The position numbers and the translations under genes were made by a program. Below the pieces are notes generated by a model that was given only the letters and a program-made list of their open reading frames with translations, was not told the DNA's origin and made no database searches. 64,000 bases of DNA from Streptomyces qinzhouensis (GTDB lineage: Bacteria; Actinomycetota; Actinomycetes; Streptomycetales; Streptomycetaceae): the NCBI RefSeq assembly GCF_007856155.1, contig NZ_CP042266.1:4030001-4094000 (forward strand), read 5' to 3'. This document shows positions 1-64,000 of this stretch, piece by piece. The stretch's first letter is position 1; each line of letters opens with the position of its first letter.

Positions 1-139
1 GGAGCCAGCGGGTGGCGAAGAGGGCATAGCCGAGCGACGAGGCGGCGTAGCTCCTGAAATCCGGTTTCGGCGGGCGGGTTTCGGGCGGCGGTTGTTTGAC
101 GTGGGATGCGTGGGACGCGGACGTGGCATGACCGTGCAA
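1..139 (-). CDS. possible 5' end of an unknown protein, cut by window edge
   Basis: A short open frame runs off the left edge on the minus strand. It could start at a TTG at 139 with GGGAG six bases upstream, giving a Pro-rich leader followed by PDFRSYAASSLGYALFATRW, which looks like the beginning of a membrane segment. There is too little sequence to name a family, and the start is a guess. Confidence 0.25.
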   Translation of the reverse strand, partial: MHGHATSASHASHVKQPPPETRPPKPDFRSYAASSLGYALFATRWL

Positions 140-397
140 GGGCGTCTCCCAAGAAGATTTCGAGCGGCGGGCGGGCGCGGTCGGCGCGGCCCGCGTCCAC
201 GGTGTCAACGGCCGACCCCGGCAGTCGTCACGGACACCGGCGCCGTACCACCGCCCGGTGCACTGCTTTCGGCCGGTGCGAGCCGGTGCGAGCGGGGGCG
301 TGCGAGGGGCGCGTCCGGCGGCCCGTGACGGGGGCGGTGGGGTGCCCGTCACCCGTTCCCCGCGTACCGGGTGCCGGGCCCGCCGTACCCGCCTTGA
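140..397. other. intergenic region, no gene seen
   Basis: GC-rich non-coding stretch between the leftward partial frame and the MMPL exporter. Short frames here have no plausible ribosome binding site or recognisable product. It presumably carries the promoters of the two flanking genes; no clear -10/-35 pair or palindrome was found. Confidence 0.4.
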
Positions 398-2569
398 ATG
401 CGGAGTGTGCTGCGAACGATCGGTGAATGGTGTGCCCGGCGGGCGGTGTTCGTCGTCGTGGCGTGGCTGGTGGTGCTGGCCGGGCTCCAAGTGCTCCACC
501 AGCTCTACGGCGGCGAGTACTCCGACAACTTCACCCTGTCGGGGACCCAGTCCCAGCACGGGGTCGAGGTCCTCAAGAAGCACGACCCGGCGGCCGGGGG
601 CTACAGCAGCCAGGTGGTACTGCACAACGCGGACCGGCCGCTGACCCGGGCCGAAAGTCAGATCTCGCAGACGGTGGCGAGCCTCAAGGCACTGCCCGAG
701 GTGCTGGCGGCGCAGAATCCGCTCGCCGTGCCCTCCTCGAACGAGGGACCGCTGGCCCCCGACGGGAAGACCGCGTACATCACCGTCCGCTTCGCCGTAC
801 CGCCCTCCACCCTCGGCCCGGACTATCTGCACGGCGTCGACTCGGCGGTACAGCCGCTCCGGGCCGCCGGCATCCAGGTGGAGTACGGCGGCGGGCTCGG
901 CGAACTGGCCCGGCCCGAGCCCAACGACCACGCCAGTGAGGCGATCGGCTTCGCGGTGGCGATCGTGGTCCTGCTGATCGGCTTCGGCAGTGTGATCGCG
1001 GCCGTGCTGCCGCTGGTGACCGCGCTGATCTGCGTGGTGTGCGGGCTGGCGCTGCTCGCCCTGCTGGCGACGGCCTCCACCTTCGCGACGGTGTCGCCGA
1101 CGCTGGCGACGATGATCGGCCTCGGCGTCGGCATCGACTACGCGCTCTTCCTGGTCACCCGCCACCGGCAGAACCTGATGAACGGCGACGATCCGGTGAC
1201 CGCGGCCGGGAAGGCGACCGCGACCAGCGGACACGCCGTCCTGCTCTCCGGCTGCACGGTGATCATCGCCCTGTCGGGCCTCTGGGTCTCGGGCATCGCC
1301 TTCATCGGCAAACTGGGGCTGGCGGCGGCGGTGACCGTGGTGACGGCGGTGCTGGGCGCGCTCACCCTCGTACCGGCGATCCTCGGTCTGATCGGCCGGC
1401 ATATCGACAGGCTGCGGGTCCGGACCCCGATCGCGGAGACCGACGCGGAGCCCGGCGAGGAGGCGCAGGGCACCTGGCACCGGTACGCGCTGCGCGTGGA
1501 GCGGCGGCCCTGGTGGTATCTGGCGGGCGGGGTGCTGGTCCTCGCGGTGCTGGCGTACCCGGTGTTCTTCATGCAGCTCGGGCATATCGGCGACGGCGCC
1601 GATCCGACGTCGTTCACCGACCGCCGGGCCTTCGATCTGATGGCGGCGGCGTTCGGTCCCGGCTCCAACGGGCCGCTGACGCTGGTCGTCGACCAGAGCG
1701 CGGTACCGGCGGCGGACCGGGCGGCGCTGGCCTCCTCCGTCCAGCACGCGCTCTCCGCCGTACCGGACGCGGCGGCCGTCACCCCGCTCAAGCCGACGGC
1801 CGACGGGGAGGTGCTGGTCGGAACGGCGTACTCGGTCGTCTCACCGCAGGACGAGCGGACCACCGAACTGGTCAACCGGCTCACCGACCAGGTCCTGCCG
1901 GACGCGGTCGCGGGCACCGCGGCCCATACGTACGTCACCGGCACCACCGCCGCCCAGGTCGACTTCCTGGACATCGTCTCCGCCCGCCTCCCGCTGATCA
2001 TCGCGGCCGTCGTCGGGCTGGCGTTCCTGGTCATCCTGATCGTCTTCCGGGGCCTGCTGGTCGCGGTGAAGGCGGCGGTCCTCAATGTGCTGTCGATCGC
2101 CGCCTCGTACGGAGTCGTGGTCGCCGTCTTCCAGTGGGGCTGGGGCGGGCCCGCGCTCGGGGTGTCGGGGAAGGTGCCCATCGAGAGCTACGTCCCGATG
2201 ATGATGTTCGCGATCGTCTTCGGACTGAGCATGGACTACGAGATCTTCCTGCTCTCCCGGGTCCATGAGGCCTGGCTGCGCACCGGCGACGCACGGGCGA
2301 GCGTGGCCCATGCCCTGGAGATCACCGCCCGGGTCATCACCTGCGCCGCGCTGATCATGGTGAGCGTGTTCGCGGCGTTCATCATCAGCGACAACATCGT
2401 CGTGAAGATGCTGGGCCTGGGCCTGGCGGCGAGTGTCCTGATCGACGCGACGGTGGTCCGGCTGCTGCTGGTCCCGGCGGTGATGACGCTGCTGGGCGAG
2501 AAGGCGTGGTGGACGCCGCGGTGGCTGGACCGGGCGATGCCGAGGCTCCATCCGGAGGGGACGGAGTAA
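398..2569 (+). CDS. MMPL/RND-family membrane exporter
   Basis: 723 residues, normal for the shorter Streptomyces MMPL proteins. One N-terminal membrane helix (about 14-32) is followed by an extracytoplasmic domain, a block of five helices, a central loop, a second extracytoplasmic domain and a second helix block. The two family signatures are clear: [16 protein letters not shown] near residue 245 and [14 protein letters not shown] near 610, each with the intramembrane Asp-Tyr pair used for proton coupling. MMPL proteins export lipids or other hydrophobic compounds across the plasma membrane using the proton gradient. The substrate here is unknown. No dedicated regulator is adjacent. Confidence 0.9.
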
Positions 2570-2682
2570 GCGGGCGCGGGGCGGGGGCGTTCACCCGTAC
2601 GGCGGACTCCGCATGCGCGCGGCCCGTTCCTCTCCTTCACTGGGCCTGTACGCGCCCTCGGCGCGTGAAGGAGGCCTACGAC

Positions 2683-3216
2683 ATGAAACGTCCCTGGAGG
2701 CGACCGGTCGTCAGCGCGGCCGTCGCCGCCCTCACGGCGACCGCCCTGGCGGCGGGCGTCGCGGCCTGCGGCAACAACAACAGTCCGTCGTCCGTGGCGT
2801 CCGGCATCGCGTCGGTCGCGTCCGGTGCGGCCTCGGTGGCGTCCGGAGCCGCGTCGGCGGCGTCGTCCATCGGCGCGAAGGCGACCGGAGCGGCCGCCTC
2901 GGCCTCCGCGTCGGCGCAGCAGAAGATCGACGAGATCAAGGGCGGCGTCAATGTGAAGAACGACGTCACGCTCGCCGCCCCGGCCGTCAAGGACGGGCAC
3001 AGCACGGTCGACGTCACGGCACGCAACACCGCCGACTCGACGAAGACCTTCACGGTCAAGGTCGACTACAAGGACACCAGCGGCAATCTCCTGGACACCG
3101 TCGTCGTGACCCTCTCGGACGTGCCGGCCGGGCAGTCGAAGTCCGCCACCGCGCAGAGCAACCGCAAGCTCACGGGCGAAGTGAAGACGGACGTCGCCCA
3201 GGCCGTGCGCCACTGA
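2683..3216 (+). CDS. secreted lipoprotein, FxLYD-like domain
   Basis: 177 residues. The ATG at 2683 has a good GGAGG nine bases upstream. Residues 1-29 form a lipoprotein signal peptide ending in the lipobox VAAC, so Cys30 is probably lipidated at the outer face of the membrane. Residues 35-85 are a low-complexity Ala/Ser linker with repeated VASGAAS units. The C-terminal 90 residues resemble the small beta-sandwich domain (FxLYD type) common in actinobacterial lipoproteins: TVDVTARNTADSTKTFTVKV and VPAGQSKS. Function unknown. It lies between two membrane-protein genes on the same strand but is separated from both, so an operon is not certain. Confidence 0.75.
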   Translation: MKRPWRRPVVSAAVAALTATALAAGVAACGNNNSPSSVASGIASVASGAASVASGAASAASSIGAKATGAAASASASAQQKIDEIKGGVNVKNDVTLAAPAVKDGHSTVDVTARNTADSTKTFTVKVDYKDTSGNLLDTVVVTLSDVPAGQSKSATAQSNRKLTGEVKTDVAQAVRH

Positions 3217-3243
3217 CCCGACCCCGACCCCGACCCCGACCCG
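3215..3243. repeat. short GACCCC hexamer run
   Basis: Directly after the lipoprotein stop the sequence repeats GACCC/GACCCC five times. It is a simple low-complexity tract with no arms for a hairpin and probably reflects replication slippage. Confidence 0.6.
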
Positions 3244-3286
3244 CTGCCCCGACCCGAACGTTCACGCCGCACGAACGGAGCCGACC

Positions 3287-3688
3287 ATGGAGGAATACCC
3301 CCTCCTCAACCTGTTCTGGACCATGCTCTGGTTCTTCCTGTGGATCATGTGGCTGTTCCTGCTGTTCAAGGTCATCACCGACCTGTTCCGCGATCACAGC
3401 CTCAACGGCTGGGCCAAGGCGGGCTGGATGATCCTGGTGATCCTGCTGCCGTTCCTCGGCGTCCTGCTGTACGTGATCTTCCGGGGCCGTTCCATGGGCG
3501 AACGCGAGGTCTCGGCGGCACAGGAACGGGAGGCCGCCTTCAAGTCGTACATCCGCCAGACCGCGGGTGAGGGCGGCGGGGCGCCCGGGGCCGATGTGGA
3601 CCAACTGGCCCGGCTCCACGATCTGAAGGAGAAGGGCGCGATCACGGACGAGGAATTCCAGAAGGCCAAGGCGAAGATCCTGGCCTGA
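3287..3688 (+). CDS. small membrane protein with SHOCT domain
   Basis: 133 residues. Two hydrophobic helices (about 7-33 and 43-66) are spaced like the PLDc_N (phospholipase D nuclease N-terminal) membrane module, with the typical ending LPFLGVLLYVIFRGRSM. A charged linker leads to a C-terminal SHOCT motif, LARLHDLKEKGAITDEEFQ, a short helical oligomerisation or interaction module. The ATG at 3287 follows GGAGCC. Such proteins are common in Streptomyces and have no defined function; membrane scaffolding or stress response is only a guess. Confidence 0.8.
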   Translation: MEEYPLLNLFWTMLWFFLWIMWLFLLFKVITDLFRDHSLNGWAKAGWMILVILLPFLGVLLYVIFRGRSMGEREVSAAQEREAAFKSYIRQTAGEGGGAPGADVDQLARLHDLKEKGAITDEEFQKAKAKILA

Positions 3689-3740
3689 CCCGCTCCGGCG
3701 CCGGGTCCCCGTCCTCCTCATGTGTGTGGGGGGCGGGGAC

Positions 3741-4157
3741 TCAGTGCCAGTCGATGGTACGCACGGAGTCGCAGAGTTCGACGACGAGTTCGCCCGCGTC
3801 GAGGCCGGTTCCGGCGACCGGCCGGACCCTGGCCCCCACCCAGATCAGATGCGGTGCGGCGCCCACGACCCGGCAGCGGTACATAAAGCCCTCCGGGAAG
3901 CGGACCAGGGACTCGTTGCGGGCGATGCGGGTATAGCGGTGGACGACGGCGGAGCGGATGACGACGCCCTCGCCGGTGCTGCGGGCGTCCTCCAGATCGC
4001 TGGACGCGCAGACGGGACAGAGCAGTTTGCGGAAGGCGACGCTGCCGCACCAGCGGCAGCGCTGATAGATGAGACCGGTGTCGTCGTCCACCTCCGCGAC
4101 CGCGGCCGCGGTCGCCGTCTGCGGCGGGGCGAGACTGTCGGTTCCGGGCTGGGACAT
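3741..4157 (-). CDS. DUF35 (zinc ribbon plus OB-fold) acyl-CoA-associated protein
   Basis: 138 residues. Two Cys pairs, CRWC (about 34-37) and CPVC (about 48-51), form the rubredoxin-like zinc ribbon. The rest is the OB-fold of DUF35: GVVIRSAVVHRYT, then FPEGFMYRCRVVG. DUF35 proteins partner with thiolase-like or steroid/lipid-CoA enzymes and are thought to bind acyl-CoA. The gene lies downstream of three copies of a palindrome also found upstream of the neighbouring TetR gene, which suggests common control with etfBA and a role in acyl-CoA metabolism. No thiolase partner is next to it, which is unusual for the family. Confidence 0.75.
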   Translation of the reverse strand: MSQPGTDSLAPPQTATAAAVAEVDDDTGLIYQRCRWCGSVAFRKLLCPVCASSDLEDARSTGEGVVIRSAVVHRYTRIARNESLVRFPEGFMYRCRVVGAAPHLIWVGARVRPVAGTGLDAGELVVELCDSVRTIDWH

Positions 4158-4211
4158 GCGGTGACCCCCTGCACTGGGCGGCTTCGGGCTGCGCGCGCCC
4201 CAGCACCATAT

Positions 4212-4267
4212 GGCACTGAGTGCCTAGTTGCCTAGGTACTGGGTGCCGGATTCTGGTACCGAGTGCG
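4212..4267. promoter_or_regulatory. three copies of a GGCAC-N3-GTACC-like operator
   Basis: Three 13-bp near-palindromes lie upstream of the DUF35 gene: GGCACTGAGTGCC (4212-4224), GGTACTGGGTGCC (4235-4247) and GGTACCGAGTGCG (4255-4267). Their centres are 23 and 20 bp apart, about two helical turns. The same motif occurs twice upstream of the TetR gene at 5099-5133, so this is probably that TetR protein's operator array. The inference rests on symmetry and position only. Confidence 0.6.
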
Positions 4268-4310
4268 GTTCGGGCATCGCCCGCGACGGGCGGGGCGCCG
4301 AGGGGCCTGT

Positions 4311-5066
4311 TCAGGCTCCGCCGGCCACCGGCGAGGCGCCGAGGGCGGATTCGATGCCCCGGACCACGCGCCAGACGGGGGTGCCCTTGCGGGCGACCAT
4401 GATGACGACTTCCCCGTCCCCTTCGGGCAGGCGCCCCGGCAGGACGCCGACCGCCGCGGCCCCGGCGCCCCCGGCCGTACCCCATACATCCCGTACGAGG
4501 GAGAGCGCGTGGTCGGCGGCGGCCTCGGCGTTGCCCTCGCCGCCCGCCCGGAGCCATGAGCGCAGGGCGTTGTTGTGCGCGGCGACCACGGCGGAGGCGA
4601 TCACCTCGGCGCGCAGCGACCCGTCGGCGGTCTCGGGCCCGTGGTCGCGCAGATGGTTGGCGAGGGTGCGTTCGTACCGCCGCACGACGGACAGTTCATA
4701 CGTTCGCAGGCCCGGCACCTCGCGGGTGAGGCGGTAGCGCTGGACGGAGAAATCGGGCTTGGCCGCGTACATCCGCATGACGATCCCGGCGGCGTCGCAG
4801 ACCGTGCCGACGGGGTCGGGCGAGCCGGCGTTCGCCTCCAGATAGGCGGTCATCTCGACCAGGCACCCCTCGTGGTCCGGGAAGACCGCGTCCTCCTTGG
4901 AGGGGAAGTACCGGAAGAACGAACGGCGCCCGACGCCCGCGCGCGCGACGATGTCGTCCACCGTGGTCCGCTCGAACCCCCGCTCGAGAAAGAGCTCGAA
5001 CGCGGCCTCGGCGAGGGCCTCCCGCATGGGCACATCCGCATTGCGTCGCTTGCGTACCTCTGTCAT
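4311..5066 (-). CDS. TetR-family transcriptional regulator
   Basis: 251 residues from the ATG at 5066; a longer frame to 5135 exists but would cover the operator. The N-terminal helix-turn-helix is typical: AFELFLERGFERTTVDDIVA, then AGVGRRSFFRYFPSKED (about 20-60). The following all-helical domain should bind an unknown ligand. It is divergent from etfB, and five related 13-bp palindromes flank it (two in its own promoter, three before the DUF35 gene). I infer an autorepressor that also controls the DUF35 gene and perhaps etfBA, sensing an acyl-CoA-type molecule. The ligand is speculation. Confidence 0.85.
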   Translation of the reverse strand: MTEVRKRRNADVPMREALAEAAFELFLERGFERTTVDDIVARAGVGRRSFFRYFPSKEDAVFPDHEGCLVEMTAYLEANAGSPDPVGTVCDAAGIVMRMYAAKPDFSVQRYRLTREVPGLRTYELSVVRRYERTLANHLRDHGPETADGSLRAEVIASAVVAAHNNALRSWLRAGGEGNAEAAADHALSLVRDVWGTAGGAGAAAVGVLPGRLPEGDGEVVIMVARKGTPVWRVVRGIESALGASPVAGGA

Positions 5067-5098
5067 GGCGGGCAACGTAACACCGGAAGGGCAGTTTT

Positions 5099-5133
5099 GG
5101 CACTGGGTACCTTTACAGAGGGTACTTGGTGCC
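5099..5133. promoter_or_regulatory. paired operator between tetR and etfB
   Basis: GGCACTGGGTACC (5099-5111) and GGTACTTGGTGCC (5121-5133) are 13-bp half-palindromes whose centres are 22 bp apart; together they also form one larger inverted repeat. They sit 33-67 bp upstream of the tetR start and 50-84 bp upstream of etfB, where a repressor could block both divergent promoters. Confidence 0.65.
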
Positions 5134-5182
5134 ATAGCCTCGGCAGGACAAAACCTCCATCGGCAGGAGTCAGGAGCCCGGC

Positions 5183-5971
5183 GTGAGCTTGAGGATCGTT
5201 GTCTGTGTGAAGTACGTGCCCGATGCGAGTGGTGAGCGTGGGTTCGCGGATGATCTGACGGTGGATCGTGAGGGTGTGGACGGTCTGTTGTCGGAGCTGG
5301 ACGAGTACGCGGTGGAGCAGGCGCTGCGGATCGCGGAGGCGGCCGGTGGGGAGGCGTCGGTGACGGTGTTGACGGTGGGTCCGGAGGATGCGCGGGAGGC
5401 GGTGCGCAAGGCGCTGTCGATGGGTGCGGACCAGGGCGTCCATGTCGAGGACGACGACCTTCACGGTTCCGATGTGATGGGCACGTCGCTGGTGGTGGCT
5501 TCGGCGGTGGAGCGGGCCGGGTTCGATCTGGTGGTGTGCGGGATGGCGTCGACGGACGGGGTGATGGGGGTGCTTCCGGCGCTGCTGGCGGAGCGGCTGG
5601 GGGTGCCGCAGGTGAGTCTGTTGTCGGAGGTGTCGGTTACGGGTGGTGTGGTGTCGGGGCGGCGGGACGGGGATACGGCGTCGGAGGTGCTGGAGGCGTC
5701 GCTGCCGGCGGTGGTGTCGGTGACCGACCAGTCCGGTGAGGCGCGTTACCCCTCCTTCAAGGGGATCATGGCGGCGAAGAAGAAGAAGGTCGAGTCCTGG
5801 GATCTGGAGGAGCTGGACCTGGACGCGGAGCTGGTGGGCTCGGCGGGTGCGTGGACGGAGGTGGACACGGCCGTCGAGCGTCCGGCGCGCAGCGCGGGGA
5901 CGGTGGTGAAGGACGAGGGCGAGGGCGGCCTGCGGGTGGCCGAGTTCCTGGCGTCCCGGAAGTTCGTCTGA
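5183..5971 (+). CDS. etfB: electron transfer flavoprotein beta subunit
   Basis: 262 residues, GTG start at 5183 with a purine-rich AGGAG upstream. The sequence opens MSLRIVVCVKYVPD and carries the ETF-beta signature region with YPSFKGIMAAKKKKVE (about 190-206) near the end of the nucleotide-binding domain. EtfB binds AMP and, with EtfA, forms the soluble FAD heterodimer that accepts electrons from acyl-CoA and other dehydrogenases. It is followed after 49 bp by etfA. The codons end in G or T more often than in neighbouring genes. The divergent TetR gene and paired operator upstream suggest regulation. Confidence 0.95.
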   Translation: MSLRIVVCVKYVPDASGERGFADDLTVDREGVDGLLSELDEYAVEQALRIAEAAGGEASVTVLTVGPEDAREAVRKALSMGADQGVHVEDDDLHGSDVMGTSLVVASAVERAGFDLVVCGMASTDGVMGVLPALLAERLGVPQVSLLSEVSVTGGVVSGRRDGDTASEVLEASLPAVVSVTDQSGEARYPSFKGIMAAKKKKVESWDLEELDLDAELVGSAGAWTEVDTAVERPARSAGTVVKDEGEGGLRVAEFLASRKFV

Positions 5972-6020
5972 CCCCCTCTCTTTTCCCTTCCTTCCCCTCA
6001 TCTCTTCTGGAGTGTGTGTC

Positions 6021-6983
6021 ATGGCTGATGTTCTGGTTGTTGTCGATCATGTGGAGGGGTCGGTTCGTAAGCCGACGCTGGAGCTGCTGACGGTGGCGCG
6101 GCGGCTGGGTACGCCGGTCGCGGTCGCCCTGGGCGCGGGCGCCGCGCAAACCGTGGAGGTCCTGGCCGGCCACGGAGCCTCCCGGATCCTGGTGTCCGAG
6201 GCCGGGGAGTACGCCGACTTCCTCGTCGTCCCGAAGGTCGACGCCCTCCACCAGGCCGTGAAGCGGGTCGACCCGGTCGCGGTCCTCACCGTCTCCTCGG
6301 GCGAGAACAAGGAGATCGCGGCCCGTCTGGCGCTGCGCCTGGAGTCGGGTGTGATCACCGACGCGGTGGATGTGGAGGCCGGGGACGAGGGTCCGGTGGC
6401 GGTGCAGTCGGCGTTCGCCGCCTCGTACACCACCCGCTCCCGGGTCAACCGGGGGATTCCGGTGATCACGGTGAAGCCGAACAGCGCGCCGGTGGAGCCG
6501 GCGGCCGCGGCGGGTGCGGTGGAGGAGCTGGCGGTGGAGTTCTCCCCGGCCGCGCGCGGTACGCGGGTGGTGTCGCGTTCGGCGCGGGAGTCGACGGGGC
6601 GTCCGGAGCTGACGGAGGCGGCGATCGTGGTCTCCGGTGGCCGGGGTCTCGGTTCGGGTGAGAACTTCGCGTTGATCGAGGCGCTGGCGGATGCGCTGGG
6701 CGCGGCGGTGGGTGCTTCGCGGGCGGCGGTGGACGCGGGCTGGTATCCGCACGCGCATCAGGTGGGTCAGACGGGTAAGAGTGTGTCGCCGCAGTTGTAT
6801 ATCGCGTCGGGTATCTCGGGTGCGATCCAGCACCGGGCGGGGATGCAGACGTCGAAGACGATCGTGGCGATCAACAAGGACGCCGAGGCCCCGATCTTCG
6901 ACCTCGCGGACTACGGCATCGTCGGCGACCTCCACACCGTCGTCCCCCAGCTGACGGAAGAGATCAACAAGCGCAAGGCCTGA
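6021..6983 (+). CDS. etfA: electron transfer flavoprotein alpha subunit
   Basis: 320 residues from ATG 6021, within the usual 310-330. The N-terminal half is the alpha/beta ETF domain. The C-terminal half is the conserved FAD-binding domain, with [10 protein letters not shown] (about 212-221), [17 protein letters not shown] and [12 protein letters not shown], ending with [20 protein letters not shown]. It pairs with EtfB to carry electrons from beta-oxidation and related dehydrogenases to the membrane; an EtfD-like acceptor is encoded at 48036-50318. Codon choice shifts within the gene: about 6110-6350 is C-ending, the flanks G/T-ending. Confidence 0.95.
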
Positions 6984-7139
6984 CCGGGCGGGGCCCGGGG
7001 GCGGGTGGTCGTCAACCGCGGCGCGTGGCCGCCCACGCGCCGTAGCTGGCGTTCCGTAGCTGTGCGGACCACCGTGTGTAATGATCGGGTCGGCATTCAG
7101 CCGTAGACGATGACCAAGGCTCCTGACTGGGGGAATGAC

Positions 7140-7352
7140 GTGGCCGAGCGCCAGAACGGCACTGTGAAGTGGTTCAACGATGAAAAGGGATACGGCTTCA
7201 TCACTCCGGAAGCCGGTGCCGACCTGTTCGTGCACTTCCGCGCGATCGAGGGCAATGGCTTCAAGTCCCTGAAGGAAGGCCAGTCGGTCACCTTCGAGGC
7301 CGTCCAGGGCCAGAAGGGCCTCCAGGCGGACAAGGTCCAGGTAGCGGGCTAG
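7140..7352 (+). CDS. cold-shock protein, CspA family
   Basis: 70 residues from GTG 7140, preceded by GGGGGA at six bases. An in-frame ATG at 7110 would add ten residues with no binding site. The single cold-shock domain has both RNA-binding motifs, KGYGFIT and LFVHF, after the opening GTVKWFN. It binds single-stranded nucleic acid and acts as an RNA chaperone. The upstream leader contains TAATGAT at about 7079, a possible -10. A strong hairpin follows the stop. Confidence 0.93.
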
Positions 7353-7361
7353 TCAGTACTC

Positions 7362-7407
7362 CGGGCCCGCCGGAGCCGGTTCGCACGACCCGGCTCCGGC
7401 GGGCCCG
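7362..7407 (+). terminator. hairpin terminator after cold-shock gene
   Basis: Perfect 18-bp inverted repeat: CGGGCCCGCCGGAGCCGG at 7362-7379 and its complement at 7390-7407, with a 10-base loop. It starts ten bases after the stop. There is no U-tract, as is common for Streptomyces terminators. Confidence 0.75.
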
Positions 7408-7457
7408 TCCCGTTCCGGGCGCCCGGTGTGTCAGTGGTGGCTGTGATCCTGTGCCGC

Positions 7458-8036
7458 ATGGATGAGAAGACCTTCTGGGCGCTCATGGACGCACTGAGCC
7501 GCCGCCCCGGTGACCGGACCGAGCGTCTGAGCGGACTGCACGAGGAGTTGCTGCGGCTGCCCGCGACGGCGGTGGTCGAGTTCCAGGCCCATCTGGAGGC
7601 CGCGTGCGAGGCGGTCGCCCTGGACGCGTTGCTGCGGGCGGTCATGCGCATCGAAGGCGGCCTCTGTTCCGACGACGGCTTCGACTACTTCGCGCTCTGG
7701 CTGGTGGCGCAGGGGCGGGGAACGTACGAGGCGGTGCTCGCCGATCCGGACGTACTCGCCGATGTCGCTGAAGTGCGGGCCCTCGCGGGGCGGGATGTGC
7801 GGGAGTGGCGGGACGACGAGTGGCCGGAGTGGGAGGAGCTCGACTATGTGGCGCAGGACGTCTTCGAGGAGCTGACCGGCGCGGAGGGCGACGCGTTCTT
7901 GGAGGCCTTGGAGGCCCTCCAGCCGGAGTGGCCGGAGCCCGAGCCCGCGAGCGCCTCGGAGCGCGCCGCGCGGCCCACGACACCTCGGCTCGATGCCCTC
8001 TTCCCGATGCCGGTACGCGACGGGCGGCCGCGTTGA
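7458..8036 (+). CDS. DUF4240 domain protein
   Basis: 192 residues. The family opening MDEKTFWALMDALSRRPGD fixes the start at ATG 7458. Features typical of DUF4240 are the helical N-terminus, GGLCSDDGFDYFALWLVAQG (about 74-93), and the acidic GREW-like segment with several Trp (about 110-150). The tail reads TPRLDALFPMPVRDGRPR. The function of DUF4240 is not known; some members sit near secretion or immunity genes. A second copy of only the tail lies at 9467-9529, which hints at local duplication and loss. Confidence 0.85.
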   Translation: MDEKTFWALMDALSRRPGDRTERLSGLHEELLRLPATAVVEFQAHLEAACEAVALDALLRAVMRIEGGLCSDDGFDYFALWLVAQGRGTYEAVLADPDVLADVAEVRALAGRDVREWRDDEWPEWEELDYVAQDVFEELTGAEGDAFLEALEALQPEWPEPEPASASERAARPTTPRLDALFPMPVRDGRPR

Positions 8037-8124
8037 CATCGCTCTCCAACACGTGACCCGGTATTCACGGAGGACGAAGCGGGCGAATGTGGCTTGCTGC
8101 TGCCCGGGGCTGTTGGGGCGTACG

Positions 8125-8352
8125 TCAAGACTCGTCGAGCAGCTCTGCGATCCGCCGGCGACCCTCTCTTCGGCGGTCGCGGCGCTGCTGGAAGGCGAGG
8201 ACATCAGCCAGGCGGACCACCTGGTGGGTGCTACCCGGCAGGTGGGTCGACGGGATCTCTCCGCTCTCCAGAAGGCGGACGACGAAGGGGCGAGACAGTC
8301 CCAGCAACTCCGCCGTCTCGCCCGGGCAGAGCTGAGCTTCGGACGCAGACAT
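8125..8352 (-). pseudogene. truncated excisionase-like HTH antitoxin, no toxin partner
   Basis: 75 residues from ATG 8352 (GGAG eight bases upstream). The core is a MerR/excisionase-type helix-turn-helix: PGETAELLGLSRPFVVRLLE, followed by HQVVRLADVLAFQ. Proteins of this type in Streptomyces are usually antitoxins coupled to a PIN-domain toxin. Here the frame stops at RIAELLDES and no PIN gene follows; the next sequence belongs to other genes. I read it as a remnant, although a small free-standing regulator is possible. A PIN toxin fragment lies at 42596-42820. Confidence 0.55.
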
Positions 8353-8397
8353 CGTCACACTCCAGCCAGTCAGGGAAAACAAGCACGAATCACCCGA

Positions 8398-8895
8398 TCA
8401 CTGCCATCCGTCGAGAGAGACCTCTTGGGCTCCGCTCAAGTACTGGGTCAGGGCCTGGGCTGTGGTGTCGACGAAGGCTTCGGGGATGGCCTCGGTGTCC
8501 ACCCAGCAGACGCGGGAGTGCTTACCAGGCTCGCGGTTCTCGGGTTCGCCGGTCCAGTCGTGGGCGGCGAAGACGACGGTGAGAAAGCCGTTGGGGGCTT
8601 CAACACCCCAGGCACCGTGAATGATGTGGGCGACCTTGAGGGACTCGGGCTTCACCGTGAGGCCGGTCTCTTCGTACAGCTCGCGAACGGCGGTTTCGGT
8701 GATGGGCTCGCCCGGTTCGCTCTTGCCGACGGGGAGATCCCACAGCCCTTGGGCGAACTTGGCGTTCTCACTGCGTTGGAGCAGAACGACGCGATTGGTG
8801 GCCTTGTCATGAACAATGACTGCCGCGACCAGCAGGGTCATGGATTCGAGCGCAGGGTTGAGGGCTTGGGAGCGGTCGCCGATCTGCTGAGCCAC
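8398..8895 (-). CDS. NUDIX hydrolase
   Basis: 165 residues. The Nudix box spans residues 57-79 and fits GX5EX7REUXEEXGU exactly: G57, E63, R71-E72-L73, E75-E76, G78. The surrounding fold, with VVLLQRSENAKFAQGLWDLP before the box, resembles ADP-ribose or 8-oxo-dGTP type hydrolases. It should cleave nucleoside diphosphates linked to another moiety, using Mg2+ bound by the box glutamates. The substrate cannot be read from sequence. The next gene upstream on the same strand is a dead TPR regulator, so the pair may once have been linked. Confidence 0.9.
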   Translation of the reverse strand: MAQQIGDRSQALNPALESMTLLVAAVIVHDKATNRVVLLQRSENAKFAQGLWDLPVGKSEPGEPITETAVRELYEETGLTVKPESLKVAHIIHGAWGVEAPNGFLTVVFAAHDWTGEPENREPGKHSRVCWVDTEAIPEAFVDTTAQALTQYLSGAQEVSLDGWQ

Positions 8896-8930
8896 GGTGT
8901 TCCCTTCGTCGGGGCGAGTTGTTGCGCATG

Positions 8931-9452
8931 TTAGGCGAGTGCCTCGCGAGCGCGGCGGACAAGATCGGCCGCACCGGGGACGCGGCGGCGCTGGTAGACC
9001 GCGAGGGTGGAGTGGATCGACGTAATCGCCTTTCGGGTGCGGTCGGAGGTCATGCCTTCCATGAGGACCAGGGCTTGAGTCCAGGCGGCAACGGCTTCAT
9101 CAGCACGCGCTTGGGCGGCGAGGCTGTCACCGAGGTCTGCATGGGTAAGGGCATGGACGCGCTTGTACTTCTCGGGGTCCCAGCGGGTGAGGGCGTCTCG
9201 ATGCTGTTGCTCGGTTCCGATGTGGTCGGCGAGATCGGTCAAGGTGCGGGCGGTGTGGCTGGCCACGGTGCCGGCGGCAGGGCCGCAGACACGGGAATAG
9301 CTTGGCTGGGGGCAGTCGTCCCGCAGGAGCGCGTCTTCGGCAGCCAGGAGTGCACGGGCAGCCGACGAGCTCTCATCCGTAGCAGCGTAGGCGCGGGCGT
9401 GGGTGATGTGCAGGAGTGCCTCGGTCTGACCGTCAACGTGCCCCGGGGCTCG
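8931..9452 (-). pseudogene. C-terminal fragment of an XRE/TPR-type regulator
   Basis: The frame begins right after a TAG at 9455-9453 and has no usable start before a GTG at 9266. Its translation (HVDGQTEALLHITHARAYAA onward) is helical, with Ala-rich repeats (SLAAQARADEAVAAWTQALV) typical of the C-terminal half of the large tetratricopeptide regulators that in Streptomyces carry an N-terminal XRE helix-turn-helix. The DNA-binding half is gone. A translated remnant of 111 residues from 9266 is possible but unlikely to be functional. Confidence 0.6.
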
Positions 9453-9466
9453 CTACAGGCCCGGGG

Positions 9467-9529
9467 ACCCCTCGGCTCGACGCCCTCTTCCCGGTGCCTG
9501 ACCGGGAGGACAACGTGTGGTTCAGGTAA
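9467..9529 (+). pseudogene. tail fragment of a second DUF4240 gene
   Basis: The 20 codons before the TAA at 9527 read TPRLDALFPVPDREDNVWFR. The first ten match the tail of the intact DUF4240 protein (TPRLDALFPMP at 7980-8012), and the DNA is similar too. No upstream body of the gene is present. This is the scar of a paralogue whose 5' part was replaced by the Nudix/regulator segment. Confidence 0.55.
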
Positions 9530-9986
9530 CGGGCCGACGGTAGATCTGCCGGGACCCGCCTTCCGGTCCCGGTTCGGCCGCCTCGGCGGGGGTGAACCCC
9601 AACGACTCGTAGAAAACGCGAGCTCCACTGGAAAGGGCGCCCGGATGGTCGGCTCCGAAGGTGACCACTTCGATGGTGCCCGGCCCTCGTACAAACCTGC
9701 GCGACGCCTCGTCCATCAGTGCACGACCGACACCTTGACCGCGGCCTTCTTCCGAAACCACCAGCCAGTCCACATGGAAGACGGGCGCCTTCGCGCCGAA
9801 CAGCAGTCCGCCGAGGAGGCCCGGTCCCGTGGAGACGGCGACGAGTGCCGTGGACCGGCGAATGTGCTCGTTCACGGCGTCATGGAAGCCGGGTTCTTCG
9901 ACCATCGGACCGAACCAGTGCTCGACCTGGGCGGCCAGATCCAGAAAGCCCGGGAAGTCGCCCTCCTCCGCAAGTCTGACGATCAT
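9522..9986 (-). CDS. GNAT-family N-acetyltransferase
   Basis: 154 residues from ATG 9986, where the GNAT fold starts with MIVRLAEEGDFPGFLDLAAQ. The acetyl-CoA pyrophosphate-binding motif A is clear: DWLVVSEEGRGQGVGRALMD, with the Q/RxxGxG loop (about 85-105). The C-terminal beta-bulge segment RVFYESLGFTP is also typical. It should transfer an acetyl group from acetyl-CoA to an amine; the acceptor is unknown. The stop overlaps the DUF4240 tail fragment on the other strand. Confidence 0.85.
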   Translation of the reverse strand: MIVRLAEEGDFPGFLDLAAQVEHWFGPMVEEPGFHDAVNEHIRRSTALVAVSTGPGLLGGLLFGAKAPVFHVDWLVVSEEGRGQGVGRALMDEASRRFVRGPGTIEVVTFGADHPGALSSGARVFYESLGFTPAEAAEPGPEGGSRQIYRRPVT

Positions 9987-10143
9987 CCGAGCAGTTTTGC
10001 AGACGCAGCGTGTTGTGTCCCCGACGGGGAACCGCCGGGGGCATCGTGCATGAGCGGGATCCATCACGCGGGTAAGACGTTTCCGGGGACACGGCGCGTG
10101 CGCGCTCGGCATGTGTCGGGTCGGCAAGGGCACACCGGGCCTG

Positions 10144-11016
10144 TCAGATCACCGGTGGGCGGCCGAGGCGGGTCATGCGCCAGACCGTGCGCCATCGGAT
10201 GGGCTTCCGTGGCGGGCAGGGGGTGCGTAGTCCTTCGAGGAATCCGGACCACCACGCTGTGAGTCCTTCCCTGGGTGGCCTCTGCTTGATGGTGTAGGCC
10301 GTCCATGTCATCAGGTATACGGGCACCAGTACGGCGGGCAGGTGGCGTTTGGCCAGCCACACGCGGTTGCGGGCGGTGTTGCGGTAGTAGACGGCGTGCC
10401 GGGATGCCTCGGTGCGGGGATGGCGGAGCACCATGTCGGCGCGGTAGTGGATGTCCCATCCGGCGTCCAGGGCGCGCCAGGCGAAGTCGGTCTCCTCGTG
10501 TGCGTAGAAGAACGGGGCCGGGAACTCTCCGACTTCGTCGATCACGCTCATGCGGATGGCGTGGCCGCCGCCGAGGTAGGTGGTGACCGGTCCGGACTTC
10601 AACGGGTCGGAGGCGCCCAGCCGGGGGACGTGCCTGCGCTGGGTGAGGCCCTCCTCGCCGGCGATGCGGAAGCTCACGATCCCCAGCCGGGGATCGGCGG
10701 CGAACGCCTCTCTCACCAGTTGGAGGGTGCCGGTCCCGGGCAGCAGCCCGTCGTCGTCGAGCACGACGACCACATCGACACCGCCGTGCTGCCGCAGCCA
10801 CGCGACACCCGCGTTCCGCCCGCCCGGGATCCCGAGGTTCTCCGGCAGCTCAACACCTTCCACCCAGGCCGGAAGGTCGGGCAGCGCGCTGCCCTGCCCC
10901 AGCACGACCACCGAGACGGCCTCACCGTCCTGCGCGGCCACCGAATCAAGCAGAGCGCGCAGTTCCCGTTCGCGGTCTCCCATGGTCAGCACGACCACGC
11001 CAAGGGTCAGGCTCAT
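10144..11016 (-). CDS. family 2 glycosyltransferase
   Basis: 290 residues from ATG 11016, preceded by GGGAGGAC. The GT-A fold starts MSLTLGVVVLTMGDRERELR. The nucleotide-sugar and metal site is VVVVLDDDG (about 95-103), a DXD-type motif, with NLGIPGGRNAGV before it and HEETDFAWRALDAGW later, typical of rhamnosyl/galactofuranosyl-type transferases. No transmembrane helix, so it acts at the cytoplasmic face on an unknown acceptor. Downstream of the TrmO-like gene by 19 bp on the same strand, so probably one transcription unit with the two genes upstream. Confidence 0.88.
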   Translation of the reverse strand: MSLTLGVVVLTMGDRERELRALLDSVAAQDGEAVSVVVLGQGSALPDLPAWVEGVELPENLGIPGGRNAGVAWLRQHGGVDVVVVLDDDGLLPGTGTLQLVREAFAADPRLGIVSFRIAGEEGLTQRRHVPRLGASDPLKSGPVTTYLGGGHAIRMSVIDEVGEFPAPFFYAHEETDFAWRALDAGWDIHYRADMVLRHPRTEASRHAVYYRNTARNRVWLAKRHLPAVLVPVYLMTWTAYTIKQRPPREGLTAWWSGFLEGLRTPCPPRKPIRWRTVWRMTRLGRPPVI

Positions 11017-11035
11017 GTCGTCCTCCCGTATCTGA

Positions 11036-11512
11036 TCAGCCGGCCGGATCGGCCCAGTAGTCGGTGAGCATTTCACCGGGCCATGAGGGCTGTTGTACGG
11101 GGCCTCGGGGGCCCATCTCCCGGAAGTAGGGCGCCAGATCGTAGACCGGTGATCCGTCGACGGCGTCGAGATCCGTGACGTGGAGGTCGAGTCCGTCGAC
11201 CCTCACCAGCCGGGGGAACGACTGGGCCAGCTGGTTCGGACGCCGGTGATTGCGGTGCACGAAGGTCCCGGTGGCGGGCCAGCGGGGATCGTTGCGCGGA
11301 CGGCGCGCGTGCAGAGCCACATCCGCCGGGGACGCCCGGTGGAAGTGCCACACCACCAGCAGGTGGGAGAACTCCTCAAGACCCTGAATCACCTCGGCGG
11401 GAAACTCCGGGTCCAGGCGGATGATCGCCGTACCGCTCCACCGATCGTCGGAAACCTCGCTCCGTCCGCCGACCACGAAACCGATGGGCCTGATCTCCAG
11501 CGTCTGCGTCAT
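11036..11512 (-). CDS. TrmO/TsaA-family methyltransferase-like protein
   Basis: 158 residues from ATG 11512; the ATG overlaps the stop of the upstream gene as ATGA, showing translational coupling. The TsaA (YaeB) beta-barrel features are present: IRPIGFVVGG at the start, HLLVVWHFHRA, HARRPRNDPRWPATGTFVHR and LDAVDGSPVYDLAPYF. TrmO proteins use S-adenosylmethionine to methylate N6-threonylcarbamoyladenosine at tRNA position 37. This short version, coupled to an NAD-dependent oxidoreductase and a glycosyltransferase, may act on something else. The specific role is unproven. Confidence 0.75.
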   Translation of the reverse strand: MTQTLEIRPIGFVVGGRSEVSDDRWSGTAIIRLDPEFPAEVIQGLEEFSHLLVVWHFHRASPADVALHARRPRNDPRWPATGTFVHRNHRRPNQLAQSFPRLVRVDGLDLHVTDLDAVDGSPVYDLAPYFREMGPRGPVQQPSWPGEMLTDYWADPAG

Positions 11513-12354
11513 GCGCTTTCCTTCGGCTTCTGGTGGAGGGTGTGAAGGACGGTGTCCAGGGTCGGCGACTGGTCTTTGTGCTGGTCCCAGCGTGAGTAGA
11601 CGACGGCGGCGGCCTCGGCCAGTTCCGCCGGAAGCCCGGCGGCGCGCAAGGTGTCGGCGACCTCGGTCATTTCGGGCCCCCACCGCCAGGCCCGGGCGGC
11701 CACGCTCGGCAGATAGCCGGGGTCGTCCAGGATGTCCTTGTTCATCGACCCGGCCTCGGCCAGCAGGAGATCTCCTACCCCGTGATCAGCAGCCAGCGCA
11801 TGAGCGACCCCGGCCAGGGCCCGTGACACCTTCTGGTAGCTGGAAATCGCCAGCTTCAGCGCGGACGCGGATCCGATACCGCCGCCGGTCGCCCGGGTGA
11901 GCACCCGGGTATCCGCGAACACCGCCTCGACCGCTTCCCTGGCGCCCGCGTCACCGGCCAGGTAGAGCCGGACCGTACGAGTGCCCTGCGGTGGCGGCCC
12001 GCTCAGCATCCCGTCCAGCACCGTGCACGAAGTCGGCATACGACCGGCGATCCGCTGCATCCGCTCCGGACTGATCGCGTTGGCCTCGACGTAGATCCCC
12101 GTGAAGCCGTGACCGGCCACAGCGTCCGCCACCTGCTCTGAGGCGTGCGGCGGGCACACGGACAGCACGATGTCACTCACACCCAGCGCCTCCCCCAGCC
12201 CCTCGCACCGCGTCAGCCCGGCCTCCTCGGCCCGCTCCCCGGATGCGGCACTCCGCCCCTCGGGCACCCACAGCACCCGATGACCGGTAGCCACCGCCTC
12301 ACCGGAAACAGGAGCCCCCATCGCACCGGGATGCAGAACGGTCAACGTACTCAA
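11509..12354 (-). CDS. NAD(P)-binding 6PGDH-like dehydrogenase with DUF1932
   Basis: 281 residues. A TTG start at 12354 has GGAGG at five bases. The N-terminal Rossmann domain resembles beta-hydroxyacid dehydrogenases (LTVLHPGAMGAPVSGEAVAT, with HPG in place of the usual GxGxMG). The C-terminal helical part with SASALKLAISSYQKVSRALA is DUF1932-like, the domain seen in 6-phosphogluconate-dehydrogenase relatives. The lysine in ALKLA corresponds to the catalytic Lys of this superfamily. Substrate unknown. It heads a coupled unit with the TrmO-like gene and the glycosyltransferase. Confidence 0.75.
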   Translation of the reverse strand: MSTLTVLHPGAMGAPVSGEAVATGHRVLWVPEGRSAASGERAEEAGLTRCEGLGEALGVSDIVLSVCPPHASEQVADAVAGHGFTGIYVEANAISPERMQRIAGRMPTSCTVLDGMLSGPPPQGTRTVRLYLAGDAGAREAVEAVFADTRVLTRATGGGIGSASALKLAISSYQKVSRALAGVAHALAADHGVGDLLLAEAGSMNKDILDDPGYLPSVAARAWRWGPEMTEVADTLRAAGLPAELAEAAAVVYSRWDQHKDQSPTLDTVLHTLHQKPKESA

Positions 12355-12570
12355 ACGGAACCTCCGGTCAACTCACGCGGCCGGACCAAGTGGGCTCTGA
12401 AAGCCCACCCGTGGGGGTATGCCGACCCATTTACGTAGAACAGTTCGCGAACGCCCATGGTCAGCGCAATGAGGCCGCGGGCCAGGCCCATGCTGCCCTT
12501 CACGCTGTGGCTCACAGGAGTTCGGCAGTTCGCCCGCGGAACTGCTTGGATCGGCCGGTGGTCTGGTCGG

Positions 12571-12903
12571 CTAGGGGCAGGGGATCAGATAGACCCGCGC
12601 AAAGTGGGTGCCGATGTGTGCCTCATGAAGGTGGCCGGAAATCGCCTGGTCGCCTTCAACACCCATCACGGTGTGGATGTGTGCGAACCCGTTCCGGATC
12701 TCGCCGGTGCCGGTCATCTCAGCCGGCAGTTCATAGGTGGTGATGTCGTCCTTCAGGGCGTCACCCTTGGGCATGGTGGAGACCGTGAACCGGTCCACAG
12801 CCCCGATCAGGGAAACGATAGCCGCGTCCGTGACACCGGCCTTGGCCGCCTGCCGGTTGACGGACTCCATGAGTTCGTCGTTCTTGACCTCGAAGACCAG
12901 CAC
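12571..12903 (-). CDS. PPC (DUF296) domain protein
   Basis: 110 residues, GTG start at 12903 with GGAG upstream. The whole protein is one PPC domain: EVKNDELMESVNRQAAKAGV, VSLIGAVDRFTVST, the histidine pair in FAHIHTVMG, and SGHLHEAHIGTHFARVYLI. PPC proteins form trimers and bind metal through the conserved histidines; the domain is also found in plant AT-hook proteins. Its bacterial role is unknown. It lies 1 bp downstream of the XRE/HEAT regulator on the same strand, so the two are likely co-transcribed. Confidence 0.8.
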   Translation of the reverse strand: MLVFEVKNDELMESVNRQAAKAGVTDAAIVSLIGAVDRFTVSTMPKGDALKDDITTYELPAEMTGTGEIRNGFAHIHTVMGVEGDQAISGHLHEAHIGTHFARVYLIPCP

Positions 12904-12904
12904 G

Positions 12905-13666
12905 TCAGCTCCGTCCGATCATGGGTGAAAGTTCCCGCAGCATGACGGATGAACACCAACGTGCGCCAGCATCACTTGGGTTTACGGACTCTTGTGCGAA
13001 CCGCGCTGCAAGAAAGTGAGCCCTCGACCCATAGGCTGCCGGGTTGGTCACGATACGCCGTGCGGTCGTCCAGTCGACAGCGCACACCCTTGATGTGACC
13101 GCAGTCGCGTAGAGGTGTCTGACCTCATCGTCATGGGCGAGTACCTGGACGACCTTTGCAGCCTGCGCCTGCCCGGGCAGCTTCGCAAGGATTCCGGCCG
13201 CGTTGACTCGTAAGACGGGCGTCTCTGCATCTCGCATCCAGCGAACAAGGTGCGACACCGAAGCCTTGTCGGCCATGGAGGCAATGACGATGTCTGTCCC
13301 GTGAGTGGTCTGAACTGTCGCAAGCGGCCCCGAATCGCGTCCGGCAATACTGACCAACATCTCTGATGCGAGCTGCCCATGAGTTGTAACCAGCGCTGAA
13401 AGGCCAATGAAAGATCGTCGATTCACGCGATCGAGCGTAGCCTCGGCTTTCAAGGTTTCGAAAGGGACTTCGAACACCTTGGCGAGGTAATGCAGCCAGT
13501 GGTCCCCAGGGATCACCTTCCCCGTCTCCCAACGCTTCACAGCGTCACGGCCTGGCGCGCCACTGGGGTCACCTGCGGAAAGGGCGAGGTTGTCAGCAAG
13601 CTGGACCTGAGTCCAGCCTCTCGCACCACGCAAATCGCGGACGAGCTGTCCAATCGGCATGCGCAC
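12905..13666 (-). CDS. XRE-family regulator with HEAT-like repeats
   Basis: 253 residues from GTG 13666 (GGAGGG eight bases upstream); ATG 13660 is an alternative. The N-terminus is an XRE helix-turn-helix: MPIGQLVRDLRGARGWTQVQ, then RDAVKRWETGKVIP (about 3-60). The rest is helical with HEAT-like units (VLRVNAAGILAKLPGQ, AAKVVQVLAHDDEVRHLYAT). It probably binds DNA near its own promoter and the divergent run of tiny genes that begins 107 bp away. The stop is followed immediately by the PPC gene. Confidence 0.8.
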   Translation of the reverse strand: MRMPIGQLVRDLRGARGWTQVQLADNLALSAGDPSGAPGRDAVKRWETGKVIPGDHWLHYLAKVFEVPFETLKAEATLDRVNRRSFIGLSALVTTHGQLASEMLVSIAGRDSGPLATVQTTHGTDIVIASMADKASVSHLVRWMRDAETPVLRVNAAGILAKLPGQAQAAKVVQVLAHDDEVRHLYATAVTSRVCAVDWTTARRIVTNPAAYGSRAHFLAARFAQESVNPSDAGARWCSSVMLRELSPMIGRS

Positions 13667-13772
13667 ATGATGCCCCCTCCCGTGCCCCTCCGTAATCAGA
13701 TCGCCACAGATAGACCTGTGCATGGGAAGCAACAGCCTCTCAGCAGCGGCTGACCGAAACGGAGAACCACGA

Positions 13773-13985
13773 ATGCACCATGCTGAGGAACATCTGAGGA
13801 CGCGGGAGACCCTTGACCCCGCTGCTCCTGTTGAGGCGTGGCAACCGTGCGAGTGCGGGCGACCGGTGTGTCCGGACCGCCTGCGCAAGGTAGCGCCGCC
13901 CGGGTCGATCGTGCAGGTGGCGGTGGAGCCCGCGGTTGTAGCCGCTGTCGTACGCCCTGAGGTGACCGACCAGTGGCCCCGGTGA
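13773..13985 (+). CDS. small hypothetical protein with Cys pair
   Basis: 70 residues from ATG 13773 with GGAG about nine bases upstream. It is acidic at the N-terminus (MHHAEEHLRTRETLDP) and holds a short CECGRPVC (about 27-34) that could bind metal with a partner. No family is recognised. It is divergent from the XRE/HEAT regulator and overlaps the next small gene by 13 bases, suggesting a coupled pair. Confidence 0.5.
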   Translation: MHHAEEHLRTRETLDPAAPVEAWQPCECGRPVCPDRLRKVAPPGSIVQVAVEPAVVAAVVRPEVTDQWPR

Positions 13986-14161
13986 CCGGCACAACAGCCG
14001 CCCGCGAGCCCATGCCCGAGTACTGCGTCTACTGTGACCGGCCGGTCGAGCGGTCCGAGGAGAACCTCGTGATGCTCGGGTTCTCCGCGTCCGGGGCGCG
14101 GCCCTCGCTGTACGCGCATCCGGAGTGCCCCCGCCCCCGCAAGGTGCGCGCGGCGCGCTGA
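13973..14161 (+). CDS. small zinc-ribbon-like hypothetical protein
   Basis: 62 residues from GTG 13973, overlapping the previous gene. An internal ATG at 14012 is a second possible start. CVYCDRP (about 18-24) and HPECPRP (about 49-55) supply three Cys and one His with zinc-ribbon spacing. No homologous family can be named from memory. It is the second of five tiny genes that follow the XRE/HEAT regulator on the opposite strand. Confidence 0.5.
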   Translation: MAPVTGTTAAREPMPEYCVYCDRPVERSEENLVMLGFSASGARPSLYAHPECPRPRKVRAAR

Positions 14162-14209
14162 GGGCTCCCGTGCGCGCCGCAGCCCCAAATGCCCCGCGTA
14201 CGGGACACC

Positions 14210-14251
14210 GGTCCCGGCCCCGCACATCACCCCCGGCACGGGGCCGGGACC
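14210..14251 (+). terminator. GC-rich hairpin between small genes
   Basis: Perfect 13-bp inverted repeat GGTCCCGGCCCCG (14210-14222) and CGGGGCCGGGACC (14239-14251) with a 16-base loop, no U-tract. It follows the second small gene and precedes the third, so it may terminate or attenuate between the two blocks. Confidence 0.6.
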
Positions 14252-14343
14252 ACCCACACACGAAGACGCCCCGGTGAACCGTTCGCAGCGGTCCATCGGG
14301 GCTCAACCGACCAGCTGTCCCGTAAAAGGAGCTGATCCGTCGT

Positions 14344-14607
14344 ATGCGGAACCTTATCCACCGAGCCCTCGCCCGCCTACGGGCTTTCCTCAACCCGCCG
14401 CCCCTGGTCGTCGTCCTGGTCCAGGCGCCGCCCCGGACCGACCCCTGGACCCGGCCCTGGACCAGCCCCGACAAGCAGCAGGCTCAAGCCATCCTCCGAG
14501 CCCGGGCCCGGCGCAGGCTGATCGTCGCGCCGTACGGGATCCGGCTCGACCAGCCCGTCGCCGTACGGGCATCACGGCCCGGGCACGCCTGGACGTGGGT
14601 CGGATGA
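14344..14607 (+). CDS. small basic hypothetical protein
   Basis: 87 residues from ATG 14344; AAGGAG lies about 12 bases upstream, slightly far. The protein is rich in Arg, Pro and Trp, with PWTRPWTSPDKQQAQAI in the middle and an Arg-rich LRARARRRLIVAPYGIRL. No domain is recognised. Its stop overlaps the next gene's start as ATGA. Confidence 0.45.
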   Translation: MRNLIHRALARLRAFLNPPPLVVVLVQAPPRTDPWTRPWTSPDKQQAQAILRARARRRLIVAPYGIRLDQPVAVRASRPGHAWTWVG

Positions 14608-14765
14608 CCCTCGAAGGACTCCTCGTCCGGCCCCCGCCACCCGTCACCGCCGACTGCCGCGTCTGCGGGCGGAACACGACCGCGCCCGTCGAGGTACGCC
14701 CCGGGCAAGTCGCCTGCCCCGAACACATCACCGCTGCCCTCAGCACACCCGGAGAACCCTCGTGA
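14604..14765 (+). CDS. tiny zinc-ribbon hypothetical protein
   Basis: 53 residues, too short to be noticed by many gene finders. The ATG at 14604 overlaps the previous stop (ATGA), and its own stop overlaps the next start (GTGA). CRVCGRN (about 18-24) and ACPEHI (about 37-42) give a Cys-Cys/Cys-His arrangement typical of a small zinc ribbon. The tight overlaps on both sides argue that it is translated. Confidence 0.5.
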   Translation: MTLEGLLVRPPPPVTADCRVCGRNTTAPVEVRPGQVACPEHITAALSTPGEPS

Positions 14766-15064
14766 TCCTGACCCTCCCGAAACGCAGCCGCACCGATGTC
14801 ACTCACTGCGAAGCCTGCTGGCGCGCACCCGTCACCACTGCTCGCGTCACAGCCGAGGGGCGCGACCTGCTCTGCGCGCCCTGCGCCACCGCCGACAACC
14901 CGCCCAAGGTCACCCTCTTCCCACCCCTCGGGATCTACCGGCTCACCGAACACCGACTCGACACGGGCAAACACGGAAAGCCCAAGCCCCAATTGCCCCC
15001 GGATCCCGGCCCCCACCCGCCCAAGCCCACCCCAAAATCCCCACCCGGCACTCCACCCGTCTAA
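14762..15064 (+). CDS. small zinc-ribbon protein with Pro-rich tail
   Basis: 100 residues from GTG 14762, coupled to the previous gene by a GTGA overlap. CEACWRAP (about 16-23) and CAPCATAD (about 38-45) form a treble Cys-pair ribbon. Residues 70-100 are a Pro/Lys-rich tail (KPKPQLPPDPGPHPPKP) likely to be disordered. No family recognised. Last gene of the three-gene overlapping set; cutA follows convergently three bases after the stop. Confidence 0.5.
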   Translation: MILTLPKRSRTDVTHCEACWRAPVTTARVTAEGRDLLCAPCATADNPPKVTLFPPLGIYRLTEHRLDTGKHGKPKPQLPPDPGPHPPKPTPKSPPGTPPV

Positions 15065-15067
15065 GGG

Positions 15068-15385
15068 TCAGCGGGTGGACCGGGTGATCCAGTCCAGGTA
15101 CTCGGCGCGGCCCGCGTCGATCGTGAAGGCGATGACCTCGGGGGAGTCGTAGGGGTGGTGGTCCACCACATGCTTCTCCAGGGCCTCGCGCCGGTCGTCG
15201 GCCGTGCGGAACGTCACCTGGTACTCGATGCCCTCGGAAACCTCGCCGAGGTGCCGGTACGCCGTCTCGATGAGCCCGGTCACCTGCCCGGACGCGGCCA
15301 GGCCCGCGTGCACCGCCGAGCGTGACAGTTTCCGCGCGGCGACCTGAGTGTCCACGGTCGTGATCACGATCCAGAAGTCGGCCAT
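15068..15385 (-). CDS. cutA: CutA1 divalent-ion tolerance protein
   Basis: 105 residues, the normal size. The CutA1 ferredoxin-like fold is clear: FWIVITTVDTQVAARKLSRS at the start, ETAYRHLGEVSEGIEYQVTF in the middle, and HHPYDSPEVIAFTIDAG (about 75-91), the signature HPYxxPEV. CutA1 forms very stable trimers and is linked to copper tolerance in E. coli, though the mechanism is unclear. It stands alone, convergent with the small-gene operon. Confidence 0.93.
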   Translation of the reverse strand: MADFWIVITTVDTQVAARKLSRSAVHAGLAASGQVTGLIETAYRHLGEVSEGIEYQVTFRTADDRREALEKHVVDHHPYDSPEVIAFTIDAGRAEYLDWITRSTR

Positions 15386-15583
15386 GGGGGCAAGGTACCC
15401 GCCCCGCCCCGCCGCGAGGCCGGATACGTCGAAGCCTTGCCGAGCCGGGAACAGCTCCTGGCGGCCGACTACCGCCGGGCCGATCAGCGGACCGGTCCTG
15501 TTACCTTCCCCCGCCGGCAGGCGTCAGGGGGGTGAGGGCCGAAGACGCACGGTCGTCGTGCCGACGAGTGGATCGAGAACCGG

Positions 15584-15976
15584 ATGCTGACCAAAATCAT
15601 GTACGTGACGGTCTACGTCACCGATCAGGACCGCGCGCTGGGGTTCTACACCGAGGGACTCGGCCTGGAGAAGCGGGTCGACTTCCCCGGGCCCGACGGG
15701 CGGTTCCTCACCGTCGGTGTCCCCGACAGCCCGGTGCAGATCCTCCTGTGGTCGCATGCGGCGGCCGCGGGACAGCCGGGCGACGCGGGACAGCGGGCCG
15801 CGCCCGGTCCGTTGATCCTCGAGTCCGACGATGTGCGGAAGGATTTCGAGCTCATGCGCCGGCGGGGCGTCGTCTTCGAGCAGTCCGAACCCGAGGACTA
15901 TCCGTTCGGGGTCCGCGCCGAGGCGGTGGACCCGGACGGCAACAGGGTCTCGCTCCGGCAGCCGCGGAAGCCGTGA
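15584..15976 (+). CDS. VOC-family (glyoxalase-like) protein
   Basis: 130 residues, one vicinal-oxygen-chelate domain with two beta-alpha-beta modules: KIMYVTVYVTDQDRALGFYT at the start and GVRAEAVDPDGNRVSLRQP at the end. Possible metal ligands are not all obvious. Small VOC proteins like this act in detoxification or antibiotic resistance, but the substrate is unknown. It ends with a GTGA overlap into the ECF sigma gene, so the two are translationally coupled, which is a recurring arrangement with SigJ-type factors. Confidence 0.85.
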   Translation: MLTKIMYVTVYVTDQDRALGFYTEGLGLEKRVDFPGPDGRFLTVGVPDSPVQILLWSHAAAAGQPGDAGQRAAPGPLILESDDVRKDFELMRRRGVVFEQSEPEDYPFGVRAEAVDPDGNRVSLRQPRKP

Positions 15977-16860
15977 CCTCCCACCCGTCCGGCCCGGTGG
16001 CCGAGGCGTTCGAGGCCCAGCGCGATCGGCTGCGCGCCGTCGCGTACCGGGTGCTGGGCTCGCACGCCGACGCCGAGGACGTGGTCCAGGAAGCCTGGAT
16101 GCGCCTGGTCCGGCAGGACGCGGCGACTATCGGCAACCTCGCGGGCTGGCTGACCACGGTGGTCGGCCGCATCAGCCTGGACCTCCTGAGGTCCCGCCGG
16201 GCCCACCCCGAAACCGCCTACGGACCCGAGTGCGCGGATCTCGTGGTGGTGCCCGCCGACGACCCCGCGCCCGACGAGCAGGTCGCGCTGGCCGATTCGG
16301 TCGGCCTCGCCCTGCTCCTCGTACTCGACACGCTCACCCCGAATGAGCGCCTGGCGTTCGTCCTGCACGACATGTTCGCGGTCCCGTTCCACGACATCGG
16401 TCAGATCCTGGGCAAATCCACCGACGCCGCCAAGATGATCGCCAGCCGCGCCCGCCGCAAGGTCCGAGCCACGGACCGGCCGGCGGGCCCCGGCACCGAG
16501 CACCGGGAGGTCGTCGAGGCGTTCCGCGCCGCCGCCCTCGGCGGTGACTTCGAAGCACTCCTGCGGGTCCTCGACCCGCGGGTGAGGCTGACCGTCGACA
16601 CCGCCGACGGTGTGGTCGTCACGCTCGGCGCCACCAAGGTCGCCGCCGGTGCCTGTACGTTCTCCGGCAAGGTCGCCCATCACCGACCCGTGCTGGTCAA
16701 CGGTGTTCCCGGCCATATGTCCTGGCACGCCGACGGAACCCCTCTCTCCGTCGTCGCCTTCACCGTCACCGCGGGCCGGATCTCCGGCATCCATATCGTC
16801 GTCGACCCGGCGAAACTCGCCTCGCTCCGGCTTGCCGGACCTGGGGCGGCCACAGGCTAA
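15973..16860 (+). CDS. SigJ-like ECF sigma factor with SnoaL-type C-terminus
   Basis: 295 residues from the GTG that overlaps the VOC stop. Sigma region 2 is FEAQRDRLRAVAYRVLGSHA then DAEDVVQEAWMRL (about 12-50); region 4 is LTPNERLAFVLHDMFAVPFH followed by IGQILGKSTDAAKMIASRAR (about 120-165). The last 110 residues form a SnoaL/NTF2-like domain (EVVEAFRAAALGGDFEALLR, VLDPRVRLTVD), the arrangement of SigJ/ECF41-type factors, in which this domain modulates activity in place of an anti-sigma factor. It likely directs transcription of the coupled VOC gene. Confidence 0.9.
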   Translation: MTSHPSGPVAEAFEAQRDRLRAVAYRVLGSHADAEDVVQEAWMRLVRQDAATIGNLAGWLTTVVGRISLDLLRSRRAHPETAYGPECADLVVVPADDPAPDEQVALADSVGLALLLVLDTLTPNERLAFVLHDMFAVPFHDIGQILGKSTDAAKMIASRARRKVRATDRPAGPGTEHREVVEAFRAAALGGDFEALLRVLDPRVRLTVDTADGVVVTLGATKVAAGACTFSGKVAHHRPVLVNGVPGHMSWHADGTPLSVVAFTVTAGRISGIHIVVDPAKLASLRLAGPGAATG

Positions 16861-16902
16861 AGCGGTGGCGGCCGGCTCCGTGCCGCGTACATCCTGGTCA
16901 CC

Positions 16903-17499
16903 ATGGCAGCGAACGACTGGCACCGGATACGAGCCCGATACGCCGACACCACCGTCACCGTCTACCAGGCCTACTCTCCGCGGATCGGGCTGCCCGCCGC
17001 CCGGGACGGGCGGTTTCCCGCCGTCTGGAAGCGGGACCGGATGACGTGGATCAAGCCGTCGTTCCTGTGGATGATGTACCGCTGCGGCTGGGGTGCCAAG
17101 GAGGGCCAGGAGACCGTACTCGCCGTCGAGATCTCCCGTGAGGGCTTCGAGTGGGCCCTCGAACAGGCATGTCTGTCCGAGTACGTCCGGAGTGTTCACG
17201 CGGATCGCGTCGAGTGGCGGCGGAGCCTCAAGCGGGCGCCCACCCGGGTGCAGTGGGATCCCGAACGCGATATCCGGCTGCGGCCGCTGCCGTACCGGGC
17301 GCTGCAACTCGGGCTCTCGGGCGAGGCCGCCGGGCGGTACGCGGACGAGTGGATCACCGGGATCGAGGATGTGACGCCCCTCGCGCACGAGATCCACGCG
17401 CTGGTACGGGCCGGGGACCTGGCCGCTGCCCGGGCGCTGCTGCCGCGGGAGGAGGAGTACCCCGAACCGGCGGGGCTCCTCGACCATCTCAGGACCTGA
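16903..17499 (+). CDS. DUF4291 domain protein
   Basis: 198 residues, a single DUF4291 domain. The hallmarks are IRARYADTTVTVYQAYSP, AVWKRDRMTWIKPSFLWMMY and RCGWGAKEGQETVLAVEISR (about 8-80), then PTRVQWDPERDI. These conserved Arg, Asp, Trp and Lys residues suggest an enzyme or nucleic-acid-binding protein, but no activity is established. The gene converges with the DHA2 exporter, and the two reading frames overlap by 11 bases at their 3' ends. Confidence 0.9.
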   Translation: MAANDWHRIRARYADTTVTVYQAYSPRIGLPAARDGRFPAVWKRDRMTWIKPSFLWMMYRCGWGAKEGQETVLAVEISREGFEWALEQACLSEYVRSVHADRVEWRRSLKRAPTRVQWDPERDIRLRPLPYRALQLGLSGEAAGRYADEWITGIEDVTPLAHEIHALVRAGDLAAARALLPREEEYPEPAGLLDHLRT

Positions 17500-19051
17500 G
17501 CGCCTTTTCCCGTACGGGCTCCGCCGCCACCGGCGACGACGCCGGGCCCAGCGTGCCGGCCGCCACCGCCGCGCCCACCGCGCAGACCGCCGCCGCGACC
17601 AGGCAGACGGTGGTGAACGTGGACGCGAACGCCGATTCGGCCAGCGCCCGGGAGGCGCCGGGGACCAGGTCGAAGCGGGCCGTCTCGACCGCCTCGCGCA
17701 GCCCCTCCGAGGTGCCGAGCCGGGCGGTGAGACCACTGGCGAAGACCGCGCCGAAGACCGCGACTCCGGCCGCCGTACCCAGCGGATACGCCGCGTTCGT
17801 GAGGCCCGACGCCATGCCCGCCCGGTCGGCGGGTACCGCGTCGACCGCCACGCACATCAGCGGTGGGAAGATCAGCGCGCCCCCGGCGCCGATCAGCACC
17901 AGCGCGGTCACCGTCACCGGCCGGGCCCCTCCCGCCGCCGCCCACGCCAGCGCCAGCAGCCCGAGGCCCTTCACCGCGAAACCCGCCGCGACCAGGGCGG
18001 ACGGGGCGAAGGCCCGCTGGAGACGGGCCACGAACAGGCCCGTGAGCAGCAGGCTTCCGGTCAGTGGCAGCAGATGGAGACCGGTCTCCAGCGGCGAGTA
18101 CCCGTAGGTGGTGGCCAGCCAGAGCGTGGTCAGCGCCAGGGTGCCGAGCCCGGCGAGCCGGGCCAGGAAACCGAGCACCGCCGCACCCGCGAACGCCCGG
18201 ATCCGCAGCAGGGACAGGTCGATCAGCCCGTCGCCGCGCCGCTGGCTCACCACCAGTGCCACCGCGAACAGCACCCCGAGCCCGGCGGAGCCGAGGACCT
18301 GCGCGGAGAACCAGCCGTGCTCCGGGCCCGCGACCAGCGGATAGTGCAGGGCCAGCAGCGCCCCGACGGCGAGCAGCGCGCCCGCCGGGTCGATCCGGCG
18401 GCCGGTCCCGGCGGGCGCCGCGGACTCCGGCATCCGGGTCAGCGCGCCGATGACCACCAGAACCCCGATCGGCACGTTCACCAGGAAGATCCACCGCCAG
18501 CCCGCGGCCTCCGTGAACACCCCGCCGACCACCGGCCCCAGCGCCCCCGCGCCCGAGGCGATCGCGGCGAACGCGGCGATCGCGGAGCGTCTGCGGCCCT
18601 CGTCCTGGTAGGCGGCGGCCAGCAGCGCGAGCGCCGGGGCGAACATCAGCGCCCCGCCGAGCCCCTGGGCGGCGCGGGCCGCGATCAGGGCGCCCGCGCC
18701 GGGGGCGAGTCCGCAGGCGGCGGAGGCGATCGTGAAGAGCGCCGTCCCGGCGGTGAAGACGGCGCGGCGGCCGAGCCGGTCGGAGAGGGCTCCCGCGGTG
18801 AGCAGCAGCGCCCCGAAGGCGAGGGAGTACGCGGAAATCGTCCACTGCATCTGGCCGAGACCGGTGTTCAGATCCCGGGACATGTCCGAAAGTGCGACGT
18901 TGACAACGGTGACGTCGAGGGTCATGACGACGCCGCCGGCGCTGACGAGCGCGAAGGTCCAGGCGGGGCGGACGGGGCGCGGAGGGGCCGTGGCCTCGGC
19001 CGGCCCGGTGGGTCCGGCCGGTCCCGTCGCCGACGCTGCTGTTGTGCTCAC
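17489..19051 (-). CDS. DHA2-type MFS drug/siderophore exporter
   Basis: 520 residues with about 14 predicted helices, the DHA2 (EmrB/QacA) layout. The GTG at 19051 has GGAGA upstream. The DHA2 motif is VVMTLDVTVVNVALSDM (about 40-57), and the MFS motif A region is GALSDRLGRRAVFTAG (about 86-101). It should export small molecules by proton antiport. It is divergent from the iron-box-controlled siderophore operon, so export of that siderophore is an attractive inference, but its start is 312 bp from the nearest iron box and no box lies next to it. Confidence 0.88.
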   Translation of the reverse strand: MSTTAASATGPAGPTGPAEATAPPRPVRPAWTFALVSAGGVVMTLDVTVVNVALSDMSRDLNTGLGQMQWTISAYSLAFGALLLTAGALSDRLGRRAVFTAGTALFTIASAACGLAPGAGALIAARAAQGLGGALMFAPALALLAAAYQDEGRRRSAIAAFAAIASGAGALGPVVGGVFTEAAGWRWIFLVNVPIGVLVVIGALTRMPESAAPAGTGRRIDPAGALLAVGALLALHYPLVAGPEHGWFSAQVLGSAGLGVLFAVALVVSQRRGDGLIDLSLLRIRAFAGAAVLGFLARLAGLGTLALTTLWLATTYGYSPLETGLHLLPLTGSLLLTGLFVARLQRAFAPSALVAAGFAVKGLGLLALAWAAAGGARPVTVTALVLIGAGGALIFPPLMCVAVDAVPADRAGMASGLTNAAYPLGTAAGVAVFGAVFASGLTARLGTSEGLREAVETARFDLVPGASRALAESAFASTFTTVCLVAAAVCAVGAAVAAGTLGPASSPVAAEPVREKALRS

Positions 19052-19133
19052 ACGCTCTCCTCACGCCGGTGCCGGGTGACGAACGCCGGGTCAGGGGCGT
19101 CCGGGTGTCGTCGGTGTCGCTGGTGTCGCCGGT

Positions 19134-19240
19134 TCCGGATGGGGCCGGATGGTGTCGTCGGTTCCGGATGGGGCCGGATGGGGCCGGATGGGGCCGTCGG
19201 TTCCGGATGGTGTCGTCGGGGTCGGATGGTGCCGGGTCTT
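19134..19240. repeat. tandem GGATGGGGCC / GTCGTCGGTTCC repeats
   Basis: The 5' region between the exporter and the siderophore operon holds several imperfect copies of GGTTCCGGATGGGGCCGGAT and shorter GGATGGGGCC (10 bp) units. It is degenerate, purine/pyrimidine biased and non-coding. No known protein-binding site is recognised in it. Confidence 0.65.
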
Positions 19241-19362
19241 CGCTGTCCGAGCCGGTATTGAGCGGGGGGCGCGCCGGTTTCGTGCCGGTGCCCGGGCACA
19301 GGTGTGGGACCGCCGGTGACCGGGCACGGGAAGAGCTGCCGACCGGGGGAGATCCCCCATAG

Positions 19363-19381
19363 TTCGGTAAGGCTAGCCTAA
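19363..19381. promoter_or_regulatory. iron box (DmdR/IdeR operator) 1
   Basis: TTCGGTAAGGCTAGCCTAA matches the 19-bp actinobacterial iron box TTAGGTTAGGCTAACCTAA at 16 of 19 positions. Under iron-replete conditions Fe2+-loaded DmdR/IdeR binds such sites and represses. It lies about 195 bp upstream of the first synthetase start. Confidence 0.85.
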
Positions 19382-19436
19382 TTAGATCTGACGTGGCGTC
19401 AGGTCGCCCCTCGTGGCTGAAAGTTGCGCTTGCACA

Positions 19437-19455
19437 TTAGGCAAGGCTTACCTAA
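19437..19455. promoter_or_regulatory. iron box (DmdR/IdeR operator) 2
   Basis: TTAGGCAAGGCTTACCTAA matches the iron-box consensus at 16 of 19 positions and lies 74 bp (centre to centre) from the first box. Two boxes in a row suggest tight iron control of the siderophore operon that begins at 19577. Confidence 0.88.
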
Positions 19456-19576
19456 GGCTTGCTCTGTTCGGTGTCATTCGGTGTCATCCGGTGTCAACAG
19501 CACCGGTCAGCGCCGTATCCGTGCCGTCCCCCGTGATCCGTCAGTGCCGTGCGCCACCTACCCCGGAGCCGCTTCG

Positions 19577-21463
19577 ATGCCCGATCAGCTTGACCAGCCC
19601 GATCAGCACGACCATCCCGTCCCCGACCTCACCGACACCGACCCCGCCGCCTGGCGCGAGGCCAACCGCCGGGTCCTCGCCAAAGCCCTCGGCGAATGGT
19701 GCTTCGAGGACATGCTGAAAGCGGTCAGGACGGACGGTGCCGACGCCCCCGGCGCGGCCGACGGCTCCGGGCGGGCCGGCTACCGCGTCGAACTCGACAA
19801 CGGCACCATCTACGCCTTCCGCGCCACCACCGGCGCCTTCAACAGCCTCCGGGTCGACCCGGACTCCATCACCCGCACCGGCGCCGGCATGCTCGGCAAC
19901 TCCATCGCCCAGCCCGCCTGGGACGCCCAGCAGTTCCTGATCGAAGCCGCCTCCACCATCGGCAGCGACGCCTCCACGGTCGCCACCTACTTCACCGAAC
20001 TCTCCGCGACCCTCGCCGTCGACGCGGCCCGGCTCACCCACGGCGGTGAGACCGTCGCCCAGCTCCGCGCCCTCGGCCACACCGAGCTGGAATGCCGGAT
20101 GACCGGCCACAATCTGCTCGTCGCCAACAAGGGCCGGATCGGCTTCTCCGCCACCGACGTACGGAAGTACGCCCCCGAATCCGCCCAGCCGCTCACCCTC
20201 CAGTGGATCGCGGTCCACCGCGGCCTCGCCGAATTCCGCGGCACCTCCGAACTCTCCGAACACGCCGTCGTCGAACGCGAACTGGACGACGCCACCCGGG
20301 CCCGCTTCACCGCCGTACTCGAAGCCGCCGGAGTCGACCCGGACGGCTATGTGTGGATGCTGGTCCACCCCTGGCAGTGGGACCACGCCGTGCAGATCCT
20401 GCACGCCGCCGACATCGCCCAGCGCCGGATCATCCCCCTCGGCCAGAGCCCCGACCTCTACCTCCCCGGCCAGTCCATCCGGACCATGGCCAACGCCGGC
20501 ACCCCCGAGCGCTACGACGTCAAACTGCCGCTCAAAATCCTCAACACGCTGGTCTGGCGCGGTATCCCGCCGCACTGCACCTCCGGCGCGCCCGTCGTCA
20601 CCCAGTGGCTGCGCGGACTCGTCGACCGCGACCCTTTCCTCACCGACGAGTGCCGGACCGTGTTCCTGGGCGAGGTCGCCTCCGTCACCGTCCACCACCC
20701 CTACCTCTCCAAGCTCGACCAGGCGCCCTACCAGCATCTGGAGACCCTGGGCTGTATCTGGCGGGAGTCGGTCTCCTCTCGTAAAGACCCCGATGAGCGG
20801 GTCCGTACCTTCGCCTCCCTGCTCCACACCGACACCGCCGGAGACGCCTTCGTCGCCGAACTCGTCCGCGCCTCCGGCCTCAAGCCCGAGAAATGGCTGC
20901 GGCAGCTCTTCGACACCCTCCTCGTGCCGCTGCTGCACGTCCTCTACCGGTACGGGGTCACCTTCAACCCGCACGGGCAGAACACCCTCATCGGCTACGA
21001 CCAGAACGACGTCCCCGTCCGGCTGTACCTCAAGGACTTCGTCGACGACGTCTGCGTCTCCTTCACCGATGTCCCCGAGCGCGGCCCGGAGCCCGACGGA
21101 CACGCCCACGTCCTGCCCCGCAAGCACCCGTCGATCATCCGGCAGCACGTCGTCGACCAGGTCTTCGTCGGCCACTTCCGCTATCTCGCGCCGCTCTGCG
21201 AAGAGCAGCTCGGTGTCCCCGAGAAGACGTTCTGGAAGCTCGTGCGGCGCACGATCCTCGATTTCCAGAAGGACTTCCGCAAGCGGTTCCCGCATCTGGA
21301 GGACCGGTTCGCCGAGTACGACCTGCTGACCGAGCAGATCCCGCGGTACGGGCTCAACCGCGACCGCATCGTCGTCACCCGCTACACCGACCGCGCCCTG
21401 CGGCACGCCCTGTACCCCAACGGCACCCACCCCAACCCGCTCGCCGAGGAGGGTGGCGCATGA
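19577..21463 (+). CDS. NIS siderophore synthetase, IucA/IucC family (1)
   Basis: 628 residues from ATG 19577 (GGAG eight bases upstream), the usual size. The family ATP-binding and catalytic segments are visible: LVHPWQWDHAV (about 260-270), PGQSIRTMANAG, HPYLSKLDQAPYQHL, FNPHGQNTLIGYD and VRLYLKDFVDDV (about 470-500), with a C-terminal FhuF-like helical part. Such enzymes adenylate a carboxylate, such as citrate or succinyl-hydroxyamine, and join it to an amine, without a peptide synthetase. Two iron boxes lie upstream. Its stop overlaps the next gene as ATGA. The amine-making genes expected nearby are absent. Confidence 0.92.
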   Translation: MPDQLDQPDQHDHPVPDLTDTDPAAWREANRRVLAKALGEWCFEDMLKAVRTDGADAPGAADGSGRAGYRVELDNGTIYAFRATTGAFNSLRVDPDSITRTGAGMLGNSIAQPAWDAQQFLIEAASTIGSDASTVATYFTELSATLAVDAARLTHGGETVAQLRALGHTELECRMTGHNLLVANKGRIGFSATDVRKYAPESAQPLTLQWIAVHRGLAEFRGTSELSEHAVVERELDDATRARFTAVLEAAGVDPDGYVWMLVHPWQWDHAVQILHAADIAQRRIIPLGQSPDLYLPGQSIRTMANAGTPERYDVKLPLKILNTLVWRGIPPHCTSGAPVVTQWLRGLVDRDPFLTDECRTVFLGEVASVTVHHPYLSKLDQAPYQHLETLGCIWRESVSSRKDPDERVRTFASLLHTDTAGDAFVAELVRASGLKPEKWLRQLFDTLLVPLLHVLYRYGVTFNPHGQNTLIGYDQNDVPVRLYLKDFVDDVCVSFTDVPERGPEPDGHAHVLPRKHPSIIRQHVVDQVFVGHFRYLAPLCEEQLGVPEKTFWKLVRRTILDFQKDFRKRFPHLEDRFAEYDLLTEQIPRYGLNRDRIVVTRYTDRALRHALYPNGTHPNPLAEEGGA

Positions 21464-23241
21464 CCGCCACGACCAGCGCCCGCCCCATCGAACCGCTGCA
21501 CGGCCTCGACCCCCGCGCCGCCGCCGAACACGCCCATCTCGAAGCGCTGCTCCGGGTCCGGCTGCTGGAGACCGGCGTCGACCCGGCCGCGGGACCGCTC
21601 AGGATCGAGCTGCCCGCCCTCGGGCTCGCCATCGTCACCGAGGTCGTCCACCGCTCCCCGAGCGGCTGGCACCGCTTCGGCCCGGTCCGGCTCGAAGGCC
21701 CCGGCGGTCTGCTCGGGGCCGCCGCCGACCCGGTGACCGTCGTCGCCCTGCTCTCCACCGAGACGGCGAACACCGCGTCGCCCGGCCGCCGGGGCGCGAT
21801 CCCCCCGGGCGAGGTGGCCGACCTCGTGGAACGTACCGCCGAATCCATTCGCCGGGTCGCCGTCTTCATCGCCGACCGGCGCGCCAACCCCGAACCGCCG
21901 GCCGGCGTGGACGCCTTCCTCGAAGCCGAGCAGGCCCTCCTCCTCGGGCACCTCTACCACCCCTCGCCGAAATCCCGCGACGGGCTCTCCGACCAGGAGA
22001 ACCGGGTCTACTCGCCGGAACTGCGCGGCTCCTTCCGGCTCCACTGGTTCGCCGCCGACCCGTCCGTCGTCTCCCACGACGCCGTCGACGGCGCCCCGTC
22101 CCTCAAGGGCCGGAACACCGTCGAGCTGCTGGCCGATCTCGCGGGCCGCCCCGACACCGGCGGCCGGATCCTGGTCCCGGCCCACCCCTGGCAGGCCCGG
22201 GACGTCCTGCACCGCCCCCGGATCGCCGCCCTCGTCGAATCCGGCGCCCTGGAACCGCTCGGCGAACTCGGCCCGGAGTGGTGGCCCACCTCCAGCGTCC
22301 GCACCCTCTACCGGCCGGGTACGGAGGTGATGCTGAAGCTCTCCCTCGGACTGCGGCTCACCAACTCCCGCCGTGAGTCGACCCGTACGGAACTGCTCCG
22401 CGGACTGGAGATCAACCGGCTGCTCGACGCGGGCCACGCCGACGCCACCTTCGCCGCCCACCCCGGCTTCTCGGTCACCCGCGACCCGGCGTGGCTCGCC
22501 GTCGACGAACCCGGCCGCCCCGAAGGCCCCGAGATCACCGGCCTCGACGTCGCCGTCCGCGAGGTCCCCGACGGCATCGAGAACCTCCGTACCCTGGTCG
22601 GCCTGGTAGCGCCCCGGCCCGGTATCGGCCGTACCCCCCTCGGTGAGATCGTCGCCGCGCTCGGCCCCGGCGGCGCCGAACAGTGGGCCGCCGACTTCTA
22701 CGACCACACGCTGATCCCGATGCTGCACCTGTACGCCACCACCGGCATCGGCCTGGAGGCGCACCAGCAGAACACCCTCCTCCGGCTGGACTCCCGGGGC
22801 AGGGTCACCGGCTCCGCGTTCCGCGACAACCAGGGCTACTACCTGGCCGCGTCCCAGCTGCCCGCCGTACTGAAGCGGACCGGCACCGACGCGTCCACCC
22901 TCGCCGTCGTGGACGACGACCTGGTCGACGACCGGCTCTCGTACTACATGTTCCGCAACCAGGCGCTGTCGGTCGTCGGCGCCCTCGCCATCGACGGACT
23001 CTCCGACGAGCGCACCCTGCTCGGTGTCCTCGCGAGCCGGCTGCGGGCCGCGCTGCCCGATCTCGCCGCGGCCGCGCCCGGCGGCGACCGGCTCGCCCGC
23101 CGCTGGCTCACCGCCACTACCCTGCCCACCAAGGGCAATCTCCTCACCCGGCTGCACGGGATCGACGAAGTGCTCGCCCCGCTGGACGCGCAGTCCGTCT
23201 ATCTCGACGCCCCCAACCCCCTTCTGGAGGCCTCCGTATGA
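21460..23241 (+). CDS. NIS siderophore synthetase, IucA/IucC family (2)
   Basis: 593 residues, start ATG 21460 coupled by ATGA to the first synthetase. Motifs include the HPWQARDVLH segment, SVRTLYRPGTEVMLKLSL (about 280-297), GLEAHQQNTLLRL (about 430-442) and AFRDNQGYYLA, the arrangement seen in type A-like enzymes such as AcsD. The differing EAHQQN/RDNQG and PHGQN/LKDF motifs of the two proteins suggest different carboxylate specificity, so they may act in sequence on one scaffold. Product identity cannot be read from the sequence. Confidence 0.92.
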   Translation: MTATTSARPIEPLHGLDPRAAAEHAHLEALLRVRLLETGVDPAAGPLRIELPALGLAIVTEVVHRSPSGWHRFGPVRLEGPGGLLGAAADPVTVVALLSTETANTASPGRRGAIPPGEVADLVERTAESIRRVAVFIADRRANPEPPAGVDAFLEAEQALLLGHLYHPSPKSRDGLSDQENRVYSPELRGSFRLHWFAADPSVVSHDAVDGAPSLKGRNTVELLADLAGRPDTGGRILVPAHPWQARDVLHRPRIAALVESGALEPLGELGPEWWPTSSVRTLYRPGTEVMLKLSLGLRLTNSRRESTRTELLRGLEINRLLDAGHADATFAAHPGFSVTRDPAWLAVDEPGRPEGPEITGLDVAVREVPDGIENLRTLVGLVAPRPGIGRTPLGEIVAALGPGGAEQWAADFYDHTLIPMLHLYATTGIGLEAHQQNTLLRLDSRGRVTGSAFRDNQGYYLAASQLPAVLKRTGTDASTLAVVDDDLVDDRLSYYMFRNQALSVVGALAIDGLSDERTLLGVLASRLRAALPDLAAAAPGGDRLARRWLTATTLPTKGNLLTRLHGIDEVLAPLDAQSVYLDAPNPLLEASV

Positions 23242-23828
23242 CGTCGTTACACCAGGAAGCGCCCGATACGTCCACCGTGCCCGGGCCGCCGCTGCCCCGG
23301 CTCGGCGGACGCTGGACGGCCCGGGTGGCGAGATCCCACGGTGCCGACCTCGACCTGGTGCACGGCTGGATGCAGTCCCCGCACATCGATGCCTTCTGGC
23401 ACCAGGCCTGGCCGAAGGAGCGCTGGGAGGAGGAGATCGCCGGCCATCTGGCCGGGGACGCCATCCTCCCGGTGCTGATCGTCCTGGACGGCGAGCCCTT
23501 CGCGTACGTCGAGGTCTACCGGGTCGCCCGGGACCGGCTCGCCGCCCACTATCCGTACGGCGCCCGCGATCTCGGTCTGCACATCGCCATCGGCGAGCAG
23601 CGCCGCACCGGCCTGGGCCTCGGCAGGGAACTGCTGCGGGCCCTCGCCGACGGGCTGCTGGCGGCGGACCCGGACTGCCCGCGGGTGGCCGCCGAACCGG
23701 ACGTCACCAACGTGCCGTCCCTGCGGGCGTTCGCCGCCGCGGGCTTCCGCGACGCGGGCGAGATCGTGCTCCCGGACAAGCGGGCGGCGCTGATGATCCG
23801 CCCGCGGACGGACGCGGACATGCCGTAG
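23238..23828 (+). CDS. GNAT acyltransferase of siderophore pathway
   Basis: 196 residues, third gene of the operon, coupled by an ATGA overlap. It belongs to the IucB/AlcB-like acyltransferases: SHGADLDLVHGWMQSPHIDA, FWHQAWPKERWEEEI, HPYGARDLG-type segment, then the CoA loop EQRRTGLGLGRELLRAL (about 119-135). These enzymes transfer an acyl group from CoA to a hydroxylamine or amine to make a hydroxamate unit. This fits a hydroxamate or amide siderophore built by the two upstream synthetases. The missing monooxygenase and decarboxylase are presumably elsewhere on the chromosome. Confidence 0.88.
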   Translation: MTSLHQEAPDTSTVPGPPLPRLGGRWTARVARSHGADLDLVHGWMQSPHIDAFWHQAWPKERWEEEIAGHLAGDAILPVLIVLDGEPFAYVEVYRVARDRLAAHYPYGARDLGLHIAIGEQRRTGLGLGRELLRALADGLLAADPDCPRVAAEPDVTNVPSLRAFAAAGFRDAGEIVLPDKRAALMIRPRTDADMP

Positions 23829-23855
23829 CCGGCCGGGGCGGTACGGGTTCCCCCG

Positions 23856-25295
23856 TCACCGCCCCGGGCGATGCCCCCGGGTCTTTCGCCGGGGCCTGAC
23901 CAGCAGGGCGTACGCCGCCGCGAGCACCAGCAGCGCCGGGACGCCCACCAGGCACGCGGTCCGCATCTCGGGGACATAGAACCCCGTCGCGTACACCGAC
24001 AGCAGTGCGGCGATCCCCAGCACCGGGGTCAGCCGCCCGCCGGGCAGCCGCAGCGTCGACGGCGGCCGGTCCGGATCGCGGCGGAAGGCGAGCAGCGTCA
24101 GCAGGACGGTGATCCAGACCGCGACGATCCCGAATGTGCCCAGCGCCAGCAGCACCCCGAAGACCCGGGCGCCGAAGAGCGCGGTCAGCCCGGCGGTGGC
24201 CAGAAAGCCCAGCGCGGAGCAGAGGATCGCCCGGCGCGGCACTCCGTGCGCGGTGGTGGCGCCGAGGGCGCGCGGTGCGAACCGGTCGTCGCCGAGGGAG
24301 TGCAGCATGCGCCCGGCCGCGTACAGATTGGCGTTCGCCGCGGACAGCGCGGTGACCAGGACGACGAAGTTGGTGACGGAGGCCGCAGCGGGGATCCCGG
24401 CCGCGGCGAACATTGTCACGAACGGGCTGCCCTCGGTGCCGTGCCCGCCGGACACCTCGGTCCACGGCAGGACGGCGAGCATCACGGCGATCGCGCCCAG
24501 ATAGAAGAGGGTGAGCCGGAGGACGAGGGTCCGCAGGGCGCCGCGGAGCGCCGGACCGGGGTCCTTCGCCTCGGGCGCGGAGACGGCGACGAGTTCGATG
24601 CCCGCGAAGCTGAACAGCACGATCGCCATCACCAGCCAGATCGCCATCGGCCCTTCGGGGACGAAACCGCCGTGTTCGGTCCAGTTGCCGATACCGGTCG
24701 CGGGCCGGTCCGGCAGCCCGAAGACGATCAGTACGACCCCGATGACGATGAACGCGACGACCGCGAAGGCCTTGATCGCGCTGAGGACGGACTCGGTGGT
24801 GCCGAAGTTCCGCACCCCGGTCGCGTTGACGCCGGTGACGGCCGCCGCGAAGACGAGGACGGCCGCCCACAGGGGGACCTCGGGCCACCAGAAGCGGAGA
24901 TAGATCGCGGCGGCGACGACCTCGGAGCCGATCCCGACGATCAGCGCCGTCCAGTAGATCCAGCGGATCGAGAACCCGGCGAAGGGGCCGAGGGCGCGGC
25001 CGGCGATGGTGCCGAAGGAGCCGCGGACGGGCAGGGCGCTGACCATCTCGCCGAGGGCGTACGCGACGACGAGGGCGATCAGTGCCCCGGCCGCGTAGCT
25101 GAGGAGGACGGCGGGCCCGGCGACGGAGATCGCGGCGCCCGCACCGAGGAACAGTCCGGTGCCGAGTGCGGACCCGAGCCCGAGGAGCGCCATCTGGCGC
25201 CGTCCGAGCCCGCGCCGCAGTTCGTTTCCGGCGCCGGGGCCGACGTTCGTGCCGGGGGCCGCCGGTGCCGTCGGGCGGCGGGGAGCGGTGGTCAC
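23856..25295 (-). CDS. APC-family amino acid permease
   Basis: 479 residues from GTG 25295; an ATG at 25376 would add 27 residues. The sequence fits the amino acid/polyamine/organocation superfamily with about 12 helices: LLGLGSALGTGLFLGAG (about 35-52) is the helix-1 substrate-binding GSxxGTG motif, and the AATT (amino acid transporter) family conserved FSFAGIELVAVSAPEAKDP lies near residue 215. It imports an amino acid or amine. The gene converges with the siderophore operon and could supply an amine precursor, but this is speculation. Confidence 0.88.
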   Translation of the reverse strand: MTTAPRRPTAPAAPGTNVGPGAGNELRRGLGRRQMALLGLGSALGTGLFLGAGAAISVAGPAVLLSYAAGALIALVVAYALGEMVSALPVRGSFGTIAGRALGPFAGFSIRWIYWTALIVGIGSEVVAAAIYLRFWWPEVPLWAAVLVFAAAVTGVNATGVRNFGTTESVLSAIKAFAVVAFIVIGVVLIVFGLPDRPATGIGNWTEHGGFVPEGPMAIWLVMAIVLFSFAGIELVAVSAPEAKDPGPALRGALRTLVLRLTLFYLGAIAVMLAVLPWTEVSGGHGTEGSPFVTMFAAAGIPAAASVTNFVVLVTALSAANANLYAAGRMLHSLGDDRFAPRALGATTAHGVPRRAILCSALGFLATAGLTALFGARVFGVLLALGTFGIVAVWITVLLTLLAFRRDPDRPPSTLRLPGGRLTPVLGIAALLSVYATGFYVPEMRTACLVGVPALLVLAAAYALLVRPRRKTRGHRPGR

Positions 25296-25579
25296 GGCGG
25301 GGCCTCGGCAGTACTGGGGGAGCTGGGGTGCGGGGTGCGGCCGGTGACGAGGCCCGCTCCGGGAGGAGGAACCCATGACCGTATCCGCCCTATACGGTAC
25401 CTTCCCGGCCCCCCGGGACGTTTCCGGCCACCCGGCGCGGGACCCCTGAGCCGCCCGAGGTGCTGGAGCCGCCTGAGGTGCCTGGGCCGCCCGAGCCGCC
25501 CGAGGTGCCCGAGGTGCTTTGAGGTGCCGGGCCCGTCCCCCGGGCGCGGGCCCGGCACCTCAGCTCCGTCAGGAGCGCG
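25296..25579. other. intergenic: CCGTAT palindrome and CCGCCCGAGGTGC repeats
   Basis: Upstream of the permease lies CCGTAT-N7-ATACGG (25379-25397), a perfect 6-bp-arm palindrome that may be an operator. The next 80 bases (about 25450-25530) hold degenerate copies of CCGCCCGAGGTGC and GCCTGAGGTGC. No gene is apparent. Confidence 0.45.
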
Positions 25580-26968
25580 TCACAGACCCGTGCCCGCGCT
25601 CCACACCTTGCCGCTGACGGCGTCGGGGGCGTCCTGCCACACCGCCGTGGTCCGGCCCGCCGGGCCGCCCGCGACATGGCCCTCGGCCACCCCGGACGGC
25701 TGGGCCATCAGGGCGGCCGGCGCGCTCCACGCCCCTCCGGTACGGCCCGCGTAGTGGACGACCTGGGAGAAGCCCGTGTCGTCCTGCTCGGTCCACAGGA
25801 CATGGACGGAGCCGTCCGGACCGATCTCCGCGTCGTACTCGTCCCGCGGGTATCCGTTGGTCAGGGTGGTCGCCGGGGACCAGGTGCCGGTGGCCGTGGC
25901 GCGGGTGGTCGCGTGGATCCGGAACCCGTTGGCGCCGTAGCCGCGCCAGACCATGGTGATCTGGCCGTCGGGGCCGATCAGCGGCCGGCTCGCCGCCGCG
26001 GAATCGACGTCCGCGGCCTTCTGCGGCGCGCCCCACTGGGTGCTGCCCGCGGGGCGGACGAGTACGTCGAGGGCTTCGGGCCCGAAGGCGCCCGCCGGGG
26101 TACGGAGCCAGCTCAGGACGGCCGAGCCGTCGGGGGCGACGGCCGCCCGCGGCACCACCGCGTCGGACGTGCCGGACAGCTTGCGGGCCGTGGTCCAGGC
26201 GCCGGATCCCGGGGCCAGATCGGCGGCGATGACGGACGAGCCGTCGGCGCGGTTCTCGTGCCAGAGCACGGTGGCCGTACCGTCGGGCGCGACCAGCGGC
26301 TCCAGGGTGCCTTCCAGGGTTTCCGCGGGTGTGTGGTCCAGCTTGACCGGCGCGGACCAGGCGCCGCCCGCGGCCGGGCGCTCGGAGACGTACACATCGG
26401 TGATGCGGTCGCCCTGCCGCAGCCAGGTGGTGATCGCCCGGCCGCCGGTGCCGACGGCGGTGGAGGGGGCGATGTAGTCGGCTCCGGCGGCGATGTCGGC
26501 CGGTGCCGAGAAGGCCGTGGCGCCGGGGGCGAGGGCCGCGGTCCTGATGGTGTTCTGCGCGGTGCCGACCTTGACCCAGGTGAGGGTGAGGGAGCCGTCC
26601 GGTCCCGGGACGAGCGTGGCGTTGCGCGTCCCGGTGGGCAGGGTGTCGACGACGGCCGGCGCGCCCCAGACGGCGCTGCCCGCGGGCCGGATCGAGACCA
26701 GGAGGTCCGTCTGCGCGGAGCCGGGGGACTGCCGGAACGTGGCCGCGACGACATCGCCGTTCCCGGCCGTACGGACCTCGGCGACGTGCACGGTGTCGGC
26801 ACCGGTCGCGGAGAGGGAGACCGGTGTGCTCCAGGGGCCGGTGACCCCGGCGGACGCGGATGTCGCACCGCCCAGCAGCAGCGCCGGGGTGAGAACGGCC
26901 CCGATCAGCGCGGCGCGGGCGGATATCGGGCGGCGGGGGGTCGGGGTGTGGTGAACCTGCTGGCTCAA
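25580..26968 (-). CDS. secreted beta-propeller-like protein
   Basis: 462 residues from TTG 26968, which has GGAGG six bases upstream. A signal peptide (about 1-40, ARAALIGAVLTPALLLGGAT then SASA) precedes seven or eight similar units of about 50 residues. Each has a Trp-rich core and a turn such as GPDGSLTLTWV, APDGTATVLWHE, APDGSAVLSWLR, GPDGQITMVWRG and GPDGSVHVLWTE. The repeating xPDGxxxxxW pattern is that of Asp-box/BNR-like propellers, but no catalytic site is recognised. It is secreted, and its role is unknown. Confidence 0.8.
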   Translation of the reverse strand: MSQQVHHTPTPRRPISARAALIGAVLTPALLLGGATSASAGVTGPWSTPVSLSATGADTVHVAEVRTAGNGDVVAATFRQSPGSAQTDLLVSIRPAGSAVWGAPAVVDTLPTGTRNATLVPGPDGSLTLTWVKVGTAQNTIRTAALAPGATAFSAPADIAAGADYIAPSTAVGTGGRAITTWLRQGDRITDVYVSERPAAGGAWSAPVKLDHTPAETLEGTLEPLVAPDGTATVLWHENRADGSSVIAADLAPGSGAWTTARKLSGTSDAVVPRAAVAPDGSAVLSWLRTPAGAFGPEALDVLVRPAGSTQWGAPQKAADVDSAAASRPLIGPDGQITMVWRGYGANGFRIHATTRATATGTWSPATTLTNGYPRDEYDAEIGPDGSVHVLWTEQDDTGFSQVVHYAGRTGGAWSAPAALMAQPSGVAEGHVAGGPAGRTTAVWQDAPDAVSGKVWSAGTGL

Positions 26969-27222
26969 GGAAACCTCCGGCTCGTCGCTACAGGCACGCC
27001 GGAAAACCCCGGCCCTTGTCATGGCCACGGAGTTCCGGTGATCGCCGGGAAGCTATCACCGGAGCCGTATCACCGCAGGACAAAGAGGATGGAGCGGGAG
27101 GAGACGCTCGGTGATCACGCGGTGGCGGTACGAGTACGGATACGGGTACGACCGCCGCGCCCCGGCCGCCGGAACGCCGGCATCCGCCGGGTGCCGCCCC
27201 TCTCCCGCCCCTCTCCCGCCCC

Positions 27223-27840
27223 TTATGCCGTCGCCGCGACGGCGCAGGGGCACTCCCGGTACTCCAGACCCAGCTCGCGGTCGACCGGCACACTGGTCCG
27301 GGTCGCGGCGGCGGTCACGGCCTCCCAGGAGCCGTACTTCGCATAGAGCTGATCGGCCGTCGGCCCCAGCGGATTGCCGTACTTGGCGATATTGCGCGCC
27401 TCCAGCCGCTGGACCTCCTCCGGGCTCATCCCGGCCCGGGTGATCTCCTTGGCATCATTGCGCAACTGCACCAGCCGCCGGGCGATCTCCTCCTCCGGGG
27501 CCCCCGCGGCGCGCATCGCGCACTCCTCGCGGTCCATCTCCACGAGCAGCCCGTGGTACATCATCCGGATCTCGCGCGACTTCTCGCGCTGCTCCGGGGT
27601 CTGTGCCCGGATCTGACAGACCACCGGCTCGGGGCTGTCGCACGGCCCCGCGCTCGGCGGCTCCTGCGACAGCGGGGCGATGACCACGGACCCGCAGGCC
27701 CCGGTGCCGGGCGCGCAGACGACGGCCTGCGCCGTGCCCTGGGAGAACAGCACGGCCTGTCCGGCGAGGACCGCGGAGGCCACGAGGATCCGGGCGGTCC
27801 GCCCGAATCGAGAGTATCGAGAGTTACGAAGCGTCACCAT
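27223..27840 (-). CDS. secreted Cys-rich hypothetical protein
   Basis: 205 residues from ATG 27840. A signal peptide (FGRTARILVASAVLAGQAVL, cut after AQA about residue 38) leads a Cys-containing segment (VVCAPGTGACGS, VVCQI) and a helical middle with MMYHGLLVEMDREECAMRAA. The tail reads ELGLEYRECPCAVAATA. Six or so Cys suggest disulphides outside the cell. No family is recognised. Upstream lies the divergent methyltransferase gene, 138 bp away. Confidence 0.65.
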   Translation of the reverse strand: MVTLRNSRYSRFGRTARILVASAVLAGQAVLFSQGTAQAVVCAPGTGACGSVVIAPLSQEPPSAGPCDSPEPVVCQIRAQTPEQREKSREIRMMYHGLLVEMDREECAMRAAGAPEEEIARRLVQLRNDAKEITRAGMSPEEVQRLEARNIAKYGNPLGPTADQLYAKYGSWEAVTAAATRTSVPVDRELGLEYRECPCAVAATA

Positions 27841-27978
27841 GCCCGCATCCTGAGGCGGCGACCCCCGCACGCACCCCCGGAACACGGGAGTTTCCCCCGT
27901 CCGAGTGCCTCGCGGGGCTCACCTTTCCACCGGAAAAATCAAACACCCCACCCCGATCCACTCGGTACGGTCGCACAC

Positions 27979-28737
27979 ATGGCAGACGCGAAATTCGAGC
28001 ATCCGGACCTGGCCGCGATCTACGACGCCGTGGAGGCGGACCGCTCCGACCTCGACGCCTATCTCCGGATGGCCGAGGAGTTCGGGGCCCGCCGGATCCT
28101 GGACATCGGCTGCGGTACCGGGGTGTTCGCACTGCAGCTGGCCGGCCGCGGCCTCGAAGTCACCGGTCTCGACCCCGCGGGGGCCTCGCTGGACGTGGCC
28201 CGGGCCAAACCGGGAGCCGACCGGGTGCACTGGATCCACGGCGATATCACGGCCCTCCCGCCCCTCCCGCCGCTCGGCGGATTCGACCTGATCACCATGA
28301 CGGCGAACGTGGCCCAGGCGATCGACTCGCCCGCCCTCTGGTCCGCCACCCTCCGGGGCGCCCACGCCGCCCTCCGCCCCGGCGGCCGGCTGGTGTTCGA
28401 AACCCGCGAACCCGCCCGCCGCGCCTGGGAGTCCTGGAACCGGGAGGAGTCCTACGAGGTCGTGGACGTCCCCGGGGCCGGGGAGGTCGAGAGCTGGTAC
28501 GACGTCCTGGACGCCGGCCTGCCCCTGGTGACCTTCCGCCAGACCTGTGTCTTCCGTGCCACGGGGACGGTGCTGACCTCGGACTCCACCCTCCGCTTCC
28601 GTACCCGCGAGGACATCGCCACCGACCTCGCCGAGGCGGGCTTCCCCACCCATGAGATCCGCGACGCCCCGGACCGCCCGGGCCGTGAACTCGTCTTCGT
28701 CACCCGGCGCCCGCCGCACGGACCCGCCGGAAACTGA
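27979..28737 (+). CDS. class I SAM-dependent methyltransferase
   Basis: 252 residues from ATG 27979. The Rossmann SAM site is ILDIGCGTGVFALQLAGRGL (about 39-58) with the acidic VTGLDPAGASLDVARAK after it. The rest is the methyltransferase_25/11-like fold with GGRLVFETREPARRAWESW. No DNA- or protein-specific motif is present, so it may act on a small molecule. It is divergent from the Cys-rich secreted protein gene. It has no partner that indicates a substrate. Confidence 0.85.
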   Translation: MADAKFEHPDLAAIYDAVEADRSDLDAYLRMAEEFGARRILDIGCGTGVFALQLAGRGLEVTGLDPAGASLDVARAKPGADRVHWIHGDITALPPLPPLGGFDLITMTANVAQAIDSPALWSATLRGAHAALRPGGRLVFETREPARRAWESWNREESYEVVDVPGAGEVESWYDVLDAGLPLVTFRQTCVFRATGTVLTSDSTLRFRTREDIATDLAEAGFPTHEIRDAPDRPGRELVFVTRRPPHGPAGN

Positions 28738-28838
28738 GACGACCCGCCGGGAACTGAGAGGAATTCCCTCCACTTCCCGCCCCGAACTCCTTCACGGCGT
28801 TACGGTGTCCCCTCACCGAATCCGCACAAGGGGGGACC

Positions 28839-29345
28839 TTGAGCAGTCCGTACGCCATGGCGCCACCGCCACCGCCGCCGCCACATCAGCCCGGGCCCGC
28901 GGGGCCGGAACGCTCGCTGTGGCGCATGAAGCGCCTTTACGCCGGCGGCGCCGTGATCATGCTGCTCGGCTTCGGCTGCGGCAGCGCCGCCGGCTCCGGG
29001 GACACCGCCGCGGCCGACGCCAAATCGAAGCCCGGCCCGACCGTCACCGCCACCGTCACCGCTCCGCCCCGGCCCGCGAAGACGGTCGTCGAGCCGGGTC
29101 CGACGGTCACCGTCACCGTCACCAAAGCCGCCAAGCCGACCAAGCCCGCCAAGGCCCCGGCCCCCGCCCGGGACACCGGCACGGACTCGGGCGGCGGCTC
29201 CACCGGCGGCGGCGCGGCCACGGATGTCTACTACGCCAACTGCACGGCCGCCCGCGCCGCGGGCGCCGCCCCCGTCCAGCGGGGCGAACCCGGCTACGGC
29301 CGCCATCTCGACCGCGACAACGACGGCGTCGGCTGCGACTCCTGA
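28839..29345 (+). CDS. secreted/anchored Excalibur-domain protein
   Basis: 168 residues, TTG start with GGGGGA at six bases. A Pro-rich cytoplasmic start, one membrane helix (about 34-54, LYAGGAVIMLLGFGCGSAAG) and a long Thr/Val/Pro/Lys linker (TVTATVTAPPRPAKTVV) precede the C-terminal Excalibur domain, DVYYANCTAARAAGAAPV to HLDRDNDGVGCDS. This 40-residue domain has the DxDxDGxxC calcium-binding loop. It is surface exposed, with cell-wall or nuclease-related roles suggested for the family but not proven. Confidence 0.85.
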   Translation: MSSPYAMAPPPPPPPHQPGPAGPERSLWRMKRLYAGGAVIMLLGFGCGSAAGSGDTAAADAKSKPGPTVTATVTAPPRPAKTVVEPGPTVTVTVTKAAKPTKPAKAPAPARDTGTDSGGGSTGGGAATDVYYANCTAARAAGAAPVQRGEPGYGRHLDRDNDGVGCDS

Positions 29346-29413
29346 GCCGGGCCGTCTCCCCCGGGGCCGGACCGGCCCCGGGGGAGAGGTTCACGGGCGG
29401 TCGGGCGCAGACG

Positions 29414-29446
29414 AAAAAACCCCGGCCTCCATCACGGAGGCCGGGG
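29414..29446 (-). terminator. rho-independent terminator of tRNA gene
   Basis: Perfect 11-bp stem CCCCGGCCTCC / GGAGGCCGGGG (29420-29430 and 29436-29446) with loop ATCAC, followed on the minus strand by a six-base U-run (29419-29414). It ends five bases downstream of the tRNA CCA, a textbook terminator. Confidence 0.9.
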
Positions 29447-29450
29447 CCAT

Positions 29451-29523
29451 TGGAGCGCTGGGCAGGCCTTGCACCTGCATCCCCCCACGGGAAGTGGGGT
29501 GTCTTTCCTTGGACCACCAACGC
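29451..29523 (-). tRNA. tRNA-Gly(TCC), atypical T-loop
   Basis: 73 bases including an encoded CCA. All seven acceptor pairs form (GCGTTGG with CCAGCGC, one G-T). The anticodon stem CCCCA/TGGGG encloses the loop CTTCCCG, giving anticodon TCC for glycine, and the T-stem GCAGG/CCTGC pairs fully. The D-loop keeps GG, but the D-stem has only three pairs. The T-loop is TGCAAGG instead of the usual TTCRANN. Position 37 is C, unusual for a tRNA-Gly. Its promoter (TTGGGG-N18-TATAGT, 29595-29566) and terminator show that it is transcribed. Its function as a translating tRNA is uncertain; a tRNA-like role is possible. Confidence 0.8.
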
Positions 29524-29565
29524 ATGTCCCGTACCGCCGGATCCCCGGGGTGCGAGCGCAAGATC

Positions 29566-29595
29566 ACTATACCGCGCCGGACGCCTGTTCCCCAA
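29566..29595 (-). promoter_or_regulatory. promoter of the tRNA-Gly(TCC)
   Basis: On the minus strand TTGGGG at 29595-29590 and TATAGT at 29571-29566 are separated by 18 bases, close to the vegetative HrdB consensus, and lie 43 bases upstream of the tRNA 5' end. Confidence 0.7.
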
Positions 29596-29623
29596 CTCCG
29601 TTGCTGCTCCTGCCCGTCTCCCT

Positions 29624-29800
29624 GTGCGTGATGTGCCGACGGTGGTCCGGGTGGCACTGCCCGCGCTCGCGGTGGTGGTCACGACGGGTTGGCCGACCTG
29701 GCGGTTCCACATCAACCGCGGGACCCTCGACGGCTACCCCGGCGACTCCGGCCTCTGCTCCGGGCCGCCGGCCCGGAGCTTCTCCGTTCGGAGGGTCCGC
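29624..29800 (+). pseudogene. remnant of a small membrane protein
   Basis: The frame from a GTG at 29624 translates to VRVALPALAVVVTTGWPTWR, then TLDGYPGDSGLCSGPP. Similar endings (GYPGDSGxC) occur in short Streptomyces membrane proteins. No stop appears before the antisense DUF4232 gene, so the original gene has lost its end. Identification is tentative. Confidence 0.25.
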
Positions 29801-30535
29801 TCAGCCGAGGGGAACGGCGTTCGCCGCCTTGGTGTGCCAGTTGGTGACGATCGGCTTGTCGACGGTGATGGTGCCGACCTTCAGGGAGACCGGGTCGGGG
29901 TCGTCGTTGCCGACGGCGACGATGATGCTGTCCAGCTCCTTGCCCCAGTCTCCCTTCGTGGTCTTCGTCTTCACCCCGGCGTAGGCGGTGGCGTTCCCGC
30001 CCAGCTTGATGGGCTTGGCGGTGCCCTTCCGCGCGGGCCCGGCCTCGGTGCCGTCGGATCCGAACGCCACGGTCGGCAGCGCGGCGGGCAGATAGCAGGT
30101 GATCCCCGCCTTCGCCTTCGCCTTGATCAGGATGTATCCGCCGGCCCGGCTCTCGGACCGGGTGCTCCAGGAAATGTCGTTGGTCCCGCAGGTCTGCTCG
30201 ACCGCCAACCGCCGCCCGTCCCCGGTGTCGAATCCGGATCCGTCCCTTTCCATGGACCCCTTGCTGCCTTTGCCCTTGTTCGTGGAGCCGGACGGAGGCA
30301 CCGCGTCCTCGACCGGGGTGATGGGCGAGGAGATCCGCTCGACGGCGGGTTCGGTGGCTTCGGACGCGGTCTTGGACGCGGTCTTGGATGCGACTTCGGA
30401 CGCGACTTCGGATGCGGCCTTGGGCGGGGCCTTGGCCGAGGCGGCCTTGTCCGTGTCCTGGCAGGCGGTCATCAGCATCACATTGCCGACGAGAACTGCG
30501 GAGGCGAGAAGGGCCTTGCGACGGATGCCGGTCAT
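29801..30535 (-). CDS. lipoprotein with DUF4232 domain
   Basis: 244 residues from ATG 30535, with GGGGAT just upstream. Residues 1-24 form a lipoprotein signal with lipobox MTAC. A Ser/Ala/Val-rich linker of short repeats (SEVASEVASKTASKTASEA) follows. The C-terminal 150 residues are DUF4232: QTCGTNDISWS, PARKGTAKPIKLGGNATAYA, and the end NWHTKAANAVPLG. DUF4232 proteins are common surface lipoproteins in Streptomyces; no function is established. A TGTCAC-N6-GTGACA palindrome lies upstream. Confidence 0.8.
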   Translation of the reverse strand: MTGIRRKALLASAVLVGNVMLMTACQDTDKAASAKAPPKAASEVASEVASKTASKTASEATEPAVERISSPITPVEDAVPPSGSTNKGKGSKGSMERDGSGFDTGDGRRLAVEQTCGTNDISWSTRSESRAGGYILIKAKAKAGITCYLPAALPTVAFGSDGTEAGPARKGTAKPIKLGGNATAYAGVKTKTTKGDWGKELDSIIVAVGNDDPDPVSLKVGTITVDKPIVTNWHTKAANAVPLG

Positions 30536-30657
30536 GAGATCCCCTTGGGCGTCGGTGAGTCGAGGCCGAAGTGGTTTCGGCTTCCCGGTGCTTGTTCGAT
30601 CTCTATGAGGGGACCGTCGGCCCAGGGGATCCCGGCGCCCCCGTTCCAGGACAGCGC

Positions 30658-30675
30658 TGTCACGGACCGGTGACA
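30658..30675. promoter_or_regulatory. palindrome TGTCAC-N6-GTGACA
   Basis: A perfect 6-bp-arm inverted repeat lies 123 bp upstream of the DUF4232 lipoprotein start and 64 bp downstream of the AraC stop. Its symmetry and spacing suit a dimeric repressor, but no regulator is assigned. Confidence 0.4.
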
Positions 30676-30738
30676 TCGTTACGAATTGCCCCGCCGAGGC
30701 AGCCTTGTCCGCCCGCTCCCCGTCTTCCGGCGAGGGCG

Positions 30739-32707
<1,969 letters not shown>

Positions 32708-32766
32708 CACCGGGGCCGGAGCGGTCCGGGGCAGCCGTCCCGCTGCCCCGGACGCGAACGGCGGGC

Positions 32767-33300
32767 TCAACCCTGGTTCCGGTACAGGCGCTCTACCTCC
32801 GCCTTCATGCCCTGGATACCCCTGGCGGTGTAGCCGCTCCAGATGAAGCGCTTCAGAAGGCGGGCGCCGAGTTTGCCGATGACGGTGTTCTTGGGCTTGA
32901 GCCAGTACCGCCACACGACTTCGGTCCTGCCGTCCGGCGTCGCGGAGTAGAAGAGGTTGCCCTGCCAGAAGTCGAAGATCGGCACGGGCGGGAGATAGCC
33001 GTAGACGTAGTGGTGGGTGGCCGGGTCCCGCTTGAAGATCGTCTCGGTGATCGTCGTGTTGTCGGTCATGGTGTAGGTGATGTTGGAGCCCGGCTCGTTG
33101 AACTCCTGGGTGACCACCCAGGAAGCGGCGCCGGGGAGCCCCCGATAGGGCCGCATGATGTTGCTGATGTCGAGGTTCTTGGGCAGGTTCTCCCAGACGA
33201 AGTCGAGCGGGGCGTCCATGATCGCGGTGTTCGTCACGATGTAGGTGGAGTCGGCGGGGAGCGGGGCCGACATGTCCCGGATCTGCTGCTGAGTGAGCAA
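32767..33300 (-). CDS. SRPBCC/polyketide-cyclase-like protein
   Basis: 177 residues from TTG 33300, which has AGAGGA upstream; ATG 33273 is a second choice. The START/SRPBCC fold is visible: STYIVTNTAIMDAPLDFVWE, LGAR LLKRFIW in the C-terminal helix, and TDNTTITETIFKRDPATHHY in the middle. The hydrophobic cavity would bind a lipid-like or aromatic ligand. It is divergent from a TetR regulator with two shared operators, so its expression should respond to that regulator's ligand. Confidence 0.8.
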   Translation of the reverse strand: MLTQQQIRDMSAPLPADSTYIVTNTAIMDAPLDFVWENLPKNLDISNIMRPYRGLPGAASWVVTQEFNEPGSNITYTMTDNTTITETIFKRDPATHHYVYGYLPPVPIFDFWQGNLFYSATPDGRTEVVWRYWLKPKNTVIGKLGARLLKRFIWSGYTARGIQGMKAEVERLYRNQG

Positions 33301-33338
33301 GGGGTCCTCTTTCTCGGTGTGAGGCTCGGCGCATTGCC

Positions 33339-33405
33339 AAACCGAACCGTTCGGTTTTGAAGTTAGGGCAGTCCGGCCCATCCGTCAAACTGAACGGTTC
33401 GGTTT
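33339..33405. promoter_or_regulatory. two 19-bp operators AAACYGAACSGTTCGGTTT
   Basis: AAACCGAACCGTTCGGTTT (33339-33357) and AAACTGAACGGTTCGGTTT (33387-33405) are near-perfect palindromes whose centres are 48 bp apart, between the divergent SRPBCC and TetR genes. The second ends 14 bases before the TetR start. They are very probably its operators. Confidence 0.8.
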
Positions 33406-33419
33406 GGTAGTCTGGGGCC

Positions 33420-34049
33420 ATGCCCGCTCTGAACGGCCCCGACTCATCCGGCCTCCCGGATGCCCCCGACTCCACCCGCGAACGGATCGTCGACGCGGCC
33501 GCGGCCGAGTTCTCCCGGTACGGCATCGCCGGTGCGCGCATGGACCGCATCGCCAAGCAGGCCCGTACCAGCAAGGAACGCGTCTACGCCCACTTCCGCG
33601 GCAAGGAGGCCCTCTACGCCTTCGTCGTGACCCGCGAGCTCGCCGCGATCACCGAGGCCACCCGGATGGACCCCGCCGACCTGCCCGGCTACGCGGGACG
33701 CCTCTTCGACCACTTCACCGAACATCCCGAACACTTCCGCATGATCGCGTGGGGACGTCTGGAGATGAGCGAGGCGGCCGCCGGTGAACCCACCCGCGCC
33801 GCCGGCGCCCGCAAGACCGAACAACTGCGCCATGCCCAGGCGGCCGGACACCTCGACCCCGCCTGGGACCCCGTTGACGTCCTCGCCCTCGTCGGCCAGA
33901 TCGCGACTACCTGGACCGCGCAGACCGAAATGGCCGATGTCGCGACCCGGCACGCCCGCGACACCACTCTCGCCGCCCGCCGGACCGCCGTGATCGAGGC
34001 CGTCGAGCGCATCTTCCCCACCGCCCACCCCACCCCCGAGGTCACCTGA
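33420..34049 (+). CDS. TetR-family transcriptional regulator
   Basis: 209 residues. The helix-turn-helix is VDAAAAEFSRYGIAGARMDR then IAKQARTSKERVYAHFRGKE (about 25-64). The C-terminal domain resembles TetR_C ligand-binding helices with EHFRMIAWGRLEMSEAA. The start is 14 bases after the second operator, so the mRNA is near leaderless. I infer an autorepressor that also shuts the SRPBCC gene until a ligand arrives. Confidence 0.9.
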   Translation: MPALNGPDSSGLPDAPDSTRERIVDAAAAEFSRYGIAGARMDRIAKQARTSKERVYAHFRGKEALYAFVVTRELAAITEATRMDPADLPGYAGRLFDHFTEHPEHFRMIAWGRLEMSEAAAGEPTRAAGARKTEQLRHAQAAGHLDPAWDPVDVLALVGQIATTWTAQTEMADVATRHARDTTLAARRTAVIEAVERIFPTAHPTPEVT

Positions 34050-34094
34050 CCCCACCCGGACCGGCCTGCCGGCCAACCGACCCGGAGGCGTCGT

Positions 34095-34120
34095 GAGTAC
34101 GTGGCGTACTTGACGTACTC
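34095..34120. promoter_or_regulatory. inverted repeat upstream of toxin-antitoxin operon
   Basis: GAGTACG at 34095-34101 and CGTACTC at 34114-34120 form a perfect 7-bp inverted repeat with a 12-base spacer that contains another GTAC core. It lies 43 bp upstream of the antitoxin start, where a Phd/YefM-type autorepressor would bind. Confidence 0.55.
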
Positions 34121-34162
34121 GCCAAAGGGGCCACCCTCGAAGAGACACCGAAGGAGGGCGCC

Positions 34163-34579
34163 ATGTCCGCAGTGCACTACGAGAGCTACACCGAGGCGCG
34201 CACGCACCTCAAAGACCTCCTCGACGCGGCCGACGAGGGCCGGGTGGCAACGGTGCGCCGGGACGGCAGCCGTGCCGCGGTAGTGGATGCCGAGCGACTG
34301 CGTCACCACCTGTCACTGGCCTGCTCGGTGAAGGCACAGGCCGTCGCGGAGTCCGGAGGCTGGTCGATCTTTATCCCCGGACTCCCGGTGGCAGCGGACG
34401 GAGCGTCCTTCGAGGAGGCCATTGATGAGATGGTCGATGCTCTGCGTGAATATGCCGAGGATTGGCAGGACCGTCTGCGTACAGCCCCCAACCATTACGA
34501 CAACTGGGGCCTGGTGCAGCTGATTGCTCTGAGCGACGACCAGCAACTGGCCGACTGGCTGGTCGGAACGGGCCGGTGA
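34163..34579 (+). CDS. Phd/YefM-type antitoxin fused to HicB-like domain
   Basis: 138 residues. The N-terminal half resembles Phd/YefM (HYESYTEARTHLKDLLDAAD, TVRRDGSRAAVVDAERLR), which neutralises a toxin and represses its own operon. The C-terminal half resembles HicB (WSIFIPGLPVAADGASFEEA, then EEAIDEMVDALREYA). The two antitoxin folds in one chain are unusual. The stop overlaps the start of the next gene as GTGA. Confidence 0.75.
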   Translation: MSAVHYESYTEARTHLKDLLDAADEGRVATVRRDGSRAAVVDAERLRHHLSLACSVKAQAVAESGGWSIFIPGLPVAADGASFEEAIDEMVDALREYAEDWQDRLRTAPNHYDNWGLVQLIALSDDQQLADWLVGTGR

Positions 34580-35001
34580 ACCGCCCGCAGCCGGACCGTG
34601 AGCGCCATGAGAGGTTCTGTCCCGTTGAGAAATGGGAGCGGGTGCGAGATGCGCGCGGGCGTACCGGTACGCATCACGTCACCTATGAGCTGACGCTGTA
34701 CGACGGGCGGATTCTGCGCACGAGGATTTCCCACCCGGTGGACCGCACGGTCTATGGCGCGGGGATGTGGGGTCACATCCTGCGTGATCAGCTCGACGTC
34801 TCCGAGGACGAATTCTGGGACTGCGTGCTTGACGGTCGCCTTCCGGGCCGGGGGGCCCCGGCGGTGCCGAAGGAGGCGCTGCCCACGGACCTGGTGTATT
34901 TGCTGATCAATCGGGTCGGCCTCGCGGAGGAGGCGGTGGCCGAGCTGACCAAGGAAGAAGCGGTGGCCCGGCTCCACCGGTACTGGACCGAAGGAACCTG
35001 A
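34576..35001 (+). CDS. toxin of a Phd/HicB-like toxin-antitoxin pair
   Basis: 141 residues from GTG 34576, translationally coupled to the antitoxin. The central segment RGRTGTHHVTYELTLYDGRI then LRTRISHPVDRTVYG is conserved in Streptomyces proteins annotated as cytotoxic translational repressors of toxin-antitoxin systems. The basic His/Arg cluster may contact RNA. The C-terminus is a helical tail (LTKEEAVARLHRYW). Activity is inferred from linkage to the antitoxin; no catalytic residue can be assigned with confidence. Confidence 0.65.
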   Translation: MNRPQPDRERHERFCPVEKWERVRDARGRTGTHHVTYELTLYDGRILRTRISHPVDRTVYGAGMWGHILRDQLDVSEDEFWDCVLDGRLPGRGAPAVPKEALPTDLVYLLINRVGLAEEAVAELTKEEAVARLHRYWTEGT

Positions 35002-35109
35002 GCCCGGACGGGCGACGGAGATGACGGCGGCATCCCGCCCCGAGAAGAGCCGCGGGGTCTCAGGGGCGCACTGTGGAACGGTTCCTGAGGGGCTGGCATA
35101 CTGCACGGG

Positions 35110-35147
35110 TGTAGCCCTTCGCGCATCCCCCGTCGCGAAGGGCTACA
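35110..35147. terminator. 14-bp hairpin downstream of toxin-antitoxin operon
   Basis: TGTAGCCCTTCGCG (35110-35123) and CGCGAAGGGCTACA (35134-35147) are perfect complements with a 10-base loop. The hairpin lies 109 bp after the toxin stop and no U-run follows. It is a terminator candidate or a structured element. Confidence 0.55.
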
Positions 35148-35259
35148 TGCATAGATCGGCACCGGGTGGAACCGGTGCGCGGAAGTTGTCCACGGACAGG
35201 GGACTCCCCTGTGGCCCCCTGGCCGTGTTTTTTGTAGTTAACAGTGGCGTAGAGTGTTT

Positions 35260-35283
35260 GTGCAAGCCGGACACAACTTGCAC
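35260..35283. promoter_or_regulatory. GTGCAAG-N10-CTTGCAC inverted repeat
   Basis: GTGCAAG (35260-35266) and CTTGCAC (35277-35283) form a perfect 7-bp-arm inverted repeat directly upstream of the XRE-like gene start at 35286, probably its operator. Confidence 0.5.
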
Positions 35284-35285
35284 CG

Positions 35286-35780
35286 GTGCATGAGGTGAAC
35301 GTAGGTAACCGGATGGACATCGGCGAAGAGCGCGCGCCTGAACTGCGATCGCTGCAGCAGAAGGTCGAGTACATGCTGGAGAAGACCTTCCCGGGTCAGA
35401 GGGTGTCCGGACGGATCTTCGCCGAGCTGGTCAAGGAGCGCGGCGGTTCGCTCTCCCACAGCTATTTCTCCAACATCCTGGCCGGCAAGGTGACGCAGCC
35501 ATCCGAGGAGATCCTCAAGGCCCTCGGCCTGGGCTTCGGCGTGGACTGGCGGTTCTTCAAGGAGGAGTCGGAGGTCGTCGGCGACGTGGTCGCCGGGCTC
35601 CAGTTCCTCGCCAAACGGCGCACCGGTGAGATCGCCGGTGTGGCGGGCCGGGGCGTCGACGACGACGGACTGCCCGCGGAACTGCTGGAGTTCGCGCTCT
35701 CCCTGCTCGCGGACACCAAGGCCAGGCAGCGGACCGAGGACGCACAGGACGGCGATCCGGGCCCGGCCCAGCGGTATTGA
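35286..35780 (+). CDS. XRE-like HTH regulator of four-gene operon
   Basis: 164 residues from GTG 35286; GTG 35295 and ATG 35313 are alternatives, and MDIGEERAPELRSLQQKVEY reads well from the last. The helix-turn-helix is SGRIFAELVKERGGSLSHSYF and SNILAGKVTQPSEEILKALG (about 45-80), a small XRE-type fold with the usual WRFF tail. It should bind the inverted repeat at 35260-35283. The gene sits first in a row with an ImmA/IrrE protease, a 7-TM protein and a PAP2-like protein, all in the same direction. Confidence 0.8.
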   Translation: MHEVNVGNRMDIGEERAPELRSLQQKVEYMLEKTFPGQRVSGRIFAELVKERGGSLSHSYFSNILAGKVTQPSEEILKALGLGFGVDWRFFKEESEVVGDVVAGLQFLAKRRTGEIAGVAGRGVDDDGLPAELLEFALSLLADTKARQRTEDAQDGDPGPAQRY

Positions 35781-35892
35781 CGCCCGGCCCCTTGCGGTAT
35801 TGACCCGCAGGCGGACTCCGTGTGGGCGAACGGCGTTGGCTAGACTCGCCGACCGCTTGTGATACGGGCGTGACGACGACCAAGAGGCCTCA

Positions 35893-36450
35893 ATGTCCCT
35901 GCGTGAACTGCGCAAAGAGTGTGAAGCCGGACTGGCTGACCTTCCCATACCTGCGCCCTTCACCATCGAAGGCCTGGTGGCGAACATGGAGGCGGCCCGC
36001 GGCCGGACCATCGTCCTCCAAGAGCTGCCCGAACGTCTGGCACGCGTGAACGCGGCCTGTGGCCTGCGGCTGAAGTCCGGCACCACCAGTTACGTCCTCT
36101 ACCGGCGTCGCCCCACCGCGTACCAGACCCAGCATGTGATCCTGCACGAGCTGTGCCACGAGTGGTTCGACCACGGCACCAGCCTGGACGCGGACCAGCT
36201 GCGGCGACTGCTGCCGGTGTTCGACACCTCGCTGATCGAGCGGGTGCTCTCCTCCGACACGGTCCAGGCCCGTGCCCAGTACGACACGCACGACGAGCGG
36301 GTCGCCGAATTCGGCGCCTCCCTCATCCCGCGTATGGCGAGAGACGTGACCAGCGACGACATGGTCGGACGGCTGGCGAACTCGCTCTCCCGGCCGGTCG
36401 CCCACCGGCGCCGCACGCTCTCCCTCCGCACGTTCTTCCGCCGCTCGTAG
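35893..36450 (+). CDS. ImmA/IrrE-type zinc metallopeptidase
   Basis: 185 residues. The zinc-peptidase motif HELCH is at residues 85-89 in HVILHELCHEWFDHG, with the third ligand expected at the following Asp/His. ImmA/IrrE proteases cleave or inactivate XRE-type repressors, as with ImmA and ImmR or DdrO and IrrE, so the upstream XRE protein is the likely target. The N-terminus (MSLRELRKECEAGLADLPIP) is helical. A tandem repeat separates it from the 7-TM gene. Confidence 0.85.
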   Translation: MSLRELRKECEAGLADLPIPAPFTIEGLVANMEAARGRTIVLQELPERLARVNAACGLRLKSGTTSYVLYRRRPTAYQTQHVILHELCHEWFDHGTSLDADQLRRLLPVFDTSLIERVLSSDTVQARAQYDTHDERVAEFGASLIPRMARDVTSDDMVGRLANSLSRPVAHRRRTLSLRTFFRRS

Positions 36451-36480
36451 CACCACCGGGGAGCCCCCCGGCCCGTTCCC

Positions 36481-36528
36481 CACCCCCACACTCCCCCACC
36501 CCCACACTCCCCCACCCCCACACCCCCC
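36481..36528. repeat. three tandem 16-bp CACCCCCACACTCCCC units
   Basis: CACCCCCACACTCCCC is repeated three times without interruption (36481-36496, 36497-36512, 36513-36528), the third with a minor change. It is C-rich on the sense strand, between the protease and 7-TM genes; a role in transcription or mRNA structure is possible but unproven. Confidence 0.8.
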
Positions 36529-36551
36529 GCAGAACACTCCGAGGAATTCAT

Positions 36552-37802
36552 GTGACCGCGCTCGACCTCGCCGGCTACCTCGTCGCCGGTCTGATGACCG
36601 CCGTTGCCCTGTGGCGCATGCCGGCCGCACTCTGGGGTGACGAGGAGGACAAACGGCGCCGCGCTCTGTGGGGCTGCTACGCGGGCTTCGCCATCGCCCT
36701 GTGGACCAAGACCCGCGTGGTCCGAATCAACCTCAACAACAGCCCCGTCGTGGACCTCGCGGTGCTGATCAAGCACTACACGGCCACCATCGCCATCCTG
36801 GCGATCCTCAGCTATATCGTTGCCATCTACGGTCACTTCCCGAAGGACGGGGCGATCCCGCGCCATGTCCGGTTCGCCCGGCTCATCCAGCGGGTGGCCA
36901 CCAAGGCCTCCGTGGTCACCCTCATCCTCCTGACCGTGCTCTTCTTCACGGTGGTGGACCGCTCGGTGCCCACGGACCGGTTCGTCGCCGAACACGCCGG
37001 CCAGTGGGGTGCCACGCTCTATATGAGCGTCTTCTACGTGTACTTGGGCGCCGCGTCCGCCGTCTGCGCCTATCAGTGGGCCCTGGCCACGGTCGACACC
37101 CGGTCGCGCCACCTCCGGACAGGCCTCGGCATGATGACCTTCGCGATGTTCATCGGCGTCGTGTACACCCTCAGCCGGACCTCGTTCCTGTGGATCAGCG
37201 TGGTCGACCAGCCCGGCGAGAGCTTCGCGCTGACCTTTGACAAAGCCACCGAGGCGGCCCAAGTGGTCCTCTTCACCTTCTTCGCACTCGGTGCCTCCAT
37301 CCCCGCCTTCAGCAAGGGCTGGCGGCGGGTCCGGCTGTGGCGGGCCCAGGTGAATCTGCATCCACTGTGGCGCGAGCTGATGACGGCCTTCCCCGACCAG
37401 CCGTTCGCCCCGCCGGCCTCGCTCGTCCGGGAGCTGACCCGCTTCGACACCCCTGCGGACCTGCGCGTCGACCGCTGGGCGGCCGATATCGCGGACGCGG
37501 TCGAGAAGCTGCGTCACTATGTGCCCGACAGTCTGCTGACCGCCGCCAACGAGGCCGCCGCGGTCGAGGGCACGGACCCCGGCAGGACCGGCTCGCTCGC
37601 CGACGCCTACTGGATCAAAGCGGCCCTGGTGGCCAAGGCCGAGGGCGCGCCCGCCGGGAAGGCCGCCGCCTTCGAGACCAAGCACGCCACCGACCAGGAC
37701 GGTGAGGTCGCCTGGCTGGTCCGGGTGGCCGCCGCCTACAAGGCCATCCCGGAACAGCGGACCCGTGTCGTCCTCCGGTCCGGACTGGAGCGCAGCGCAT
37801 GA
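36552..37802 (+). CDS. MAB_1171c-type membrane protein (7 helices, cytoplasmic tail)
   Basis: 416 residues from GTG 36552 with GAGGA upstream. Seven hydrophobic helices in the first 235 residues (opening VTALDLAGYLVAGLMTAVAL) are followed by a 170-residue cytoplasmic part. This tail starts RRVRLWRAQVNLHPLWRELM and resembles the DUF6545-type tail of MAB_1171c putative transporters. Family members have the look of signalling receptors. It is coupled by ATGA to the following PAP2-like gene. In context with XRE and ImmA/IrrE, it may sense an external signal, which is inference. Confidence 0.8.
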   Translation: MTALDLAGYLVAGLMTAVALWRMPAALWGDEEDKRRRALWGCYAGFAIALWTKTRVVRINLNNSPVVDLAVLIKHYTATIAILAILSYIVAIYGHFPKDGAIPRHVRFARLIQRVATKASVVTLILLTVLFFTVVDRSVPTDRFVAEHAGQWGATLYMSVFYVYLGAASAVCAYQWALATVDTRSRHLRTGLGMMTFAMFIGVVYTLSRTSFLWISVVDQPGESFALTFDKATEAAQVVLFTFFALGASIPAFSKGWRRVRLWRAQVNLHPLWRELMTAFPDQPFAPPASLVRELTRFDTPADLRVDRWAADIADAVEKLRHYVPDSLLTAANEAAAVEGTDPGRTGSLADAYWIKAALVAKAEGAPAGKAAAFETKHATDQDGEVAWLVRVAAAYKAIPEQRTRVVLRSGLERSA

Positions 37803-38374
37803 ACCACGCCGTCACCACCGCGGCCCGCATAGTCACCGACGTCCTGCAGCCCCGCAATGTCCTGCTCGTGGGCATGCTAGGGATCGGCCTGGCCGCGGCC
37901 GGTCACTGGACCGGCCTGCTGTGGGGCCTGCTCGGCGCCCTGTGCGCCGGGCTGATCCCCGCCGGCTACATCGAATGGGAACGTAAACGAGGCACCTGGG
38001 GCGACCGCCATGTGGTCGATCGCACCCAGCGGGCACCGATCTTCTTCGTCATCCTCGGTTCCATCGGCACCGGCTCGCTGATCATGGTCATCGGCGGGGC
38101 ACCCACACCCATCCTGGTCGCGATGCTGGGCCTGTGGGTGATGACCATCGGGCTGCTCGCGGTGAACACCGTATGGAAGATCTCGGTGGACTCCGCCGTG
38201 GCCTCGGCGGTGGTGGCCCTGCTGGCCGCGGTGCACTCGCCGTGGTGGCTGATCGCCTACTCGCTCACGGTCGCCGTGTGCTGGTCCCGGGTCGCTCTGA
38301 CGTACCACACGGTGGCCCAGACGGTCGCCGGAGCGTCCCTCGGCGCGGCCACCACGGCCGGGTTCCTCTTCTGA
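37799..38374 (+). CDS. membrane protein with PAP2-like C-terminal motif
   Basis: 191 residues, six hydrophobic segments, start overlapping the previous stop. The C-terminus carries SRVALTYHTVAQTVAGASLG (about 162-181), which resembles PAP2 motif 3 (SR-x5-H-x3-D), but with Gln at the Asp position. The KxxxxxxRP and PSGH motifs of a full lipid phosphatase are not visible, so it may be catalytically dead. Its role as an accessory of the 7-TM protein is suggested only by the coupling. Confidence 0.7.
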   Translation: MNHAVTTAARIVTDVLQPRNVLLVGMLGIGLAAAGHWTGLLWGLLGALCAGLIPAGYIEWERKRGTWGDRHVVDRTQRAPIFFVILGSIGTGSLIMVIGGAPTPILVAMLGLWVMTIGLLAVNTVWKISVDSAVASAVVALLAAVHSPWWLIAYSLTVAVCWSRVALTYHTVAQTVAGASLGAATTAGFLF

Positions 38375-38626
38375 GCCCCGGGGTTTTCAGGGCGCGATCT
38401 CGAACTCGGGCGGCTCAAGGCTCTCCAGACAGCCGGTCTCCGGCGTGTCCGGGGTGTCGAAGAACGAGACGACTGAGCCTGCCGCCCTCCGACATGACGG
38501 GAGCCACGTCGGCGGACGCGCCGCAGTGGCATTGGAGTGACCGCGGCCCTCGTGGTGGACGGCGCGAGACCCACCGTGACCGAGTGCCCGGGCAGCCCGG
38601 ACGAAATCGTGCTCTGAACTCGGGGA
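38375..38626. other. intergenic region with possible gene remnants
   Basis: On the minus strand a frame ending at about 38392 reads SFFDTPDTPETGCLESLEPP then EFEIAP and stop, with no credible start. On the plus strand a GTG at 38536 opens a 26-residue frame, VTAALVVDGARPTVTECPGS. Neither can be assigned to a family. They may be decayed genes or chance. Confidence 0.3.
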
Positions 38627-39730
38627 TCAGCGCCTTTTCGTCGTTGGTGGGATGTGCCAGAGGGGTGGGGTGTACTGCTCGGGGTGGTGGGTGAGCAGTA
38701 GGGATTTGAGGGTGTCACGCTGAGTGCCGGGGAGGCTGAGGGTTTCGGTGAGGTGGCGGAATGTTGTGTGGGTGGCTCCCCGGGCGCGGGCTTTGTGCTC
38801 GTACGCGGCCACGCGAGTGAGGGTGGATTCCGGGTCGAGGGGCTTCAGCGGTGTGGTGGGGAGCCGGGTGGCTTTGTCGCGTTCGTAGTCGATTTCGGAG
38901 AAGCCGCAGATTTCCCGGCTGAGTGCTTCGGCGGCAGTGAGGGTGGTTGTCGCCGTGATGGCGTGGGCCAGTATGTTCCGCGTGAAGGCGGCGTCCATGT
39001 CGACTTCGTGGACGGTGGGGCTTTCGTCGGTGAGGGGGATGGGGAGGCCGGCGTCGCGGGCTTCGCACAGTCCGCGGATCCCCCGGGCGGTGGCCGCGAG
39101 CATGGCGGTGGCCTCTGAGGGGTGCCACTCCAGGACCGAATCGACTGCGGCGGTGTGTTCCGGGGTGAAGGCGGCAACGGCCGGTCCCAGTAACGGATGG
39201 AGGGTTTCGGCGGGCAGTTCGCCGTCGAGGCCGGGTCCGGCGACGAGGAGGCGTACGGGGGTATTGAGCCGGTGGCGGGCGGCCAGTGTCAGGGCATCTG
39301 CCAGGGGGCTGCGCAGGGTGGGTTCGTCGCCGTGGGCGAGGATGTCGCCGCCGACGTCCAGCAGGTCGATGGACTCGGGGCGGAGTTGTTCGACGAGTTC
39401 GGTCAGTTGCACAGTGATGCCTTGTACGCCGTGTTGTGGGTCGGTCAGTGCGAAGGTCTGCGGGAGTTCGCGTGCCAGGCGGGGGAGTGTGGAGCCTGCT
39501 GGTGGGACGGGTTCGGTGTCGGCGGTGATGACGGGGACTCTTGGCGCCATGCGGCCGAGTGCGGTGAAGTCCGCCGGTGTTCTGGGGCCCGGGACCGGGT
39601 CGACCAGGAGGCGGTCCCAGGCGTAGGTGAGGACGACTGCCGGGTGCTGCGTGCCGTACAGGGCCGTGTCAAGCATCGCCGCGGCGACCGCGTCGCCCCC
39701 GCCGCCCGCTGCCACGATCAACCGTGTCAC
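38627..39730 (-). CDS. DUF1152 family protein
   Basis: 367 residues from GTG 39730. The glycine-rich RLIVAAGGGGDAVAAAMLDT at the N-terminus and LLDVGGDILAHG (about 125-136) are the DUF1152 features; they resemble nucleotide-binding loops. The C-terminus is helical with RGATHTTFRHLTETL. No activity is established for this family. It is divergent from the GntR regulator, whose operator lies 42-64 bp upstream of its start, so it may be part of that regulon. Confidence 0.75.
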   Translation of the reverse strand: MTRLIVAAGGGGDAVAAAMLDTALYGTQHPAVVLTYAWDRLLVDPVPGPRTPADFTALGRMAPRVPVITADTEPVPPAGSTLPRLARELPQTFALTDPQHGVQGITVQLTELVEQLRPESIDLLDVGGDILAHGDEPTLRSPLADALTLAARHRLNTPVRLLVAGPGLDGELPAETLHPLLGPAVAAFTPEHTAAVDSVLEWHPSEATAMLAATARGIRGLCEARDAGLPIPLTDESPTVHEVDMDAAFTRNILAHAITATTTLTAAEALSREICGFSEIDYERDKATRLPTTPLKPLDPESTLTRVAAYEHKARARGATHTTFRHLTETLSLPGTQRDTLKSLLLTHHPEQYTPPLWHIPPTTKRR

Positions 39731-39771
39731 CCGGGCAGGGTACGGCGTGTGCGGTTTGGCCACCCGCCTAT

Positions 39772-39794
39772 AGTGGCCAGAGGTCTTGGCCACT
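39772..39794. promoter_or_regulatory. AGTGGCCA-N7-TGGCCACT operator before gntR
   Basis: AGTGGCCA (39772-39779) and TGGCCACT (39787-39794) form a perfect 8-bp inverted repeat between the divergent DUF1152 and GntR genes. It overlaps the TATAGT at 39769-39774. The same AGTGGC half-site occurs at 40594 and 40618, so it is probably bound by the GntR protein. Confidence 0.75.
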
Positions 39795-39810
39795 TGTGGG
39801 GGAGGGCGTT

Positions 39811-40551
39811 GTGCCGCAGATCGAGGAAGCCCAGCCCAAGTACTTGCAGATCGCTCATTACATCCGTGACCAGATTCTTCGCGGTGATCTCCGGCCGGGT
39901 GACGAGGTTGCGTCGGAGCGGCAGTTGGCCTCCGACTGGAATGTGTCCAGGCCGACGGCGGCCCGTTCGCTGGAGGCGCTCAAGCAGCAGGGGTTCGTCG
40001 AGAAGCGGCAGGGATCGGGGACGTACGTCCGCGGGCTCGATGTGAATCGGCGGGCTCGGGAGCTGTACGGACGGGCTCGGCAGACCGGCAAGATCTACAC
40101 GCCGGGCGAGTACGCCGTCATCACCTCGGCCGGCTGGATGGACGCACCCGACCACGTAGCCGACGCGCTGGGGCTGGCCGGTGACCGCAGGGCCGTCCAC
40201 CGGCGCCGGGTGACCAAGAACCAGGCCGGTCCTCTCACCGTCTCGACCTCGTGGTTCGGTCCGGATGTCGGCGAACGGGCGCCGAGGCTCCGGGAGCCGG
40301 AGCGGATTCAGGAAGGCACCCTGCTGTACGTCGAGAATATGACGGGCCGTCGGGGGAGTTACGCGGAGGACCGTATGTGTGCCCGTGCCGCGACGCCCGA
40401 CGAGGCCGCCGATCTCGACCTCCAGCCGTCCTCCCCCGTACTGGTCGTCTACCACGTGGTCTACGACCTTCAGGACCGGGCGCTGGAGTTCGCGGAGGCG
40501 ACGTACCCGCCGAACCGGTGGGCATTCGAACAGGGCTATCCGCTCACATGA
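39811..40551 (+). CDS. GntR-family regulator with UTRA domain
   Basis: 246 residues from GTG 39811, after GGGGGAGGG. The winged helix is QPKYLQIAHYIRDQILRGDL then LASDWNVSRPTAARSLEALK (about 8-65). The C-terminal UTRA (HutC-type) ligand domain follows, with VTKNQAGPLTVSTSWF and VLVVYHVVYDLQDRALEFAE. It probably represses itself, the DUF1152 gene and the anti-sigma-like gene through AGTGGC palindromes. Confidence 0.9.
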   Translation: MPQIEEAQPKYLQIAHYIRDQILRGDLRPGDEVASERQLASDWNVSRPTAARSLEALKQQGFVEKRQGSGTYVRGLDVNRRARELYGRARQTGKIYTPGEYAVITSAGWMDAPDHVADALGLAGDRRAVHRRRVTKNQAGPLTVSTSWFGPDVGERAPRLREPERIQEGTLLYVENMTGRRGSYAEDRMCARAATPDEAADLDLQPSSPVLVVYHVVYDLQDRALEFAEATYPPNRWAFEQGYPLT

Positions 40552-40593
40552 GTTGACCGCACCGCATCACCCCTGAGGTGTCTTGCCAACCGA

Positions 40594-40633
40594 AGTGGCC
40601 AACGCCACTATCCAGTAAGTGGCTAATGCCACT
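40594..40633. promoter_or_regulatory. two AGTGGCYAAYGCCACT operators
   Basis: AGTGGCCAACGCCACT (40594-40609) and AGTGGCTAATGCCACT (40618-40633) are perfect 16-bp palindromes except for the centre, spaced 24 bp centre to centre. They lie between gntR and the ATP-binding gene and share half-sites with the operator at 39772. Predicted GntR binding sites. Confidence 0.8.
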
Positions 40634-40688
40634 TCGTGCGGCATGGCCAGGCGACGAGAGTACGGGCCTGGGGAGAAGCGGAGGCGTG

Positions 40689-41126
40689 ATGCGGAGCTAC
40701 GGGAAACCCAAGCCCGATGCGGAAGGTCGGCAACTCGGGGCCATGACGCTCTATCCGACGCCGGAGTCCGTGCCGCGTGCGCGCCGGTGGTTCCGGAGGT
40801 TCATCGAGCGCCATGATCCGGTGTGCTGCGTCGACGACTGCCTGGTGATGCTCTCCGAACTGGTCACCAACGCCGTGGCCTACGGGGAGTCGGAGGACGA
40901 ATGGCGGGTGCGCGTCGACTGGTGGCGCATCGGCGACGCGCTCTGCGTCAACGTCCACAACCCCGGCACCCCGGCCCACGTCCATATGCGCCTCCCGTCG
41001 GACGAGGACACTCACGGGCGTGGTCTTCAGCTGGTCGACGTACTCGCCGACGACTGGTCCGTCGGCCCCAGCCCGTACGGCGGCACCGTCGTCACCTTCG
41101 TCCTCCACAAGGCATGGGCGGAGTGA
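40689..41126 (+). CDS. HATPase anti-sigma/regulatory ATP-binding protein
   Basis: 145 residues from ATG 40689 (GGAGG upstream). The domain is HATPase_c of the RsbW type: MLSELVTNAVAYGES (about 55-69) is the N-box, DALCVNVHNPG the G1 region and HGRGLQLVDVLADDW the G2 box. There is no partner sigma factor nearby. In Streptomyces these small ATPases act as serine kinases or anti-sigma factors. The upstream operators suggest GntR control. Confidence 0.85.
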   Translation: MRSYGKPKPDAEGRQLGAMTLYPTPESVPRARRWFRRFIERHDPVCCVDDCLVMLSELVTNAVAYGESEDEWRVRVDWWRIGDALCVNVHNPGTPAHVHMRLPSDEDTHGRGLQLVDVLADDWSVGPSPYGGTVVTFVLHKAWAE

Positions 41127-41154
41127 CACCTGCCCCGGGAGCCTGGATCGGCTG

Positions 41155-42369
41155 TCAGGGCCAGGAGATCGTGATCCTCGTATGCCGCTTGTCGATCACG
41201 CGCCCGGCAGGAAGAAGATCATCGGACGTGTTCCGTGTGTACGCCTCGATGCGCGCCCGGTCGGCACGGTGCTCGCGGTCCCAGGTCTGGATCTCGTCGG
41301 CCAGGCGCTGTGCGACCTTGTCGGCGTCGGGACCGTGCCCGTACACCCCGAACTCGAACAGGGTCCGTTCCTCGCTTGTCGGCCGTACGGTCCGGTAGGC
41401 GAAGCTGTCGCCGTCGACGAGCGTGGCGACGCCGATCGGGGAGACGGAGGCGACGATGCCGCGTTCGCGGGCGCCCGGCTTGGCGCTCAGGAGGGTGAAG
41501 CCGTCCAGGGCGGTGGCCAGCCACAGATCCAGGTTGTCGTTCGACTCGAAACCGCCGATCGTTATGCCCGTCCATACCTCGGTACGCGGCTGGTGCAGGG
41601 CGTCCCGGAGGCGGCCTCCGTCCACCTGCTGACCGTCGTCCAGCTTGAGCGCGACCTCCGCGCCCTCCTCGTCGTGGAGGGGGACGAGCCGCATCCGGTT
41701 CTCACCGACGCCCTGCATCGGTACGAAGCCGCAGAGCTCGTACTCCCGGCTGATGAGACGGTCGCCGACCCGGTTGAAGGCGACCGACCGGGTCAGACCC
41801 CGCATCCGCAGGGGCACGACGATCCGTCCGCCCTCGGCGAGCTGCTCCACCCACGCGGGCGGGATGTCCCACGCCCCAACGGTAACGACGATCTTGTCGT
41901 ACGGTGCGTGCTCCGGGACGCCTCCTTCCCCGTCGGCCAGGACGACATTCACGCGCTCGTATCCGGCCTGGGTGAGGAATCGCTTGGCGCGGTCGGTGAT
42001 GTCCGGGTCGATGTCCGCCGTGGTGACCTCGCCGGACTCGCCGACCAGCTCGGCGATGTACGCGGCGTTCAAGCCCCCGGAACCGATCTCCAGGACACGG
42101 TCACCGGGGCCGATCTCCGCCTGCTCCAGCATCAGGGCCTGCACCCGCGAGGCGGAGACCGAGCTGATGTGGACGCCGTCCTCGTCCTTCTTGGTGATCA
42201 CCGCGTACTCGGCGGCGTACACCTTCTCCAGCGGCACCCCGGGCGCGAAGACATGCCGCGGGACCTTCCGGAGCGCCGCCTCGACTCCGGCGGTGCGGAC
42301 GGCCTTCAGCTCCTTCAGCTCCTCGATCATCTCCTCACGGAGCTGCGCCGTACGGGACAGGTCGGTCAC
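41155..42369 (-). CDS. protein-L-isoaspartate-like methyltransferase, FxLD-system type
   Basis: 404 residues from GTG 42369. The SAM-binding core is the PCMT fold: ISSVSASRVQALMLEQAEIG, DRVLEIGSGGLNAAYIAEL (about 117-135), ADGEGGVPEHAPYDKIVVTV, then IPPAWVEQLAEGGRIVVPLR. The C-terminal extension (VWTGITIGGFESNDNLDLWL, GRVIDKRHTRITISW) is that of methyltransferases annotated as the FxLD lantipeptide system. No FxLD-type precursor peptide and no lanthipeptide synthetase are visible close by, so the substrate is unclear. Confidence 0.85.
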   Translation of the reverse strand: MTDLSRTAQLREEMIEELKELKAVRTAGVEAALRKVPRHVFAPGVPLEKVYAAEYAVITKKDEDGVHISSVSASRVQALMLEQAEIGPGDRVLEIGSGGLNAAYIAELVGESGEVTTADIDPDITDRAKRFLTQAGYERVNVVLADGEGGVPEHAPYDKIVVTVGAWDIPPAWVEQLAEGGRIVVPLRMRGLTRSVAFNRVGDRLISREYELCGFVPMQGVGENRMRLVPLHDEEGAEVALKLDDGQQVDGGRLRDALHQPRTEVWTGITIGGFESNDNLDLWLATALDGFTLLSAKPGARERGIVASVSPIGVATLVDGDSFAYRTVRPTSEERTLFEFGVYGHGPDADKVAQRLADEIQTWDREHRADRARIEAYTRNTSDDLLPAGRVIDKRHTRITISWP

Positions 42370-42595
42370 CTGGTAGCTCCTCTGCCGAGGGTGGGGCGGC
42401 GTTGGACGGTCGCCGACGCTGGGGGCCGTGCTCCACACAAGGTGTCCCATGCCGGGGGCGCGGTGTTGCTCCAACCTCAGGATCCATGGATCGTGGCACG
42501 GTTGGGCAGCGCCCCGAGGAGATGTCCGACCGTCTTCACGAGATCCGACCTGCCTGAGGCTGAGAGAAGGCGCACGGCATGACCCGTACATGTGT

Positions 42596-42820
42596 TCATC
42601 GGTTGTGGAGCACGGGCTGCCGATGGACGGGGACGACGGTGAGCAGGTCTTCGAGCCCTTTGAAGTCGTCGGGGTTTGTGGTGAAGAGAGGTAGATCTTC
42701 AGCGATTGCGATTGCGATTGCCGCGATCATCAGGTCGGCAACTCGTCGCCGGGGCTTGCGGCCGGCTCCGATGACGGCCGCGCACACTCTGCCGTAGATA
42801 CGGGCGGGCGGCTCCGGCCG
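42596..42820 (-). pseudogene. C-terminal fragment of a PIN-domain toxin
   Basis: The translation RPEPPARIYGRVCAAVIGAG and ADLMIAAIAIAIAEDLPLFT, TTNPDDFKGLEDLLTVVPVH is the C-terminal half of a VapC-type PIN ribonuclease, with two of the usual acidic residues. The N-terminal part and the antitoxin are missing. A GCGATT hexamer is repeated three times within it (AIAIAIA). It is probably a dead fragment. The excisionase-like HTH remnant at 8125 has the opposite defect. Confidence 0.6.
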
Positions 42821-43033
42821 ACCCCAGGTGCTCGCCGAAGGCCCGGTCGACGCTCGGGCGGCGAATGCCTGGTGTGCGGGGCCGACGGAACCGGGTAACG
42901 TCTTTGTCATGTTCTTCCAGCCGCCGATTTACGAGTGAGTGTGTGATGGGCCCCCGCTGACGCTCTTCGACGTCGGTGTGCCTGTCCCGACCCTGAATCC
43001 GTAGATCACTTCACACCATTACCGGGAGAACCC

Positions 43034-43249
43034 GTGACCGTGAGTAAGAACATCAACAACCCCGTGGGTATGGGTGGCGGGCAGCGCAAGAAGCTGTCCC
43101 GCGCCGAACGGCAGAACAACGGTCCGCACCGCAACCTCGACCGCAAGGGTGCCGCCGACCAGAAGGCGGAGCTGGTGCGCAAGATGCGCGAGAAGACAGC
43201 CGCCGTTGAGGACGCCGGGCAGACGGACGACGACACCGCACAGAGCTGA
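43034..43249 (+). CDS. DUF6243 family small protein
   Basis: 71 residues, GTG start. It opens MTVSKNINNPVGMGGGQRKK and continues LSRAERQNNGPHRNLDRKGA, the conserved Streptomyces DUF6243 sequence. It is very basic and likely soluble; function unknown. An ideal ribosome binding site (GGGAG) lies seven bases upstream. Confidence 0.85.
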   Translation: MTVSKNINNPVGMGGGQRKKLSRAERQNNGPHRNLDRKGAADQKAELVRKMREKTAAVEDAGQTDDDTAQS

Positions 43250-43542
43250 CACATCGCCGCCGCGGGGCGGCACCGCGCGGGGCATGGAAGGCCACTTGGC
43301 AGAACTTGGGCACGCTCATGGGCGTCCCATCCTGCCCATCCCAAGATCGCGGCCGGGGTTAGTGAGGAAACCCTGCCCTGGGGCCCACTGCCGCTCCCGC
43401 ACGGCTTCCCAGTTGCTCCGCTTCACCAGGCCCGGTCTCCCGGCAGCGGGAGGGGTGGTACCGCAGGCGCGTGTGTGACATTCGCCGGCATCCGGTCCCT
43501 TGGCTTGGCTGCGCGAGTGTTCCTCTCGAGTGGAGTGACTCT
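43250..43542. other. intergenic region, no gene seen
   Basis: Around 290 bp between DUF6243 and the ATPase gene. No reading frame with a good start or recognisable product is found. A CCGCCGCGGGGCGG tract near 43260 could be a weak hairpin. The promoter of the ATPase gene should be at the right end, next to the palindrome at 43543. Confidence 0.4.
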
Positions 43543-43562
43543 CTTAGGAGTACATTCCTAAG
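43543..43562. promoter_or_regulatory. CTTAGGA-N6-TCCTAAG palindrome
   Basis: A perfect 7-bp-arm inverted repeat (43543-43549 and 43556-43562) lies 11 bp upstream of the ATPase start and overlaps its ribosome binding site region. It may be an operator or a translational hairpin. Confidence 0.5.
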
Positions 43563-43572
43563 GAGTCCTGCC

Positions 43573-45096
43573 GTGTCTGGTCCCACGCGCCCGGCTAAGC
43601 CGGCCCATGTCTTCGATCGGAGCGCCGAGTGGGACGGCCTCGCGGCCTTCGCCGGCCATTCGCTGCCCCATGCCATGCTCGGGATCGTCAGCGGCAGGCG
43701 GCGGATGGGCAAGACCTACTTGCTGCGCGCCATGGTGGAGCAGCAGGGGGGCTTCTACTTCGGAGCCACTGCGGCGACGGAGGCGGAATCCCTGCGCCAA
43801 TTCGCCGCGGCCCTCGCCGATCACGTGGGGTCGTCGGTTCCGTTCTCCTTTGCCACCTGGGATGACGCGATCTCCTACCTGTTCGGGCTGGCCTCACCAC
43901 GAAATTCTCAGGTGCCTCTGCTTGCGGTTATCGATGAATTTCCGTACCTGGCGAAGACTGCTCCGGAGCTTCCGTCCCTGATTCAGAGGGAGGTCGACCG
44001 GTTCCAAATCGAGGAGAGCCGGATGAGGCTTCTTCTGTGCGGGTCGGCGATGCCCGTCATGGGCGGACTACTGGCGAGTACCGCACCCCTGCGGGGGCGG
44101 GCTCAACTGGAGCTTGTCGTGCGGCCCTTCGGGTACCGGGCAGCCGCTGATTTCTGGGGAGTCGCCGACGATCCCGCGCTCGCGGCCCGTCTCCATGCGG
44201 TGGTCGGCGGCACACCTGCGTACCGCCGGCAGTTCCTCGCGGACGACGTCCCCGCCAGTCTGGAGGAGTTCGACGACTGGATCTGCCGTACGATCCTCTC
44301 GCCCTTCAGCCCCCTCTTTCGGGAAGCCCGGTACCTGCTTGCCGAGGAAGCAGACATTCGGGACACCGCCTTGTATCACTCGGTCCTTGCTGCAGTAGCC
44401 CAGGGGAATGCCACACGGGGCGGGATCGCGGGATACATCGGCCGTAAGTCTGTGGACATCTCGCACCCCCTCCGCGTCCTGGAGGACAGTCACTTGCTGG
44501 TGCGGGAAGCGGACATCTTCCGAGCCGGGAAGTCCGAGTACAGAATCACTGAGCCCCTGATCAATTTTTACGAGGCGGTGATGCGACCCGCCTGGGCGCG
44601 ACTGGAAAGCGGACAGGCTCAAGAGGTCTGGGCGCAGTCCGCGGAACGCTTCGCGGCGCAGGTGGCCGGACCGCACTTCGAGACGGTGTGTCGTGAGTAC
44701 GTACTCGGACCGGGCAGGACTCTGCTCCGCTCGTCGTTGGGGGAGGTGGGCAGCGGCGTGGTGACAGACCCCGCAGCGCGGCGGCAGACGCAGATCGACG
44801 TGGCCGTGGTGGAACCTGGGTCCGGGGGCAGGAAGCAAGCCGTCCACCTGCTGGGCGAGGCGAAATGGGGCACCGTCATGGGGCTGAGCCACCTGGAGCG
44901 GCTGGCTCGGGCGAGAGAAGTCCTTACCGCGCGAGGCATGGACACCAGTCGCTGTCAGCTCGCCTGCTTCAGCGCAGCCGGCTTCAGTGACTCGTTGCGA
45001 AGTGAGGTGTCGCGTGGCGCGCGAGGCGAAGACGATGTGCTGCTCATCGGTCTCGACGAACTCTACGGTGGGGCGTTTCGGGCGCCTCTCCATTGA
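43573..45096 (+). CDS. AAA ATPase of archaeal ATPase/DUF234 type
   Basis: 507 residues from GTG 43573 (GGAGT upstream). Walker A is GRRRMGKT at 41-48 and Walker B LLAVIDEF at 116-123. The rest matches prokaryotic STAND-like ATPases with a DUF234 tail: LLCGSAMPVMGG, SPLFREARYLLAEEADIR, then YRITEPLINFYEAVMRP. The C-terminal region has RQTQIDVAVVEPG and HLLGEAKWG, an acidic/Lys pattern suggestive of a degenerate PD-(D/E)XK nuclease. Its function is unknown; defence or DNA processing roles have been proposed for the class. Confidence 0.8.
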   Translation: MSGPTRPAKPAHVFDRSAEWDGLAAFAGHSLPHAMLGIVSGRRRMGKTYLLRAMVEQQGGFYFGATAATEAESLRQFAAALADHVGSSVPFSFATWDDAISYLFGLASPRNSQVPLLAVIDEFPYLAKTAPELPSLIQREVDRFQIEESRMRLLLCGSAMPVMGGLLASTAPLRGRAQLELVVRPFGYRAAADFWGVADDPALAARLHAVVGGTPAYRRQFLADDVPASLEEFDDWICRTILSPFSPLFREARYLLAEEADIRDTALYHSVLAAVAQGNATRGGIAGYIGRKSVDISHPLRVLEDSHLLVREADIFRAGKSEYRITEPLINFYEAVMRPAWARLESGQAQEVWAQSAERFAAQVAGPHFETVCREYVLGPGRTLLRSSLGEVGSGVVTDPAARRQTQIDVAVVEPGSGGRKQAVHLLGEAKWGTVMGLSHLERLARAREVLTARGMDTSRCQLACFSAAGFSDSLRSEVSRGARGEDDVLLIGLDELYGGAFRAPLH

Positions 45097-45153
45097 CCGG
45101 GCGTCGGGCACCGATCGGGCGCGCGGTGCCTGATCCGGATCAGACAACAACAA

Positions 45154-45178
45154 AGCCCCGGGCCACTGGCCTGGGGCT
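45154..45178 (-). terminator. terminator of tRNA-Gly(CCC) (bidirectional)
   Basis: AGCCCCGGGCC (45154-45164) and GGCCTGGGGCT (45168-45178) form an 11-bp stem with one G-U and a 3-base loop. A TTTGTTGTTG tract follows on the minus strand, and TCTTCTTT on the plus strand, so it can also end the ATPase transcript. Confidence 0.8.
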
Positions 45179-45184
45179 CTTCTT

Positions 45185-45258
45185 TGGAGCGGGTGACGAG
45201 AATCGAACTCGCGCTCTGAGCTTGGGAAGCTCATGTTCTACCATTAAACTACACCCGC
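45185..45258 (-). tRNA. tRNA-Gly(CCC)
   Basis: 74 bases with an encoded CCA. Acceptor GCGGGTG pairs with CACCCGC, the anticodon stem TGAGC/GCTCA encloses TTCCCAA with anticodon CCC, and the T-loop is the standard TTCGATT. Discriminator base T. A TAGAGT at 45299-45294 (minus strand) is a plausible -10 and the terminator lies just downstream. All features are canonical, in contrast with the tRNA-Gly(TCC) at 29451. Confidence 0.95.
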
Positions 45259-45489
45259 ACATCGGCTTCGAAGATCGGAACCGAAGTGCTGTCACTCTAC
45301 CCCATCGCAGGCCCCCGGCGAAGAAAGCCGCGGGGCCTTTCGCTTGGGCCCGGGGGCGCGAGCTCCGGGAAGTGGGTGCGGGGCAAGGGAGTTGGGGCAT
45401 AGCGTGACAGGTGCGGGGTGGCGGGGTGGAGGGTGTGGGGGGATGGCCTAATGTGGGGGTTCGTCCGCATTTGTTGGGGAAGGGACTCG

Positions 45490-45660
45490 ATGGACCTGAT
45501 GGAGCGCACCGTCGTTCGTTGTGCCGAGGGGCACGTCTTCGCTACCACCTCGTTTCCGATGCAGCAGCTCGGGGCCGGGCGGATCGGGCCGGCCCGGCTG
45601 GTCCGGTGTCCGCGGTGTGCGCGGTTGCGGAGTGCCGTGCCGGTGGCCGTAGCGAAGTAG
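45490..45660 (+). CDS. small zinc-ribbon hypothetical protein
   Basis: 56 residues from ATG 45490, with AAGGGA upstream. CAEGH and CPRCARL (about residues 10-14 and 41-47) give a Cys-His/Cys-Cys zinc-ribbon layout. It opens [20 protein letters not shown]. Function unknown. The short protein is common next to dcd in Streptomyces, as here. Confidence 0.65.
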
Positions 45661-45721
45661 ACGGGGGAGCGCACGGGCGTCCGGTTCGGTGGGGTCCGTG
45701 CGCTCTGCGTATCCTCGGGGG

Positions 45722-46297
45722 GTGCTTCTCTCAGACAAGGACATCCGGGCCGAGATCGACGCCGGGCGGGTCCGCATCGATCCGTACGACGACTCCATGG
45801 TGCAGCCCTCGAGCATCGATGTGCGGCTGGACCGCTACTTCCGGGTGTTCGAGAACCACCGCTATCCGCATATCGACCCCGCCGTCGAGCAGGCCGATCT
45901 GACGCGGATGGTGGAGCCGGACGCCGACGAGGCGTTCATCCTGCATCCGGGTGAGTTCGTGCTCGCCTCGACGTACGAGGTCATCTCGCTGCCGGACGAT
46001 CTGGCTTCGCGGCTGGAAGGCAAGAGCTCCCTCGGGCGGCTCGGGCTGGTCACGCACTCGACCGCCGGGTTCATCGACCCCGGGTTCTCCGGGCACGTCA
46101 CGCTGGAGCTGTCGAATCTCGCGACCCTGCCCATCAAGCTGTGGCCGGGGATGAAGATCGGGCAGCTGTGCATGTTCCGGCTCAGCACACCCGCGGAGTT
46201 CCCGTACGGCAGCGAGCGCTACGGCTCGCGCTACCAGGGGCAGCGGGGGCCGACGGCCTCGCGCTCCTTCCAGAACTTCCACCGGACGCAGGTGTGA
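45722..46297 (+). CDS. dcd: dCTP deaminase
   Basis: 191 residues from GTG 45722, the canonical length. The catalytic and nucleotide-binding segments are complete: [58 protein letters not shown], then [12 protein letters not shown] (about 101-140), and [18 protein letters not shown] at the end. It deaminates dCTP to dUTP as a homotrimer in pyrimidine deoxynucleotide synthesis. The next gene begins three bases after its stop. Confidence 0.96.
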
Positions 46298-46299
46298 CG

Positions 46300-46797
46300 A
46301 TGAGTGCTGTACGGGAGAACCTGACCTACGACACGTTCGGGACCGCGGTCCGTGAGCTGGCGCAGAGCATCGCGGACGACGGCTTCGAGCCGGACATCGT
46401 GCTGTCGATCGCGCGCGGTGGGGTCTTCGTCGCGGGCGGGCTGGCGTACGCGCTCGACTGCAAGAACATCCACCTGGTGAACGTCGAATTTTATACGGGT
46501 GTGGGCACCACGATGGAGATGCCGGTGATGCTGGCGCCGGTGCCGAACGTGATCGACTTCTCCGACAAGAAGGTCCTCATCGCGGACGACGTCGCCGACA
46601 CCGGCAAGACGCTCAAGCTGGTCCACGACTTCTGCCTGGACCATGTCGCGGACGTTCGGTCGGCCGTGATCTACGAGAAGTCCCACTCGCTGGTGAAGTG
46701 CGAGTACGTGTGGAAGCGCACCGATGAGTGGATCAACTTCCCGTGGTCCGTTGAAGCACCCGTCGTACGCCGCGAGGGCCAGGTACTCGACTCCTGA
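46300..46797 (+). CDS. phosphoribosyltransferase
   Basis: 165 residues, start three bases after the dcd stop, so likely in one operon with it. The PRPP-binding motif is KVLIADDVADTGKTLKLV (about 101-118), the type-I phosphoribosyltransferase loop, and IVLSIARGGVFVAGGLAYAL (about 33-52) is the N-terminal hood region. It resembles hypoxanthine/xanthine-type enzymes; the exact base is not clear. Nucleotide salvage is the probable role. Confidence 0.88.
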   Translation: MSAVRENLTYDTFGTAVRELAQSIADDGFEPDIVLSIARGGVFVAGGLAYALDCKNIHLVNVEFYTGVGTTMEMPVMLAPVPNVIDFSDKKVLIADDVADTGKTLKLVHDFCLDHVADVRSAVIYEKSHSLVKCEYVWKRTDEWINFPWSVEAPVVRREGQVLDS

Positions 46798-46827
46798 GGC
46801 CCCGGCCCCACCGAGGGGCCGGGCTGC

Positions 46828-47832
46828 TCAGATCGTGCCGAGTTTGATCAGTGAGAGCAGTGCCAGCAGCTGGATCGCCGACGCGCCCAGTGCCTTCGGC
46901 CAGGGCAGGTCGTGGGACTTGCTCACCATCGAGGTGAACAGCGCGCCCGCCGCCAGCCAGGTGGCCCAGCCCAGCAGCTGGACCAGGGAGTTCTGACCGC
47001 CCAGGAAGAGGGCGAAGAACAGTCGCGGCGCGTCCGTGACCGCCATGATCAGCATGGCGAGGCCGACGGTCGGCTGCCAGGCGCCGGTGCCGCCGAACTG
47101 GCGGGCCAGGGTGTTGGTGACGGCGCCGAGGATCACCCCGCCGATGACGAAGGCGACCGCCGTCATTAGAACGGCCGGGATCGCCGACGACAGCGTGGCG
47201 TTGATGACCTCCTCGCGCGGCTCGTCCAGGCCGAAGATCGCCAGGGCGCCGTAGATCAGGGTCACCACCAGCGCCGGGCCCCACACCGCGTAGTCCCGCA
47301 TCTGGAGGAAGGTCTGCGCCGGGCGGGTGACGATGCCGCTCAGCAACTGCTTCCAGGGCAGCCGAGGGCCGGGCGGCGGCGCGGGCGCGTTGCCCGCCTG
47401 GTAGGTCGAGCCCTGGCCGTACGGGTCGTCGACGGTGAAGGCCTGGGTGTGGCCCGGATTGTTGTCCGCGTACGGGTCGTGCGGCGGCGGAGGGTGGGGC
47501 TGGTGGTGGCCCGGGTGCTGCGGCGGCTGCTGGTACTGCGGCGCGGGCGCACCCCGGTGCGGGCCCCCGTGCTGCGGACCGCCCGGGTACGGGCCCTGCT
47601 GCTGACGGCCGCCCCGGTGCGGATCCCCGTACTGCGGCGGACCCTGCTGCGGGCCGCCCTGCTGCTGGTACGGGTCCCCGTAGTACTCCGGTTCGCCGTA
47701 CGCCGACGGCCGCCCGCCGCCCCCTTGGGGCCAGGCCTGCTGCTGCCCGTACGGCGGTTCCTGGGGCGGCCCCTGCGGGGGTCGCTGCTGCCTGCGGTTG
47801 TCCCGGCCGCGTCCGATCCTGAATCCAGCCAC
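46828..47832 (-). CDS. Yip1-domain membrane protein with Gln/Pro-rich N-terminus
   Basis: 334 residues from GTG 47832, start uncertain. The first 160 residues are rich in Gln, Pro, Gly, His and Tyr (GRDNRRQQRPPQGPPQEPPY, QGGPQQGPPQYGDPHRG), likely disordered. The C-terminal 150 residues are a Yip1 domain with five hydrophobic segments: QMRDYAVWGPALVVTLIYGA, MTAVAFVIGGVILGAVTNTL, TDAPRLFFALFLGG. Function unknown in bacteria. It is downstream of and on the opposite strand to the PRT gene. Confidence 0.85.
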   Translation of the reverse strand: MAGFRIGRGRDNRRQQRPPQGPPQEPPYGQQQAWPQGGGGRPSAYGEPEYYGDPYQQQGGPQQGPPQYGDPHRGGRQQQGPYPGGPQHGGPHRGAPAPQYQQPPQHPGHHQPHPPPPHDPYADNNPGHTQAFTVDDPYGQGSTYQAGNAPAPPPGPRLPWKQLLSGIVTRPAQTFLQMRDYAVWGPALVVTLIYGALAIFGLDEPREEVINATLSSAIPAVLMTAVAFVIGGVILGAVTNTLARQFGGTGAWQPTVGLAMLIMAVTDAPRLFFALFLGGQNSLVQLLGWATWLAAGALFTSMVSKSHDLPWPKALGASAIQLLALLSLIKLGTI

Positions 47833-47960
47833 GTTTTCGAAACTACCCCGTTCCGGCTGATCACCACCCCACCGGGGGCGTGGCCGGGGGGCTTTGCGGC
47901 TGAGCTGTGACATCCCCTAAGGGGACCCGGAGGGGCCTGCCCCAGGTCTCCGGATCCCCA

Positions 47961-48005
47961 GGAATGAAAGGAATGAAAGGAATGAAAGGAATGAAGGGGA
48001 TGAAG
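47961..48005. repeat. tandem 9-bp GGAATGAAA repeat
   Basis: GGAATGAAA is repeated three times, then GGAATGAAG and GGGATGAAG, five units in all (47961-48005), followed by degenerate GGAAGGGGATG. It lies between Yip1 and the Fe-S reductase, both on the minus strand, and has no coding sense that I can see. Confidence 0.85.
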
Positions 48006-48035
48006 AGGAAAGGGATGGGGAGGAAGGGGATGGAC

Positions 48036-50318
48036 TTAGCGGACCGGTTCGGGCTCGGGGGCGCCCTCCGGCTCGTTCTGCGGCTCCGGGTCCGACGGCG
48101 GTGCCTTGACCGAGTCGAGCAGCAGCTGCGCCACATCCACGACCTGGAGGGACTCCTTCGCCTTCCCGTCGTTCTTCTTGCCGTTGACCGAGTCGGTCAG
48201 CATGACCAGGCAGAACGGGCAGGCGGTGGAGACGATGTCCGGGTTGAGGGAGAGCGCCTCGTCGACCCGTTCGTCGTTGATCCGCTTACCGATCCGCTCC
48301 TCCATCCACATCCGCGCACCGCCGGCGCCGCAGCAGAAGCCGCGCTCCTTGTGGCGGTGCATCTCCTGCTGCCGCAGACCGGGGACGGCCGACATGATCT
48401 CGCGCGGGGGCGTGTAGACCTTGTTGTGCCGGCCCAGATAGCAGGGGTCGTGGTAGGTGATCAGGCCCTCGACCGGTGTCACCGGGACCAGCCTGCCCTC
48501 GTTGATGAGGTGCTGGAGCAGCTGGGTGTGGTGGATGACCTCGTACTCGCCACCGAGCTGCGGGTACTCGTTGGCGATGGTGTTGAAGCAGTGCGGGCAG
48601 GTGGAGACGATCTTCTTCGACGACTTCGGCTTCTTCGTCTCCGGAGCCCCTTCCTCGCCGTCGGCGGATTCGCCGAAGGCCATGTTCAGCATGGCCACGT
48701 TCTCCTGGCCCAACTGCTGGAACAGCGGCTCGTTCCCCAGCCGGCGGGGTGAGTCGCCGGTGCACTTCTCGTCGCCGCCCATGATCGCGAACTTGACGCC
48801 CGCGATGTGCAGCAGCTCGGCGAAGGCCTTGGTGGTCTTCTTCGCCCGGTCCTCCAGGGCGCCCGCGCAGCCGACCCAGTAGAGATAGTCGACCTCGCTG
48901 AGGTCCTCCAGATCACGGCCCACGATCGGGACCTCGAAGTCGACCTCCTTCGTCCACTCGACCCGGGCCTTCTTCGCCAGGCCCCAGGGGTTGCCCTTCT
49001 TCTCCAGGTTCTTGAGCATCGTGCCCGCCTCGGACGGGAACGCGGATTCGATCATCACCTGGTAGCGGCGCATATCGACGATGTGGTCGATGTGCTCGAT
49101 ATCGACCGGGCACTGCTCGACACAGGCGCCGCAGGTGGTGCAGGACCAGAGCACGTCCGGGTCGATGACGCCGTTCTCCTCCAGCGTCCCGATCAGCGGT
49201 CGCTCGGCCTCGGCGAGCGCGGCGGCGGGGACGTCCTTCAGGGCCTCGGCGGACGCCTTCTCCTCGCCCTCCATGCTCTTGCCGCCGCCGGCGAGCAGAT
49301 AGGGCGCCTTGGCGTGGGCGTGGTCCCGCAGGGACATGATCAGCAGCTTGGGGGAGAGGGGCTTGCCGGTGTTCCAGGCGGGGCACTGGGACTGGCAGCG
49401 GCCGCATTCGGTGCAGGTGGAGAAGTCGAGGATGCCCTTCCAGGAGAACTGCTCGACCTGCGAGACCCCGTAGACGTCGTCGTCGCCCGGGTCCTCGAAG
49501 TCGATCTCCTTGCCGCCGCTGGTCATCGGCTGGAGCGCACCGAGCGCGGTGGCACCGTCGGCGTTCCGCTTGAACCAGATGTTCGGGAAGCCGAGGAATC
49601 GGTGCCAGGCGACGCCCATGTTGGTGTTGAGCGAGACCGTGATCATCCAGATCAGCGAGGTGCCGACCTTCACCGCCGCGGTGAGGTAGATGAGGTTCTG
49701 GAGGGTGCCGGTGCTCAGCCCGTCGAAGACGGTGACCAGGGGGTACGAGACGAAGTACCCGGCCTCGTAGCCGTCGACGTGGTGGATCGCGCCCTCGAGA
49801 CCGCGCAGGACGAGGACGGCGAGACCGATGGTGAGGATCACGTACTCGACGAAGTACGCCTGCCAGGCCTTGGAGCCCGCGAAACGCGATTTACGGCCGG
49901 CCCGGGAGGGCAGGTTCAGCAGCCGGATCGCCATCAGAACGAGGATGCCGGCCACCGTCATGAGACCGATGAACTCGGTGTACATCTCGAACGGCGCCCA
50001 GGAGCCGATCACCGGCAGCATCCAGTCGGCCCGGAACAGCTGGCCGTACGCCTGGACCAGGGTGGGCGGCAGGGTGAGGAAGCCGATCGCGACGAACCAG
50101 TGGGCGAAGCCCACGATGCCCCAGCGGTTCATCCGGGTGTGCCCGAGGAATTCCCTGGTCAGGGTGATCGTGCGCTGCTTGGGGTGGTCGGTGCGGCTGC
50201 CCGCGGGCACGGGTTGGCCGAGTTTCACGAAGCGGTAGATCTGCGCGACGGCTCGGGAGATGAGCGCGACGGCGACCACGGTCAGGACCAGCGACACGAC
50301 GATCGCGGCGAGCTGCAT
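48036..50318 (-). CDS. membrane Fe-S oxidoreductase, EtfD-like
   Basis: 760 residues. N-terminal helices (MQLAAIVVSLVLTVVAVALI and a respiratory-nitrate-reductase-gamma-like region to about 250) are followed by two 4Fe-4S ferredoxin motifs, CTECGRCQSQCP (about 285-296) and CTTCGACVEQCPVDIEH (about 385-400), then two CCG domains with HDPCYLGRHNKV and GFCCGAGGARMWMEE (about 640-690). This is the layout of mycobacterial Rv0338c (EtfD), which takes electrons from the ETF flavoprotein to menaquinone. It probably serves the EtfBA pair of this window. A TTAC-N6-GTAA palindrome lies upstream. Confidence 0.88.
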   Translation of the reverse strand: MQLAAIVVSLVLTVVAVALISRAVAQIYRFVKLGQPVPAGSRTDHPKQRTITLTREFLGHTRMNRWGIVGFAHWFVAIGFLTLPPTLVQAYGQLFRADWMLPVIGSWAPFEMYTEFIGLMTVAGILVLMAIRLLNLPSRAGRKSRFAGSKAWQAYFVEYVILTIGLAVLVLRGLEGAIHHVDGYEAGYFVSYPLVTVFDGLSTGTLQNLIYLTAAVKVGTSLIWMITVSLNTNMGVAWHRFLGFPNIWFKRNADGATALGALQPMTSGGKEIDFEDPGDDDVYGVSQVEQFSWKGILDFSTCTECGRCQSQCPAWNTGKPLSPKLLIMSLRDHAHAKAPYLLAGGGKSMEGEEKASAEALKDVPAAALAEAERPLIGTLEENGVIDPDVLWSCTTCGACVEQCPVDIEHIDHIVDMRRYQVMIESAFPSEAGTMLKNLEKKGNPWGLAKKARVEWTKEVDFEVPIVGRDLEDLSEVDYLYWVGCAGALEDRAKKTTKAFAELLHIAGVKFAIMGGDEKCTGDSPRRLGNEPLFQQLGQENVAMLNMAFGESADGEEGAPETKKPKSSKKIVSTCPHCFNTIANEYPQLGGEYEVIHHTQLLQHLINEGRLVPVTPVEGLITYHDPCYLGRHNKVYTPPREIMSAVPGLRQQEMHRHKERGFCCGAGGARMWMEERIGKRINDERVDEALSLNPDIVSTACPFCLVMLTDSVNGKKNDGKAKESLQVVDVAQLLLDSVKAPPSDPEPQNEPEGAPEPEPVR

Positions 50319-50375
50319 TTCGGGCTCCTCGGGCCTGCGAGGGGGTCCGGTCCGGGTCGGCCGGCCACCGAAAGA

Positions 50376-50389
50376 TTACTAAGCGGTAA
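50376..50389. promoter_or_regulatory. TTAC-N6-GTAA palindrome upstream of etfD-like gene
   Basis: TTACTAAGCGGTAA within the wider GATTAC...GTAACTTAATC symmetry lies 58 bp upstream of the start. It is AT-richer than its surroundings. TetR-type regulators of fatty-acid genes often use TTAC/GTAA half-sites, so regulation by such a protein is possible. Confidence 0.45.
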
Positions 50390-50462
50390 CTTAATCGTTT
50401 CGGGCCGAGACTACCCACTTATGGGGCCGCACTGTAGCCGCGCGGCCGGTGATCTGTGTCGC

Positions 50463-51026
50463 TCAGGCTTGCCTCAGCCCCTGAGGGCGCGGTACGCGCG
50501 CCGGGGCGCCGGCGGTCGCGGCGCGGGCGGGGCGCCCGCGCCGGGCCGTGGAAAGGGTGCGGACCAGGATCTTCAGGTCCATGCCCAGCCAGTGCTCCCT
50601 GACGTAGTGCAGGTCCTGGACGGCCATCTCCTCCCACGGCAGCCCGGACCGCCCGCCGGTCTGCCAGAGGCCGGTGATTCCGGGGCGTACGGAGGTACGG
50701 GCCCGGGCGCTGCCGGTCAGGATCCGGTCCACCGGCAGCGGGCGCGGGCCCACCAGGGACATCTCGCCCCGGAGCACATTCACGAGCTGGGGCAGATGGT
50801 CCAGGTAGTGACGGTGGAGCAGCCGGCCCGTACGGGTGCCGGGCGCCACCCGGAACGTCAGCATCCGGAACGGCCGTCCGCCCGCGCCCGTACACGGTTT
50901 CGGTACGAGGACGGGTCCGCGCGCCGAGACGGCGACGGCGGTCAACAGCACCGGCAGGGCCGGGGCGAGGAGCAGAAGCAGCAGGGCGGCGCCCAGCAGG
51001 TCGACGGCTCTTTTGGATGGGGACAT
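50463..51026 (-). CDS. bacterial sugar transferase (WcaJ-like)
   Basis: 187 residues from ATG 51026 (GGGAGA upstream). One N-terminal membrane helix (about 11-32, LLGAALLLLLLAPALPVLLT) is followed by the sugar-transferase catalytic core: LPQLVNVLRGEMSLVGPRPL (about 95-114) and RPGITGLWQTGGRSGLPWEE. Such enzymes transfer a phosphosugar to undecaprenyl phosphate at the cytoplasmic membrane to start glycan assembly. The N-terminal half of the long family members is missing, which is usual for the short type. No other glycan genes are adjacent. Confidence 0.85.
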   Translation of the reverse strand: MSPSKRAVDLLGAALLLLLLAPALPVLLTAVAVSARGPVLVPKPCTGAGGRPFRMLTFRVAPGTRTGRLLHRHYLDHLPQLVNVLRGEMSLVGPRPLPVDRILTGSARARTSVRPGITGLWQTGGRSGLPWEEMAVQDLHYVREHWLGMDLKILVRTLSTARRGRPARAATAGAPARVPRPQGLRQA

Positions 51027-51216
51027 GCGCTTCTCCCGCCGGAGCGTGCAGGGGGGAAGGGGGGTTTTCCGGAGTTGATGGTGATGCGTAGGTGTTTGGT
51101 GCTGTCTGTGGGGGATGACTGTGGCAGATGCGGTTCCCGCAGGGGTGGTCGCCACGCGCTGCCGGTTGACGCGCACCCCGGCGGGCGCACGGGGTGCGGA
51201 TAAGCGGGGGATAAAA

Positions 51217-51237
51217 GTTGAGTGGGGTCGACTCAGG
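51217..51237. promoter_or_regulatory. HAIR-like site 1 (degenerate)
   Basis: GTTGAGT-N7-ACTCAGG differs from the HspR operator CTTGAGT-N7-ACTCAAG by two bases. It is 52 bp from the second site (centre to centre). It may strengthen HspR repression of dnaK. Confidence 0.6.
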
Positions 51238-51268
51238 TCTGTTGACTCCCGGGAGGGCCTGGGGCATC

Positions 51269-51289
51269 CTTGAGTCAGTTCCACTCAAG
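51269..51289. promoter_or_regulatory. HAIR (HspR operator) of dnaK operon
   Basis: CTTGAGT-N7-ACTCAAG is an exact HAIR (HspR-associated inverted repeat), 21 bp, 20 bp before the dnaK start. HspR with DnaK as co-repressor binds such sites and shuts the operon in the absence of stress. Confidence 0.93.
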
Positions 51290-51309
51290 AAGTCTCTGGA
51301 GGAATTGAC

Positions 51310-53165
<1,856 letters not shown>

Positions 53166-53169
<4 letters not shown>

Positions 53170-53861
53170 CGGAGGAGACCCCGGGCTTCGAAGAGAAGCC
53201 CGACGTCCCCTCCGGCGCCGACTCCGACGACGCCGCCGAGACCGCCGCGCCCTCCGAGCAGGAGGGCGGGGCGGCCCCGGCAGGGGACGCTGCCAAGACC
53301 GCCGGTCTGACGGCCGAACTGGACCAGGCGCGGTCGGCACTCGCCGAGCGCACCGCCGACCTCCAGCGGCTCCAGGCCGAATACCAGAACTACCGCCGCC
53401 GGGTGGAGCGCGACCGCATCACGGTCAAGGAGATCGCCACGGCGACCCTGCTGGCCGAGCTGCTGCCGGTGCTCGACGACATCGGCCGCGCCCGTGACCA
53501 CGGGGAGCTGGTCGGCGGATTCAAGTCCGTCGCCGAATCCCTGGAGACGGGGGTGGCGAAGATGGGCCTCCAGCAGTTCGGCAAGGAGGGCGAGCCCTTC
53601 GACCCGACGATTCACGAGGCGCTGATGCACAGCTATGCGCCGGACGTCACGGAGACCACGTGCGTCGCGGTGCTCCAGCCGGGGTATCGCATCGGCGAGC
53701 GGACCATCCGCCCCGCGCGGGTGGCCGTGGCCGAGCCGCAGCCCGGCGCCGGTCCGGCGCCGGCGGCCAAGGAGTCCGAGGAGCCGGCGGACGCCGAGGG
53801 CGGCGAGGCCGGTGGACCGCAGGCTGACGGCGAGGAGAGCGGTGGCCCGGACAAGGGCTGA
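53166..53861 (+). CDS. grpE: nucleotide exchange factor GrpE
   Basis: 231 residues from GTG 53166, overlapping the dnaK stop. The N-terminal 40 residues are acidic and disordered; the coiled-coil ([20 protein letters not shown]) and the beta-domain ([37 protein letters not shown]) follow. It releases ADP from DnaK. The acidic C-terminal tail is longer than in E. coli. Standard operon position between dnaK and dnaJ. Confidence 0.97.
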
Positions 53862-53921
53862 CGCAGACGGAGGCGTACGCGTACGGAGCGTGCGCGACAC
53901 CGCCCGGGAGGAGGGACGTCG

Positions 53922-55103
53922 ATGAATACGAAGGACTTCGTCGAGAAGGACTACTACAAGGTTCTCGGCGTCCCCAAGGACGCCACCGAGGCCGAGATCA
54001 AGAAGGCGTACCGGAAGCTCGCCCGCGAGTTCCACCCGGACGCCAACAAGGGTGACACCAAGGCCGAGGAGCGCTTCAAGGAGATCTCCGAGGCCAATGA
54101 CATCCTCGGCGACCCCAAGCGGCGCAAGGAGTACGACGAGGCCCGCGCCCTCTTCGGCAACGGCGGCTTCCGGGCCGGGCCGGGCGGTGGCAGCTTCAAC
54201 TTCGACCTGGGCGACCTCTTCGGAGGCGCCCAGGGCGGGGGCCCCCAGCCCGGTGGGGCCGGTGGCTTCGGCGGCGGTCTGGGCGATGTGTTCGGCGGGC
54301 TGTTCAACCGCGGCGCGGGCGCCGGGACCCGGGTTCAGCCGCGGCGCGGCCAGGACATCGAGTCCGAGGTGACGCTCAGCTTCACCGAGGCCGTCGACGG
54401 GGCCACGGTCCCGCTGCGGATGTCCAGCTCCGCGCCGTGCAAGGCCTGTTCCGGCACCGGCGACAAGAACGGCAACCCCCGGGTCTGCCCGACCTGTGTC
54501 GGCACCGGTCAGGTCTCCCGCGGCGGCAGCGGCTCCTTCTCGCTGACCGACCCCTGTGTGGACTGCAAGGGCCGTGGGCTGATCGCCCAGGACCCGTGCG
54601 AGGTCTGCAAGGGCAGCGGGCGGGCCCGTTCGTCGCGCACCATGCAGGTGCGGATTCCGCCGGGCGTCTCCGACGGCCAGCGGATCCGGCTGCGGGGCAA
54701 GGGCGCCCCGGGCGAGCGCGGCGGCCAGGCCGGTGATCTCTATGTCGTCGTCCATGTCGGTGAGCACCCCGTGTTCGGCCGCCGGGGCGACAATCTGACC
54801 GTCACCGTGCCCGTGACGTATACGGAGGCCGTGCTGGGCGGCGAGATCAAGGTGCCCGTGCTCGGCGGTCCGCCGGTGACCCTGAAGCTGCCCCAGGGCA
54901 CGCCCAACGGTCGCACGATGCGGGCCCGCGGCAAGGGAGCGGTCCGCAAGGACGGCACCCGCGGCGATCTGCTGGTCACCGTCGAGGTGGCGGTCCCGAG
55001 GGATCTGAGCGGCAAGGCGAAGGAAGCGCTGGAGGCCTATCGCGAGGCCACCGCGGACGAGGACCCGAGGGCCGAGCTCTTCGAGGCCGCGAAGGGAGCA
55101 TGA
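53922..55103 (+). CDS. dnaJ: co-chaperone DnaJ
   Basis: 393 residues. The J domain contains HPD at residues 38-40, followed by a Gly/Phe-rich stretch (GGSFNFDLGDLFGG). Four CxxCxGxG zinc modules (CKACSGTG, CPTCVGTG, CVDCKGRG, CEVCKGSG) occupy about 165-235, and the C-terminal peptide-binding domain ends the protein. It stimulates DnaK ATPase and delivers clients. Its stop overlaps hspR as ATGA. Confidence 0.97.
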   Translation: MNTKDFVEKDYYKVLGVPKDATEAEIKKAYRKLAREFHPDANKGDTKAEERFKEISEANDILGDPKRRKEYDEARALFGNGGFRAGPGGGSFNFDLGDLFGGAQGGGPQPGGAGGFGGGLGDVFGGLFNRGAGAGTRVQPRRGQDIESEVTLSFTEAVDGATVPLRMSSSAPCKACSGTGDKNGNPRVCPTCVGTGQVSRGGSGSFSLTDPCVDCKGRGLIAQDPCEVCKGSGRARSSRTMQVRIPPGVSDGQRIRLRGKGAPGERGGQAGDLYVVVHVGEHPVFGRRGDNLTVTVPVTYTEAVLGGEIKVPVLGGPPVTLKLPQGTPNGRTMRARGKGAVRKDGTRGDLLVTVEVAVPRDLSGKAKEALEAYREATADEDPRAELFEAAKGA

Positions 55104-55555
55104 GGACGATGGACGGACGGCGCCGCAACCCCTACGAACTGACCGACGAATCACCGGTGTACGTGATCTCGGTGGCTGCCCAGCTTTCCGGGCTGCACCC
55201 GCAGACGCTGCGGCAGTACGACCGGCTGGGTCTGGTCTCACCCGACCGTACGGCGGGCCGGGGGCGGCGCTACTCCGCCCGGGACATCGAACTGCTCCGT
55301 ACGGTGCAGCAGCTGTCCCAGGACGAGGGCATCAACCTCGCCGGCATCAAGCGCATCATCGAGCTGGAGAACCAGGTCGCGGCGCTCCAGTCCCGGGTGG
55401 CCGAGCTGACGGCCGCGGTCGAGGGCGCGGCGGCGACGATGCGGCAGCGCGAATCGCAGGTCCACGCCTCGTACCGGCGCGATCTGGTGCCGTATCAGGA
55501 TGTGCAGCAGGCGAGCGCGCTGGTGGTGTGGCGGCCGAAGCGGACCGGCGAATAG
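55100..55555 (+). CDS. hspR: HspR heat-shock repressor (MerR family)
   Basis: 151 residues, start overlapping the dnaJ stop; ATG 55109 is possible. The MerR helix-turn-helix VYVISVAAQLSGLHPQTLRQ and YDRLGLVSPDRTAGRGRRYS (about 20-60) and a coiled-coil (ELENQVAALQSRVAELTAAV) mark it. It represses dnaK operon and clpB through HAIR sites; three such sites are seen in this window (51217, 51269, 58115). Confidence 0.96.
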   Translation: MRTMDGRRRNPYELTDESPVYVISVAAQLSGLHPQTLRQYDRLGLVSPDRTAGRGRRYSARDIELLRTVQQLSQDEGINLAGIKRIIELENQVAALQSRVAELTAAVEGAAATMRQRESQVHASYRRDLVPYQDVQQASALVVWRPKRTGE

Positions 55556-55686
55556 CGGTTCGCCCGGCCCGGCGCCACGACTGCGGGCGAGCCCGTCCGC
55601 GGCCTGTCCGCGGTGGCCCGTCGCCCGTCCGGCCGGCTTCCCCGCCCGCGTACCGTTGCTTTCGCGAACGGCGCGGGCGGGGTCCG

Positions 55687-56685
55687 TCAGCCCGCCGTGG
55701 TCGGTGTGCCGTGTTCCAGGATCCCCGACTGGGCGATCAGATAGCCCAGTTGGGTACGGCTGCCGCTGCCCAGCGACGAGCCCAGTTTGGCGATATGGGC
55801 CCGGCAGGTCCGGACGTTCATCCCCAGGCGGCGGGCGATCGCCTCGTCGACGTGGCCCTCCACCAGCAGTTTGGCGATGGACCGCTGGACGCCCGTCACC
55901 CCGTTGAGATCGGGGCCGTACGAGATCGGCTCGTCCCACGGCAGTCCGTGCAGCCAGAACTGCTCGAAGACGCCGACCAGATAGTCCACGATCCCCTTGT
56001 GCCGCAGCTCCAGAGCGAACAGCCGGTCGCTGCTGGCGGGGATGAAGGCCACCTTCCGGTCCACGATGATCAGCCGGTCGATGATTTCTTCGAGGGTGCG
56101 CACCTCCACTCCGGACGGTCCGACCTTCTCCATATAGGAGAGCGTGGCCGGGTGGTGGCGGGCGGTGTGCTGGTAGAGGGTCCGCATCCGCACCCCTCGT
56201 TCGATCAGCGGCTGCACCCGGTGCAGCGCCTTCTCCAGGGAGTGCGGCTGGCGTCCGCTGCCCGGCTGGACTGTGAGAAGCTCCTCCGTGCAGTCGGCGG
56301 TGACCTGGTCCAGACTGGCGTTGATGCGGTTGAGGCCTTCGAGGACGGTGATGCCGTCGGGCACGGGCGAGCCCTGGGCACTGATGGACATAAAAGGTTC
56401 GAGAGCGTCGGTGAGGGCGACGGCCCGCCGGCGGCGGTCCTGGATCTCCCTCTCGATGGGGTGGATCAGTTGCGCCAGTGCCGTGGTGGGAGCGACCGGT
56501 CGGAGCCACTGGGCGTCATACGGGTCCGGATCGAGCAGTGCGAGGTCGAACAGGCAGGGCGCGGTCTCCGCCTCAAGACGGGACAGCCGACCGCTCCGCA
56601 GCGCGGTGATGTAAAGACTCTTTCCCGCCTCGCACAACTTGCCGTCTGAGTGAGGGTGTCCGAGTTCGCCCCCATGAGACGTCAT
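55687..56685 (-). CDS. LuxR-type HTH regulator next to GEPSWE peptide gene
   Basis: 332 residues from ATG 56685 (GGGGGT upstream). The N-terminal half is unassigned; residues 150-260 resemble the PLD/TrmB-like sensor domain (ERGVRMRTLYQHTARHHPAT, VRTLEEIIDRLIIVDRKVAF, FIPASSDRLFALELRHKGIV). The C-terminus is the LuxR helix-turn-helix (QRSIAKLLVEGHVDEAIARR then LGMNVRTCRAHIAKLGSSLG, about 265-305). It is divergent from a secreted peptide gene, with the palindrome ATGTTCCTG-N5-CAGGAACAT just upstream, so autoregulation and control of the peptide are likely. The signal could be the peptide itself. Confidence 0.85.
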   Translation of the reverse strand: MTSHGGELGHPHSDGKLCEAGKSLYITALRSGRLSRLEAETAPCLFDLALLDPDPYDAQWLRPVAPTTALAQLIHPIEREIQDRRRRAVALTDALEPFMSISAQGSPVPDGITVLEGLNRINASLDQVTADCTEELLTVQPGSGRQPHSLEKALHRVQPLIERGVRMRTLYQHTARHHPATLSYMEKVGPSGVEVRTLEEIIDRLIIVDRKVAFIPASSDRLFALELRHKGIVDYLVGVFEQFWLHGLPWDEPISYGPDLNGVTGVQRSIAKLLVEGHVDEAIARRLGMNVRTCRAHIAKLGSSLGSGSRTQLGYLIAQSGILEHGTPTTAG

Positions 56686-56697
56686 ATGTACCCCCTC

Positions 56698-56720
56698 ATG
56701 TTCCTGCATTACAGGAACAT
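56698..56720. promoter_or_regulatory. ATGTTCCTG-N5-CAGGAACAT palindrome
   Basis: Perfect 9-bp inverted repeat (56698-56706 and 56712-56720) with a 5-base spacer, 13 bp upstream of the luxR start and about 90 bp upstream of the peptide start. A candidate operator for the LuxR protein. Confidence 0.65.
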
Positions 56721-56811
56721 GATGCCTGCCGTCGCTGGTGCAAGCGTTCGGAGTGAGACATCGTCTTATGCGCGGGGGAGGAGGAATGATCAAATGAGGT
56801 GGAGATCACCC

Positions 56812-57048
56812 ATGTCTAGGACGCTACGTGCGCTTTGTGCTCTTGCCTTGGCGGGCGCCGCGCTGGGCGCCGCCGGTTTCACCACCGGCGAACCCTCTTG
56901 GGAGCGCGTCCCCGCAGCCGTCGCGGCGGCGGACCAGGGTGAGCCCTCGTGGGAGGTCGGTGGACCGTTCGCGGCGGCCACTGCCGGCGACGGCGAGCCT
57001 TCCTGGGAACTCACCACCGCACCTGCTCCCAAAGGTGCGGACGCATGA
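56812..57048 (+). CDS. secreted peptide with three GEPSWE motifs
   Basis: 78 residues from ATG 56812 with GGAG seven bases upstream; ATG 56794 (AGGAGG) would add six residues. An N-terminal hydrophobic signal (MSRTLRALCALALAGAALGA) is followed by three exact GEPSWE hexamers at 26-31, 43-48 and 61-66, spaced 17 and 18 residues, each in an Ala/Gly/Pro linker (ERVPAAVAAADQ, VGGPFAAATAGD). DNA of the three copies differs at wobble positions, so the repeat is under protein-level selection. No family known to me. Multi-core RiPP-like precursor or signalling peptide are candidate roles. Coupled to the next gene by ATGA. Confidence 0.75.
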   Translation: MSRTLRALCALALAGAALGAAGFTTGEPSWERVPAAVAAADQGEPSWEVGGPFAAATAGDGEPSWELTTAPAPKGADA

Positions 57049-57365
57049 CCGTGCCACCGGATGACCGCTCCTTCCGGCGCGAGATGGCCACGGCCTACCG
57101 CTCCGGGTGGCATTTCATCGACCTTGTGACGGCCATTCCCCACCGAGGCGACTCGTTGATGGTCACCCTGTTCGGCGAGCCGATCGTCGTGGCCCGTGAG
57201 GAGGACGAGGACGTCCGGGCGTACCGGTGCCTCCGTCGTCCGCGGGGCGCTCCGCAGCCCGTCCGTTGCGCCATCCGATACGGAATGATTTTTGTGAACC
57301 TCGACCAGCGCGACCACCGGCTGGCCGATCCGGACACCACCCGAGCCACCCCCCGCAGTGCCTGA
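57045..57365 (+). CDS. short Rieske-like protein lacking Fe-S ligands
   Basis: 106 residues, start overlapping the peptide stop. TAYRSGWHFIDLVTAIPHRG, SLMVTLFGEPIVVAREE and RYGMIFVNLDQ resemble the N-terminal Rieske domain of ring-hydroxylating oxygenases and its flanking beta-strands. The two ligand boxes CxH and CxxH are replaced by CLRRPRG and RCAIRYG, and the loop is shortened, so no cluster should bind. It may be a pseudo-Rieske partner of the peptide or its LuxR regulator. Function unknown. Confidence 0.6.
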   Translation: MTVPPDDRSFRREMATAYRSGWHFIDLVTAIPHRGDSLMVTLFGEPIVVAREEDEDVRAYRCLRRPRGAPQPVRCAIRYGMIFVNLDQRDHRLADPDTTRATPRSA

Positions 57366-57407
57366 GCGATTCCCCCGTCGTTTTAAATCGCTCCGGCACT
57401 TCCCCCA

Positions 57408-57452
57408 CACAGCGGCGCCATCGCGGACCTGAAACGCGATGGCGCCGCTGTG
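57408..57452 (+). terminator. 18-bp hairpin after the peptide operon
   Basis: CACAGCGGCGCCATCGCG (57408-57425) pairs perfectly with CGCGATGGCGCCGCTGTG (57435-57452), loop of 9 bases. It is 43 bp past the Rieske-like stop and 67 bp from the PPOX gene end (convergent), so it may serve both. Confidence 0.75.
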
Positions 57453-57518
57453 CGTCCGCGAACGGGCCGACGCGCCCCGCCGCCCCGGGGTGGTACGGCT
57501 CCGGGGGCGTACGGCCGC

Positions 57519-57932
57519 TCAGGCGCGCCCCAGGGCCCGTTCCACGGCGATCTCCACGACCACCCGGTCCGGATTGGGCTTCGGGACGCGGCCGTACCGC
57601 TCCGCGTAGCGCCGGACGGCGTCCTCGACGACCTCCGGTTCCGTGCGCACCCGCGCCCGGCCCTCCAGGGTCGCCCAGCGCCCGCGGTCCATCTGGCAGA
57701 CGGCGACCCGGGCGCCCCGCCCGTCCGCCGCGCCCGCGAGGACGTGCGCGACCTTGCGGCTGGACTTGTTGGTGATGACCCGGGCCAGGCCGGCCTCCGG
57801 GTCGAAGGTCACCCCCACCGGGACCACGTGCGGGGAGCCGTCCGGCCGGAGGGTCGTCAGGGTGCACAGCTGGTGCTCGCGCCAGAACTCCAGATAGCCG
57901 GGGGTCAGCTGGTTCAGATCGGTGATCGCCAT
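57519..57932 (-). CDS. PPOX-class F420/FMN-dependent oxidoreductase
   Basis: 137 residues from ATG 57932. The split beta-barrel fold of pyridoxamine-phosphate-oxidase-like proteins is clear: LCTLTTLRPDGSPHVVPVGV (about 22-41), KSSRKVAHVLAG and QMDRGRWATLEGRARV. Actinobacterial members mostly use F420 or heme/flavin; which one cannot be told here. It is an orphan between the peptide module and clpB. Confidence 0.85.
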   Translation of the reverse strand: MAITDLNQLTPGYLEFWREHQLCTLTTLRPDGSPHVVPVGVTFDPEAGLARVITNKSSRKVAHVLAGAADGRGARVAVCQMDRGRWATLEGRARVRTEPEVVEDAVRRYAERYGRVPKPNPDRVVVEIAVERALGRA

Positions 57933-57971
57933 GGAATCCAGCGTAGGACGCGGGATCCGGTACGGGTCGCG

Positions 57972-58010
57972 CCGGGGCGCGCGGGGTCGCGCGGGGTCGC
58001 GCGGGGTCGC
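57972..58010. repeat. tandem 10-bp GCGGGGTCGC repeat
   Basis: GCGGGGTCGC is repeated three times in a row (57981-58010), within a longer GC-rich, repeat-like stretch to about 58100 that also contains several GGAACAGG-like units. It lies between the PPOX gene and the clpB promoter. Confidence 0.7.
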
Positions 58011-58114
58011 GCCCCTCGGGACCCGCTCCTGAACCCCTCCGGAGCAGGTCCGAAAGCGTCCGGAACGGGCTCGGAACAGGTCTGGAACAGGCCCGGAACC
58101 GGTTGAGCCCACGC

Positions 58115-58135
58115 CTTGAGTGGAATAGACTCAAC
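58115..58135. promoter_or_regulatory. HAIR (HspR operator) of clpB
   Basis: CTTGAGT-N7-ACTCAAC differs from the HAIR consensus by a single base and lies 94 bp upstream of the clpB start. HspR is expected to repress clpB from it, as in other Streptomyces. Confidence 0.88.
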
Positions 58136-58228
58136 TTTGTGCAGGTTGAATGAGTCAGAGTTAGTGACCGAGTGCGGGCCGGACCCCGTAGCTCTCCATG
58201 AGTGACCTGCGAGGAGGAGTAACCGGAC

Positions 58229-60820
<2,592 letters not shown>

Positions 60821-60912
60821 CCCGAAGCGCACCCGGGAATGCCCCGGGGGCGCTTGGGGTCCCGCCCCGCCATGGTGGAGGATGGCGGCATCCGTACGAA
60901 GGGAATAACAGG

Positions 60913-61455
60913 GTGACCATCGATCCGTCCTCGATTCCGAATTTCGGGGGCCAGCCCCAGCCGCAGTCCGCAGGACAGGCGGGACCCGTCGTTCCCGACC
61001 AGGACCTGGTGAAGCAGCTTCTCGACCAGATGGAGCTGAAGTACGTCATCGACGACGAGGGCGACCTCGCCGCGCCGTGGGAGGAATTCCGCACGTACTT
61101 CATGTTCCGCGGCGAGAAGGAGCAGCAGGTCTTCTCCGTCCGGACCTTCTACGACCGTCCGCTGGACGTCGAGGAGCGCACCCGGATCCTGGAGAAGATC
61201 GACGACTGGAACCGCCGCACTCTGTGGCCGAAGGTCTACACGCATCTGCACGAGGACGAGGAGGGCGGCGCGTCCGTCCGTCTCATCGGCGAGGCGCAGA
61301 TGCTGATCGGCATGGGCGTCGCCCTCGACCACTTCGTCTCCTCCACCGTGAGCTGGGTGCAGGCGTCGATGGAGTTCGACAACTGGTTCGCCACCGAGAT
61401 GGGCCTCAAGCCCTCGGAGGACGGCCAGGAGGGTGCCGGGCCCGACGAGGCCTGA
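60913..61455 (+). CDS. YbjN-domain protein
   Basis: 180 residues from GTG 60913. The YbjN/type III secretion chaperone-like fold follows a disordered Pro/Gln start: LVKQLLDQMELKYVIDDEGD, AAPWEEFRTYFMFRGEKEQQ, then WPKVYTHLHEDEEGGASVRL and SWVQASMEFDNWFATEMG. Function unknown; members are conserved across actinobacteria. It follows clpB by about 90 bp with no clear terminator between. Confidence 0.88.
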   Translation: MTIDPSSIPNFGGQPQPQSAGQAGPVVPDQDLVKQLLDQMELKYVIDDEGDLAAPWEEFRTYFMFRGEKEQQVFSVRTFYDRPLDVEERTRILEKIDDWNRRTLWPKVYTHLHEDEEGGASVRLIGEAQMLIGMGVALDHFVSSTVSWVQASMEFDNWFATEMGLKPSEDGQEGAGPDEA

Positions 61456-61495
61456 CGGTCTCTCCCGGTATCGGGTCCGGCGGCGTCCCGCCGGA

Positions 61496-62716
61496 TCAGA
61501 GCGCCATCGGCGACAGCGTCAGCAGATAGGTGCCGTAGCCGAACGAGAGCCCGGCCAGGGCGGCGATCACCGCGATCGCCGCCCGCGGCCGGGCTTTCGT
61601 CAGTGCCACCGCCACCGGCAGCAGCAGCGGGAACGCCGGCAGCAGGAAACGCGGTTTGGACTCGAAGAATCCGGATCCGCCGATGGTGATCAGTACCAGT
61701 ACCCCCGTATAGACCAGCAGCGCGGCGGGCGGGCGGGCCAGCACCAGCAGCGCGAAGAGCACCACCGATACGAGCACGATCAGCAGTGCCATCGTCAGCG
61801 GCAGCGCGACGGGCCGCAGCGCGATATCGCGGACCACCCGGGCCGCCCCGGCGCCGAAGTCGAAGGTCGACGTCCAGCCGCGCTGCACCGCGAAGTAGCC
61901 GCCGAGCGGATCACCGGTACGGAAGCCGACCCAGAGGACGTAACCGCACCAGCCGGTGGGGGCGAGCGCCGCGGCCGCCCACAGCCTGGGGTCCCCGCGG
62001 CCGCCGCGGACCAGTTCGTACGCCACTACGCACAGCACCGCGGCGGCCACCGCGATCCCGTTGGGCCGGGAGAGGCCCGCGAGTACGGCGAGTACGGCCG
62101 CCCACAGCCAGCGGCGGGTCAGCAGCGCGTACAGCGACCAGGCGGCGAACGCGGTCAGCAGCGGCTCCGTGTACGCCATCGTGAGCACGACCGAATGCGG
62201 CAGCAGCCCCCACAGCAGCACCAGCACCGTCGCCGTCCGGCGGCCGTGCAGCCGCTCGCCCACCGCGTAGATCCCGGCCGCGGCGACCAGCGCCGCCGAC
62301 CAGGAGACCAGCAGTCCGACGCTGCCGCTGGTGATCCGGTCCGGGACGGCGTACGAGAGACCGCGCACCAGCCCCGGGTAGAGCGGGAAGAACGCCAGAT
62401 CGTTCTGGACCGCGCCGGGCCAGGTCAGCACCCGCCCGTAGCCGTGCTCGGCGATCAGCATGTACCAGTCCGCGTCCCAGGCCCGTCCGAGGATGGCCCG
62501 CGGCCGCCGTCCGATGTGCCACGCCCAGGCGCTCATCAGCAGCAGCCCGGTCAGCCGGGCGGCGGCGAACAGCCCGACGGCGGGGGCGATACGCAGCAGG
62601 GCCGTGTGGAGGGAGTGGGGGGTGTGGTGCGTGGCGGGTCCCGCTGTGTCGTCGAAGGTCGTCTCGGCGGACAGGGGGCACCTCCGGGCGCGGTTCGTCT
62701 CCTTCCGACACAACAT
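61496..62716 (-). CDS. integral membrane GPI-mannosyltransferase-like protein
   Basis: 406 residues from ATG 62716; a CTG at 62674 with GGAGG six bases upstream is a tempting alternative. It has about nine to ten helices. WDADWYMLIAEHGYGR (about 68-83) with an acidic DAD loop, then AFFPLYPGLVRGLSYA, matches PIG-V/GT-C type mannosyltransferases, which take sugars from polyprenol carriers outside the membrane. No other glycan gene is adjacent, and the acceptor is unknown. Confidence 0.75.
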   Translation of the reverse strand: MLCRKETNRARRCPLSAETTFDDTAGPATHHTPHSLHTALLRIAPAVGLFAAARLTGLLLMSAWAWHIGRRPRAILGRAWDADWYMLIAEHGYGRVLTWPGAVQNDLAFFPLYPGLVRGLSYAVPDRITSGSVGLLVSWSAALVAAAGIYAVGERLHGRRTATVLVLLWGLLPHSVVLTMAYTEPLLTAFAAWSLYALLTRRWLWAAVLAVLAGLSRPNGIAVAAAVLCVVAYELVRGGRGDPRLWAAAALAPTGWCGYVLWVGFRTGDPLGGYFAVQRGWTSTFDFGAGAARVVRDIALRPVALPLTMALLIVLVSVVLFALLVLARPPAALLVYTGVLVLITIGGSGFFESKPRFLLPAFPLLLPVAVALTKARPRAAIAVIAALAGLSFGYGTYLLTLSPMAL

Positions 62717-62919
62717 GGGCCGCGCGGGGATGCCGCGCGAGTCACACTGCGCCGACAGGCCGCGCCGCGCCGCGCTTCCCACCCGTACGGCGCAGCGCCC
62801 TACAGGGCGCGCAGACGGGCGGCGGCCTCTTCGAGGAGCGCGGGGCTCTCGCGGAAAGTGAAGGTGCGTACCACGAAGACCGGGCGGGTCGTCCGATGGA
62901 TCACGCTTGTGCGTGGAAA

Positions 62920-62935
62920 TCAGATCGTGATCTGA
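62920..62935. promoter_or_regulatory. TCAGATC-GT-GATCTGA palindrome in antitoxin promoter
   Basis: The 16-bp palindrome (7-bp arms) sits between a TGGAAA (62914-62919) and a TAGACT (62937-62942), 17 bases apart, so it occupies the spacer of the predicted promoter of the antitoxin gene at 62950. An ideal site for autoregulation. Confidence 0.65.
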
Positions 62936-62949
62936 GTAGACTTCCGGGT

Positions 62950-63435
62950 ATGGGTATCGCACACCTCGAAGCAGAGTCGGAGTCCGTCTCCTTCACTGAT
63001 CTTTCCCGCAATCCGAAGGGCGTCGCGGCCAGAGCCGCGGCCCTGGGGCGCCTCCGTGTCACCCATCGGGACGCGCCCGACATGGTTCTGACGACAGCTG
63101 CGCGGGCGGAGTACGACGAGGAGAACCTGACCACCGCTTCCCGGCTCTTCCTCGCGCTGATGAAGCAGGACGACGGTGCCAAGGCGCTGCTGCTCGCACT
63201 GCCCGAGGTGTTCCCCTGGGTTCGGCACCTGGACGCGGAAGAGGTTCGGGCCTTCACCGTCGAGCTACTTGAAGCACTGTCCGACGCCGCCGAGCTGGGA
63301 GCGGGTGAATCCGTCCATCGCGCGATCATCTCCTGGCGTGCCACCGCTCGTATCAACGCCGACCCCGAGCAGCTCAGGGAATCGCTGCGCCCGCTCGAAG
63401 ACGACAACCTGGGCCCGGTCGAGGTGCCTGCGTGA
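62950..63435 (+). CDS. Phd-like antitoxin
   Basis: 161 residues from ATG 62950; the transcript is likely leaderless. The N-terminus resembles Phd/YefM folds (VSFTDLSRNPKGVAARAAAL, GRLRVTHRDAPDMVLTTAA), which bind DNA and the toxin. The rest is a helical extension. Its stop overlaps the next start as GTGA, and the palindrome upstream fits autorepression. Confidence 0.75.
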   Translation: MGIAHLEAESESVSFTDLSRNPKGVAARAAALGRLRVTHRDAPDMVLTTAARAEYDEENLTTASRLFLALMKQDDGAKALLLALPEVFPWVRHLDAEEVRAFTVELLEALSDAAELGAGESVHRAIISWRATARINADPEQLRESLRPLEDDNLGPVEVPA

Positions 63436-63782
63436 GCCCGAAGAAGGGAGACCGCGTCAGTGTCCCCCCGCTGAGTGGCTGGAACGTCGTCTTCGGGACG
63501 ACGGAGGCGGTGACGGGTTGGGAGGAGTTGTGCCGAGTGGCGCTGCCGAACGCGCATCGCTGCCTGGAGGCACTCCGAAGCGACCCGCTGTCCCGGTCCA
63601 ACTGGAGCCGGCAGCATCAGCTGAGAGGAAGGCACGCGGCCAAGGCGTGGAAGGGGTCGGACCTGGAACAGTGGGAGTACGAGGTCACCAGCGGTGGCCG
63701 GGTGCGGTATCCGGTGAGCGCGGAGACTTCCACGGTGATTCTCGTGTACGCCTCTCCGCGGCATCCGAAAGACACCGAGTGA
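63432..63782 (+). CDS. RelE/HigB-like toxin
   Basis: 116 residues from GTG 63432, coupled to the antitoxin. The small alpha/beta fold includes VTGWEELCRVALPNAHRCLE, LRSDPLSRSNWSRQHQLRGR and YEVTSGGRVRYPVSAETSTV, close to mRNA-interferase toxins of the RelE superfamily, with a basic centre for RNA. Which residues catalyse is not certain. Second toxin-antitoxin pair in the window. Confidence 0.7.
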   Translation: MSPKKGDRVSVPPLSGWNVVFGTTEAVTGWEELCRVALPNAHRCLEALRSDPLSRSNWSRQHQLRGRHAAKAWKGSDLEQWEYEVTSGGRVRYPVSAETSTVILVYASPRHPKDTE

Positions 63783-63860
63783 ACCGCGGGTCGGTCCAGG
63801 GCTTGGCCCTTCGAGGAGGACCGAGCCCTGCCGCCCGACCGTATGTACTGCCTGTGCCCG

Positions 63861-64000
63861 TCAGGGCGCCAACCGCTTGAGGCGGGTTACCGCCTCGTCC
63901 AAGACACTCTTCCGCTTGCAGAAGGCGAAGCGGATGAAGGGCGCGCCCTGGGTCGTGTCGTCGTAGAAGACCGCGTTGGGGACGGCCACCACCCCGCACC
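63861..64000 (-). CDS. C-terminal end of PLP-dependent aminotransferase (partial)
   Basis: The minus-strand frame ending at TGA 63863-63861 translates to CGVVAVPNAVFYDDTTQGAP, FIRFAFCKRKSVLDEAVTRL, KRLAP. The RFAFCK segment is the conserved end of class I/II aminotransferases of the kynurenine/methionine (YbdL-like) type. The rest lies outside the window. Confidence 0.85.
   Translation of the reverse strand, partial: CGVVAVPNAVFYDDTTQGAPFIRFAFCKRKSVLDEAVTRLKRLAP

Follow-up and report, generated by a model that had tools for sequence, protein, structure and literature searches.

Does the locus between hspR and clpB of Streptomyces qinzhouensis, in which a gene for a signal-bearing peptide with repeated GEPSWE hexamers diverges from a LuxR-type regulator gene, yield a modified peptide or a signal? 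The initial annotation left room for both, with the peptide cut into repeated cores or acting as a surface signal, the regulator sensing it and a Rieske-like protein helping. We analysed the locus within a window of 64,000 nucleotides (G000:C1:4030001-4094000; genome of 8.15 Mb) and propose that it encodes the precursor and receptor of a species-typed (pherotype) peptide pheromone of Streptomyces, a reading that we hold to be likely. At the level of sequence, our comparisons demonstrate constraint on the core, its species typing, a residue-level match with the sensor, the palindrome and an RNA structure. The coordinates and hexamers first described are correct (Table 1), and the palindrome is perfect as described, with arms of 10 bp instead of 9 bp.

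Table 1. Features of the locus and its neighbours, in window coordinates.
Feature	Position	Strand	Remarks
hspR	55100..55555	+	neighbour, outside the system
LuxR-like (GerE-type HTH) regulator, 332 aa	55687..56685	-	candidate receptor; TrmB/PLD-like sensor; HTH about residues 261-320; co-varying residues 136, 153, 145 (also 149, 217, 218)
Palindrome CATGTTCCTG-N5-CAGGAACATG	56697..56721	.	in divergent promoter; putative operator
Putative pheromone precursor, 78 aa	56812..57048	+	signal-like N-terminus; 3x GEPSWE, spacers unlike
Rieske-like protein, 106 aa	57045..57365	+	Arg at both histidine-ligand positions
Conserved structured RNA	57345..57454	+	spans last Rieske-like codons and beyond; CCACCCCCC box, hairpin 57357-57400 with C-rich loop, UUCCCCC linker, terminator-like hairpin 57409-57451
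clpB	58229..60820	+	neighbour; its start serves as species-tree proxy

The interval between hspR and clpB holds the regulator gene, the divergent peptide gene, the Rieske-like gene, which overlaps the precursor gene by ATGA, and a PPOX gene; no transporter or protease gene lies in the locus. We gathered 242 loci, for nearly all of which the Rieske-like gene or the peptide was the point of entry; 240 also contain the regulator and 223 are distinct, and one block (L034-L113) is biased toward the query because it takes just the top 80 out of at least 533 matches. The order and strands of regulator, (peptide), Rieske-like gene and clpB are conserved in 235 of the 240 two-gene loci, the fetched stretches of the remaining five showing no clpB. 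The regulator is encoded opposite to the Rieske-like gene in 240/240 loci and clpB on the Rieske-like strand in all 235 where it was reached; hspR is seen in just 59 of 240, since many fetched stretches stop short of it.

Of 392 Streptomyces genomes, 327 match the Rieske-like profile; at least two of these (G048 and G337, with partial model matches within ORFs of 400-414 codons) probably represent ordinary oxygenases, and no such gene was found in the other 65. Twenty of these 65 were searched for the regulator: 19 have more distant regulators only (best E 3e-73) and one has none. All 23 matches in a 121-genome draw of the family fall within one genus out of 17, and the named homologues among the matches listed for all three proteins are from Streptomyces. 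In two genomes a second copy of the Rieske-like gene lies within 0.1-0.2 Mb of a contig end (L241:2213-2536, L242:2195-2518), and the 4.8-kb stretch around it shows neither a regulator nor a DxxW peptide. The locus of S. coelicolor itself was sought and not found; the nearest is that of G215, whose Rieske-like protein is 98% identical to that of S. violaceoruber and whose core is DSVWS.

The peptide carries 1-18 copies of [D/E/N]xxW after a signal-like part in 221 of the 223 distinct loci; the two loci without a scripted match are L143, with two DPSW copies in a missed ORF, and L078, with TEWP. At least two tetrads are present in 188 peptides, and in 173 of these all are identical. Across the loci we count 41 dominant tetrads (EPSW 30, DSGW 25, EPTW 19, DSTW 16, DSSW 11, DTGW 10 and others; EARW, in L243, derives from a doubtful ORF) and 122 distinct pentapeptides. 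The largest number of copies, 18 of DTGW, was observed in the precursor of L165, whose regulator was matched only in part. Because copies within a peptide agree closely from position -3 to +1 of Trp (identity 0.99, 0.98, 0.96, 1.00 and 0.80) and little just outside (0.33 at -4, 0.30 at +2), the core is kept and the spacers drift; between peptides the same five positions give 0.55, 0.23, 0.25, 1.00 and 0.12, and in all these figures Trp and, partly, -3 are imposed by the [DEN]xxW search pattern. Conservation of the hexamer as first envisaged does not hold between species, where copy number and letters vary; what does hold is uniformity within most peptides and movement together with the regulator.

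Fold matches of the regulator are to TrmBL2, TrmB and PLD (the sensor) and to a LuxR-type (GerE) HTH that is weak in the Pfam scan and clear by fold. TPR rows, which a peptide-binding receptor of the RRNPP kind would give, are absent from these matches, an absence that is in itself no proof, and the Pfam scan (E up to 1) lists no autoinducer-binding domain. For co-variation, 196 of the 223 distinct loci were used; the 27 left out lacked a motif, had a regulator length outside 270-420, an incomplete clpB part or a short Rieske-like ORF, or belonged to the outgroup L243-L246. Motif and regulator distances are correlated (r 0.64; 0.63 once clpB and Rieske-like DNA are partialled out; permutation p 0.001 with Rieske-like protein distances), and 40-residue windows of the regulator give 0.32-0.63 in the sensor, peaking at 121-160, and 0.08 in the HTH. 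The corresponding values for Rieske-like DNA are 0.25, or 0.19 given clpB, and windows of the Rieske-like protein give partial correlations on clpB of 0.04-0.15. With 38 motif states, the number of steps that the motif requires is 65 for the tree of the regulator, 107 for that of clpB and 115 for that of the Rieske-like gene, against shuffled means of 156-157, a comparison that favours the regulator because the trees of clpB (450 bases) and the Rieske-like gene are noisier. The motif tracks the TrmB/PLD-like sensor domain; it does not track the HTH, and hardly tracks the Rieske-like gene and clpB.

This agreement resolves to single residues. Position 2 of the peptide pairs with regulator residue 136 as Pro with Leu (51/51), Ser with Met (73/73), Thr with Val (27/28), Ile with Val (20/20), Leu with Val (11/14) and Val with Val (8/10), a rule satisfied in 190 of the 196 loci, the same loci from which it was derived. 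On the regulator tree, 21 of the 26 changes of residue 136 fall on branches on which position 2 changes (expected 3.0) and 14 of the 22 of residue 153 on those of position 3 (expected 3.2), and position 5 shows co-change with residue 149 in 19/46 (expected 8.9) and residue 218 in 14/31 (expected 6.2). Arg145 is missing, as charge would suggest, in 13/13 loci whose position 3 is Arg, Lys or His, and in 20/183 others. Only four changes occur at position 1 (D/E/N), which is not enough for assigning a regulator residue. Independent pairs on the clpB tree agree for Ser/Met136 in 12/12 (p 0.0005) and for Thr/Val136 in 6.1 of 8 (median p 0.03), with p 0.5-1 for four other columns in the case of Ser; when columns 136 and 153 are left out of the regulator tree, the counts are 9/9 and 8/9. 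Pro/Leu136 has just two supported pairs on either tree (2/2), Ile/Val136 pairs are not significant, residue 153 is weaker than residue 136 (6.3/14 and 6.6/11 on the clpB tree, median p 0.125), and residue 145 gives 3/7.

Could the cassette simply be inherited or exchanged as a block, with the motif hitch-hiking alongside the regulator? The genes adjoin, and the motif agrees better with the regulator than with clpB, as block exchange would give. Against linkage, the overlapping Rieske-like gene and the regulator HTH hardly track the motif, and co-change of single residues recurs. The rule also extends above chance to other regulator-peptide pairs: among held-out pairs (divergent outgroup, paralogues, other genera), a set that excludes ten further peptides with position -3 not D/E/N or position 2 outside the rule, 11 of 16 fit (expected 4.8, p 0.0005; misses L251, L253, L283, L298 (DLIW) and L308), and 8 of 13 fit without the three outgroup loci (p 0.026). 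L243-L246 and many core loci contain more same-family LuxR-like regulators close to the receptor gene. We considered these as extra receptors and rejected them, as in the core loci their residue 136 fits the peptide in just about 32 of 116 cases, an approximate count because the primary regulator ORF was sometimes mis-chosen. This low fit also speaks against linkage, which we regard as an extremely improbable account. Residue-level co-variation strongly supports the earlier suggestion that the LuxR-like regulator senses the peptide as a signal.

Co-variation requires binding and does not need secretion, so the peptide might stay in the producing cell as a cytosolic or membrane-held co-regulator of the regulator. 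Against this stand the signal-sequence-like N-termini of core precursors and of the peptides beside related regulators, from which we infer that the precursor is secreted, and the 44 of 221 precursors in which the core plus one residue forms the exact C-terminus (one residue past the last Trp), resembling a processing product. We consider an unexported peptide unlikely.

The initial annotation also raised a multi-core RiPP, in which the regulator would sense a modified peptide product and the Rieske-like protein would be a tailoring partner. In its favour are the multiple spaced cores and the presence of a Rieske-related ORF just downstream. However, the ligand motifs CxH ... CxxH read CLR ... 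CAIR here, with Arg replacing both His ligands; the Cys of the family is not invariant either, and the protein lacks a catalytic domain. Its Rieske [2Fe-2S] Pfam match lies below the cut-off, and the top Foldseek rows for its model (pLDDT 76) are Rieske oxygenases at E 1e-3. It also hardly follows the core, as the correlations above indicate. We met no dedicated RiPP modifying enzyme between regulator and clpB in the window, where PPOX is the sole other enzyme; enzymes encoded elsewhere may nevertheless modify the peptide. These observations argue against the RiPP idea, which we judge very unlikely, somewhat more so than a peptide that is never exported.

Returning to the pheromone reading, we propose that the precursor is exported via its signal sequence and processed to short linear peptides containing the core [D/E/N]xxWx (EPSWE or GEPSWE in the present case), which would re-enter the cell, for example through an oligopeptide importer. 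The peptide would then bind the TrmB/PLD-like domain of the regulator, the best-supported of these steps given the co-variation, with residue 136 matched to position 2, residues 153 and 145 to position 3, and perhaps 149 and 218 to position 5. Since the HTH hardly differs between species (89-92% identical), the probable site of action of the regulator is the palindrome lying between its own gene and the precursor gene, where it may control both transcripts. The Rieske-like protein, devoid of cluster ligands, may be a partner or an output of the system.

TCCTG...CAGGA is the top inverted repeat of the divergent region in at least 115 of 223 loci, and the inverted-repeat score of the operator region across loci is not above that of shuffled DNA. 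The perfect palindrome occurs once in the genome, and with no second perfect 21-base site we rejected the operator as a regulon marker. An N6 form has three sites elsewhere in the genome. Palindrome-like sites with one mismatch lie near both contig ends (G000:C1:3428-3448 and 8143037-8143057; L324, L325).

A conserved RNA closes the operon. ATPRSA terminates 211 of 223 Rieske-like ORFs, with nearly invariant codons (GCC, ACC, CCC and stop TGA 211/211; last GCC 208, CGC 207, AGT 182). The RNA folds with z -7.2 in the window, RNAalifold finds double-sided changes in 12 of 30 pairs (45 sequences), and 214 of 216 loci contain three stretches of five or more consecutive C. A search with a covariance model recovered the RNA in 30 of 38 Streptomyces genomes, whereas 112 others gave a single match, at E 0.005; the model also yields weak matches on the opposite strand at these positions and an additional weak one in G218. 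An Rfam scan of 56500-57700 gave no family at gathering score, returning three sub-threshold miRNA rows only. We found nothing on the locus in the accessible parts of two published sRNA lists (PMC3765725, PMC8388888), and the S. coelicolor coordinates in the accessible part of a third (PMC2422843) cannot be placed against it. In 142 of 216 loci the CCACCCCCC box is complementary to the regulator leader over at least 9 bases, and in 82 the RNA is complementary to the precursor leader over at least 9 bases, against averages of 6.0 for clpB leaders and 5.7 for shuffled leaders. The C-rich RNA could thereby exert feedback by base-pairing where translation of regulator and precursor begins, a lead only, because the regulator-leader match in the window itself is just 6 bases and G-rich ribosome-binding sites favour such matches.

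Relatives of the regulator reach beyond this locus, with profile matches in 37 of 38 genomes searched, including all 16 genera among them. Of 67 stretches fetched from elsewhere than the core locus, four pairs of which overlap, 22 contain near the regulator a signal-like ORF that has Trp among its three C-terminal residues, compared with 21 of 400 pseudo-loci drawn from the window, a weak control because one 54-kb stretch holding two Trp-ended ORFs only was re-used. Chance may account for some of these 22 (L252, L311); clear C-termini include DSAWD, DTGWD, DFVWA, GNYWG, ANYWE and DPNWG. By the same test the other 45 stretches lack such a peptide, several having an internal DxxW. L264, L275, L276, L294 and L298 hold related regulators and signal-like peptides ending in GNIWA, ANYWE (twice), GNYWG, NYGWGD and DDLIW. 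Such pairing of regulator and peptide could be characteristic of the family.

Firmicutes are known to use peptide pheromones that act on cytosolic receptors; their RRNPP precursors are secreted, carry a C-terminal core and are encoded next to their receptors. As in our proposal, an imported short peptide is sensed by a cytosolic regulator (Rap-Phr, PlcR-PapR, NprR, ComR-XIP), according to the accessible part of PMC13220807. Here, co-variation matches a short precursor core to its own receptor, and sequence features suggest secretion; unlike RRNPP, the regulator combines a TrmB/PLD-like sensor with a LuxR-type HTH, precursors hold up to 18 core copies and the host is Streptomyces. LuxR-type AHL receptors and LuxR solos have the GerE/LuxR-type HTH in common with it, but the autoinducer-binding domain is absent in the Pfam scan here and the proposed ligand is a peptide. 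Archaeal TrmB is sugar-binding by its entry titles, whereas the ligand proposed here is a pentapeptide, and the HTH of TrmB/TrmBL2 is of another kind. In agr, ComX and fungal alpha-factor, a strain- or species-typed signal is likewise matched to its receptor, alpha-factor with many copies per precursor, and receptors and maturation enzymes differ. gamma-Butyrolactones are small lactones, not peptides, with TetR-type receptors. They too act as cell-cell signals in Streptomyces, as the accessible part of PMC13220807 describes.

We found no earlier report of the locus, or of a Streptomyces peptide pheromone with a cytosolic receptor, in our searches of the open-access literature, preprints being outside the search. 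Going further, we lean somewhat towards a large, unreported Streptomycetaceae pheromone class in which LuxR-like TrmB/PLD-sensor regulators would read Trp-peptides from secreted precursors through a residue code, the clpB-near locus being the most conserved and bearing an RNA feedback arm that resembles, in outline, RNAIII of agr.

To our knowledge, the gene for the signal imported by BldK is still not known. That signal has a mass of 655 Da, and we rejected DSVWS (MH+ 593.26) as a candidate for it. The oligopeptide permease BldK imports a signal that starts aerial growth, as the accessible part of PMC5650626 reports. SCO3665 (327 aa) and SCO3666 of S. coelicolor are LuxR-family genes in the accessible part of PMC3282765, their numbering adjacent to that of clpB (SCO3661; PMC2687793), and an insertion in SCO3664, termed a regulator, raised actinorhodin more than 50-fold according to the accessible part of PMC6585502. 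The assignment of SCO3664-SCO3666 to this locus is a lead only.

Collectively, the evidence points to a peptide signalling system, so far unreported, in the principal antibiotic producers among bacteria. The locus supplies candidate peptides, a candidate receptor, exchangeable single residues and tractable strains, and the system could account for species-specific control of development or antibiotic production.
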